Source: Frigoribacterium faeni (lineage in GTDB: Bacteria > Actinomycetota > Actinomycetes > Actinomycetales > Microbacteriaceae). Taken from it: 39,789 bases of DNA. Below are positions 1 through 39,789 of the stretch, piece by piece. The translations under genes were made by a program, and so were the position numbers. The notes beneath the pieces were generated by a model. It was given only the letters and a program-made list of their open reading frames with translations. It had not been told where the DNA came from and did no database searches. Each line of letters starts with the position of its first letter. Position 1 is the stretch's first letter. The stretch spans positions 1 to 39,789 of the forward strand of contig NZ_BJUV01000028.1 in assembly GCF_007988805.1 (NCBI RefSeq). Direction: 5' to 3'.

Positions 1-30
1 CCCCGGCCCCGGCCCCGCCCCCGCCCTACG

Positions 31-313
31 TGTGCAAATCGCGACACCGGCGACTTGAACAACCGAGAATCAGGTCGAGACGCCGCGCTTCCAGCGCCAT
101 CTGTCGGGTTCGGCCCCACCGCCCCCGCCTGACGGGCAGCACCCGGCGCCACATGTCGGGTTCGGCACCGCCCGGGCCGAGGAGGCGCGGCGCAGCACCA
201 TTCCCGACCTCAACCCCGTCATCACGCGTGCCAATCGCGACCACGGCGGCTCCAACAACCGAAATTCAGGTCGAAAGACCCCGCCCTCAGCGCGAACAGT
301 CGCGATTTGCACA
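31..313. repeat. Gene-free edge bounded by a 15-bp inverted repeat
   Basis: No gene is supported in the first 325 bases. TGTGCAAATCGCGAC at 31-45 is exactly complementary to 299-313. Inside, 41-81 and 237-277 form an ungapped direct repeat of about 41 bp with roughly 33 matches. A 13-bp direct repeat, TGTCGGGTTCGGC, lies at 102-114 and 154-166. One copy of the dispersed motif GGAGGCGCGG lies at 181-190. The layout resembles a small non-coding extragenic element or the decayed ends of an insertion. No transposase is present. The stretch lies just downstream of the LacI-type gene, so part of it may also serve as that gene's 3' end. Confidence 0.6.
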
Positions 314-325
314 CAGAAGCAGCGC

Positions 326-1324
326 TTAGCGCCAGACCGGGCGGGGGCGCAGGAGGCGCTGCCGCGGCTCGCTGTCGTCGAGCAGCAGCGACAGCGCGGC
401 GGACGCCACCTCCTCGAGCGGCTGCTGCACGCTCGAGAGCCCGAGCGCGGCGGCGACCGGGGTGTCGTCGTACCCCACCACGGGCACGCCCCGGCCCAGC
501 ACCGTGGACGCTCCCAGCGCGAGGGTGTCGCTCGCGCAGACCACGGCGTCGACGGCGACTCCGGACGCGAGCAGGGCTCGCACGCTGTCCGCCCCGAGCG
601 AGACGGAGTCCTCGACGCTCAGGCTGAGCGCCTCGATCTCGTCCGGGCCGAGTCGTCCGCGCTCGGTGAGCGCCTCGCGCCACCCGCGCCTCCGGTCGTT
701 GCCCGCTCCCGACTCCGCCGGCCAGCCCAGGAACGCGACGTTCGTCGCCCCACGGTCGAGCAGATCGCGGGTCACCGATGCGACGCCGTGACGGCCGTCG
801 ACGTCGACCCACCGGTGCCGCGGGTCGCCGCGGTCGTCGAGCCCCCAGGGCCGTCCGAAGGTGACGAACTCGCAGCCCGCGGCGATCAGCCACTCGGTGC
901 GGGGATCGTCGAAGAAGGTCGAGGTGAGGATGAAGCCGTCGACGTCGGCACCGTCGAGCAGCCGCCGGAGCTGCGCGATCTCGTCCTCGGGCCCGGCCGC
1001 CGTGTAGAGGAGGATCCGGTAGCCGCGCGCATCGGCCTGCTCGGTCACGGCGTGCAGGAACCGGTCGAGCACCGCCCCCGAGATGCCATTCGTGACCGGG
1101 TCGAGGCGGATGCCGATGGTCGAGCTCTTACGGGTGCGGAGCCGGCGGGCCGAGGCGTGCGGGCGGTAGCCCAGGTCGGCGATGGCCCGCTCGACGCGGC
1201 CGCGGGTGTCGGGCTTGACGACGTCGGGCGCGTTCAGGACGTTCGAGACGGTCTGCCGCGAGACACCGGCGGCGGTCGCCACGTCGGTGACCGTCGGGAG
1301 GCGCGGTGACGGCGAGCGCGTCAT
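326..1324 (-). CDS. LacI-family transcriptional repressor of the adjacent sugar operon
   Basis: The protein (about 332 aa, usual for the family) has an N-terminal helix-turn-helix (about residues 11-31, 'TVTDVATAAGVSRQTVSNVL'). It is followed by a hinge region with 'ASARRLRTRKS' and a periplasmic-binding-protein-like sensor domain from about residue 65 to the end. The hinge leucine is the residue that LacI proteins use to open a central CpG in their operator. The ATG at 1324 is chosen because GGAGG lies five bases upstream. A GTG at 1330 is in frame but overlaps that ribosome site. The gene is divergent from the ABC sugar operon and a matching operator lies between them, so it most likely represses that operon until a sugar binds. 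The inducing sugar cannot be read from sequence. Confidence 0.93.
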   Translation of the reverse strand: MTRSPSPRLPTVTDVATAAGVSRQTVSNVLNAPDVVKPDTRGRVERAIADLGYRPHASARRLRTRKSSTIGIRLDPVTNGISGAVLDRFLHAVTEQADARGYRILLYTAAGPEDEIAQLRRLLDGADVDGFILTSTFFDDPRTEWLIAAGCEFVTFGRPWGLDDRGDPRHRWVDVDGRHGVASVTRDLLDRGATNVAFLGWPAESGAGNDRRRGWREALTERGRLGPDEIEALSLSVEDSVSLGADSVRALLASGVAVDAVVCASDTLALGASTVLGRGVPVVGYDDTPVAAALGLSSVQQPLEEVASAALSLLLDDSEPRQRLLRPRPVWR

Positions 1325-1417
1325 CCTCACCTCCGACCGGCGCGGGACCGGCCCCGACCTGCCGACACGCTACCGCAGCCCCCGGCGGCCTCCGAGTCGA
1401 GGAGGCGCGGGTCGGTC

Positions 1418-1446
1418 TTGACAGGACGCCCATGCCGATTTAGCGT
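1418..1446 (+). promoter_or_regulatory. Promoter of the sugar ABC/glycosidase operon
   Basis: A consensus -35 box TTGACA (1418-1423) is followed after exactly 17 bases by TAGCGT (1441-1446), which fits the actinobacterial TAnnnT -10 pattern. Transcription would start near 1453, leaving a leader of about 118 bases before the binding-protein gene. The LacI-type operator begins within a few bases of the predicted start, so a bound repressor would block initiation or promoter clearance. Confidence 0.65.
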
Positions 1447-1458
1447 GTGACCACTGCG

Positions 1459-1474
1459 ATTTGATCGTTCAAAT
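1459..1474. promoter_or_regulatory. LacI-type operator
   Basis: The 16-mer ATTTGATCGTTCAAAT has perfect 6-bp arms (ATTTGA/TCAAAT) and a TCGT centre with the CpG typical of LacI-family sites. It stands out as an AT-rich palindrome in GC-rich DNA. It sits just downstream of the predicted -10 box and between the repressor gene and the operon it should control. Confidence 0.7.
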
Positions 1475-1570
1475 AGCTCGGGCACCGCACCCGACGATCA
1501 GCCGCACCACGAGCACGACCCGACGACCCGACCACCCCGCACCACATCGCAACGACGCGAGAGGCACATC

Positions 1571-2833
1571 ATGCAACGACGCACATCCCGACTGGCCACG
1601 ATCGGCGCGCTGGCCGCCGCCACGACGCTCGCCCTCACCGCCTGCGGCTCCGGCTTCAGCGACACCGGCGACGCGAACGGCGGAGGCGCCTCGGGCGAGC
1701 TGACCTCCAGCGACGACGCGCTCAGCGTCCTCATCGGCTCGAGCGGCGACGCCGAGACGCAGGCCGTCACCGACGCCGTCGCGTCGTGGTCCGCCGACTC
1801 GGGCACCGACGCCGAGGTGAGCGTCGCCAGCGACCTGCCGCAGCAGCTCAGCCAGGGCTTCGCGTCGGGTCAGCCCGCGGACGTCTTCTACGTGTCGACC
1901 GACACGCTCGCCGGGTTCGCCGGCAACGGCAGCCTGCTGGCCTACGGCGACCGCCTGTCGAACAAGGACGACTTCTTCCCGACGCTGGTGCAGAGCTTCA
2001 CGATCGACGACCAGTTCTACTGCGCGCCGAAGGACTTCTCGACGCTCGGCCTGGTCATCAACACGCAGATGTGGGACGACGCCGGCCTCACCGACGCGGA
2101 CATCCCCACCGACTGGGACTCCCTCACCGCCGCGGCGGCGGCCCTCACCACCGACGACCACGTCGGACTCGCCTTCAGCCCCGAGTTCGCCCGGGTCGGG
2201 GCCTTCATGGCCCAGGCCGGCGGCGCCCTGACGAACGCCGACGGCACCGAGGCCACGGTCGACTCCCCCGAGAACGAGGAGGCGCTGACCTACGTCAAGG
2301 AGCTCCTCACCAGCGGCGACGCCGCGTTCTCCAGCGACCTCGGCGCCGGCTGGGGCGGCGAGGCCTTCGGCACCGGCCAGGCCGCGATGACGATCGAGGG
2401 CAACTGGATCGCGGGCGCCATGACCAACGACTACCCCGACGTCGACTACCGCATCGCCGAGCTGCCCGCCGGCCCGGGAGGCCAGGGCACCCTGCAGTTC
2501 ACGAACTGCTGGGGCATCGCCGCCGACAGCCCCAACCAGGAGGCGGCGGTCGCGCTGGTCGAGCAGCTCACCAGCACCGACCAGCAGCTGGCCTTCGCCG
2601 ACGCGTTCGGCGTGATGCCGTCCATCCAGTCGGCGGCCGACCAGTGGAAGACCGACAACCCCGACGACGCGGCGTTCCTCGACTCGGCCGACTTCGCGCA
2701 GGGCGTGCCGAACCAGGACGGCTCCGCCGCGGTGATCGCCGACTTCAACTCGCAGCTCTCGGGCCTCGCGACGGCCGACCCGGCGACGATCCTCGAGTCC
2801 GCTCAGGCGAACCTCGAGGCCATCCTCGACTAG
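1571..2833 (+). CDS. Sugar ABC transporter substrate-binding lipoprotein (CUT1/MalE type)
   Basis: This 420-aa protein begins with a lipoprotein signal peptide: 'RR' near the start, a hydrophobic stretch and the lipobox L22-T-A-C25. A Gly/Ser-rich linker follows. The rest is a family 1 extracellular solute-binding protein, with features such as 'ADVFYVSTDTLAGFAG', a 'YGDRLSNKDDFFP' segment and a C-terminal 'GVMPSIQSA' region. It should be anchored outside the membrane and pass a carbohydrate to the two permeases encoded next. It is the first gene of the operon under the promoter at 1418. The ligand is not identifiable; oligosaccharides or glucosides are likely given the downstream glycosidase. 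Confidence 0.93.
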   Translation: MQRRTSRLATIGALAAATTLALTACGSGFSDTGDANGGGASGELTSSDDALSVLIGSSGDAETQAVTDAVASWSADSGTDAEVSVASDLPQQLSQGFASGQPADVFYVSTDTLAGFAGNGSLLAYGDRLSNKDDFFPTLVQSFTIDDQFYCAPKDFSTLGLVINTQMWDDAGLTDADIPTDWDSLTAAAAALTTDDHVGLAFSPEFARVGAFMAQAGGALTNADGTEATVDSPENEEALTYVKELLTSGDAAFSSDLGAGWGGEAFGTGQAAMTIEGNWIAGAMTNDYPDVDYRIAELPAGPGGQGTLQFTNCWGIAADSPNQEAAVALVEQLTSTDQQLAFADAFGVMPSIQSAADQWKTDNPDDAAFLDSADFAQGVPNQDGSAAVIADFNSQLSGLATADPATILESAQANLEAILD

Positions 2834-2842
2834 GCGGATCCC

Positions 2843-3898
2843 GTGTCGTCCATCTCGAAGAGCGAGGGCCGCGCCGGCTGGCTGTTCGTCTCGCCGATCC
2901 TGATCATCCTCGGGCTGTTCCTCGCGATCCCCGTGCTGATGGCCCTGTGGGTCAGCGTGTCGGACTGGTCGGGCCGCGGATCGCCCTTCTCGAACCAGGT
3001 CGGGTTCGTCGGTCTCGACAACTACTCAGAGCTCCTCGCTGGGGGTGGACTCGCCGAGCGCGACTTCGGCCTGAGCCTGCGCAACAACGCCTGGTACGTG
3101 GTGCTCGTGGTGCCGATCCAGACCGCCGTGGCCCTGCTGCTCGCGGTGCTGGTCAACCGGCAGGTGCTGCGCGGCCGGGGGTTCTTCCGCACCGCGTTCT
3201 ACTTCCCGTCGGTGACGAGCTCGGTGGCGATCACGGTGCTCTGGCTGTTCCTGTTCTCGCAGAGCGGGGCCGTCAACAAGCTGCTGTCGTTCGTCGGCAT
3301 CACCGGGCCCGCCTGGTTCAACGACGCGAGCGGGGTGCTGCACAACCTGCTCGGCCTGTTCGGCGTGACGCAGGGCCCCGCGGTGCTGGTCGACAACACG
3401 GCGCTCGGGGTGAGCTGGTGGGACTGGCTGGCCGGCCCCTCCGTCGCGATGTCGGCGTTCGTGCTCATGGCCGTCTTCACCACCAGCGGCACGTTCATGC
3501 TGCTGTTCCTCGCGGCGCTGCAGAACCTCGGCGGCGACGTGCAGGAGGCCGCGATGATGGACGGGGCGAACGGCTGGCAGCGCTTCTGGCGGGTCACCCT
3601 GCCGCAGCTGCGACCGACGCTGTTCACCGTGCTGACGCTGGGACTGATCGGCACCTGGCAGGTCTTCGACCAGATCTACACCGGCACCCAGGGCGGGCCG
3701 CAGAAGACCACGCTGACCCCGGCCTACCTGTCGTACACCTCGGCGTTCGGCGACCAGCAGTGGGGACGCGGTGCGGCCATCGCGTTCGTGCTGTTCGTCA
3801 TCATCGTCGCGCTGACGATCCTGCAGCGCATCGTGCTGCGCGAGCGCGAGGTCTCGGCCCGCCGCATGAGGCTCTACACGACGGGAGACCCGCGATGA
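2843..3898 (+). CDS. Sugar ABC transporter permease (MalF-like)
   Basis: This is an inner-membrane permease of the CUT1 carbohydrate family, 351 aa, with an 'EAAMMDGANGWQRFWRVTLP' coupling (EAA) loop near residues 234-253 that would contact a transport ATPase. It starts at GTG 2843, nine bases after the binding-protein stop. It is longer than typical MalF-like permeases (about 300 aa). The extra length lies around residues 150-205, between 'VLWLFLFSQSGAVNKLL' and 'SVAMSAFVLMAVFTTSG', where many relatives have a short loop. That insert is probably extracytoplasmic and could touch the binding protein. The gene overlaps the next one by four bases (ATGA), so the two are translationally coupled. 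Confidence 0.93.
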   Translation: MSSISKSEGRAGWLFVSPILIILGLFLAIPVLMALWVSVSDWSGRGSPFSNQVGFVGLDNYSELLAGGGLAERDFGLSLRNNAWYVVLVVPIQTAVALLLAVLVNRQVLRGRGFFRTAFYFPSVTSSVAITVLWLFLFSQSGAVNKLLSFVGITGPAWFNDASGVLHNLLGLFGVTQGPAVLVDNTALGVSWWDWLAGPSVAMSAFVLMAVFTTSGTFMLLFLAALQNLGGDVQEAAMMDGANGWQRFWRVTLPQLRPTLFTVLTLGLIGTWQVFDQIYTGTQGGPQKTTLTPAYLSYTSAFGDQQWGRGAAIAFVLFVIIVALTILQRIVLREREVSARRMRLYTTGDPR

Positions 3899-4818
3899 CC
3901 ACGACGGCACCGATCGCCGACGCGACGTCCGCGTCTCCGCTCGCCGCGCCTCCCACCGGGCCCCGACCCGCGGGGAAGGCTCCGCGGAGCACCCGCCGGG
4001 TGGCCGGCACCTCGCTGCTCTACGCCTCGCTGATCGCGATCGCGGCGATCTACATCCTGCCGTTCCTCATCAACGTGGCGACGTCGTTCAAGACCGATCC
4101 CGAGGCCGCGGCGGACCCGCTGTCGCTGATCCCGCAGACCTGGACGACGGCGGCCTACCAGCAGCTGTTCCTCAACAGCGACTTCCCGACCTGGTTCGCC
4201 AACTCGGCCGTGGTGACCGTCTTCGTGACGCTCGGCCGGGTGTTCTTCAACTCGCTCGCCGGGTACGCGCTGGCACGGCTGCGGTTCCGGGGCCGGTCGG
4301 TGATCTTCGTCCTGCTGATCGGCGTGATGGCCGTGCCGAACGTGGTGCTGCTGATCCCGAAGTTCCTCGTGATCAATCAGCTCGGCATGTACGACTCGTA
4401 CTCGGGCATGATCGTGCCGCTGCTGACCGACGCCGCCGGGGTCTTCATCATGAAGAACTTCTTCGAGTCGATCCCGCGCAGCGTCGAGGAGCAGGCCCGC
4501 ATCGACGGCGCCGGCACGTTCCGCGTGTTCTGGTCGATCGTGCTGCCGATGGCGCGGCCCGCCCTGGTGACGATCATCATCCTGTCGTTCCAGGGTTCGT
4601 GGAACGAGCTCTCGCACTTCATCATCTCGACGCAGTCGCCCGAGCTGACGACGTTGACGAAGGGCGTCGCCAGCCTGGCGTCCGGCCAGCTGAGCCAGGG
4701 GTCGCAGTACCCGATCAAGCTGGCGGCCGCCGCGGTGATGACCATCCCGGTCGCGGTGATGTTCTTCGTCTTCCAGCGCCGCATCATGAACGCCAGCGCC
4801 GGGGCGGTCAAGGAATGA
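3895..4818 (+). CDS. Sugar ABC transporter permease (MalG-like)
   Basis: This is the second membrane subunit of the importer, 307 aa. A Pro/Ala-rich cytoplasmic N-terminus is followed by a first membrane helix at about residues 39-62. The family EAA loop 'EEQARIDGAGTFRVFWSIVL' lies near residue 198. The start ATG at 3895 overlaps the stop of the MalF-like gene (ATGA), and the stop overlaps the ATG of the next gene in the same way. No ATP-binding subunit is encoded here. As in many actinobacterial CUT1 systems, a shared ATPase (MsiK-type) encoded elsewhere would have to energise it; this is inferred from the family. Confidence 0.93.
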   Translation: MTTTAPIADATSASPLAAPPTGPRPAGKAPRSTRRVAGTSLLYASLIAIAAIYILPFLINVATSFKTDPEAAADPLSLIPQTWTTAAYQQLFLNSDFPTWFANSAVVTVFVTLGRVFFNSLAGYALARLRFRGRSVIFVLLIGVMAVPNVVLLIPKFLVINQLGMYDSYSGMIVPLLTDAAGVFIMKNFFESIPRSVEEQARIDGAGTFRVFWSIVLPMARPALVTIIILSFQGSWNELSHFIISTQSPELTTLTKGVASLASGQLSQGSQYPIKLAAAAVMTIPVAVMFFVFQRRIMNASAGAVKE

Positions 4819-6836
4819 CGCCGCCCGCAGCACCCCGCACGACCGCCCTCACCGATCAGGACCCCATGACCGACACCGCCACGTCGACCGACGCCCCCTC
4901 CCCCTCCGACACCGCGCCGACGGCGTTCCGTCAGCCCCTGCCGGCGGGCGAGACCGTCGTGCTGCGCGCGCCGGCGCAGGCCTGGTCGGCGGCCGACGGG
5001 CGGATGGGGGCCGCGCCGATCCACGGCGTCTACCTCGGCGACACGCGCCTGGTCTCCGCGGCGACGGCGGCCGTCGACGGCGCGGTCGCCGAGCACATCG
5101 CGACCGTGCCGCTCGGCGCCTCGTCGGTCCGCTTCGAGTCGCTGCTGCGCGATCTCGACGACCCGGGGGCCGACCCCGACGTGCGGCTCGCCGTGCGGCG
5201 CGACGTGACGCGGTCCGGTGTCACGGAGGGCATCACGGTCACCTCGCGGCTGGCCCGGCCGCTCGAGCTCACGATCCGGGTCCGTCTGACGCCGGACGCC
5301 TCGTCGATGGACGTCGTCAAGTCGGGCCGCCCGGCGACTCCCCCGCAGACGGTCGAGCTCGAGCAGCCGGACGACGGGGGCGTGCCGACCCGCGCCTCCT
5401 GGTCCGGAGGCGGTGCGCACGTCTCGCTCGACGCTCGCGGCGGCCACGTGGCTCGGCGGGGCGACCGCCTCGAGCTGGTCTGGCGGGTGACCGTGCCGGC
5501 CCGCGCCTCCTCGACGGTGGGCTTCGAGCTGAGCGCGACGCTCGACGACGCGGTGGTGGCCGGGGTCGACGGCGAGCAGGCCTGGGCGCCGATCGAGCCC
5601 GCTCCGCGAGACGACCGCCTCGCCCGCTGGCTCGACCGGGCGCAGGGCGACCTGTCGGCGCTGCGGCTGACGACCGCCGACTCCCCCGACGACGTCTTCC
5701 TCGCCGCCGGGGCCCCCTGGTTCTTCACGCTGTTCGGGCGGGACTCGCTCTGGGCCGCGCGCTTCACCCTGCCGCTCGACCGGTCGATCGCGGCGGGGAC
5801 GCTGCGGGTGCTCGCACGCCTGCAGGGCACGACCTCGGTGGCCGACACGGCCGAGCAGCCCGGCAAGATCATGCACGAGCTGCGGCAGCACACGCTCACG
5901 ATCCCCGACGAGGGCGTCAGCCTGCCTCCTCTCTACTACGGCACGGTCGACGCGACGCCGCTCTGGGTCTGCCTGCTGCACGACGCGTGGCGCTGGGGTC
6001 TGCCCGACGCCGAGGTCGAGGCGCTGCTGCCGAACCTCGAGGCGGCCCTGGCCTGGATGCGCGACTTCGGCGACAGCGACGGCGACGACCTGCTCGAGTA
6101 CGTCGACGAGACCGGGCACGGGCTGGCGAACCAGGGCTGGAAGGACTCGGGCGACAGCGTCCAGTGGCGCGACGGCTCGCTCGCCGAGGGGCCGATCGCC
6201 CTCTGCGAGGTGCAGGCCTACGCGTACGAGGCGGCGATGCACGGCGCCGACCTGCTCGACCACTTCGGGCGGCCGGGGGCCGACGGGTGGCGGGAGTGGG
6301 CGGGGCGTCTGCGCGACCGGTTCCGCGCCTCCTTCTGGGTGTCCGACGCGGCGGGCGACTACCCGGCGATCGCGCTCGACGCGGCGAAGCGCCCGGTCGA
6401 TACGGTCACCAGCAATCTGGGGCACCTGCTCGGCACCGGGCTGCTGACGTCCGCCGAGGAGGCGCGGGTCGCGTCCCGACTCGTCTCACCCGAGCTGTCG
6501 AGCGGCTTCGGCCTCCGCACGATGTCGAGCGACAGCGCCGGCTTCTGGCCGCTGAGCTACCACGGGGGCAGCGTCTGGACGCACGACACCGCCATCGCCG
6601 TCTCCGGTCTCGCCCGCGCCGGCTTCGCGGCCGAGGCGCAGCAGCTCGCCGACGGGCTGCTCGCGGCGGCGCCGGCCTTCGACTACCGGATGCCCGAGCT
6701 GCACTCGGGCGACTCGGCGGCCGACGTGCCCGCGCCGGTGCCGTACCCGGCGTCGTGCCGGCCGCAGGCCTGGTCCGCGGCGGCGGCGGTGGCGGTCTGG
6801 GCGGCGACGCACGGGGTGGTGGCGCCGGGGGCGTGA
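4815..6836 (+). CDS. Amylo-alpha-1,6-glucosidase / glycogen-debranching-like glycoside hydrolase
   Basis: The predicted protein (673 aa) has an N-terminal debranching-enzyme-type domain (about residues 45-230). A six-hairpin (alpha/alpha)6 catalytic domain with the family signature 'FFTLFGRDSLWAA' follows near residue 300, then 'EQPGKIMHELR'. No signal peptide is seen, so it should act in the cytoplasm on the sugar brought in by the ABC importer. ATG 4815 overlaps the upstream stop (ATGA) but its AAGGA is too close to be a normal ribosome site. ATG 4866, with AGGA four bases upstream, is an in-frame alternative that removes 17 residues. Several copies of the dispersed CCGCGCCTCC motif lie within the coding sequence, giving 'RASS'/'RAS' segments. 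Confidence 0.88.
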   Translation: MTPPAAPRTTALTDQDPMTDTATSTDAPSPSDTAPTAFRQPLPAGETVVLRAPAQAWSAADGRMGAAPIHGVYLGDTRLVSAATAAVDGAVAEHIATVPLGASSVRFESLLRDLDDPGADPDVRLAVRRDVTRSGVTEGITVTSRLARPLELTIRVRLTPDASSMDVVKSGRPATPPQTVELEQPDDGGVPTRASWSGGGAHVSLDARGGHVARRGDRLELVWRVTVPARASSTVGFELSATLDDAVVAGVDGEQAWAPIEPAPRDDRLARWLDRAQGDLSALRLTTADSPDDVFLAAGAPWFFTLFGRDSLWAARFTLPLDRSIAAGTLRVLARLQGTTSVADTAEQPGKIMHELRQHTLTIPDEGVSLPPLYYGTVDATPLWVCLLHDAWRWGLPDAEVEALLPNLEAALAWMRDFGDSDGDDLLEYVDETGHGLANQGWKDSGDSVQWRDGSLAEGPIALCEVQAYAYEAAMHGADLLDHFGRPGADGWREWAGRLRDRFRASFWVSDAAGDYPAIALDAAKRPVDTVTSNLGHLLGTGLLTSAEEARVASRLVSPELSSGFGLRTMSSDSAGFWPLSYHGGSVWTHDTAIAVSGLARAGFAAEAQQLADGLLAAAPAFDYRMPELHSGDSAADVPAPVPYPASCRPQAWSAAAAVAVWAATHGVVAPGA

Positions 6837-6847
6837 GACCCGCGACA

Positions 6848-6862
6848 CCCCCCGAACGGGGG
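6848..6862 (+). terminator. Possible GC hairpin after the sugar operon
   Basis: CCCCC (6849-6853) and GGGGG (6858-6862) flank a GAAC loop just after the glycosidase stop. There is no run of T, so termination here is only a guess. Confidence 0.25.
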
Positions 6863-6896
6863 AGCGCTCGCGATCGAGCCCGACTCATCATCCGGT

Positions 6897-6902
6897 TAGG
6901 CT
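6897..6902 (+). promoter_or_regulatory. -10 box (TAGGCT) for the LCP gene
   Basis: TAGGCT matches the TAnnnT pattern and the same hexamer is found before the ABC exporter, purD and an acyltransferase gene in this window. The leader here would be about 50 bases and contains a clear ribosome site. No good -35 box was seen. Confidence 0.4.
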
Positions 6903-6957
6903 CGTCGGACGCCAACACCGGGCGGCACACCGATCGCCGCCCATGGGAGCCATCACC

Positions 6958-8010
6958 ATGACCGACATCTTCGACCTCGGCCCTGACGAGAAGACTCAGC
7001 ACGACGACCCGAGCACGCGGCCGCGCAAGAAGAAGCGCCTGTCGCGCCCCGTCAAGACCCTGATCATCGTCGCGTCGATCCTGGTCGGCCTGCTCGTGAT
7101 CGTCGGCGTGGTGGCCGGCGTCTACGCGATGAACCTCGCGCGCACGTTCGACGACCGCACGACGACGCTGCCGCAGGCGTTCCCGGAGGAGTCCACTCGT
7201 CCGACCGTCTCCGCCACCGGCGCGATGAACATCCTGCTGATGGGCTCCGACTCGCGCGGCGACGAGACGAACCTCGACGACGCCTCCTCGACCGACCAGC
7301 GCACCGACACGATGATGCTGATGCACATCGACGCCGACCGGAAGAACGTCTACGTGATGTCGATCATGCGCGACCTCTGGGTGCCGATCCCGGGCAACGG
7401 CGACGCCAAGATCAACGCGGCGTTCGCCTACGGCGGCTCGCCGCTGACGGTGCAGACCATTGAGCAGCTGACCGGCGCGCGCATCGACCACGTCGCGATC
7501 ATCGACTTCGAGGGCTTCGCCGGCATGACCGAGGCCATCGGCGGGGTCGACGTGGTCAGCGACAAGGCCTTCACGGCCCGCGGCACGCAGATCCAGGTCG
7601 GCACGAACCACCTCGAGGGCGAGGACGCCCTCAACTTCGTGCGCGAGCGCTACTCGTTCACCGACGGCGACTACACCCGGGTCGAGAACCAGCAGCGCTT
7701 CCTCCAGGCGGTCGCCGACAAGCTGATCTCGCGCGACACGCTGACGAACCCGACGGCGATCACGAACTTCGTCGGCTCCGTCTCGGACTACCTCACGGTC
7801 GACGACACCCTCGACGCCGGCGCCATCGCCTCGCTCGGCGTGAGCCTGCGCGACGTGAAGAACGAGAACATCCACTTCTTCACGATCCCCACGTCGGGCA
7901 CCGGGACGATCGGCGGCCAGTCGGTGGTCCTGCAGGCCGAGGGCAAGATGCCGGGTCTTCGCGACGCCCTCGCGAACGACACGCTCGGGGCGTACCTGCC
8001 GACCCTGTGA
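6958..8010 (+). CDS. LytR-CpsA-Psr (LCP) family cell-wall glycopolymer ligase
   Basis: LCP proteins transfer lipid-linked glycopolymers onto peptidoglycan outside the membrane. This 350-aa protein has a basic N-terminus, one membrane helix at about residues 33-57 and an extracytoplasmic LCP domain from about residue 89. That domain includes 'MNILLMGSDSRG', the Arg/Asp-containing 'DQRTDTMMLMHID', 'SIMRDLWVPIPG' and 'INAAFAYGG'. The ATG at 6958 is preferred because GGGAG lies eight bases upstream; an ATG at 6943 is in frame but lacks this. The gene sits directly before the polysaccharide cluster, suggesting it attaches that polymer, or another one, to the wall. Confidence 0.92.
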   Translation: MTDIFDLGPDEKTQHDDPSTRPRKKKRLSRPVKTLIIVASILVGLLVIVGVVAGVYAMNLARTFDDRTTTLPQAFPEESTRPTVSATGAMNILLMGSDSRGDETNLDDASSTDQRTDTMMLMHIDADRKNVYVMSIMRDLWVPIPGNGDAKINAAFAYGGSPLTVQTIEQLTGARIDHVAIIDFEGFAGMTEAIGGVDVVSDKAFTARGTQIQVGTNHLEGEDALNFVRERYSFTDGDYTRVENQQRFLQAVADKLISRDTLTNPTAITNFVGSVSDYLTVDDTLDAGAIASLGVSLRDVKNENIHFFTIPTSGTGTIGGQSVVLQAEGKMPGLRDALANDTLGAYLPTL

Positions 8011-8020
8011 GACGAGTGAC

Positions 8021-8061
8021 ACCCCCAGCTCGGAGCGGAGAATCGGAAGACCCGTGGGGGT
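8021..8061 (+). terminator. Possible terminator hairpin after the LCP gene
   Basis: ACCCCCA (8021-8027) pairs with TGGGGGT (8055-8061) across a 27-base loop, shortly after the LCP stop codon. No T-run follows, so this is weak support for separating LCP transcription from the polysaccharide cluster. Confidence 0.3.
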
Positions 8062-8109
8062 ACGGCCCACAACCGGGGACCAGCCAATGCATACCCACGA
8101 GTATCCATC

Positions 8110-8137
8110 TTGTAAACCGACGACTGTTCACTACTAT
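8110..8137 (+). promoter_or_regulatory. Candidate promoter of the exopolysaccharide cluster
   Basis: TTGTAA (8110-8115), a 16-base spacer and TACTAT (8132-8137) form a reasonable sigma-70-type promoter in an AT-rich island. An inverted repeat ATAC(8091-8094)/GTAT(8101-8104) just upstream could be part of a regulator site. The leader to the TTG start at 8258 would be about 115 bases and contains a hairpin over the ribosome site. Confidence 0.5.
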
Positions 8138-8225
8138 GTATGAACCGAGGGTTTCCGCGCCGCCCACAACCCGGCTGGTCGCACGGATCCTGGTGACCGC
8201 GCAGGCCCCGCAACCTGCCGACCCG

Positions 8226-8248
8226 CCCTCGAAGACTGCCCGAGGGGG
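8226..8248 (+). promoter_or_regulatory. Hairpin covering the ribosome binding site of the first polysaccharide gene
   Basis: CCCTCG (8226-8231) pairs with CGAGGG (8241-8246) across a 9-base loop. The right arm contains the only good Shine-Dalgarno sequence (GAGGGGG, 8242-8248), nine bases before the TTG start. Folding would hide the ribosome site, which could keep translation low or make it conditional. Confidence 0.4.
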
Positions 8249-8257
8249 ACCGGACTG

Positions 8258-9748
8258 TTGACCACCACTGCCGCCGATTCGACGTTGCGCCACGGCCTCG
8301 TCGGAGACGCTCCGGCACCGTGGGCCCGGAACTACGCTCGCCGGCTCACCTTGACCGACAGTCTCGTCGTGCTCATAGCTGTCGCCGCGGGTGAACTCAC
8401 CTGGTACGCCATGAACATGGGGTCGTTGGCCGATCGGCTGGAGTGGGGAGAAGTCGCCACCAAGCACACCGTCGTCAGCCTCGCGCTGTTCGCCGCGTGG
8501 CTGCTCGTGCTCACCGCCTACGGCACCCGGGACTCCCGCATCATCGGCCAGGGCACCCTCGAGTACAAACGGGTGCTCGAATCGTCGCTCATGCTCTTCG
8601 GCGTCTTCGCGATCGTGGCTATCATCCTGCGACTCGATCTCGGCCGCAGTTTCGTCCTGACCTCGTTCCCGGTGGCCGCCGTCGGGCTCGTCCTGTCGCG
8701 CTGGGGCTGGCGCCAGTGGCTCGTCGCGCAGCGCCGTGTCGGCCAGTACTCCGCGCGAGCTCTGCTCGTCGGCTCACGGCACTCGGTCGAGCACCTCGCC
8801 GATCAGCTCTCGGGGCAGCCGTCGGCCGGCTACCGGCCCGTCATGGCCTGCCTGCCGCACGGGACGTCCGGCAGCACCATCGGCGCTGCCCACGTGCCCG
8901 TGGCCGGAGCCCTCAACGACGTGACGGCCGTCTTGGCCCGTCACCACGTGGACTGCGTGATCGTCACGAGCAGCGACGAGCTGTCACCGCTCGCGGTCCG
9001 GCAGCTCGGGTGGTCGCTCGAGGAGTCGGGCACGCAGTTGATCGTCGCGCCCGCTCTGACCGACATCGCTGGGCCGCGGATGCACACGCGTCCGGTGGCG
9101 GGTCTCCCCTTGATCCACGTCGAGTCGCCGGTCTTCGCGGGTCGAAAGGCTTGGACGAAGACGGTGATCGACCGTGCCGCCGCCGGTCTCGCCGTCGTGC
9201 TGCTCTCGCCGGTGCTCCTGGCGATCACGATCGCCGTGGCGGTCACGTCGAGCGGCCCCATCATCTTCCGTCAGCAGCGGGTCGGTCTCGGTGGTGAGAC
9301 GTTCACCATGTTCAAGTTCCGCTCGATGAAGGTCGACGCCGAGGCTCAGCTGGCGGCCCTCCAGGCCGAGCAGCGCGATGCCGGCAACCAGGTCCTGTTC
9401 AAGATGAAGAACGACCCGCGGGTGACGAAGGTCGGCGGCTTCCTGCGCCGGTACAGCCTCGACGAGCTGCCGCAGCTGTTCAACGTGCTGAACGGCACGA
9501 TGTCCCTGGTCGGCCCGCGCCCCCCGCTCGACGCCGAGACGAAGGCGTACGAGAAGCACAACTTCCGCCGCTTCCTGGTCCGCCCCGGTATCACCGGGCT
9601 GTGGCAGGTCAGCGGCCGGAGCGACCTGTCGTGGGAGGACTCCGTCCGCCTCGACCTGTACTACGTCGAGAACTGGTCGGTTCTCAACGACATGATCCTG
9701 CTCGGTCGCACGGCGCGCGCCGTGTTCCGTGGAAGCGGTGCCTACTAG
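8258..9748 (+). CDS. Polyprenyl glycosylphosphotransferase (initiating sugar transferase)
   Basis: This 496-aa membrane protein starts polysaccharide assembly by placing a sugar-1-phosphate on undecaprenyl phosphate at the cytoplasmic face. The N-terminal half holds several membrane helices and a CoA-binding-like region (about residues 145-280). The C-terminal bacterial sugar-transferase domain (about residues 293-496) shows '[10 protein letters not shown]', '[15 protein letters not shown]', 'SLVGPRPP' and '[15 protein letters not shown]'. The start is a TTG at 8258, supported by GAGGGGG nine bases upstream. It is the first gene of the cluster and abuts the next gene directly. The sugar added cannot be inferred. 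Confidence 0.93.
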
Positions 9749-10888
9749 ATGCCCCATCAGAAGTCCGACAAGCCCTCGGTCGCCATCATCGGCACCCGGG
9801 GCTATCCCAGTTACTACGGCGGGTTCGAGACCGCGGTGCGGAAGCTCGCACCGTACCTCGTCGACGAGGGATGGGACGTCACCGTCTACGGCCGCCCCGG
9901 TTCCACCCGTGATGACGATCCCGATCGGGATCCCCGCGTCACCACGCGAGTGACCCGCGGCCTCGAGACGAAGTCGCTCAGCACCCTGACCTACGGGCTC
10001 AGCGCCATCGTCGACGCGATGCGACGCAAACCGGACGTCGCCCTGATCATGAACGTCGCCAACGGCTACTGGCTGCCCCTCCTCAGACTGCGCGGCATCC
10101 CGACGCTCGTCAACGTCGACGGCATCGAATGGGAGCGGGCGAAGTGGGGCCGGCTGGCCAAGGCCGTCTTCCGCTGGGGCGCGAAGACCACCGCCTGGTG
10201 GGCGGATCGGCTCGTGTTCGATGCCCATGAGATCGGACGGCGCTGGAAGTCCGGCTTCGGCCGAGACGGCGTCTTCATCCCCTACGGAGGCGACGAGGCC
10301 CCCGAGCTCCCACTGGAACCGGGCCTGACCCATCGCGGCTACGCCCTCGTCGTCGCCCGATTCGTGCCCGAGAACACCGTGCTCGAGTTCATCGAAGCGG
10401 CTCCGACGATCGCCGAAACGCACGATGTCGTCATCGTCGGCTCGAGCGGTTACGGCGGCCAGATCGACGAGCGCGTCGCCGCCCTGTCCGCCTCGAATCC
10501 GCGCGTCCACTGGCTCGGCCACGTGAGCGACGACAAGCGCCTCTTCTCCCTGTGGCAGCACGCCGGCGCCTACTTCCACGGCCACAGCGTCGGCGGGACG
10601 AACCCGGCTCTCGTGCAGGCGATGACGCTCGGTGCCCCGATCGTGGCTCGCGACACTGTCTACAACCGCGAGGTGCTGGATGCCCAGGGGCACTACAGTC
10701 CCGCCGATTCCGTAGCCATCGCAGAGGCCGTCACCCGGCTGCTGAATGACGAGGAAGCGCAAGACCGACTCGGGGACGGCGCTCGCGAACGAACCCGCGG
10801 TGATTACAGCTGGCCGTCGGTCGCAACCAAGTACGAGGCAGCCCTGCGATTGCTGATCAAGAAACGCGGAAAGGCTACTCGAGCGTGA
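9749..10888 (+). CDS. Glycosyltransferase with DUF1972 domain (rhamnosyltransferase-like)
   Basis: This 379-aa cytoplasmic glycosyltransferase of the GT-B fold begins with the DUF1972 signature 'VAIIGTRGYPSYYGGFETAV' at about residues 10-29. This signature is common in rhamnosyl- and other transferases acting early in polysaccharide repeat assembly. The C-terminal half has a GT1/GT4-like nucleotide-sugar domain with 'ALVVARFVPENTVLEFIEA' and 'GTNPALVQAM'. The ATG directly follows the stop of the initiating transferase, and the 3' end overlaps the next gene by four bases (GTGA). It probably adds the second sugar; donor and linkage are not readable. Confidence 0.88.
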   Translation: MPHQKSDKPSVAIIGTRGYPSYYGGFETAVRKLAPYLVDEGWDVTVYGRPGSTRDDDPDRDPRVTTRVTRGLETKSLSTLTYGLSAIVDAMRRKPDVALIMNVANGYWLPLLRLRGIPTLVNVDGIEWERAKWGRLAKAVFRWGAKTTAWWADRLVFDAHEIGRRWKSGFGRDGVFIPYGGDEAPELPLEPGLTHRGYALVVARFVPENTVLEFIEAAPTIAETHDVVIVGSSGYGGQIDERVAALSASNPRVHWLGHVSDDKRLFSLWQHAGAYFHGHSVGGTNPALVQAMTLGAPIVARDTVYNREVLDAQGHYSPADSVAIAEAVTRLLNDEEAQDRLGDGARERTRGDYSWPSVATKYEAALRLLIKKRGKATRA

Positions 10889-12018
10889 ACGCAACAAACA
10901 ATCTTCCGTTGCTGACGTTTCCGATGCACGGACAGCGCAAGTTGCTGGAGGAGGGATACCGGACCCGGGACGGCCACATGATCGAATGGTTCGGTCGTCA
11001 CCTGGAAGGGGATTCCAAGGTGGAGGTCGTATCGCGACCTGAGCCATTCATCCTTCCCTCGAGAGGGCTGTCCGGTACACCTGCCCGCAACACGGTGCAC
11101 GTCGGGCGCCGCACCATGCGTGTGCCGAAGCTCACGGACAAGCGTCATTGGTGGGTCCGCTCGGCAGGTGCTTACCCCGCTCTTCCAGAGGTGGCCGACG
11201 GCGCACCTGCAGTCGTGTGGAATCCTTTCGTCGCGCTCTCGCCCCGAGCATCGAACCCGTTCTCGTCGAAGAGCAAAGTCGTTCTCGATCTCCTCGACGA
11301 TTGGACGGTTCACTACGCGTTCTCGACGATCAGGCCGCACGTGGAGAAGGCCTACGCCGCAGCGTTCGAGGCCGCCGATCACGTGACCGCGAACGCCGAG
11401 GGCACAGCCGAACTCGCCCGACGATTCGGCCGCGACGACGTCCATCTTCTTCCGAACGGTGTCGATCCTGAACGGTTCTCGACGGATTCCAGCGCGTCGG
11501 GCCCGTTGACGGTCGGGTACGTCGGAAAGATCGGGCGGAGACTGCACCTCGAAGGGATCGTCGAGACGATAAAGGCGTCACCCGACCTATCCTTCGTCTT
11601 CGCCGGCCCTATCCTCGATGACGAATATCGGGGCCCACTTGCAAGCTTGCCGAACGTCACTCTGCTCGGAGACGTTCACTACGACGCGGTGCCTGCACTA
11701 CTGACGTCGTTCGACGTCGGCTGGGTCCCCCACCGTGTCGGTGACGGGGAAGTAGGGGGCGACGTGATCAAGACCTACGAGTACCGTGCGGCCGGGTTGC
11801 CGGTTCTCACGACCCCCGTGGTCGGCGCCTCGAGTCGAGGTCTGTCGAACGTGAACGTGGCGCGCATAGAGGACCACAAATCCTGGCTGCGCGCCGTCAC
11901 ATCGACCGGACCCCGAATCGATCGCCAAGTCACGGATACGCCCTCCGACGTGACCTGGCAGCGAAAGTCCGCCTTCGTGCTCGGCCTCCTCGGACGGGGC
12001 CCGATCCATGCTTCGTAG
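10885..12018 (+). CDS. Glycosyltransferase (GT-B, TuaH-like)
   Basis: The 377-aa protein has the layout of TuaH-like group 1 glycosyltransferases. It carries 'LDLLDDWTVHYAF' in the N-terminal half, then 'LPNGVDPERF' and 'GYVGKIGRRLHLEGI', and a C-terminal 'YEYRAAGLPVLTTPV' donor-binding region. It has no signal peptide or membrane helix and should act at the cytoplasmic face. It starts at GTG 10885, overlapping the previous gene (GTGA), so the two are coupled. From here on the coding sequence appears less GC-rich than the flanking operons. The sugar specificity is unknown. Confidence 0.85.
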   Translation: MNATNNLPLLTFPMHGQRKLLEEGYRTRDGHMIEWFGRHLEGDSKVEVVSRPEPFILPSRGLSGTPARNTVHVGRRTMRVPKLTDKRHWWVRSAGAYPALPEVADGAPAVVWNPFVALSPRASNPFSSKSKVVLDLLDDWTVHYAFSTIRPHVEKAYAAAFEAADHVTANAEGTAELARRFGRDDVHLLPNGVDPERFSTDSSASGPLTVGYVGKIGRRLHLEGIVETIKASPDLSFVFAGPILDDEYRGPLASLPNVTLLGDVHYDAVPALLTSFDVGWVPHRVGDGEVGGDVIKTYEYRAAGLPVLTTPVVGASSRGLSNVNVARIEDHKSWLRAVTSTGPRIDRQVTDTPSDVTWQRKSAFVLGLLGRGPIHAS

Positions 12019-12087
12019 CCAGTTCCGCAGAGCGAGCCCGGCGTCTTCGGGCGGCCACCCCGTCACACGATCACCCAGGAGTTCCTC

Positions 12088-13392
12088 GTGATTTTCGGCA
12101 GTGTCTGCATCGTTCTCATGGCCGCCGCTATTTGGACGAGGCGACGTTCAGACCGGGCGCTCTTGATCGTCGTCGCCCTCGCAGTCCTCATTCCATCCGT
12201 TGCTCGTCCACCGTTGATGGGGCCGCTCAGCCTTTTCGCTCCTCAGACGCTTTTCCTGGCGATGTACCTCGCCGTTCGTGCACTCATGACGAGCGGACGC
12301 CCTCGTCCTCCAGGCAGCCGGCTGGCGACGACCGTCACGATCGCGACCATCCTGCTGCTCATCGCTGCCGTGGTGAGCACACTTCTCGGCCCCGGGCCGC
12401 GGTACCTGCCGGGTATCGCCGACTCCCTGGTCGCACCCCTCGTGCTCTTCGCACTCGTCATGCGAGACAAAGATCGAAGTGAAACATGGTCGCAGACAGT
12501 GCGGAACGGTCTCCTGGGGTTGGCGGTGTTCGAGAGCTTCCTCGCGTTGGTGCAGTTCGGCACGGGTCGAGTGCTGTTCTTCGAAACAGCCAGGCAAGAG
12601 TTCTGGTGGTACACCTCTAATCAGTTCAACCGAGCTACCGGGACCCTCGATAGCCCACTCGACCTCGCGATGCTGCTTCTCGTCGCGCTCCCTCTTGCTG
12701 TCATGACACGGCGGTCGTGGGTGAGGATCACGGCCATGTTCATTCTGACGGCCGGTATCGCCCTCACCGCCTCACGGTTGGCCATCGGTCTTTCAGCCGC
12801 GGCTTGGCTTTTCGCCCTGCTGGGAACTCGGTTGTCGATCGGCAAGAAAGCATCCATCGCAGTAGCCGCCGTGACCTCACTCATCGTGCTCCTGCAGACG
12901 GACCTGGCTCAGACGGCTCTGGACCGCCTAGGAGGCTCGGTCGCTTCGAGCGAAGTCCGAGGGACAGCGGTGTCCTACATGCTCCAGAACGTCTCGGACT
13001 TCATCTTCCTGGGCTACGGCTACTCGCGCGGCGGATCGCTGAGAGACGCCGGTGTGCTCGCCTCCAGCATCGAGAACGCGGCTCTGTCGTTCGCCTACGA
13101 TTTCGGCGCCCTGCCCACGGCCCTCTGGTTCCTCGCGATGATTCTTCTTGCGCTCGTCGCCTGGCGTGTGGCCGAGAGGCGCGGGCTCGCTCTAGCTTTG
13201 GCCTTCGGTCTCGTGATGGCCGTCGGCTACAGCTCGCTGTCCACGCGGAGCGCCGCCACACCCATCTTCTGGACGCTGGTCACGCTGGCGGCCGTGTCCA
13301 TCGCCGATTCACGGCGATCGACACAAGAAGGTCCGACTCCGTCCGCGGGCCAAGCCGAGGTGGGTCGCTCCAGATCGCTGGTGAGACGTTGA
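12088..13392 (+). CDS. O-antigen ligase/polymerase-like membrane protein (Wzy-type)
   Basis: This 434-aa protein is mostly hydrophobic with about ten or more predicted membrane helices. A larger outward loop in the C-terminal half contains 'FIFLGYGYSRGGSLRDAG' (about residues 307-324), a pattern seen in the Wzy/WaaL superfamily. It most likely polymerises the lipid-linked repeat units outside the membrane. The start GTG at 12088 is supported by AGGAG six bases upstream. It ends with a Ser/Arg-rich cytoplasmic tail and overlaps the next gene by four bases (TTGA). Wzy proteins diverge strongly, so assignment rests on topology, the loop motif and the cluster context. Confidence 0.8.
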   Translation: MIFGSVCIVLMAAAIWTRRRSDRALLIVVALAVLIPSVARPPLMGPLSLFAPQTLFLAMYLAVRALMTSGRPRPPGSRLATTVTIATILLLIAAVVSTLLGPGPRYLPGIADSLVAPLVLFALVMRDKDRSETWSQTVRNGLLGLAVFESFLALVQFGTGRVLFFETARQEFWWYTSNQFNRATGTLDSPLDLAMLLLVALPLAVMTRRSWVRITAMFILTAGIALTASRLAIGLSAAAWLFALLGTRLSIGKKASIAVAAVTSLIVLLQTDLAQTALDRLGGSVASSEVRGTAVSYMLQNVSDFIFLGYGYSRGGSLRDAGVLASSIENAALSFAYDFGALPTALWFLAMILLALVAWRVAERRGLALALAFGLVMAVGYSSLSTRSAATPIFWTLVTLAAVSIADSRRSTQEGPTPSAGQAEVGRSRSLVRR

Positions 13393-14600
13393 GCCCAGCA
13401 AGTGGCCCGTCGGGCCCACACGTCGTCGTCCTCAACACGATGTTCCCCCCGCCCTACGTCGGCGGCGCCGAACGCTCCGTCGAAGCCCTCTGCGAAGAAC
13501 TCGTGGCGGCGGGTTTCCGGGTGACGGTTCTCGCGCTCAAGGGCAGAGGGGCAGCCGATGTGAGGAGCGTGAGCGGGATCACGGTGATCCGCCTGCGCAT
13601 ACCCAATCTGTTCTGGAAATGGGGCACGAGACGCCGACGCCCGAGGGTCTTCGAGACGCTGTGGAATGTCATCGATCTCTCATCCCTCGTGGGACTCATG
13701 CGGATCAGACGGACGGCTAACAGGCTGAGCCCCGATGTGATCGTCACCAACAACATCTCCGGTTGGGCCTACGGCCCGTGGGCGTTCGCCGCCAAAGCGC
13801 GAATACCCCTTGTCCATGTGGTCCGTGACTACAACCTGCTGTGCGTTCGCTCCAACTTGATGCGGAACGGTCTCTGCGAGACCATCTGCGGCAAGTGCCG
13901 ACCACGCCGGGACGCATCGAAACGGAATTGGCCCGGGGGCACTGTCGTGGGCATCTCGCGAAGAGTCATCGAGCTCCACCAGCAGCATGGCCTCTTCGGT
14001 GGCGCCCCCGTCGCCTACTCGCACCCCAGGATCACGAACGCAGGCCGAGTGGTGGAACGTCGACCTGACGAGGCGATGAGTCGAAACAGCGTGATCGGGT
14101 ATCTCGGCAGGCTGGGTCCCGAAAAAGGCGTGGAGATAATGCTCGCGGCCGCGGAAGAGGCCGATGTCACGGTTCGGGTGGCCGGCGCAGGTCAAGATTC
14201 GTACCGGGACGAACTCAGCAGGCGCTTTCCCGGGGCTGACTTCGTCGGCCATGTCGACGCGAACGAGTTCCTGGCCTCAGTCGATGTTCTGGTGGTTCCC
14301 TCCGTGTGGGAGGAGCCCTTCGGCCGCGTTGCAGCCGAGGCGGCTGCGCTCGGCGTGCCGCTCATCATCTCCAACCGTGGCGGACTCGCCGAATCGGCCG
14401 AGTCTCATGGAGGACGGTTCGTCCTCATCGACCCTGAGGATCGTGGCGCGCTCGCTGACGTCTTCGGAAGGTTCAAGGAGGGGACTCTGGCCTTCTCCGA
14501 ACCCATCCCCTCCCGCTACCCGAGCCGGGCGATACCGGACATCGTACGAGACGCCGTTTCCGAGCATGTCTCGAGCCGAGACCAGGCGGGCTCTCGATGA
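13389..14600 (+). CDS. Glycosyltransferase family 4 protein
   Basis: This 403-aa GT-B enzyme has the N-terminal acceptor motif 'FPPPYVGGAERSVEALCEEL'. Its C-terminal glycosyltransferase-1 domain has 'VIGYLGRLGPEKGVEIML', 'FVGHVDANEFL' and 'EEPFGRVAAEAAALGVP', including the donor-binding glutamates. A cysteine-rich stretch, 'CETICGKCRPRR', occurs in the middle as in several family members. The only start near the conserved N-terminus is a TTG at 13389, which overlaps the upstream stop (TTGA) with GGTGAG close by; an internal ATG at 13440 would cut into the conserved region. The 3' end overlaps the flippase gene (ATGA). Confidence 0.86.
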   Translation: MSPASGPSGPHVVVLNTMFPPPYVGGAERSVEALCEELVAAGFRVTVLALKGRGAADVRSVSGITVIRLRIPNLFWKWGTRRRRPRVFETLWNVIDLSSLVGLMRIRRTANRLSPDVIVTNNISGWAYGPWAFAAKARIPLVHVVRDYNLLCVRSNLMRNGLCETICGKCRPRRDASKRNWPGGTVVGISRRVIELHQQHGLFGGAPVAYSHPRITNAGRVVERRPDEAMSRNSVIGYLGRLGPEKGVEIMLAAAEEADVTVRVAGAGQDSYRDELSRRFPGADFVGHVDANEFLASVDVLVVPSVWEEPFGRVAAEAAALGVPLIISNRGGLAESAESHGGRFVLIDPEDRGALADVFGRFKEGTLAFSEPIPSRYPSRAIPDIVRDAVSEHVSSRDQAGSR

Positions 14601-15898
14601 GCGGCAGGAAGAGCGTCTCCCGTAACGTCGCGATCAATGCGGCGGGAAACCTCGTTCCCCCCGTCGCCGCGTTCGTCACCTCTCCCCTCCTCGCGCACGC
14701 ACTCGGAGTCGAAGGACGCGGCCTGGTCTCAGCAGCCCAGGCCCCTCTCCTGTTGTTCGTCGCTGCCGCGACATTCGGGCTGCCCGAGGCGACGACCTAC
14801 CTGGTCGCACGCTTCCCTTCGCTGTTGGGGCTCATCACCCGACGGGTCGTCGTGTTCGTGATCCTGACCGGAGCGGTCAGCCTGGTCGCGCTTCTCGGGC
14901 TTCGTGGCCCTCTCTCGGGCGGCGACTCACGGGTCGCGGACCTCTTGACGATCTCCGCTGTGGCCTTGATTCCGACTCTGCTCCTCTCGGTCGTGAGAGC
15001 AGCAGCGATCGGCCAAGAGGCATGGACATTAGTAGCGGTCGAGCGATCAACGTCGTCACTCCTCCGGCTAGGCGCCATCGTGCTCCTGATTCAGGTCGAC
15101 TCCTTGACAGTCACGCACGCCGTCTATGTGAACGCGTGGGCTCCCATCACCGGGGCTCTGCTCTATTGCCTGCTCCTGCGACGCAGAGGAGGAATGAAGA
15201 CCGAGACGGTGCCGTCAGAGCTCGCGTACACGCAGATCGCGAGGTACGGCTCGCTCGTCTGGATCGGCTCCATCTCAGGCGTCTTCCTCGCCCGCCTCGA
15301 CCAGACGCTCATGGTCCCGCTCTCCAGCGTTTACGAGTTGGGTCTCTACGCAGTAGCCGTCAGTGTCGCCGAGATACCTCTGCTCGTGAACAACACCGTG
15401 CGCGAGGTGATGTTCGCGGCCGATGCCCGGAGTAACAACAACGCACGCCTGACATATGCTGCGCGGGTAAGCGGCGCGTTGTGCCTCCTCTTCGCAGGAG
15501 GGATGGCGGCCACCATCCTCTGGTGGTTCCCCATCCTGTTCGGAGAGGCATTCCGCCCAGCCATCGCGTTGACGCTCCTTCTGCTTCTCGCGACCGTCGT
15601 AGGGCCACCCGGCTCCGTGGCTGGAGCAGCCCTCGCTGCCCGTGGTCGCCCTGGTCTTCGCAGTCTCGCACTCCTCGGCGCATTCGCCGTGAATCTGACC
15701 CTGGTCGTGCTGCTCGTCCCCGTCTACGGAGCCATCGGCGCTGGAGTGGCGACGCTTGCAGGGAATCTCGTTTCAAGCAACATCAACATCCTCATCGCCG
15801 CCCGCCTGTACTCCATGCGCGTCCGTGACTTCTATCTGCTGCGACCCTCCGACGGTCGTGCATTCGTGGGCAACCTGCGGTCGCTCCTCAAGAAATAA
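14597..15898 (+). CDS. Polysaccharide flippase (Wzx-like, MOP superfamily)
   Basis: The 433-aa protein is hydrophobic throughout, with about 12 predicted helices. Its start, 'VSRNVAINAAGNLVPPVAAF', fits the polysaccharide-transport branch of the MOP superfamily, and a Gly/Ala-rich helix 'GVATLAGNLVSSNINILIA' lies near the end. It should flip the lipid-linked repeat unit across the membrane for the Wzy-like polymerase encoded two genes upstream. The ATG overlaps the previous stop (ATGA). Together with the initiating transferase, glycosyltransferases and polymerase it completes a Wzx/Wzy-type route. Confidence 0.85.
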   Translation: MSGRKSVSRNVAINAAGNLVPPVAAFVTSPLLAHALGVEGRGLVSAAQAPLLLFVAAATFGLPEATTYLVARFPSLLGLITRRVVVFVILTGAVSLVALLGLRGPLSGGDSRVADLLTISAVALIPTLLLSVVRAAAIGQEAWTLVAVERSTSSLLRLGAIVLLIQVDSLTVTHAVYVNAWAPITGALLYCLLLRRRGGMKTETVPSELAYTQIARYGSLVWIGSISGVFLARLDQTLMVPLSSVYELGLYAVAVSVAEIPLLVNNTVREVMFAADARSNNNARLTYAARVSGALCLLFAGGMAATILWWFPILFGEAFRPAIALTLLLLLATVVGPPGSVAGAALAARGRPGLRSLALLGAFAVNLTLVVLLVPVYGAIGAGVATLAGNLVSSNINILIAARLYSMRVRDFYLLRPSDGRAFVGNLRSLLKK

Positions 15899-15933
15899 CT
15901 CGTGAACCCGAACATCCCGAAAAGAGCTTGAAC

Positions 15934-16821
15934 GTGAAGTACCCCTTTCTTCCGCGAGTCGCACGCAAACTCAGACGAAAGTCGCGCGTGGCCCTGACCC
16001 CTCTGACCGTCAGGCGGCTACACCGGCGCAACGTACGGTCCTCCGCGCCTGTGACGGACTCGTCGCACTCGGCCTATGTCAGCTTGACGACGCATGGGGC
16101 GCGACTCGAGAACGTGCACTTGACGATCGAATCCATAGCCCGTGGGCGTGAGCGGCCGGGCCGAATCGTTCTCTGGCTAGACGACGAGAATGCGTGGAGA
16201 GACCGCCCCGAATCCCTTCGTCGGCTGGAAAAGCGGGGCTTGGAGATCCGGCTCACCGAGAACTTCGGCCCGCACACCAAGTACTACCCGGCACTGGACG
16301 ATCTCTCGATCGACGACCTACTGGTCACGGCAGACGATGACATGCTCTACCCAGTTTCCTGGTTACGAGGTCTCGTGAGGGCCAATCGTAGCGAGCCGCA
16401 GCTCATTCACTGCCATCGAGCACATCTGGTCACCTTCGACGAACCTGGATCCCTGACACCTTACGAAGAGTGGGACGAGTGCTGGACTCGAAAGGGCAGC
16501 ATCGCGGTCTTCGCGACCGGAGTCTCCGGAGTGATCTACCCGAGGACGATGATCGACCTCCTTCGGGCTGGGGAAAGGCGTTTCCTGACGTCCGCTCCGA
16601 AGGCCGACGACGTCTATCTGCACTCGGTCGCCGCAAGCAACGGCATCCGCGTCAAGCAGACCAAGACGGCCCCCGAGCACTACGCCATGCTTCCCGATTC
16701 GCAAGGACAAGGTCTCTATCACGACAATGTGAAGGCCGCTGGCAACGACGATCAGATCCGAGCGTCGTATTCTCCAGATCTCCTGCTCAAGATCAAGAGA
16801 GCCCGTGGCGAGATCGGCTGA
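15934..16821 (+). CDS. Glycosyltransferase with GT-A-like 'DDD' motif
   Basis: This 295-aa protein resembles small capsule-cluster glycosyltransferases of the type 'VSLTTHGARLENVHLTIESI'. It has a predicted metal/donor motif 'LLVTADDDMLYP' (about residues 128-139) and conserved 'GPHTKYYPAL' just before. It lacks membrane helices and probably adds a sugar at the cytoplasmic face. GTG 15934 is chosen because AAAGAG lies seven bases upstream; the in-frame TTG at 15928 has no room for a ribosome site. A basic N-terminus ('RKLRRKSR') could help membrane association. It follows the flippase after 35 bases. Sugar specificity is unknown. Confidence 0.78.
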   Translation: MKYPFLPRVARKLRRKSRVALTPLTVRRLHRRNVRSSAPVTDSSHSAYVSLTTHGARLENVHLTIESIARGRERPGRIVLWLDDENAWRDRPESLRRLEKRGLEIRLTENFGPHTKYYPALDDLSIDDLLVTADDDMLYPVSWLRGLVRANRSEPQLIHCHRAHLVTFDEPGSLTPYEEWDECWTRKGSIAVFATGVSGVIYPRTMIDLLRAGERRFLTSAPKADDVYLHSVAASNGIRVKQTKTAPEHYAMLPDSQGQGLYHDNVKAAGNDDQIRASYSPDLLLKIKRARGEIG

Positions 16822-17131
16822 TGCACTCAGCCATGACGTTGGTAGCACGTCGAGTTCACAACGGGTGGGCCCTGCTCACCGAGCCGGTCGTCCGCGGCCG
16901 CCGACCCGTGCCGTACGCCACCCGTGAGCTCGGGATCCAGCGTCAAGGCACTCACCTCTGGCATGGCCGAAACCGCGACGAAGGTGCGCCGGCGCACTCC
17001 GACACGAGCCAGCTCAGCATGCGTGGATTCACTGGAGGTGACCTTGGGAGACCAGCTGCCGTTGATCCCGACGGTCGACTGCATGCGCGTTCACCTTCGG
17101 GTTCGGCGCTATAGGTGACCCGCAGGTCCGC
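16822..17131. other. Gene-free stretch, possibly decayed coding DNA
   Basis: A short plus-strand frame opens at an ATG overlapping the glycosyltransferase stop (16821-17114, 97 codons), but it has no ribosome site and no recognisable domain. An 85-codon minus-strand frame (16827-17084) has no recognisable domain either. Neither is convincing. The length and base composition suggest remains of an older gene rather than a regulatory region. Confidence 0.4.
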
Positions 17132-17137
17132 TAGGCT
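17132..17137 (+). promoter_or_regulatory. -10 box (TAGGCT) before the first acyltransferase
   Basis: TAGGCT, the same hexamer as before the LCP gene, ABC exporter and purD, lies 20 bases before the TTG start. A transcript starting near 17144 would have a leader of about 14 bases that just includes the GGGGG ribosome site. No clear -35 box was seen. Confidence 0.4.
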
Positions 17138-17157
17138 ACCGCGCGACGGGGGCGCTA

Positions 17158-18237
17158 TTGAAAAATAAGATTTTTGAGGGCGTTCAGGCCCTGCGGTTCG
17201 TCGCGGCGCTTCTCGTCGTTACGACTCACACGACCGCGTACGCGAGCGAACGACTAGATCCGAGCTTCACCATCTGGCATCCGGGCCAAGTGGGCGTCGA
17301 CATCTTCTTCATCGTCAGCGGCTTCGTGATGATGACCTCCACGGGTTCGCTGGTTGGGGCGAAAGGCGGGTGGAAGCTGTTCGGCATCCGCCGCCTGATC
17401 CGGATCGTGCCCATGTACTGGATCGCGACGACGGTGAAACTGTTACTCATGATCGTCGTGCCAGGCGCGGCCCTGCATGCGGTACTCAACCCCGGTGCCA
17501 CCATCTTGTCGTACATCTTCATTCCTTCGGTCAATGTCGACGGCAAGGTGGAGCCGCTGCTCGGCGTCGGATGGACCCTCGTGTTCGAGATGATGTTCTA
17601 TCTCGTATTCACGGTCGCCCTGATGGTCCGGGCGAACGTTCTCTTCTTCTGCACTGCTGTGTTGACCCTCGTCTCCATAGCAAGCGTGTTCCGGCCACCG
17701 GAAGACTGGCCTCCAGCGATGTTCTACCTCAACCCGATCGTCATGTACTTCGTCGTGGGCATGATCCTCGGCAAATGGACTGTCGACCGGAATCTCCGTG
17801 CGGCCATCATCTGGCTGCTCGGGGTGGTCGCTCTATGGACGGGCATAGCCGTTTTGCAGTCGATCGTGGAGGGCGTGCCGATCTACGAACCGAGCCTCAT
17901 CCGCAAGGTCGGCATCACGGTGCTGCTCACCGCAGTCATAGCCCTGGAGCCGCTGCTACACGGACGCATACCGAAGTGGTTGATCCGCCTAGGGGATGCG
18001 TCGTACTCGCTGTACTTGTTCCACCCGTTGATGGCTCCCCTCGTTCCTGTCGTTCTGTTCGCGGTCGGCATCCACAATGGTTGGGTTTCCGTGATCGTGT
18101 CCATTGTCGGCGTGGTCATCGCGTCGCTCTTGATCTACCGTTTTGTGGAGAAACCGATCACGAGGCTGTTGCTCCGAAAGTTCGCATCTCGTTCCGCGCA
18201 ATCAGCCCCGTCGATCGACACTGCTCGCATCGGATAG
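17158..18237 (+). CDS. Acyltransferase family 3 membrane protein (polysaccharide O-acylation)
   Basis: This 359-aa integral membrane protein has the Acyl_transf_3 (OafA/YrhL-like) pattern: 'GVQALRFVAALLVVTTHTT' at the N-terminus with the conserved helix-1 His, then 'VGVDIFFIVSGFVM', then about ten helices and 'LGDASYSLYLFHPL' near the end. It should transfer an acetyl or other acyl group to polysaccharide sugars. The start is TTG 17158, with GGGGG five bases upstream. The first codons (AAA AAT AAG ATT TTT) are strikingly AT-rich for this genome. It lies after a gene-free gap and has its own candidate -10 box. Confidence 0.9.
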   Translation: MKNKIFEGVQALRFVAALLVVTTHTTAYASERLDPSFTIWHPGQVGVDIFFIVSGFVMMTSTGSLVGAKGGWKLFGIRRLIRIVPMYWIATTVKLLLMIVVPGAALHAVLNPGATILSYIFIPSVNVDGKVEPLLGVGWTLVFEMMFYLVFTVALMVRANVLFFCTAVLTLVSIASVFRPPEDWPPAMFYLNPIVMYFVVGMILGKWTVDRNLRAAIIWLLGVVALWTGIAVLQSIVEGVPIYEPSLIRKVGITVLLTAVIALEPLLHGRIPKWLIRLGDASYSLYLFHPLMAPLVPVVLFAVGIHNGWVSVIVSIVGVVIASLLIYRFVEKPITRLLLRKFASRSAQSAPSIDTARIG

Positions 18238-18670
18238 GCCCGACCACAGCCGCAGCCCCGCCTCGCCGTGACAGATGACACACCGGGCGGGACTGTTGTC
18301 GACCAGGACGGCTCCCCCCGGAGGCGTTTCCAAGCCGCCCATGCGGCTTATGAGGTCCGCCTCGTGAAGTCGCTCGGTCGGAGCCTGCCGAGCCGTCGTC
18401 ATCTCCTGCGGCGATATGGCGTCCGACCAGACGATGTCTCCACAGATCCCCGGAAGAGACGGGTTCGGCCACGTTGACTATCGTCTCGCGAGAGACGGCA
18501 TCCTCACAGCCCAGGAGCTCATCGCACCCGACGCTGACCTGAGTCCCAGAATTCTCACGCATGGACGACCCCTCGCGACCCCCTGTGACGAACTCGCAAT
18601 CATCTACCAGTCAGCGGTCGTGCTCAGAGCCGGTCTGGCTCAGGAACAGAGGAGAAGCACGTCAGCGGAG
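18238..18670. other. Gene-free convergent gap with possible pseudogene traces
   Basis: About 430 bases lie between the convergent acyltransferase and lyase genes. The minus strand has two overlapping stop-free stretches in different frames: one covers about 18562-18450 and the other about 18468-18199. The second contains 'SPARCVICHGEAG'. Together they could be one gene broken by a frameshift, but no family is recognised and no ribosome site is well placed. No strong terminator hairpin was seen. Confidence 0.35.
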
Positions 18671-21600
18671 TTACGGCTGCAAGACGATGTCCAGATAAGG
18701 GACCTGCTTGGACTCCCGACTGAAAAGCGCCGTCAAGAGCGCGGGGTTGCCCGACGCCGTGTCGTTCCCGAACCCGACGGCTGCTGCCTTGGCCCCACCG
18801 ACGGATTGCTGATTCAGGAACGAAGTCACATCGAAGCTCCTGAACCCCTGGGTCTTCGTGAAGGTCGCCTGGCCCAGCCCCGCTGTCAGACTAGGTCGGT
18901 TGGCATAAGTCAAGGACTTCTCGACGAACGTTCCGTTGACGCCATAGGCACGGATCCTGGTCGAATCGCCGGCGCCGTCGAGGACGTAACCGTAGGTGTT
19001 CAACGTAGCCTTCGTCACGCGGGCTCCCTGAAGCTTCGACAAGTCGAACGAAATGTAGGAGACACGTTCTCCGCTCTTGTCCGTTGCCGCGCTGGGAAGG
19101 GTCTTCACGAGTAGAGCGGAGTCCGATCCGAAGTTGGTTGCGGCCGAGCTTCCTCCTTGCACATAGCTGTCCCCAGACGGGTACAAGCGCAATTTGGTCG
19201 GATCTGTGACGGTCACCTTGAGAGAGGCAGTAGCCAGATATCGATTTGTTGAGACGACGACACCGACCTGCGTCGAGCCAGGGCCGACAGCTGTTATCAC
19301 GCCATTTGACGAGACCTTGGCAATGGATGCGTCGCCAGCCACGAACTTGACCGCCGTGGGCGTGATGCCTTTACCATCGGCCTGTCGCGCGACATAGGTG
19401 AGAGGCGCCGTAGTCCCTGCCAGCATGGAGCCGGTCGGGCCTTGAACGGCGACGCTTTCTGGTCTCACGGATGGTGCTGCAGGGCCCGAGGGGCGGGCAT
19501 CGTAATTGTAGAAAGACACGTCCGAGATCGCTGTCCACAGATCTGATTTCGCGTCGCCGTGGACGAGGAAGCGAACATACTGGGCCGACCTTGGACTTGA
19601 GAAGTTCACGATCTGCTCGCCGGGCCTACCCGAGTAGGACCCGTTGTACTGCCGAGTCCAGGTCGAGCCGTCCTGGGAAGTCTCGACTTCGAACTTCGTG
19701 TACAGCGAGGTGTTGTTCCGCCACGCGATGACAGCACTCTGGACCGCGCTCGAGGCCTTCAGCTTCCACGCGATCTGGCGATCCCCGTAGGTCGCCCAGT
19801 ATGTCGACGGATCTCCATCGACGGTGGAATTCACGTTGCCTTCCTTCGTATAGGAAGCCCATGCAGATCCGATGGCAGTAGCGCCACGTTCGAAGAGCAC
19901 GGAATACGAGCGCGCGGCCGTACCGGCGCCGACTGTCACCGTGGCCCGTCCAGGAATGCTCGGGGGGAGCGTCACTTTCGTCGTCGTCCCACTAGCTGCC
20001 CGTGCGACTACCGAGGGCACGGCGAGCGCGGGATCAACGGAAACCCGATACTGCAAGACGTTGGGGTCGAAGGCCGCTACGGATCTCCCTCCGACCGTGA
20101 TCCCCTCGAGCTTGGCGCTCCCTTCGGCGTCGAGAGCCCAGTTCGCGAGGGGCACGACGGGGAGAACGGCAGGGAGGCTCTTGGTCGGCTCCGAAACCGG
20201 TGTGAGCTGTACCGTCAGCCGTACTGACCCACTCCCCGCGACATCAATCAGAAGCTTGCGCATGTTGCCGTTCGTAGCCTGCTGACCAGGGTCGGGCGAC
20301 GTCGGATAAGGGCTTGCGGGTGCATCGACGAATGTGAACGGTCCAGGGCTGGTGATACGAGCCACGAGGCGTTCCCCGTTTTTGTAGAGGGTCGCGGACT
20401 TGCCATCCCACGCGATGCGAATGTCAGCCTTCGTATGCATGGTCCAGCGTGCTTCGAAGGCTCCGGGCGCTACGACCTCGTCCTGGATCACGACCTGCTG
20501 CTTCGAGTCCGTCAACCTGACTCCGCGCTTCCAGCTGCTGAGCGAGCCCGGGTACAGGGTGGAGAAATCCGACACGCTCTGAGCCGATACGGAGTTAGAC
20601 GCGAAAGAAGCTCGAGCGGACTGGTTGTTTATCAGGGCGTCGGAAGCACGAGAACCGTCGAGCACCAAGGTGTTCTGCCCCTCGGGCCGCTCGCGGTAGT
20701 AGTCCCAGCGGCTGCCTGAGGCACCCTCGTCGAAGTAACCGGCGAGTCCGTAATCGTCTTTGCCGAGCTCCTCCGCCCATGTCTCACCGAGAGCGGTGAG
20801 ACCGAACGTGCCGGCATCCAGATTCTGGTGCGCGGCCTTCGGACTGTTCGCCGACCTGTACGACAGAGATGTCGCTCGCGCGTCGTCCCACGATGAGCGG
20901 AAGGTTGCCACACCGGCATTGGCGAACGATCGATCGAGTGGCAGTCGCGCTTGCGCCGGAGACCTCGTCTCTGTGGCGAAGCGATTCAACGCCACGAGTC
21001 GTTGGACGTTGTTGCCCGACGTCCGACCCGCGGCACCTTCATTGACGAGCACGGGGTCGTTCGCCAGCACACCGAGGACAGCCAGGGCGGATGTACGAGT
21101 GTCTGCAGCGTCGCTGTCGCCGAAGTTGAAAGGTTGTCCGTTCGGTGCGGTTCCATAGATCGGGAAGTATCCCGTCTCGCGAACCCCAGAGGCGCTCATC
21201 AGACCCTGATCGGCGCCAGTCGCCGTCGTGAGGGCCAGAGCGTAGGTCGAGTAGTAGCGCGCCGCATACTCCCAGTACGTGAGCCCCTCGGCATATCCGC
21301 CGCCGTCCGCGAAGGCAGAGGCACCGCGCTTGATGCTGGCCAAGGATTTGTTCAGCACATCATTCGCGAGCGTCGGGTCCACGTCGACCACCGCTAGAGC
21401 ACCCAGGCCCAATCCTGAGTTCGCGACGACATTCCAATTGTTGGTCATCTGCGCCCAGTTGCCGCCGTTCAGATACGGCCCGCGACTACTCGCCGGGGCT
21501 GCGTAGACAGGCAGACCAGCCTGAAGCCCCTTAGCCCGGATAGCGGTTGTCAATGTGTTCCGTTGAGCAGGCGTCCAGCGGTCGTAGAGCCAGTCGTAGC

Positions 21601-22117
21601 CGATCGCGAAAGCATGAGTCATCTCCGCTGTGTCGAGGAAATGGTCGGGATTCCAATCCTTGAAACTCGCGGCGGCCGCCAGGTCACGCCAGAGTCGGTC
21701 GGCGTACCGTGCGTCTCCTGTCATCTGCCAGACGAATCCGAGGTCGTAGGCGCGGTCGAGGACTTTCCTGCTCGTGTTGAGGATGCGCACGCCGTCGGAC
21801 TTGTCATAGGTCACTGTCGGCTCCAGGAGAGCCGCATCTGCCCGCTTCTTGATGCCCGCGTAGAGATCTTTGGCCGTCGCGTCGGTAGTGATGCTCTTGC
21901 GCATGGCAGCGAAGTCCGCCGAGCTGGCTAGCAGCCGGGGATGTGCTGAGACGACAGCGGGCGCTGTGACGGCAGCCTGAGCGCTTTCTGGGCCGGGACC
22001 GGAAGGGAGGATCGCCCCGGTCAGAGCGATGACGATGACGACGGCCGCACCGATGAGACTCTTTGATCGTGTGTGCTCCGCTCGAGTAACGAGCGAGCGT
22101 TGGGATCGATTGCTCAA
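18671..22117 (-). CDS. Secreted multidomain polysaccharide lyase (heparinase II/III-like)
   Basis: This 1148-aa protein has a signal peptide ('SLIGAAVVIVIALTGAIL', cleavage after about 'AQA'). The lyase region (about residues 50-620) has an alpha-barrel with 'NGGNWAQMTNNWNVV' (near 220-230) and 'GLTYWEYAARYY'. Its heparinase beta-sheet motif 'AHQNLDAGTFGLTALGETW' starts near 428. Downstream are a cadherin-like beta-sandwich (about 659-740), an F5/8-type discoidin domain (741-880), a bacterial Ig-like domain (882-970) and a C-terminal DNRLRE/CBM96-like carbohydrate-binding domain (976-1148). TTG 22117 is chosen because GGAGG lies seven bases upstream. It probably cleaves or trims an acidic exopolysaccharide, perhaps this locus's own product, outside the cell. 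The exact substrate is unknown. Confidence 0.85.
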   Translation of the reverse strand: MSNRSQRSLVTRAEHTRSKSLIGAAVVIVIALTGAILPSGPGPESAQAAVTAPAVVSAHPRLLASSADFAAMRKSITTDATAKDLYAGIKKRADAALLEPTVTYDKSDGVRILNTSRKVLDRAYDLGFVWQMTGDARYADRLWRDLAAAASFKDWNPDHFLDTAEMTHAFAIGYDWLYDRWTPAQRNTLTTAIRAKGLQAGLPVYAAPASSRGPYLNGGNWAQMTNNWNVVANSGLGLGALAVVDVDPTLANDVLNKSLASIKRGASAFADGGGYAEGLTYWEYAARYYSTYALALTTATGADQGLMSASGVRETGYFPIYGTAPNGQPFNFGDSDAADTRTSALAVLGVLANDPVLVNEGAAGRTSGNNVQRLVALNRFATETRSPAQARLPLDRSFANAGVATFRSSWDDARATSLSYRSANSPKAAHQNLDAGTFGLTALGETWAEELGKDDYGLAGYFDEGASGSRWDYYRERPEGQNTLVLDGSRASDALINNQSARASFASNSVSAQSVSDFSTLYPGSLSSWKRGVRLTDSKQQVVIQDEVVAPGAFEARWTMHTKADIRIAWDGKSATLYKNGERLVARITSPGPFTFVDAPASPYPTSPDPGQQATNGNMRKLLIDVAGSGSVRLTVQLTPVSEPTKSLPAVLPVVPLANWALDAEGSAKLEGITVGGRSVAAFDPNVLQYRVSVDPALAVPSVVARAASGTTTKVTLPPSIPGRATVTVGAGTAARSYSVLFERGATAIGSAWASYTKEGNVNSTVDGDPSTYWATYGDRQIAWKLKASSAVQSAVIAWRNNTSLYTKFEVETSQDGSTWTRQYNGSYSGRPGEQIVNFSSPRSAQYVRFLVHGDAKSDLWTAISDVSFYNYDARPSGPAAPSVRPESVAVQGPTGSMLAGTTAPLTYVARQADGKGITPTAVKFVAGDASIAKVSSNGVITAVGPGSTQVGVVVSTNRYLATASLKVTVTDPTKLRLYPSGDSYVQGGSSAATNFGSDSALLVKTLPSAATDKSGERVSYISFDLSKLQGARVTKATLNTYGYVLDGAGDSTRIRAYGVNGTFVEKSLTYANRPSLTAGLGQATFTKTQGFRSFDVTSFLNQQSVGGAKAAAVGFGNDTASGNPALLTALFSRESKQVPYLDIVLQP

Positions 22118-22197
22118 GAAAGTTCCTCCAGAGAACGGGCTCCGCCGCCGCAGGGCTGTTGCAGCCGGGGCCCGCGCCCGACCCCTAGTAACGACTC

Positions 22198-22228
22198 ACC
22201 CTAGAATGCTACGAGCGGGTTCGGTCAA
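22198..22228 (-). promoter_or_regulatory. Candidate promoter of the lyase gene
   Basis: Read on the minus strand, TTGACC (22228-22223) is followed after 19 bases by TAGGGT (22203-22198). The spacer is longer than ideal. The roughly 70-base leader contains a small perfect hairpin (GGCTG/CAGCC, 22154-22166). The divergent acyltransferase gene must start in the same 152-bp gap. Confidence 0.35.
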
Positions 22229-22269
22229 GGACAACAACCCTCATAAGACTGACTACAACTGGGGGCAGC

Positions 22270-23277
22270 TTGAACGGCGTGGCAACGGTCAAGAAAGCTC
22301 GTAACGCTGGAATCGATTTCGTCCGCGTGCTGGGAATCGTCGCCGTCGTCGTCGGGCATTCATGGAACATCGAAGCCGTCGGACGCTGGGTATACCCCTG
22401 GCACGTCCCGATCTTCTTCTTCCTCACGGGATACCTTCTCAAGAACGATAGATCGTTCTCCGTGGAGTTCCGATCACGTGTTCGCTCCCTGGCCTATCCC
22501 TACGTCTTCTGGCTCGTCGTCTTCGGCTTGGCCTACGGCCTCGGGCTCGCGAATGCTGCGCGGCTCGGGCCCGATTCGATCGAGATGGTCATCTGGGGCG
22601 GCTCAGCGGCCTACAGGCCCTTCACGACTTTCTGGTTCTTCTCCGTGTTGTTCTTCACTGCGCTCCTCGCACGTGTGATCTGGCGGTTCCCGAAGATGAT
22701 CCGATGGATATGCGCCGGCGCCGGCATCGTCCTCGGATTGGTCTTCGGACCAGAACTCGCCGGCACTCCGCTTTCGATCGCATCCGCTCTCCCTTGCCTC
22801 TTCTTCGTCGTGGCCGGGGCAGAGCTCCGTTCGATCAGGAAGCGGCTCAGGCGCCCTGGGCTGTACGGATCCGCGCTCCTCGTGTTGAGCGTCGCGTGCA
22901 TCGCCTCGAACGTCGCACCTGCCATGAACATCAAAGGTGGCTCCTACGGCAGCCCCTTGAGCGTCCTGATCGCGCTCTCGATGTGCGTCGGCCTGCTTCT
23001 CGTCAGCGAGTCCCTGTTCGCGAAGGCATCGACCGCGACCTCGCTGGCCGTCACATCCCTGGCCGTTCCAGGCTTGATAGTCGTGCTTCTTCACCCAGCC
23101 GTTCTCTGGGCACTCGGCGTTCCGGACGAAGCGCGCATCTGGCAGTTCGCCCTGGTCTTGCTTGTCCCCTGGCTCGCGGGTCTCATCGCCGTTCGCGCCG
23201 GGTTGCCGCAGTTCGTGACCGGTGTCGCACCCGTGCGGCGCTGGCGAGCCCTTCGACTCAGCCGTTCCAGGGACTAG
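22270..23277 (+). CDS. Acyltransferase family 3 membrane protein
   Basis: The 335-aa protein is of the Acyl_transf_3 group closer to fucose-4-O-acetylase-like members. It begins 'NAGIDFVRVLGIVAVVVGHSW', with the helix-1 His, and continues 'PWHVPIFFFLTGYLL' with about ten helices. It would O-acylate sugars of the exopolysaccharide. The start is TTG 22270, with GGGGG four bases upstream; a GTG at 22279 is in frame. It is divergent from the lyase gene and convergent with the next acyltransferase, sharing a CTAG in which both genes terminate. Confidence 0.88.
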   Translation: MNGVATVKKARNAGIDFVRVLGIVAVVVGHSWNIEAVGRWVYPWHVPIFFFLTGYLLKNDRSFSVEFRSRVRSLAYPYVFWLVVFGLAYGLGLANAARLGPDSIEMVIWGGSAAYRPFTTFWFFSVLFFTALLARVIWRFPKMIRWICAGAGIVLGLVFGPELAGTPLSIASALPCLFFVVAGAELRSIRKRLRRPGLYGSALLVLSVACIASNVAPAMNIKGGSYGSPLSVLIALSMCVGLLLVSESLFAKASTATSLAVTSLAVPGLIVVLLHPAVLWALGVPDEARIWQFALVLLVPWLAGLIAVRAGLPQFVTGVAPVRRWRALRLSRSRD

Positions 23278-24344
23278 AGGGGCTGCCGCTCACCGCTGCT
23301 CGCCCCGACTCGTGCCAACCACGAATTGAGCCACGAAGGAAGGGCCACGAGCCAGACCAGGTGCCCTTTCGTGTTCAGCACGTGGAGGAGCAGGCCCACC
23401 GGGACCACCAACGCGACGAGTATCAGCGTGCCCCACCAGGGCCAGGGGACATCGACGAGCTGCGTCGCGTACAGGACCGAGATGCACCCGACGATCAGTG
23501 GACTGTGGGTGAGATAGATCGGCATCGACCCTTGCCCGATGAATCTCAAGAACCGGACTCGGGAGAGCAGCACTGCCGCCGCGAGGCCACCGACGAGCCC
23601 GACCACCTTGATCACGAAGACGATGATCGGAGCATCGAACACCTGGAAGACGCTCGCGAAGATGATGATGCCGAGCCAGGCGACGACGACGACGACCAGT
23701 CGTCCCGAGATCTCGGACGAGGCTCGACTCATCCACTTCATCGTGATGTCCGAACTGACCAGTCCGAGCACGAAGAAGAAGAAGTACGTCGGCAACCCAT
23801 TCAGGCCAGGACCCAGCAGACGGGAGAACGACTCTCCGAGAAGAACGCCGGAGAAGCTCAACCAAGCGAGTGACACGACACCCGCGACAACACCGAGTAC
23901 GACGGCCGGGACGCGGTGGAGCAGTTTGACGACGACGAAGAAGATGGCCAAGGCCCAGATGAACCAGAGCTCACCCGAAGGCCGGACGAAAGACGCTCCC
24001 GCACGCACGAGATGCGCGGCGAGGCTCGTGTCTTCCTGTTCCGGGAGGATCTGGCCAGCCGTGAATTTATAGGCGAACACGGCAGGTTGCCAGAGGACGA
24101 ACACCCAGAGGAGCGGCGCTACACGACTCAAGAGCATCTTGCGCCAGGAGGATGCGACCGCCCTGCTGCCCAGAGCCCCAGACAGGAAGAAGAACATCGG
24201 CAACATCGCGGAAGCGAAGATGACGTGCAGCGTCTGGATCGGTTCGCTCAACTCCCCAGCGCGCGACCACTCTATGGCGTGCGAACCCACGACCATCAAC
24301 ATGGCCATGCCCCGGCCTACGTCCACCGAATCGATGCGGTTCAT
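23274..24344 (-). CDS. Acyltransferase family 3 membrane protein
   Basis: This is the third acyltransferase of the locus, 356 aa. Its N-terminus 'IDSVDVGRGMAMLMVVGSHA' carries the conserved helix-1 His and 'LPMFFFLSGAL' follows. Ten or so helices and 'IGQGSMPIYLTHSPL' near the C-terminus complete the family pattern. The ATG at 24344 has GAGGA about six bases upstream. It is the last gene of the minus-strand kinase/phosphatase operon, 90 bases after the Asp-box gene. Its TAG stop overlaps the TAG of the convergent acyltransferase on the other strand (CTAG, 23274-23277). Confidence 0.88.
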   Translation of the reverse strand: MNRIDSVDVGRGMAMLMVVGSHAIEWSRAGELSEPIQTLHVIFASAMLPMFFFLSGALGSRAVASSWRKMLLSRVAPLLWVFVLWQPAVFAYKFTAGQILPEQEDTSLAAHLVRAGASFVRPSGELWFIWALAIFFVVVKLLHRVPAVVLGVVAGVVSLAWLSFSGVLLGESFSRLLGPGLNGLPTYFFFFVLGLVSSDITMKWMSRASSEISGRLVVVVVAWLGIIIFASVFQVFDAPIIVFVIKVVGLVGGLAAAVLLSRVRFLRFIGQGSMPIYLTHSPLIVGCISVLYATQLVDVPWPWWGTLILVALVVPVGLLLHVLNTKGHLVWLVALPSWLNSWLARVGASSGERQPL

Positions 24345-24434
24345 GCGACTTCCTCATGTTATCGAGCCACATTGCCCGAGCTACTGGGCAGAGGCATCCG
24401 ATATGCCCCTGCTGACGTCCTCAATCCGTGTCGG

Positions 24435-25394
24435 TCAGCCTCGTGCTGGCCACGTCACGCCGCCATCTGCCGAAACAGCCACGTCGTTCCCGACCTGAGC
24501 CCACACACTGGTGGCTCCAGCCGACAGGAGCACTTGCGGTGCGTCCGCTGTGTCCACGCCCGCGATACAGCCGATCGGCGTGGCATCGCCGGTGTAGCCG
24601 AGGGACGCGACAGAGACGCCGACGCACGCGGCGGCGTCGTCGGTCGATGCGACGAGATAACCGTTGGACGTCTGAGTCAAGGCCACGGCACCGCTGACGG
24701 ACGTTCCGCTGTCCCATGCCCTTGCTCCGTCGCCCGTGCGGTAGATCGTGCGGTCGTCGCACAGTACTGCCGCACTCAGGTCGGTACTGGGGGCCAGGCC
24801 GGTCACCACACCACAGGGAGACGCGAAGCTGCCGGCAGGCGAGTGCACCACACCGGGCGTCGCCGGGTCCGCGTACCACGTCGCAGCGACCCGATCGGGA
24901 TACGTCTGGAAACCCGTGCCAGAGGTGTAGGTGGCCGTGAAGCCCACCTCACAGGTGGACGTCGCCCCTCCGACCATGAATGCATAAGTCGAATCCTGCG
25001 CTTGCAGTCGGAACACAGATGACAGATCCGTAGTCAGGGTGCTGGATGTCCACGTCGCCCCTCCGTCGGAGGTCTTCTCGAGCACGGCTGTCGTCGCCGA
25101 TCCGCAGTCACCCGCTTGAGTCCGATAAGCGGTGGTCGCATCCACGGCCGAAAGGTAGGTCGCTGGAGCCGCAAGCGGCTCGCGAGCCGTCTGCGTGGGT
25201 GTCGGTTCAGCGCTCGGCGTGTTGTTGTCTTCGCGGACGGGAGTCTCTGCGAATGACGAATCGGAGGCAGAGTCCGTATTCAGGATGGCGTAGCCGACGA
25301 GGGCGACATCGACGACGACGAAGAGTGCGATGGCTCCGATGATGACGGGCCGGTTATTCCGGCGTCCCCTCTTGCGAGCTCTGTCCTGGGCCAT
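24435..25394 (-). CDS. Membrane-anchored extracytoplasmic protein with two Asp-box motifs
   Basis: No named family is recognised. The 319-aa protein has a basic N-terminus, one membrane helix (about residues 16-38), a Thr/Pro/Glu-rich linker and a mostly beta outer domain. Two Asp-box (BNR) motifs are visible: 'SDGGATW' near residue 108 and 'SADGGVTW' near 310. These fit blades of a beta-propeller as in sialidases and sortilins. Six cysteines occur, all in the outer domain, and could form three disulfides. The ATG overlaps the phosphatase stop by one base (TGATG), so it is translated together with the tyrosine phosphatase and kinase. It may bind or sense glycan, or help export; this is inference. 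No sialidase catalytic residues are identified. Confidence 0.75.
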   Translation of the reverse strand: MAQDRARKRGRRNNRPVIIGAIALFVVVDVALVGYAILNTDSASDSSFAETPVREDNNTPSAEPTPTQTAREPLAAPATYLSAVDATTAYRTQAGDCGSATTAVLEKTSDGGATWTSSTLTTDLSSVFRLQAQDSTYAFMVGGATSTCEVGFTATYTSGTGFQTYPDRVAATWYADPATPGVVHSPAGSFASPCGVVTGLAPSTDLSAAVLCDDRTIYRTGDGARAWDSGTSVSGAVALTQTSNGYLVASTDDAAACVGVSVASLGYTGDATPIGCIAGVDTADAPQVLLSAGATSVWAQVGNDVAVSADGGVTWPARG

Positions 25395-26059
25395 CAGATG
25401 GCAGCCTTGTCGTCGACCCGGACACGTGCCGCGGCTACCAGCAGCTTGACGACGACGTCAGCAGCGGGGACGAGCTGGCGCCCGCTCTCCGCGAAGACGG
25501 AATCGTCGAGTTTGTAGGGGTCGACGATGTCATCATCGACGACTTCGGCGGGCGGTGCGACGAGCCCGCGGCGCGCCGCGACCGCCGCCACTGCCGAACG
25601 CAGACGCCCCGCCACGTCGCCTGCATCGAGGGATGCTGCGTCGGCGAGGTCGTCGGTCGTCATGCCCTGAGCTAGTCGCGCGAACTCGCGGAGTGTGAAG
25701 GCGTACCGACTCGAACGAGGGAAGAGCGAGACGATCGCCCGACGATGGTCGCGCCCCATCCCGAAGACCAGGTCCGCACCCGCCACGTGCCCCTCGAAGA
25801 GGTAGCGCGCACCGTGAGCCTCGGCGTCAGCGACCCCGTATCGACGCGCAAGATCGAGGGCTTGTCTGGGCATCGCCTGGCCGTCCTGGGCCATGGTCCC
25901 CGCGCTCTCGACGACCACGTTCGACACGCCCGCAGCCGCTAGTCCTGCTCGGAGATACTGCTCTGCGAGAGGAGACCTGCAGATGTTCCCCGTACAGACC
26001 GTCAAGATGCGGAACGTCGACGACCCTGGCGGCCGGTCGAAGGTGAACGCCATGCTCAT
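25394..26059 (-). CDS. Low-molecular-weight protein tyrosine phosphatase (Wzb-like)
   Basis: The P-loop 'VCTGNICRSP' (C22-X5-R28) and the later 'DDDIVDPYKLDD' with the catalytic Asp-Pro pair identify a low-molecular-weight tyrosine phosphatase. It should dephosphorylate the tyrosine cluster of the adjacent kinase and so cycle polymer assembly. At 221 aa it is longer than the usual 140-160 aa, with a short N-terminal extension and extra sequence between the P-loop and the DPY region. The ATG at 26059 overlaps the kinase stop (ATGA); a second in-frame ATG is two codons later. The stop overlaps the ATG of the Asp-box gene. Confidence 0.93.
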   Translation of the reverse strand: MSMAFTFDRPPGSSTFRILTVCTGNICRSPLAEQYLRAGLAAAGVSNVVVESAGTMAQDGQAMPRQALDLARRYGVADAEAHGARYLFEGHVAGADLVFGMGRDHRRAIVSLFPRSSRYAFTLREFARLAQGMTTDDLADAASLDAGDVAGRLRSAVAAVAARRGLVAPPAEVVDDDIVDPYKLDDSVFAESGRQLVPAADVVVKLLVAAARVRVDDKAAI

Positions 26060-27498
26060 CGTGGCTGTGCCTTCGCCTTGATCTTGGACGGCACTGCCGG
26101 CATCTCGTCAGGTCCGTCGATCTTGTCCTGATCCATGCCGTAGTACGCGCCGTAGTTTCCGTACCCGTACGCGTCCGGCCCCTTCGTCGGCAGCATCGTC
26201 ATGACCACGCCGAGCACGCGTCCACCGATGTGCTCGAGGGTGCGCATCGCCGACTGCAGTTCTGCTCGTGTGGTGCGCCCCGCCGCGGCGACGACGATGG
26301 CACCACCAGTCAGCTTCGAGAGGATGGCCGCGTCCGTCACGGGTAGCAGCGGAGGCGCGTCGATGAGCACGTAGTCGAAGGACGACGTGAGGGATTCGAT
26401 CAGTGCGACCATCGCCTTCGATCCGAGCAGCTCGCTCGGGTTCGGGGGAATACGGCCCGCCGGCAACACGTAGAGGGTGCCACGGCCCCACGGCTGGAGG
26501 ACATCTTGCAGGTCTGCTCGACCGATGAGCACGTCCGTGAGACCCACGGCGCCCTCGAGACCCATGGTGTTCGCGAGGCGGGGCAAGCGAAGATCTCCAT
26601 CGATGACGGCGACGGTAGCGCCCGTCTCGGCTAGCGCGATCGCGAGGTTCGACGTCGTCGTCGTCTTGCCCTCGCCCGGCAGAGAGGATGTCATGACGAA
26701 GCAGCGTGAGGTCGACTCGAGATTCACGAACTGCAGGTTGGTACGAAGGGATCTGAAGGATTCGGCTCGGGGGCTGCGAGGGTCCGCGTGCACGATGAGC
26801 GGCTGCTTCTTGGCGCCCGGGTCATAGCTGATACCGCCGAGGATCGGGGCGTCCGTGACCAGTTCGACATCGTGAGACCCGTGGATGCGTGTGTCGAGCG
26901 TGCTGCGCAGCACTGCCGCTCCGACACCGAGGGCCAGGCCGACGATGAATCCCAAGGCGATGTTCACGATGGGGCGAGGGGATGACGGGGATGTCGCTGC
27001 GATGGCCGGCTCGATCGTCGCGATCTTGACGAGACTCGGCCCCCCTCCGGCCGGCGACTCCAGGTCATTGGCGACGACGTCGGCAAAGCTCGACCCGACC
27101 GCGTCTGCGATGGCCGCAGCGCGCTGAGCATCCGTGTCTTGAACCGTGATGTCGATGAGAACCGTGTTGGCGGGGGTCTCAGCCGAGACCTGACCGGCCA
27201 GCTCGCCAGGAGTCATGTTCAGCCCGAGCTCATCGATGACAGGTGTCAGCACACTCGTACTCGTCACCACCGAGGCATACGAGCGCACCTTCTGCTGGGC
27301 GGCGCTGCTGCCCTGAACGAGGTCCGACGCGTTACTGGCGTCCGACGACTGCACACTCACGAAGAGCTGCGTCGACGAGACGTACTTCGGGGTGGCCAGG
27401 ATCGACGAGAGAGCGCCTGCGGCGACTCCCACCAAGGTCACGGCAACGATGAGGATCCATCCCTTGCGGAGAATCCGGATGTAGTCACGCAGCTCCAC
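26056..27498 (-). CDS. Polysaccharide co-polymerase / tyrosine autokinase (Wzc-like BY-kinase)
   Basis: This 480-aa protein joins a Wzz chain-length domain (N-terminus, membrane helices at about 14-36 and 175-197) to a cytoplasmic BY-kinase. The kinase has Walker A 'SSLPGEGKTTTTSN' (near 268-281), Walker A' 'VAVIDGDLRLPRL' (near 294-306) and Walker B 'YVLIDAPPLLPVTD' (near 373-386). The C-terminal tail has a tyrosine cluster, 'YGYGNYGAYYG', the expected autophosphorylation site. It controls polymer length and export through phosphorylation cycles with the phosphatase encoded next. GTG 27498 is supported by AAAGAGG seven bases upstream. It is the first gene of a minus-strand operon facing the biosynthesis genes. 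Confidence 0.95.
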   Translation of the reverse strand: MELRDYIRILRKGWILIVAVTLVGVAAGALSSILATPKYVSSTQLFVSVQSSDASNASDLVQGSSAAQQKVRSYASVVTSTSVLTPVIDELGLNMTPGELAGQVSAETPANTVLIDITVQDTDAQRAAAIADAVGSSFADVVANDLESPAGGGPSLVKIATIEPAIAATSPSSPRPIVNIALGFIVGLALGVGAAVLRSTLDTRIHGSHDVELVTDAPILGGISYDPGAKKQPLIVHADPRSPRAESFRSLRTNLQFVNLESTSRCFVMTSSLPGEGKTTTTSNLAIALAETGATVAVIDGDLRLPRLANTMGLEGAVGLTDVLIGRADLQDVLQPWGRGTLYVLPAGRIPPNPSELLGSKAMVALIESLTSSFDYVLIDAPPLLPVTDAAILSKLTGGAIVVAAAGRTTRAELQSAMRTLEHIGGRVLGVVMTMLPTKGPDAYGYGNYGAYYGMDQDKIDGPDEMPAVPSKIKAKAQPR

Positions 27499-27627
27499 GC
27501 GGCGGCCTCTTTCTGTCGTCGGTCGGGTACCCGGCGCTATGGCACAGCCCCCGAGAGCGGCCCATCATGACGTGAAAAGGCATCGATTTCGATCCTGCCT
27601 CACGAACAATCGTCACATTGAGCCTGG

Positions 27628-27656
27628 ATTATCCTCACATAGCCGTCGCCTGTTTC
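27628..27656 (-). promoter_or_regulatory. Candidate promoter of the kinase operon
   Basis: On the minus strand GAAACA (27656-27651) lies 17 bases before GATAAT (27633-27628). The match to -35 is weak but the -10 is good. The direct repeat TCACAT occurs at 27613-27618 and 27635-27640 (22 bases apart, two helical turns) around this site. A palindrome ATCGATTTCGAT (27582-27593) lies in the leader. These could be regulator sites. Confidence 0.35.
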
Positions 27657-27685
27657 CGAACTTCCGGGTCCTGATCGTGATACTT

Positions 27686-27703
27686 GGCCCCTTGAATGGG
27701 GCC
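27686..27703 (-). terminator. Hairpin after the VanZ-like gene
   Basis: GGCCCC (27686-27691) and GGGGCC (27698-27703) flank a 6-base loop, about 30 bases beyond the VanZ-like stop codon. There is no strong T-run. It probably separates VanZ-like transcription from the downstream kinase operon. Confidence 0.4.
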
Positions 27704-27733
27704 CGCTGTTCATCCGATGGGAGTAGGGGGCGG

Positions 27734-28243
27734 CTAGACCGAAGCGTCGATGCGCTCGCGCGACCGCCGCTCCTGACGCCGGGCGCGCCTCCTCGTCAGG
27801 CGGCTCGATCTGCGGAACCAGAGCGCAGCCACGCCCACGATCGAGCCGATCAGGGCACCGAGCGTGTTCGCGATGACGTCGTCGACGGTCGCGAACCTCG
27901 ACGGCAGGAAGAAATGTTGACCCAGCTCGACGGTCACGCTGCCGAGCAGCCCCACGACGACCCCGAGCCACCAGCGGCGGCCGCCGACCAACAGCACGAC
28001 GATCAATCCGACCGGTGCGAAGAACGCGATGTTCGCCGTGAATTCGAGCGCGTTGTAGTCGAACGCCTCGGGCAGGCCCCGCTCATGCAGCCGCCACAGC
28101 ATCCGATCGATCATCGGACGTGCACCGCGGTCGACCGGCGTCGGCCAGAAGGCGATCAAAGCCACGGCGACCCCGTAGAGCGCCAGCGCCGCGACGGCGA
28201 TCGTCCGGCTCGCCCAGGAGGCGCGCAACGTCGCACGGGTCAT
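27734..28243 (-). CDS. VanZ-like family membrane protein
   Basis: This small membrane protein (169 aa) has about four helices and the VanZ-like features 'FTANIAFFAPVGLIVVLL', 'ELGQHFFLPSRFATVDDVIANTLGA' (split across helix 3 and 4) and a strongly basic C-terminus. The family is named after a teicoplanin-resistance accessory gene, but most members near polysaccharide or wall genes have no proven role, so resistance should not be assumed. The ATG at 28243 is preferred because GAGAGG lies seven bases upstream; a longer reading to 28300 lacks support. It lies upstream of, and in the same direction as, the kinase operon, with a hairpin between. Confidence 0.85.
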   Translation of the reverse strand: MTRATLRASWASRTIAVAALALYGVAVALIAFWPTPVDRGARPMIDRMLWRLHERGLPEAFDYNALEFTANIAFFAPVGLIVVLLVGGRRWWLGVVVGLLGSVTVELGQHFFLPSRFATVDDVIANTLGALIGSIVGVAALWFRRSSRLTRRRARRQERRSRERIDASV

Positions 28244-28403
28244 GGTCACGCCTCTCGTCGGGCGTCGTGAGCGACACTGGCCCGACGGTCTGACCGCCAT
28301 GGTGACAGACCGAGCCTGGGGAACCGCACTTGACGCGCAAGCGAAACGACCCGAGCCGTTCCACCTCGCCGGCCACCGCAGCGGGTGACCGAGGCTCCCC
28401 CGA

Positions 28404-29564
28404 TCAGCCGACCCGCGCCTCCAGCCGGGCCATCACCTGCCGCGCGACGCTGCGGCCTGCGCGGTTCGCGCCGATGGTGGACGCCTGCGGCCCGTAGCCG
28501 GCCAGGAAGATCCGCGGATCACGCTCCGACACCCCCGCCGTCACCGCCACGCCGCCCGACTGCTCGCGCAGGTGCAGCTCCGACAGGTGGTGCAGCTCGG
28601 CCCGGAACCCCGTCGCCCAGATGATCGCGTCCGCCCGCACGAGCTCGCCGTCGGCGAACCGCACCCCCTCCGGCTCGATCGACGTGAACATCGGCCGTTC
28701 GACGAGCACGCCCCGCTCGATCGCCGCGGCGAACCTCCGCGTCAGAGGCACACCGGTGCCGCTGACGATGCTGGGCAGGGTGGCGCCGCGCCGCGCCGCC
28801 TCGTCCTGCTCCGCGACGGCCGCGACCGCCGCCTCCTGAGCCAGTCCCTCTCCCCGCGCCTGCCACTCGACGGGACGCCGCGTCACCCACGTGGTCGACG
28901 CCGACACCCCCTCGAGCTCGAGGACGAACCCGATCGCGCTCGTCCCTCCGCCGACCACCACGACGTCGAGGCCCTCGAACTCGCCCGCCTCGCGGTAGTC
29001 CGCCGTGTGCAGCTGCCGGCCAGCGAACCGGTCGCGGCCGGGGTACCAGGGGACGAACGGCGCTCCCCACGTCCCCGACGCGTTCACCACCACCTCCGCG
29101 ACGAGCTCACGCTCGATCGGTTGCGCCTCCGCATCCCCCGAGGAGGCGCGGGTCGAGGAGGCACGGGTCACGTACCTCACAGCCAGCCCGCCACCGCGAT
29201 CCCCCACGGCCCGCACCTCCGCGGGACGCCGCACCCGCAGGTCGAACGCCCGCTCGTACCGCTCGTAGTAGTCGGCGACGATCTGGCTGGCCGGGGCGTC
29301 GCGGTCCGCGGTGTCGAAGCTGAGGCCCAGCTCGGACATGCCGGGCAGGTCGTTCACCCGGTGCGCGGAGCCCAGACGGAGGGAGTCCCACCGGTGCTGC
29401 CACGCGCCTCCCGGGCCCGGTCCGCGGTCGAGCACGACGAGGTCGACGCCCGGCACGAGCCCCAGCCGGCGCAGATGCCAGGCGACCGAGAGCCCGGCCT
29501 GACCAGCGCCGATGACGGCGACACGGGTACGCTCGGGTTCGGCCGTCGTCGTCACCTTTGTCAT
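28404..29564 (-). CDS. FAD-dependent monooxygenase-like oxidoreductase (FMO/CzcO type)
   Basis: This 386-aa flavoprotein has an FAD Rossmann motif 'VAVIGAGQAGLSVAWHLRR' (about residues 15-33). The FMO signature is present as 'FAGRQLHTADY' (near 178-188), a second NAD(P)H motif 'VVVVGGGTSAIGFV' lies near 195-208 and 'IIWATGFRAE' near 314. It should use NAD(P)H and oxygen to oxidise an unknown small molecule in the cytoplasm; a bound-flavin reductase role is also possible. A 'TRASSTRASS' segment (about 132-141) is encoded by two tandem copies of a 15-bp repeat found throughout the flanks and looks like an insertion in a surface loop. The upstream ribosome site is weak. Confidence 0.88.
   Translation of the reverse strand: MTKVTTTAEPERTRVAVIGAGQAGLSVAWHLRRLGLVPGVDLVVLDRGPGPGGAWQHRWDSLRLGSAHRVNDLPGMSELGLSFDTADRDAPASQIVADYYERYERAFDLRVRRPAEVRAVGDRGGGLAVRYVTRASSTRASSGDAEAQPIERELVAEVVVNASGTWGAPFVPWYPGRDRFAGRQLHTADYREAGEFEGLDVVVVGGGTSAIGFVLELEGVSASTTWVTRRPVEWQARGEGLAQEAAVAAVAEQDEAARRGATLPSIVSGTGVPLTRRFAAAIERGVLVERPMFTSIEPEGVRFADGELVRADAIIWATGFRAELHHLSELHLREQSGGVAVTAGVSERDPRIFLAGYGPQASTIGANRAGRSVARQVMARLEARVG
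29141..29170. repeat. Two tandem 15-bp repeat copies inside the flavoprotein gene
   Basis: AGGAGGCGCGGGTCG (29141-29155) is followed at once by AGGAGGCACGGGTCA (29156-29170), with two mismatches. The unit contains the dispersed motif GGAGGCGCGG seen at many intergenic and coding sites in the flanks. Being 15 bp, it keeps the reading frame and adds five residues per copy. Confidence 0.8.
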
Positions 29565-29618
29565 TCTGCCCGCTCGAAGCTCGTCTGCAGCCGGAGCGCA
29601 GCCGGGGCATGGGGTACA

Positions 29619-29627
29619 TGATAAGAT
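29619..29627 (+). promoter_or_regulatory. Extended -10 promoter for the DUF3073 gene
   Basis: TGATAAGAT combines a TG extension with a TAAGAT -10 box in an AT-richer patch. Transcription would start near 29634 and give a leader of about 78 bases. No clear -35 box was found, as is common for extended -10 promoters. Confidence 0.45.
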
Positions 29628-29711
29628 CGGTCCAGTTTTGCAACTGTCATCTGTCGGCTGTACCCGGTTCGTCCGACACCGCTTCCGGGCCGAATTCAGA
29701 GGGGGTCACGC

Positions 29712-29912
29712 ATGGGGCGCGGCCGTCAAAAAGCCAAGCACACCAAGGTCGCCAGAGAGCTGAAGTACTTCAGCCCTGACACCAACTACGGTGCACTCGA
29801 AAAAGAGCTGGCTACCAAGAGCGACTCCGGCGACGACTACGTCGACAAGTGGGCCGATGATTTCGACGACGACGAATACGGCGCCGAGACCGACCAGAAC
29901 AAGAGCGCCTAA
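29712..29912 (+). CDS. DUF3073 family protein
   Basis: This 66-aa protein starts 'MGRGRQKAKHTKVARELKY' and ends in a very acidic tail ('DDYVDKWADDFDDDEY'), which is the DUF3073 pattern conserved in actinobacteria and usually encoded next to purM. Its function is not known. The basic head and acidic tail suggest a nucleic-acid or ribosome-associated protein, but this is a guess. AGAGGGGG before the ATG gives a strong ribosome site. A VOC-domain gene follows after 11 bases, probably in the same transcript, and both converge on purM. Confidence 0.9.
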   Translation: MGRGRQKAKHTKVARELKYFSPDTNYGALEKELATKSDSGDDYVDKWADDFDDDEYGAETDQNKSA

Positions 29913-29923
29913 GGCTCACGGTC

Positions 29924-30361
29924 ATGACCTCGACGCCTGACTCCTTCGACGCCGGTTCCTTCGACGCGTCGACCACCGCCACGGCCCCGGTCGCTGCGAG
30001 CACCCCGTCGCTCGAGTGGGAGCAGGTGATCGTCGATGCGCTCGAACCCGCCACGCTCGCGCACTGGTGGGCCGAGGCGCTCGGCTGGGTCGTCGTCTCC
30101 CCCGTCGGCGACGACGAGCCCGAGATCCGCAGCAGCCCCGACTCCCTGCCGGGGTTGCTCTTCGTGCGCGTACCCGAGGCCAAGACCCTCAAGAACCGCC
30201 TGCACCTCGACTTCCGCCCCGACGATCAGGACGCCGAGGTCGAGCGCCTGCTCGCATTGGGAGCGACGCGCTCCGACGTCGGACAGACCTCCGACGTCTC
30301 CTGGGTCGTGCTCGCCGATCCCGAGGGCAACGAGTTCTGCGTGCTCGGCTCGCGCCGCTGA
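29924..30361 (+). CDS. VOC (glyoxalase-like) family protein
   Basis: The 145-aa protein has an N-terminal Thr/Ala-rich extension of about 28 residues. A single vicinal-oxygen-chelate-like unit follows: 'DALEPATLAHWWAEALGW' (first beta-alpha), 'KNRLHLDFRPDDQDAEVERL' (with the typical His) and 'VVLADPEGNEFCVL' (with the metal-ligand-type Glu). It may bind a metal or small ligand; the reaction is unknown. It follows the DUF3073 gene closely, and its end faces purM across a long repeat-filled gap. The stop is followed directly by GAGCCACG-type tandem repeats. Confidence 0.85.
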   Translation: MTSTPDSFDAGSFDASTTATAPVAASTPSLEWEQVIVDALEPATLAHWWAEALGWVVVSPVGDDEPEIRSSPDSLPGLLFVRVPEAKTLKNRLHLDFRPDDQDAEVERLLALGATRSDVGQTSDVSWVVLADPEGNEFCVLGSRR

Positions 30362-30397
30362 ACCCTGCCCGGGCGTCGGTCGGAGCACCGCACCGCC

Positions 30398-30493
30398 GAG
30401 CCACGCGCCGCGTCGCGCCGCCCCGCCGAGCCACGCGCCGCGTTTCGCCGCGTCGCTGAGCCACGTGCCGCGTCGCTGAGCCACGCCCCACGT
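30398..30493. repeat. Tandem GAGCCACGCGCCGCGT repeats after the VOC gene
   Basis: Four copies of a GAGCCACGCGCCGCGT-type unit start at 30398, 30428, 30458 and 30478 (periods 30, 30 and 20). The first two are identical over the 16 bases and the later two diverge. No gene is supported here; minus-strand frames through the stretch are low-complexity repeat translations. Confidence 0.7.
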
Positions 30494-30743
30494 CACGAAG
30501 CCGCGCCACGCCTCCTGGAGCCGCACTCCCCGGCGATCCCGCGCGCAACAGGTCGGCCCGGCGAACGACGCCGCTCCGACTCCACCTATTACGCATGGAT
30601 GCGAAAGAAGCACTGGCCACGCAGACTCGCCCGGCGACACCACGCACCGCAGGTCCGCCCGCTGACAGCGCGCACCGCAGGTCCGCCCGCTGACAGCGCG
30701 CACCGCAGGTCCGCCCGGCGAACGACTCCGCTCCCACTCCACC

Positions 30744-30765
30744 TATTACGCATCGATGCGTAATA
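30744..30765. repeat. Perfect 22-bp palindrome (array copy 2)
   Basis: The sequence reads the same on both strands, with half-site TATTACGCATC and a central ATCGAT. It is AT-rich within very GC-rich surroundings. Copy 1 at 30584-30610 is degenerate on its right side, while the left half-site is intact. Confidence 0.9.
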
Positions 30766-30870
30766 ACGGACTGGCCACGCAGACTCGCCCGGCGACATTG
30801 CGCACCGCAGGTCCGCCCGCTGACAGCACGCACCGCAGGTCCGCCCGGCGAACGACTCCGCTCCCACTCG

Positions 30871-30898
30871 ACCTATTACGCATCGATGCGTAATAGGT
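30871..30898. repeat. Perfect 28-bp palindrome (array copy 3)
   Basis: Half-site ACCTATTACGCATC is followed by its exact complement, giving 14 bp per arm with no spacer. It extends the 22-bp palindrome of copy 2 by three base pairs on each side. It could form a cruciform or bind a dimeric protein. Confidence 0.9.
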
Positions 30899-31013
30899 GC
30901 TGGGCGCGCAAAGAGTTCCGCCGGTCGGTCCTGCGCACACCGGTCACGGCACGCGAGCCGCTCACCCGCCGCCGCACTCCCCGGCCTAGGGCCCCAGCAC
31001 CTCCGCACGGACG

Positions 31014-31078
31014 TCACACCACGATCCGCCCGTGAAACCACGTTTATCCGTGGTGTGATCGCGAAAGTGTGGTTTCAC
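31014..31078. terminator. Nested inverted repeats between the VOC and purM genes
   Basis: GTGAAACCAC (31032-31041) pairs with GTGGTTTCAC (31069-31078), and TCACACC (31014-31020) pairs with GGTGTGA (31052-31058). The two stems overlap, so they are alternative folds. Placed just beyond the end of minus-strand purM (stop at 31107), they may act as its terminator, but no T-run is present. Confidence 0.45.
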
Positions 31079-31106
31079 CGCACCCGGCACCCGGCCCCCC
31101 GCCCGC

Positions 31107-32231
31107 TCAGCCGGCGAACGCCCCGACCAGCCGCACCGCGCCTCCATCGACGCCCTTGGCGCCCTGCTCGAACCCGGTCAGGTCGCGCGTCGCCGTCGCG
31201 ACCGTGCCGACCTGCCAGGTCTCGATGCCGTCGGCGACCAGCGCGGCCGAGACCGCGGCCGCCTGCGACGCCGCGACGACCGCGATCATGCCGATGCCGA
31301 GGTTCCAGGTGCCCTCGCTCGACTCGAGCGTCGAACCGGCCAGGTCGCTCAGCACCCGGAAGACGGGCGCCGGCGACCACGTCGCACGGTCGACCTCGGT
31401 CCACGAGCCCTGCGGCAGCACCCGGGCGAGGTTCGCCGCGATGCCGCCGCCGGTCACGTGGCTGAGCGAGTGCACGGCCCCGGCGAGCGCCGGGTCGTCG
31501 AGCACCCGCAGCAGAGGAGAGGTGTACAGCCGCGTCGGCTCGAGCAGGGCCTCGCCGAGGGTGCCCGACAGGTCGGCGACCGAGTCGGTGTAGCCGAGGT
31601 CGCGCGACGCGAGGATGTGGCGCACCAGCGAGAAGCCGTTCGAGTGCAGGCCCGACGAGGCGAGCGCGAGCACGACGTCTCCGTCGGCGACCAGGTGCGG
31701 ACCGAGCTGGCGGTCGGCCTCGACCGCGCCGACCGCGGCACCGGCCACGTCGTAGTCGTCGGGGCCCAGGAGGCCCGGGTGCTCGGCGGTCTCGCCGCCG
31801 ACCAGGGCGGTGCCGGTCTCGCTGCAGGCGCGGGCGATGCCCTCCACGATGGCGGCGATGCGGGTGGGGACGACCCGGCCGCAGGCGATGTAGTCGGTCA
31901 TGATCATCGGGCGGGCGCCGACCACGACGATGTCGTCGACGACCATGCCGACGAGGTCCTGACCGATGGTGTCGTGCTTGTCGAGGGCCTGCGCGATGGC
32001 GACCTTCGTGCCGACGCCGTCGGTCGAGGTGGCGAGCAGGGGCCGGTCGAACGACTTCAGGAACGACACGTCGAACATGCCGGCGAATCCGCCGACGCCG
32101 CCCACCACGCCCGGGCCGTGAGTGGCACTGACCGCGGCTTTCATCAACTCCACGGCGCGGTCGCCGGCGGCCGTGTCGACACCCGCCGCGGCGTAGGAGG
32201 CGCTGGTCGAGGGGGCAGAGGAGGTCGCCAT
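31107..32231 (-). CDS. purM: Phosphoribosylformylglycinamidine cyclo-ligase
   Basis: PurM (AIR synthetase) closes the imidazole ring in purine synthesis, converting FGAM and ATP to AIR in the cytoplasm. The 374-aa protein matches the family length and shows 'YAAAGVDTAAGDRAVELMK', 'LLATSTDGVGTKVAIAQ', 'DDIVVVGARPMIMTDYIACG', 'ALVGGETAEHPGLL' and 'LASSGLHSNGFSLVR'. The ATG at 32231 has only a weak ribosome site. It is transcribed away from purF across a 71-bp gap, whereas these genes run in the same direction in Mycobacterium. A copy of the dispersed CCGCGCCTCC motif lies in its last codons. Confidence 0.97.
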   Translation of the reverse strand: MATSSAPSTSASYAAAGVDTAAGDRAVELMKAAVSATHGPGVVGGVGGFAGMFDVSFLKSFDRPLLATSTDGVGTKVAIAQALDKHDTIGQDLVGMVVDDIVVVGARPMIMTDYIACGRVVPTRIAAIVEGIARACSETGTALVGGETAEHPGLLGPDDYDVAGAAVGAVEADRQLGPHLVADGDVVLALASSGLHSNGFSLVRHILASRDLGYTDSVADLSGTLGEALLEPTRLYTSPLLRVLDDPALAGAVHSLSHVTGGGIAANLARVLPQGSWTEVDRATWSPAPVFRVLSDLAGSTLESSEGTWNLGIGMIAVVAASQAAAVSAALVADGIETWQVGTVATATRDLTGFEQGAKGVDGGAVRLVGAFAG

Positions 32232-32302
32232 TCGTTCATCCGTTCGGTGTCGCTCTAGACTGTCGCGGTAACCCCAACTCTACGGTCTGGAGCCAGATCC
32301 GC
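32232..32302. promoter_or_regulatory. Divergent promoter region of purM and purF
   Basis: On the plus strand TAGACT (32256-32261) is a likely -10 box for purF, leaving a leader of about 35 bases with GGAG ten bases before the ATG. On the minus strand TAGAGT (32282-32277) could serve purM. The two promoters would overlap in 71 bp. No purine riboswitch-like structure or PurR-type operator was recognised. Confidence 0.5.
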
Positions 32303-33763
32303 ATGTGCGGCATCGTCGGTCTCGTTGCACACGAGCCAGCAAATCAACTCGTCTACGATTCGCTCCTCCTGTTGCAGCATCGGGGGCAGGACAGCGCGGG
32401 GATCGCCACCGCCGAAGGCGGCATCTTCCACATCCACAAGACCAAGGGTCAGGTGCGCGAGGGCTTCCGCACCCGCGACATGCGCGCCCTGCTCGGCAGC
32501 ATGGGCCTCGGCCACGTGCGGTACGCGACCAAGGGCGCGGCCAGCAACGAGCAGGAGGCGCAGCCGTTCTACGTGAACGCGCCCTACGGCATCGTCCTGA
32601 TCCACAACGGCAACCTGACGAACACGCGCGAGCTCACCAGCGAGCTGTTCCACGTCGACCGCCGCCACCTCAACACGAACAGCGACACCGAGCTGCTCGT
32701 CAACGTGCTCGCGCACGAGCTGCAGGAGCAGGTCAACGGACGCGACCTCGACCCCGAGCAGATCTTCGCCGCCGTCAGCCGGGTGCACGACCGCGTGCAG
32801 GGCTCCTACGCCGCGATCGCGATGATCGCCGGTCACGGACTGCTCGCCTTCCGCGACCCGTTCGGCATCCGTCCACTGGTGCTCGGCCGCCGCCTCGCCG
32901 CCGACGGCGTGCGCGAGGAATGGATCACCGCCTCCGAATCGCTGGTGCTCGAGTCCGGCGGCTACGAGATCGTGCGCGACGTCGCCCCGGGCGAGGCGAT
33001 CTTCATCTCGCTCGACGGCGAGATGGTGTCGAAGCAGTGCCACGCCAGCCCGCGCCTGATCCCCTGCTCGTTCGAGTACGTCTACCTGGCCCGCCCCGAC
33101 TCGATCATGAACGGCATCTCGGTCTACGACGCCCGCCTGCGACTCGGCAACCGCCTGGCCGACACGATCGCGCAGCACTCGCCCATCGGCGACATCGACG
33201 TGGTCATGCCGATCCCGGACTCGTCGCGCCCCGCGGCCATGCAGGTCGCCCAGAAGCTCGGCATCGAGTACCGCGAGGGCTTCTACAAGAACCGCTACGT
33301 CGGCCGCACCTTCATCATGCCCGGGCAGGCGGAGCGCAAGCGCTCCGTGCGCCAGAAGCTCAACGCGATGTCGTCGGAGTTCAAGGGCAAGAACATCCTC
33401 ATCGTCGACGACTCCATCGTGCGCGGCACCACCTCGCGCGAGATCGTCGAGATGGCGCGCGCCGCCGGGGCCAACAAGGTCACCTTCACCTCGGCCGCGC
33501 CTCCCGTGCGGTTCCCCCACGTGTACGGCATCAACATGCCGACCCGTCAGGAGCTCGTCGCCCACGACCGCAAGATCCCCGAGATCGCCCGCGAGCTCGG
33601 CGCCGACCACCTCATCTACCAGGAGGTCGCCGACATGCAGGCCGCGATCACCGAGGGCAGCGACGTCACCGAGCTCGAGATGAGCTGCTTCACCGGCGAC
33701 TACGTCACCGGCACGGTCAGCCCCGAGTACCTCGCCTGGGTCGAGGCCAACCAGCTCAGCTAG
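32303..33763 (+). CDS. purF: Amidophosphoribosyltransferase
   Basis: PurF commits PRPP to purine synthesis by using glutamine ammonia to form phosphoribosylamine. The 486-aa protein starts 'MCGIVGLVAHEP', so Cys2 becomes the N-terminal nucleophile after Met removal, with no propeptide. The glutaminase domain contains 'LLLLQHRGQDSAGIAT' and 'GHVRYATKG'. The phosphoribosyltransferase domain has the PRPP motif 'ILIVDDSIVRGTTSREI' near residue 366. Two cysteine positions used for a 4Fe-4S cluster in the Bacillus enzyme appear replaced (for example 'FPHVYGI' where Bacillus has a Pro-Cys-Phe-Tyr-Gly). The cluster is therefore probably absent. Confidence 0.97.
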   Translation: MCGIVGLVAHEPANQLVYDSLLLLQHRGQDSAGIATAEGGIFHIHKTKGQVREGFRTRDMRALLGSMGLGHVRYATKGAASNEQEAQPFYVNAPYGIVLIHNGNLTNTRELTSELFHVDRRHLNTNSDTELLVNVLAHELQEQVNGRDLDPEQIFAAVSRVHDRVQGSYAAIAMIAGHGLLAFRDPFGIRPLVLGRRLAADGVREEWITASESLVLESGGYEIVRDVAPGEAIFISLDGEMVSKQCHASPRLIPCSFEYVYLARPDSIMNGISVYDARLRLGNRLADTIAQHSPIGDIDVVMPIPDSSRPAAMQVAQKLGIEYREGFYKNRYVGRTFIMPGQAERKRSVRQKLNAMSSEFKGKNILIVDDSIVRGTTSREIVEMARAAGANKVTFTSAAPPVRFPHVYGINMPTRQELVAHDRKIPEIARELGADHLIYQEVADMQAAITEGSDVTELEMSCFTGDYVTGTVSPEYLAWVEANQLS

Positions 33764-33787
33764 CCGCGGGGGCGCGGATCCGACGAC

Positions 33788-33830
33788 CCGCGCCTCCTCG
33801 GCCCCCTCCCGTCCTCCCCAGGAGGCGCGG
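33788..33830 (+). terminator. Inverted pair of the dispersed motif after purF
   Basis: CCGCGCCTCC (33788-33797) and GGAGGCGCGG (33821-33830) are perfect 10-bp arms around a 23-base loop, just after the purF stop. They are two copies of the dispersed flank motif in opposite orientation. The stem is strong and could terminate purF transcription, though no T-run follows. Confidence 0.5.
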
Positions 33831-33887
33831 TGCCGGATGGATCCTCATCTCCCCCGCGAGGAGGTGGTACCGAACCGTCCTGTTCTC

Positions 33888-33893
33888 TAGGCT
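33888..33893 (+). promoter_or_regulatory. -10 box giving a probable leaderless ABC-exporter mRNA
   Basis: TAGGCT ends seven bases before the ATG at 33901, so transcription should start at or next to the start codon. No ribosome site lies between. This is the classic arrangement of actinobacterial leaderless genes. Confidence 0.6.
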
Positions 33894-33900
33894 GGCCCGC

Positions 33901-34683
33901 ATGACGGATGCCGCGCCTCCTGCCGAGTCCACGCCCGCCCTGCAGATCACCGGACTGCGCAAGGCCTTCGGGCAGAAGGTCGCCGTCGACGGCGTCGATC
34001 TGACCGTGCCGGCCGGGTCGTTCTACGGCCTCGTCGGGCCGAACGGCGCCGGCAAGACCACCACCCTGTCGATGGCGACCGGGCTGCTGCGACCCGACGC
34101 CGGCACGATCCGGGTCCTCGGTCACGACGTGTGGAGCGACCCGACCCGGGCCAAGGCCCTGGTCGGCGTGCTGAGCGACGGCATCGCCCTCTTCGACCGG
34201 CTCACCGGAGAGCAGCTCGTCACGTACCACGGGCTGCTCAACGGCATGGACCGCGAGACCACGGCCCAGCGCGTCGGCGACCTGCTCGATCTGCTCGACC
34301 TCCGCTCGGCCGGCGGCACGCTGGTCGTCGACTACTCGGCCGGCATGACCAAGAAGGTCGCGCTAGCCTGCGCGCTGGTGAACGCCCCGCGCCTGCTCGT
34401 GCTCGACGAGCCGTTCGAGTCGGTCGATCCGATCTCGGCCGCGAACATCCGCGACATCCTGCACGGCTACGTCGAGGGCGGCGGCACCGTCATCGTGTCC
34501 AGCCACTCGATGGACCTCGTGCAGCGCATGTGCGACCACGTCGCCGTCGTCGCGGACGGGCGGGTGCTCGCCGAGGGCACGACCGACGCCGTGCGCGCCG
34601 GGTCGACGCTCGAAGACCGCTTCGTCGAGCTCGTCGGCGGTCGCCAGCACAACGAGGGGCCGTCGTGGTTGCGCACCTCCTGA
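33901..34683 (+). CDS. ABC transporter ATP-binding protein
   Basis: This 260-aa ATPase has Walker A 'GLVGPNGAGKTTTLSMATG' (about residues 42-60), Walker B 'LLVLDEPFESVDPIS' (about 166-180) and switch His in 'VIVSSHSMD'. The signature region, 'VDYSAGMTKKVALACAL', is a variant of LSGGQ. It powers the ABC-2-type membrane protein encoded next. The ATG lies seven bases after a TAGGCT -10 box, so the transcript is probably leaderless. The longer open frame upstream overlaps purF and is not used. Its 3' end overlaps the permease gene by 19 bases. The exported substrate is unknown. Confidence 0.94.
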   Translation: MTDAAPPAESTPALQITGLRKAFGQKVAVDGVDLTVPAGSFYGLVGPNGAGKTTTLSMATGLLRPDAGTIRVLGHDVWSDPTRAKALVGVLSDGIALFDRLTGEQLVTYHGLLNGMDRETTAQRVGDLLDLLDLRSAGGTLVVDYSAGMTKKVALACALVNAPRLLVLDEPFESVDPISAANIRDILHGYVEGGGTVIVSSHSMDLVQRMCDHVAVVADGRVLAEGTTDAVRAGSTLEDRFVELVGGRQHNEGPSWLRTS

Positions 34684-36239
34684 GCCTGCGCTGGCGGGTG
34701 ATGCTGAACGGCTTCTCGCGCAGCACCTGGCAGCTCGTCGCGGCCATCATCGGTCTGCTCTACGGCCTCGGCATCCTCGGCGTCGTCGTGGCCGGCCTGG
34801 TCTCGCTCTCGTTCGCCCCCGAGGGGTGGGCCTGGACGGCCGCCGTGCTCGGCGGCTCGGTCACCGTGCTGGGCTGGGTGCTCGTGCCCCTGCTGCTGCG
34901 CGGGCTCGACCAGACGCTGAGCATGGACAAGCTGCGCTCGTTCCCGATCCCGGCCGACCGCCTCCTGGTGGCCCTGCTCGTCTGCGGTGTGCTCGGCGTA
35001 CCCGGGCTCGTGACCACCATCGCCGGTGTCGCGACCGCTCTCAGCTGGCTGCGCGACCCGGTCGCCCTGATCGTGGCGCCGTTCTGCGCCGTCGTCGGGG
35101 TGCTGACCTGCATCGCGGCCTCGCGCGCGGTCGAGTCGATCACGGCGTCGTTCGGCAACAAGCGGCGCTACCGCGAGCTGATGAGCGTGCTGATCTTCGT
35201 GCCGCTGCTGCTGGCGTTCCCGCTGATCTCGATCATCGGCAGCGGCCTCAGCGTCATCGGCGGCGACCTGCCCGAGATCGCGCGCACCCTGTCGTTCACG
35301 CCGCTCGGAGCCGCCTGGTCGATCCCCGGCGACCTCGCCGCGGGTCGCGGCCTCGAGGCGCTCGCCAAGGCGGGCATCGCACTCGCCACGCTGGCTCTGC
35401 TGCTCCTGCTCTGGAGGCGCGGGCTGGCGGCGTCCCTCATCGCGCCTCCCACGACCGACTCGGCCACGACGAGCAAGGGCCTCGGACCGTTCCGCTGGTT
35501 CCCGGCGACGCCGACCGGCGCCGTCGCCGCCCGCGCCGCGGTCTACTGGCTGCGCGACCCCCGCTACGGCGGATCGCTGATCACGGTGCCGCTGATCCCC
35601 GTGCTGGCGATCTTCATCTCGGTGACGAGCGGCAGCGACTGGCTGCTCTACGCGATCGGGCCCGTGGTGGGCGCGCTCCTGATGATCACGCTCAGCGCCG
35701 AGATCTCGTACGACGGCACCGCGTTCGCGGCGCACCTCTCGACGGGCCTCTCCGGTCGCGCCGACCGGGCCGGGCGCGTGCTCACGCTGTCGCTCTTCTC
35801 GGTGCCGACCGTGCTGCTCGCGACCGTGGTGCCGCTCGTGGTGCTCGACCGGCTCGACCTCGTGCCCGTGCTGCTCGGCTTGGCGCTCGGCGTGATGCTG
35901 ACCGGGTTCGGGGTGTCGAGCGTCGCGTCGACGCGGTTCCTGATGCCGGTGCCGGAGGCGGGTCAGAGCCCGTTCAAGTCGCCGCAGGGATCGACGCTGA
36001 CGACGGCCCTGATCACCTACCTGGTGTGGATCATCGCGTTCGCCTGCGCGGCGCCGACGATCGCCCTCGCCATCGCGGCGCTGATCACCGGCAGCGCCCT
36101 GCTCGGGTGGCTGACGCTCGTGGTGGGCGTCGGGCTCGGCACGGCACTGCTGTTCGTGGGCATCGACCGCGGCGGGAAGTCGCTCGACGCCCGCGGGCCG
36201 GAGCTGCTCAGCCAGCTGAGGCGCGCCAGCGGCGGCTGA
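34665..36239 (+). CDS. ABC-2-type exporter membrane protein
   Basis: This is a 524-aa integral membrane protein with about twelve helices, for example 'LVAAIIGLLYGLGILGVVVA' near the start and paired hydrophobic blocks to the end. It is the partner of the ATPase encoded just upstream. GTG 34665 is chosen because GAGGGG lies five bases upstream and the protein begins 'VAHLLSLRWRVMLNGFSR', typical of this exporter group. It overlaps the ATPase gene by 19 bases. The stop codon lies inside a 20-bp tandem repeat, so the last residues 'LRRASGG' come from repeat DNA. The substrate cannot be inferred. Confidence 0.88.
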   Translation: MVAHLLSLRWRVMLNGFSRSTWQLVAAIIGLLYGLGILGVVVAGLVSLSFAPEGWAWTAAVLGGSVTVLGWVLVPLLLRGLDQTLSMDKLRSFPIPADRLLVALLVCGVLGVPGLVTTIAGVATALSWLRDPVALIVAPFCAVVGVLTCIAASRAVESITASFGNKRRYRELMSVLIFVPLLLAFPLISIIGSGLSVIGGDLPEIARTLSFTPLGAAWSIPGDLAAGRGLEALAKAGIALATLALLLLLWRRGLAASLIAPPTTDSATTSKGLGPFRWFPATPTGAVAARAAVYWLRDPRYGGSLITVPLIPVLAIFISVTSGSDWLLYAIGPVVGALLMITLSAEISYDGTAFAAHLSTGLSGRADRAGRVLTLSLFSVPTVLLATVVPLVVLDRLDLVPVLLGLALGVMLTGFGVSSVASTRFLMPVPEAGQSPFKSPQGSTLTTALITYLVWIIAFACAAPTIALAIAALITGSALLGWLTLVVGVGLGTALLFVGIDRGGKSLDARGPELLSQLRRASGG

Positions 36240-36276
36240 GGCGCACCGGCGGTCGGTGAGGCGCGCCGGCGGCGGC
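36217..36276. repeat. 20-bp tandem repeat spanning the exporter stop codon
   Basis: Three copies of a TGAGGCGCGCCGGCGGCGGC-like unit start at 36217, 36237 and 36257 with a period of exactly 20. The TGA stop of the exporter gene is the first three bases of copy 2. The unit contains GAGGCGCG, part of the dispersed motif. Confidence 0.7.
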
Positions 36277-36328
36277 GGCTCGTGCCCGCGGGTAGGGAGC
36301 GAGCGTGCCGGCGGTCGGCGCCCTGGGG

Positions 36329-36856
36329 TCAGGGCTCGATGTCGCCTTCGACCGGAGGCTCCTCGGGGGCGTCGACGCGGTTGCGCTCGGCCGTGACCCT
36401 CTTGGCCCGGCGCAGCGAGACGCGGTCGGCCACGATCGCCACGAGCGAGCCGATGGCACCGCCGAAGGTCAGACCCCACAGCGAGAAGTAGCCATAGGTC
36501 GACGCGACGCCCTCCCCTTCCGCGAACGGGAACAGCGACGTCACGATCAGCGACACGACGACCCCGGCGAGCGCACCCATGATCAGGAACACCGGGTACT
36601 TCGGGGCCCGGCGCACGGTCACCTCGTCGTGCGTGGCGATCTCGACCGGCTCGGCCGGCTGCGTCTGCTCGACCGGCTCGGTCTGACCGACGGGCTCGGT
36701 CTGGTCGACGGGCTCCGTCTGCTCGACCGGCTGCGTCGGCTCTGCCGCTGCGGCGGTGGTCGCGCCCGTGGCGTGGTCCGCGCGCGGGGCGTCGCCCTCG
36801 TCACCGCCGTCGCGGGGGGCGGCGGGCTGCTGCGGTTCGTCGGGTGCGGTGGTCAC
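36329..36856 (-). CDS. Membrane protein with QTEPV-type repeats, function unknown
   Basis: No named family is recognised. The 175-aa protein begins with a charged Ala/Pro-rich region. Near residues 40-65 it has about four tandem copies of a six-residue repeat of the type P-V-E/D/G-Q-T-E. It then has two membrane helices ('YPVFLIMGALAGVVVSLIVT' and 'LWGLTFGGAIGSLVAIVADR') and an acidic/basic C-terminal tail. The GTG at 36856 begins 'MTTAPDEPQQP'. The open frame runs further upstream but through repeat-containing intergenic DNA. It converges with the ABC exporter and lies before the SCP-like gene. Its role is unknown. Confidence 0.72.
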   Translation of the reverse strand: MTTAPDEPQQPAAPRDGGDEGDAPRADHATGATTAAAAEPTQPVEQTEPVDQTEPVGQTEPVEQTQPAEPVEIATHDEVTVRRAPKYPVFLIMGALAGVVVSLIVTSLFPFAEGEGVASTYGYFSLWGLTFGGAIGSLVAIVADRVSLRRAKRVTAERNRVDAPEEPPVEGDIEP

Positions 36857-36951
36857 CCGGTCATTCTCCCAGACGGCGGCTGCACCCTCGCCCAGTCGTT
36901 CGACGCCACGAGACCCCGGATCCGAGGAGGCGCGTCCCCGTCCGACCCGCA

Positions 36952-36973
36952 CCGCACCTCCCCGGAGGCGCGG
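36952..36973. repeat. Hairpin built from two copies of the dispersed motif
   Basis: CCGCACCTCC (36952-36961) and GGAGGCGCGG (36964-36973) face each other across two bases, with one mismatch in the arms. A further partial copy lies at 36927-36935. They fill the gap between the SCP-like gene and the repeat-containing membrane protein and may terminate the SCP-like transcript. Confidence 0.6.
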
Positions 36974-37026
36974 CCCTGCCCCATACGCACGCCGCCCCGG
37001 TCGTCGTCCGGGCCGTCGCGCGGCTC

Positions 37027-37404
37027 TCAGGCCGGCAGTCGCACCGGCGCGTAGCCCGTGAGGTCGGCACGGCTGCCCGACGCCGACACGAGGGCCTGCG
37101 CCACGGCGTCCGGCCAGGTGAGGCGGCCGGTGGCGAGACGGATGAAGGTGGCGGCGTCGGTCTCGACGACGTTCGGGGGCGTGCCGCGGGTGTGGCTCAG
37201 CCCCTCACGGAACTGGACCGCGCCGAACGGCGGGACCCGCACCTCCACGGTGGCCCCGGGTTCGGCGTCGGCCATCACCTGGAGCAGCCAGCGGACCGCG
37301 GTCGCCGTGACCGTGCGCGGTGCGGACTCGCCTCCGTCGATCGCCGTCGTCGCGTCGCGGACGGCGGCGGCGCCCACCGCGTCGTCGATCCGTGCCTTGG
37401 CCAT
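37027..37404 (-). CDS. SCP2-like (bacterial sterol-carrier-ortholog) small protein
   Basis: This 125-aa protein resembles the bacterial SCP ortholog family often annotated as 'sterol carrier family protein'. It has 'VRWLLQVMADAEPGATVEVRVPPFGAVQ' as its core (read in two blocks around residues 38-65), 'TPPNVVETDAATFIRLATG' near 76-94 and 'WPDAVAQALVSASGSRADL'. It may bind a hydrophobic ligand; no enzymatic role is indicated. It is encoded next to and divergent from purD, and related genes sit beside purine genes in other actinobacteria. The ATG at 37404 begins 'MAKARIDDAVG'. Confidence 0.85.
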   Translation of the reverse strand: MAKARIDDAVGAAAVRDATTAIDGGESAPRTVTATAVRWLLQVMADAEPGATVEVRVPPFGAVQFREGLSHTRGTPPNVVETDAATFIRLATGRLTWPDAVAQALVSASGSRADLTGYAPVRLPA

Positions 37405-37548
37405 CCGTCGACGATACTCCGCGGGCCCGCCCCGTCCCTCCGGCCTGTGCGGTGCACCCCACGCCCGGTGTGCGGCTCTCGATCCCTCCCCAGGCGGTCG
37501 GTCCGCCTGCTGCGCCCATCACCGCCCCCGCCCGCAGGCGCCTCTCGG

Positions 37549-37554
37549 TAGGCT
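37549..37554 (+). promoter_or_regulatory. -10 box giving a probable leaderless purD mRNA
   Basis: TAGGCT ends six bases before the GTG of purD, so transcription should begin at the start codon and no ribosome site is present. The arrangement copies that of the ABC-exporter gene at 33888. Confidence 0.6.
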
Positions 37555-37560
37555 GTCGCC

Positions 37561-38829
37561 GTGCGAATCCTCGTCCTCGGTTCCGGTGCTCGCGAGCACG
37601 CCATCATCACCGCCCTCCTGCGCGAAGACGCGGGCCACGAGATCGTCGCGGCCCCCGGCAACGCGGGCATCGCGGCACAGGTCGAGGTCGTGCACCTCGA
37701 CCCGTCGAACGGCGCGGTCGTCACCGAGTACGCACTCGAGAACGACGTCGAGCTGGTCGTCATCGGCCCCGAGGCGCCGCTCGTCGCCGGTGTGGCCGAC
37801 GCTCTCCGCACGCGCGGCATCCCCGTGTTCGGGCCCGGCAAGAAGGCCGCTGCGCTCGAGGGCAGCAAGACCTTCGCCAAGCGCATCATGCAGGAGGCGG
37901 GCGTCCCCACGGGTCGTGCCACCCGGGTCGGCACCCTCGACGAGGCCGTCGCCGTGCTCGACGAGTTCGGTGCGCCCTACGTCGTCAAGGCCGACGGCCT
38001 CGCGGCCGGCAAGGGCGTGCTCGTCACCGACAGCCGCGACGCCGCCGTCGAGCACACGACCTACTGGCTGCAGCACGGGCCCGTGCTCGTCGAAGAGCAC
38101 CTCGACGGGCCCGAGGTGTCGCTGTTCTTCCTCAGCGACGGCCACACCGTCGTGCCGCTGAGCCCCGCGCAGGACTACAAGCGGCTGCTCGACGGCGACG
38201 AGGGGCCGAACACCGGCGGCATGGGCGCGTACTCGCCGCTGCCCTGGCTGACTGACCGCTTCGGCAGCGAGAAGGACTTCGTCGACGAGGTGCTCGACAC
38301 CATCGCGACCCCCACGGTGCGCCAGCTCGAGAACGAGGGCACTCCGTTCATCGGGCTGCTCTATGCGGGGCTGATCCTCACCGAGCAGGGCGTTCGCGTG
38401 ATCGAGTTCAACGCGCGCTTCGGCGACCCCGAGACGCAGGTCGTGCTCCCCCGCCTGATCACGCCGCTCAGCGGTCTCCTGCTCGCCGCGGCGACCGGGT
38501 CGCTCGGCAACCACGAGTCGCCCCGGTTCGCGTCGACCTCGGCCGTCACGGTGGTGCTCGCCAGCGAGGGCTACCCCGAGGCCGCGGTCAGCGGTCGGCC
38601 GCTGACCGGCCTGGACGATGCCACCGCGGTGGCCGGCGTCCACATCGCGCACGCCGCGACCGCCCGTCTCGACGACCGCCTGATCGCGACGGGCGGCCGC
38701 GTGCTGAGCATCGTCGCCGAGGGGGGCGACTTCCGCGAGGCCCGCGATCGCGCCTACGACGCCCTGTCGCGCATCGAGCTCGAGGGCGGTCAGTACCGCC
38801 GCGACATCGCCGAGCGGGTCGCTCGATGA
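37561..38829 (+). CDS. purD: Phosphoribosylamine-glycine ligase
   Basis: PurD (GAR synthetase) joins glycine to phosphoribosylamine with ATP, the second step of purine synthesis, directly after PurF. The 422-aa protein has the usual length and order. The N-terminal domain has 'MRILVLGSGAREHAI' and 'VVIGPEAPLVAGVAD'. The ATP-grasp domain has 'YVVKADGLAAGKGVLV' near residues 140-155 and 'GPNTGGMGAYSPLPW' near 218-232. A 'VIEFNARFGDPETQVVLPRL' metal/ATP-binding region follows and then the C-terminal domain. It starts at GTG with a TAGGCT -10 box six bases upstream. It overlaps purC by four bases (ATGA). Confidence 0.97.
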   Translation: MRILVLGSGAREHAIITALLREDAGHEIVAAPGNAGIAAQVEVVHLDPSNGAVVTEYALENDVELVVIGPEAPLVAGVADALRTRGIPVFGPGKKAAALEGSKTFAKRIMQEAGVPTGRATRVGTLDEAVAVLDEFGAPYVVKADGLAAGKGVLVTDSRDAAVEHTTYWLQHGPVLVEEHLDGPEVSLFFLSDGHTVVPLSPAQDYKRLLDGDEGPNTGGMGAYSPLPWLTDRFGSEKDFVDEVLDTIATPTVRQLENEGTPFIGLLYAGLILTEQGVRVIEFNARFGDPETQVVLPRLITPLSGLLLAAATGSLGNHESPRFASTSAVTVVLASEGYPEAAVSGRPLTGLDDATAVAGVHIAHAATARLDDRLIATGGRVLSIVAEGGDFREARDRAYDALSRIELEGGQYRRDIAERVAR

Positions 38830-39737
38830 CCCCCGGCGCGCCCCTCGATCTCGAGGCCTGGACGCCGGTCTACTCGGGCAAGGTCCGCGACCTCTACGTC
38901 CCCGCCCCGGTCGCGGGTGCCGTCGGCGATGCGGCGACGCTGGCCGACACCGAGCACGTGCTCGTCGTCGCCAGCGACCGCGTCAGCGCCTACGACCACG
39001 TGCTCGAGCCCGGCATCCCGGGCAAGGGGGCCCTGCTCACGCAGCTCAGCCTGTGGTGGTTCGCCCAGCTCGAGACCGTGCCGAACCACCTGGTCGACCC
39101 GACCACCGCCTCGGTGTCGCTGCCCGAGCAGGTCCGCGATCGCGCGATGCTCGTGAAGCCGCTCGACATGTTCCCGATCGAGTGCGTCGTCCGCGGCTAC
39201 CTGGTGGGCAGCGGCTGGATCGAGTACCGCGAGCACGGAACCGTGTGCGGCGTGCCGCTGCCCGCGGGCCTCACCAGCGGAGACCGTCTCCCCGAACCGA
39301 TCTACACGCCGGCGTTCAAGGCGCAGCTCGGCGACCACGACGAGAACATCACCTTCGAGCGCACCGTCGAGCTCGTGGGCGCCGAGACGGCCGAGGCCCT
39401 GCGCGACCTCTCGCTGGACGTCTTCCGCCGCGCCTCCTCGGTGGCGGAGGCCCGCGGGGTCATCCTCGCGGACACCAAGTTCGAGTTCGGGGCCGACCGC
39501 AGCACGGGCGAGATCACCCTCGGCGACGAGGTCCTCACCAGCGACAGCAGCCGCTACTGGGACGCGGAGGTCTACGCCTCCGGCGACCGCACCGCGAGCT
39601 TCGACAAGCAGATCGTGCGCGACTGGCTCTCGGCCAACTGGGACGGCACGGGCACCCCGCCCGAGCTGCCCGCCGACGTCGTCGAGCGGACGGCCGCCCG
39701 CTACCGCGAGCTGATCGAGCGCCTCACGGCGCACTGA
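38826..39737 (+). CDS. purC: Phosphoribosylaminoimidazole-succinocarboxamide synthase
   Basis: PurC (SAICAR synthetase) condenses CAIR with aspartate using ATP. The 303-aa protein is of the longer form common in actinobacteria and fungi. It shows 'YSGKVRDLYVP' at the nucleotide-binding start, 'VVASDRVSAYDHVLEPGIPG', 'ECVVRGYLVGSGWIEY' and 'ILADTKFEFGAD'. It is translated together with purD through an ATGA overlap. A copy of the dispersed CCGCGCCTCC motif lies within it, encoding 'RRASS'. Only about 50 bases follow in the window, without an evident gene. Confidence 0.97.
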   Translation: MTPGAPLDLEAWTPVYSGKVRDLYVPAPVAGAVGDAATLADTEHVLVVASDRVSAYDHVLEPGIPGKGALLTQLSLWWFAQLETVPNHLVDPTTASVSLPEQVRDRAMLVKPLDMFPIECVVRGYLVGSGWIEYREHGTVCGVPLPAGLTSGDRLPEPIYTPAFKAQLGDHDENITFERTVELVGAETAEALRDLSLDVFRRASSVAEARGVILADTKFEFGADRSTGEITLGDEVLTSDSSRYWDAEVYASGDRTASFDKQIVRDWLSANWDGTGTPPELPADVVERTAARYRELIERLTAH

Positions 39738-39789
39738 CGCTGCACCCCCGTGCGCGCGCCGCGCCTCGTGCCGCGCATCCCCACGGGCG

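Follow-up and report, generated by a model that had tools for sequence, protein, structure and literature searches.

The analyzed window, a stretch of 39,789 nucleotides from Frigoribacterium faeni, contains a 745-bp intergenic region that extends from a gene for a glyoxalase-like (VOC) protein to purM. A tandem array, located at about 30549-30898, was found in this region (Table 1).

Table 1. Genes, palindromes, and repeats of the array region (positions in the window)
Feature	Positions	Strand	Description
Glyoxalase-like (VOC) gene	29924..30361	+	PF18029; left of the array, convergent with purM
Long tandem units	30549..30895	+	Periods 158 and 130; palindrome starts 157 and 130 bp apart
Palindrome copy 1	30584..30611	.	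Right arm degenerate; model span 30571-30624
Three 28-bp tandem repeats	30628..30711	+	Between palindromes 1 and 2
Palindrome copy 2	30744..30765	.	Perfect, 22 bp; model span 30728-30781
Two 28-bp tandem repeats	30786..30841	+	Between palindromes 2 and 3
Palindrome copy 3	30871..30898	.	Perfect, 28 bp; model span 30858-30911
purM	31107..32231	-	AIR synthase domains PF00586 and PF02769; right of the array; gene name from the original prediction

The original prediction described a degenerate palindrome followed by perfect ones of 22 and 28 bp, and the coordinates of all three hold. Every other perfect palindrome in the window is shorter than copies 2 and 3. Such lengths are rare in first-order Markov resampling of the window (100 trials), where perfect palindromes of at least 22 bp occurred 0.04 times and those of at least 28 bp 0.00 times on average. 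The predicted numbers of 28-bp repeats, three and then two, were confirmed, and the palindrome is AT-richer than its GC-rich surroundings, as claimed: the GC content is 43% for copy 3 versus 72% for the intergenic region and 68% for the window. In contrast, the claim that the palindrome stays symmetric while the surrounding DNA diverges fails inside the array. Over 118 bp, the stretch that ends in palindrome 2 shares 92% identity with the one that ends in palindrome 3, matches between the long units are at 91% and 94%, and the left arms with their left flanks are nearly constant across the three units, whereas the right arm of unit 1 has lost its symmetry. The match between right and left arms lengthens from unit 1 to unit 3. 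Preservation of the palindrome against unrelated flanks was seen only when loci across the genome were compared. A CRISPR array was rejected, since the spacers are themselves repeats.

Further repeats were found in the window. A tandem repeat with periods of 30 and 20 bp (30388-30494) is located in the same intergenic region and has no apparent relation to the palindrome array. An inverted-repeat element, GTGAAACCAC...GTGGTTTCAC (31018-31084), adjoins the array. Three diverged copies of this element (75-79%) were found elsewhere in the same genome (one in C59 and two in C32), and it was unmatched in 15 other Frigoribacterium genomes. An 18-bp tandem repeat with 5.2 copies is located at 36649-36742.

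Distribution of the palindrome in Frigoribacterium

The palindrome core is TTACGCAT-NN-ATGCGTAA. A genome search with the half-site TATTACGCATC, proposed in the original prediction, yielded 36 matches at up to 1 mismatch, compared with 0 for the reversed control. The 41 sites used to build a covariance model comprised 34 from the window's own genome (G000), 5 from G002, and 2 from G003, the last two being related Frigoribacterium species that carry the palindrome. Counted by position, 34 sites in 11 clusters were found with this model in the own genome, 10 sites in G002, and 8 in G003. All 34 own sites match the model by construction, with zero further own sites above the threshold, and 11 of the 18 sites in the relatives (5 in G002 and 6 in G003) lie outside the model-building set. 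The palindrome therefore is not confined to the array and recurs with its symmetry in two close relatives, the opposite of the outcome that would have refuted the original prediction. Among 16 genomes of the genus, strand hits at E up to 0.1 numbered 60 in G000, 19 in G002, 12 in G003, and 1 in G012. The G012 match is weak (E 0.03), was taken as chance, and is the only one in the remaining 13 genomes.

Pattern searches were extended to larger samples. The 18-base core at up to 2 mismatches was found at 20 own sites, 4 sites in G002, 2 in G003, and 1 in G062 among 99 genomes; the G062 match (2 mismatches) was taken as chance. A longer pattern at up to 1 mismatch was present in 2 of 349 genomes of the family, the own genome and G002, in a sample with 8 genomes of the genus that did not include G003. 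In a genome collection that may omit the own genome, a pattern of 18 fixed and 2 half-fixed bases was found in three stretches, belonging to Frigoribacterium sp. Leaf263, an Arcobacter, and a gammaproteobacterial MAG, the last two being taken as chance. The 16-base core was found in 6 viral-contig stretches, a pattern so short that it gives chance matches in so large a collection. The segment 30540-30940 was unmatched among plasmids and phages at E up to 0.01, and 30300-31110 was unmatched in Rfam up to E 1. Titles among the literature matches listed named no such palindrome family, which does not prove that none has been described.

The purM array was the only place with the 28-bp repeat in searches covering 60 genomes and the DNA after the VOC gene in 15 other Frigoribacterium. 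When the whole intergenic region was compared with the 60 genomes, matches were found in 15, mostly short (71-91%) and to other parts of the region; the window itself aside, the 28-bp repeats were not covered by any match listed.

The 11 own clusters are located at the start of C3, in C3 at 117 kb, in C15, C23, C28, at the end of C31, in C33, C36, C38 (two clusters), and C54. Every cluster has distinct spacer DNA, and in multi-copy clusters the spacer is often duplicated along with the palindrome. Distances between palindromes include values of 157, 152, 154, and 149 bp within a range of 41 to 216. Contig breaks were observed at the start of C3 (start of L059) and the end of C31 (end of L068), beside very similar palindrome copies. 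Judging from this similarity, these two clusters may be one longer array split by assembly.

Occupancy of sites differs between species. After the VOC gene, neither the palindrome (up to 5 mismatches) nor the 28-mer (up to 6) was found in any of 15 other Frigoribacterium; the interval to purM was delimited in 14 of them, and in G011 purM lies outside the 1.5 kb scanned. The VOC-purM interval is 126 bp in G002 and 151 bp in G003, both of which carry the palindrome family elsewhere. Since this site is empty in the other genomes, the purM array most likely originated in the lineage of the window. Orthologous copies were found for C33 in G002 and G003 and for C36 in G003, each matched by one flank only, and C15 was tentatively matched in G002 and G003 by one flank in each.

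The only gene seen to carry the palindrome among the loci read, in worn copies, is fliK, which was found in 15 of the 16 genomes (all except G008). Two model-hit sites in each of G003 and G002 lie inside a frame ending in the FliK C-terminal domain (PF02120, for which the G003 protein was tested). At up to 6 mismatches, fliK contains 4 palindrome copies in G003, 2 in G002, and 2 in G000. All 8 are in one phase and form in-frame stretches in the FliK linker, the G003 copies being read as AITHAGV-like (AITHAGVTA-like) peptides (linker loci L148, L159, L160, and L161). The two G000 copies have 5-6 mismatches and match the core no better than the two look-alikes found at up to 6 mismatches among the other 12 fliK genes (G007 and G004). 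One of the G000 copies shares an identical 18-base stretch with both G002 copies and was therefore kept as a worn copy.

Relation to known palindromic repeats

Among the possibilities listed in the original prediction for the array, a REP-type element is best supported, although two defining REP features are absent, and a site for a dimeric protein retains some probability (see below). The palindromes resemble REPs and BIMEs in being short, hairpin-capable, and intergenic, dispersed over the genome, and arranged in composite arrays that partly alternate with a second palindrome family; the dispersal characteristic of REP/RAYT systems is likewise present, as multiple intergenic copies. A GTAG end and a link to RAYT transposases characterize classical REPs (PMC3733652). 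A Y1 (IS200/IS605-type) transposase (PF01797) was found in none of the 16 genus genomes, the same search being positive in 5 of 14 control genomes. A consistent GTAG end is also absent: GTAG or CTAC was found anywhere in the flanks of only 3 of the 41 sites and does not occur in the consensus. Because these two features are missing, the palindrome family is not a classical member of the REP/RAYT group. Its copy number is also lower than that of typical REPs, which as a rule number more than 100 per genome (PMC2817692).

In the main text of PMC3733652, GTAG and CGTC repeats are assigned to phyla other than Actinobacteria, a word absent from that text, and CGTC-tagged REPs are reported without a dedicated transposase. 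Here, CGTC or GACG was found in the flanks of 19 of the 41 sites, compared with 10.4 for shuffled flanks, at variable positions and with array copies that are not independent. The in-frame copies have their closest parallel in the Rickettsia palindromic elements (RPEs), for which in-frame copies in protein genes are described (PMC10969869). RPEs are about 150 bp long and occur in many unrelated genes, whereas here the unit is about 30-50 bp, with a conserved span of about 30-54 bp, and fliK is the one gene affected among the loci read, with 8 copies in three fliK genes and a weak pair in G000. Similarity to MITEs lies in the short, non-autonomous-looking, inverted-repeat structure. In contrast to MITEs, a partner insertion sequence and a target duplication were not demonstrated here, Y1 being the sole transposase family searched and the empty purM sites being unalignable, because the intergenic DNA gives no usable alignment between species.

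Taken together, the purM palindromes are best read, with a probability of roughly 0.6, as one cluster of a short interspersed palindromic (REP-like) repeat that has spread in one Frigoribacterium clade and was amplified locally. Copies differ in occupancy between species, occur in all gene orientations, and are multiplied locally with locus-specific neighboring DNA. Dispersal of the palindrome over clusters and species is demonstrated, and no mobilizer was identified in the search for Y1 transposases. In the proposed scheme, copies would arrive as hairpin-forming units, through a non-Y1 activity or through hairpin-templated copying. Replication slippage or unequal exchange, favored by the hairpins, would then build arrays such as the 157/130-bp units and the 28-bp repeats. 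The purM array probably has no role specific to purM.

Conserved core and a possible dimeric-protein site

The unit shared by the sites is a conserved palindromic core of 28-29 bp, A(G/C)CTATTACGCAT-NN-ATGCGTAATAG(C/G)T. Among 16 representatives chosen by us, columns 14 to 42 of 54 are conserved beyond the 1% null, except columns 15 and 27. Outside this range, only two left-hand columns (6 and 8) and five right-hand ones (47, 49, 50, 53, and 54) stand out. Conservation of the flanks is thus weaker and one-sided, so the unit seems to have an orientation.

Covariation in the stem was rejected as evidence for a structure. Over 25 column pairs, pairing was found in 57.2% of cells, below the mean of 60.1% for shuffled columns; it exceeds the 29-38% for slid partners, as any conserved palindrome would. 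A by-locus test was made on 18 hand-chosen loci, excluding the mixed-arm C23, the second C38 cluster, one G002 site, and the fliK copies. In this test, the column pair 15/40 covaries (13 G-C, 4 C-G, and 0 mixed; Fisher p 0.0004), which may reflect two subfamilies, and the pair 18/37 does not (p 0.25). Symmetry is kept mainly as sequence and not by covariation, which is compatible with a site for a dimeric protein.

Such a site is the main rival to the REP-like reading, though an unlikely one. The palindrome would be bound by a clade-specific dimeric DNA-binding protein of repressor, nucleoid, or recombinase type, and selection would keep the symmetric core. The inner TTACGCAT/ATGCGTAA are indeed kept as sequence in the 41 sites and in the 16 chosen representatives, and pairing below that of the column shuffles fits sequence recognition rather than hairpin shape. 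The core is also retained at orthologous sites, where 18-21 of 22 arm positions agree (seven comparisons), versus 69-81% for four-fold sites of four genes. This slight excess would suggest selection on the site, but the sites were found by their kept core. However, copies of the palindrome are located in fliK and between convergent genes, the neighboring genes share no common theme, one arm is broken in many copies, and the other 13 of the 16 genus genomes provided the one weak match only.

Gene context, hairpin folding, and meaning of the repeat family

Gene orientation was assigned with a home-made gene caller, the end of C31 and the start of C3 being counted as one cluster by their inferred join. 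Convergent genes flank three clusters (C3 at 117 kb, C28, and C33), tandem genes three (C15, C36, and one in C38), and divergent genes three (the other in C38, C54, and the joined C31/C3 start); the orientation at C23 was not resolved by the gene caller. No common functional theme was found among the gene families flanking the clusters. The mixed orientations and themeless neighbors argue against a terminator and against one regulon.

A second palindrome family, family B, was found to share some arrays with the first (C33, C38, and L134 of G002). It is a near-perfect 62-bp palindrome, GATCGAGTGGTCGGAAGATGCTCTTC...GAAGAGCATCTTCCGACCACTCGATC. BLAST yielded 92 strand matches in G000, and 9 of the 16 genus genomes were matched, a few of the matches being to the approximately 20 bases of the first palindrome included in the query. 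Reading of 22 stretches selected for such matches gave 48 copies; places in G000 include C10, C14, C15, C6, C32, C33, C43, C60, and others (L174-L193, L065, and L063). None of 36 copies in 12 stretches lies inside a called gene, and of 31 copies with resolved orientation, 19 are between convergent, 9 between tandem, and 3 between divergent genes. Unlike the first palindrome, family B looks terminator-like and is possibly a repeated bidirectional terminator or a MITE. Neighboring copies are often 149-166 bp apart (158, 166, 165, 160, 158, 149, and 149 in L174, L175, L178, and L065), and spacings of 128, 235, 239, 254, and larger occur too.

For the first palindrome, a role as an RNA hairpin at transcript ends, serving as a terminator or mRNA stabilizer, is improbable. 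Five of six folded copies are more stable than nearly all shuffles, including copy 3 (-28.4 kcal/mol, z -5.7) and copy 2 (-16.8, z -4.1), and the genes flanking the purM site are convergent. However, the RNA of copy 1 folds no better than its shuffles (z +0.87), general covariation is absent, and the Rfam search was negative. An intrinsic terminator was rejected, since divergent clusters are as frequent as convergent ones (3 each of the 9 resolved) with no 3' bias, in contrast to the gene orientations at family B. A purely local tandem repeat that belongs to no family, its symmetry perfected by template switching, is highly improbable. The arm match growing from unit 1 to unit 3 is what template-switch correction is expected to give, and such switching may be why copies 2 and 3 are perfectly symmetric, but as a whole explanation this reading is already refuted by dispersal, the same core being present in two other species and at unlinked sites whose flanks are unrelated.

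The usual explanation for REP-like repeats invokes RAYT transposases. The palindromes could represent, as a doubtful further step, a mobile palindrome of Actinobacteria with a mobilizer other than Y1/RAYT, inserting both intergenically and in frame in the FliK linker, the core being the mobilizer's putative recognition site. The arrays may be usable as variable-number markers. The palindrome family provides a small, tractable case in which to ask how such repeats could spread in the absence of RAYTs, because it is patchy in sibling species, occurs in a genus in which no Y1 was found, is mixed with family B, and has entered a coding gene.
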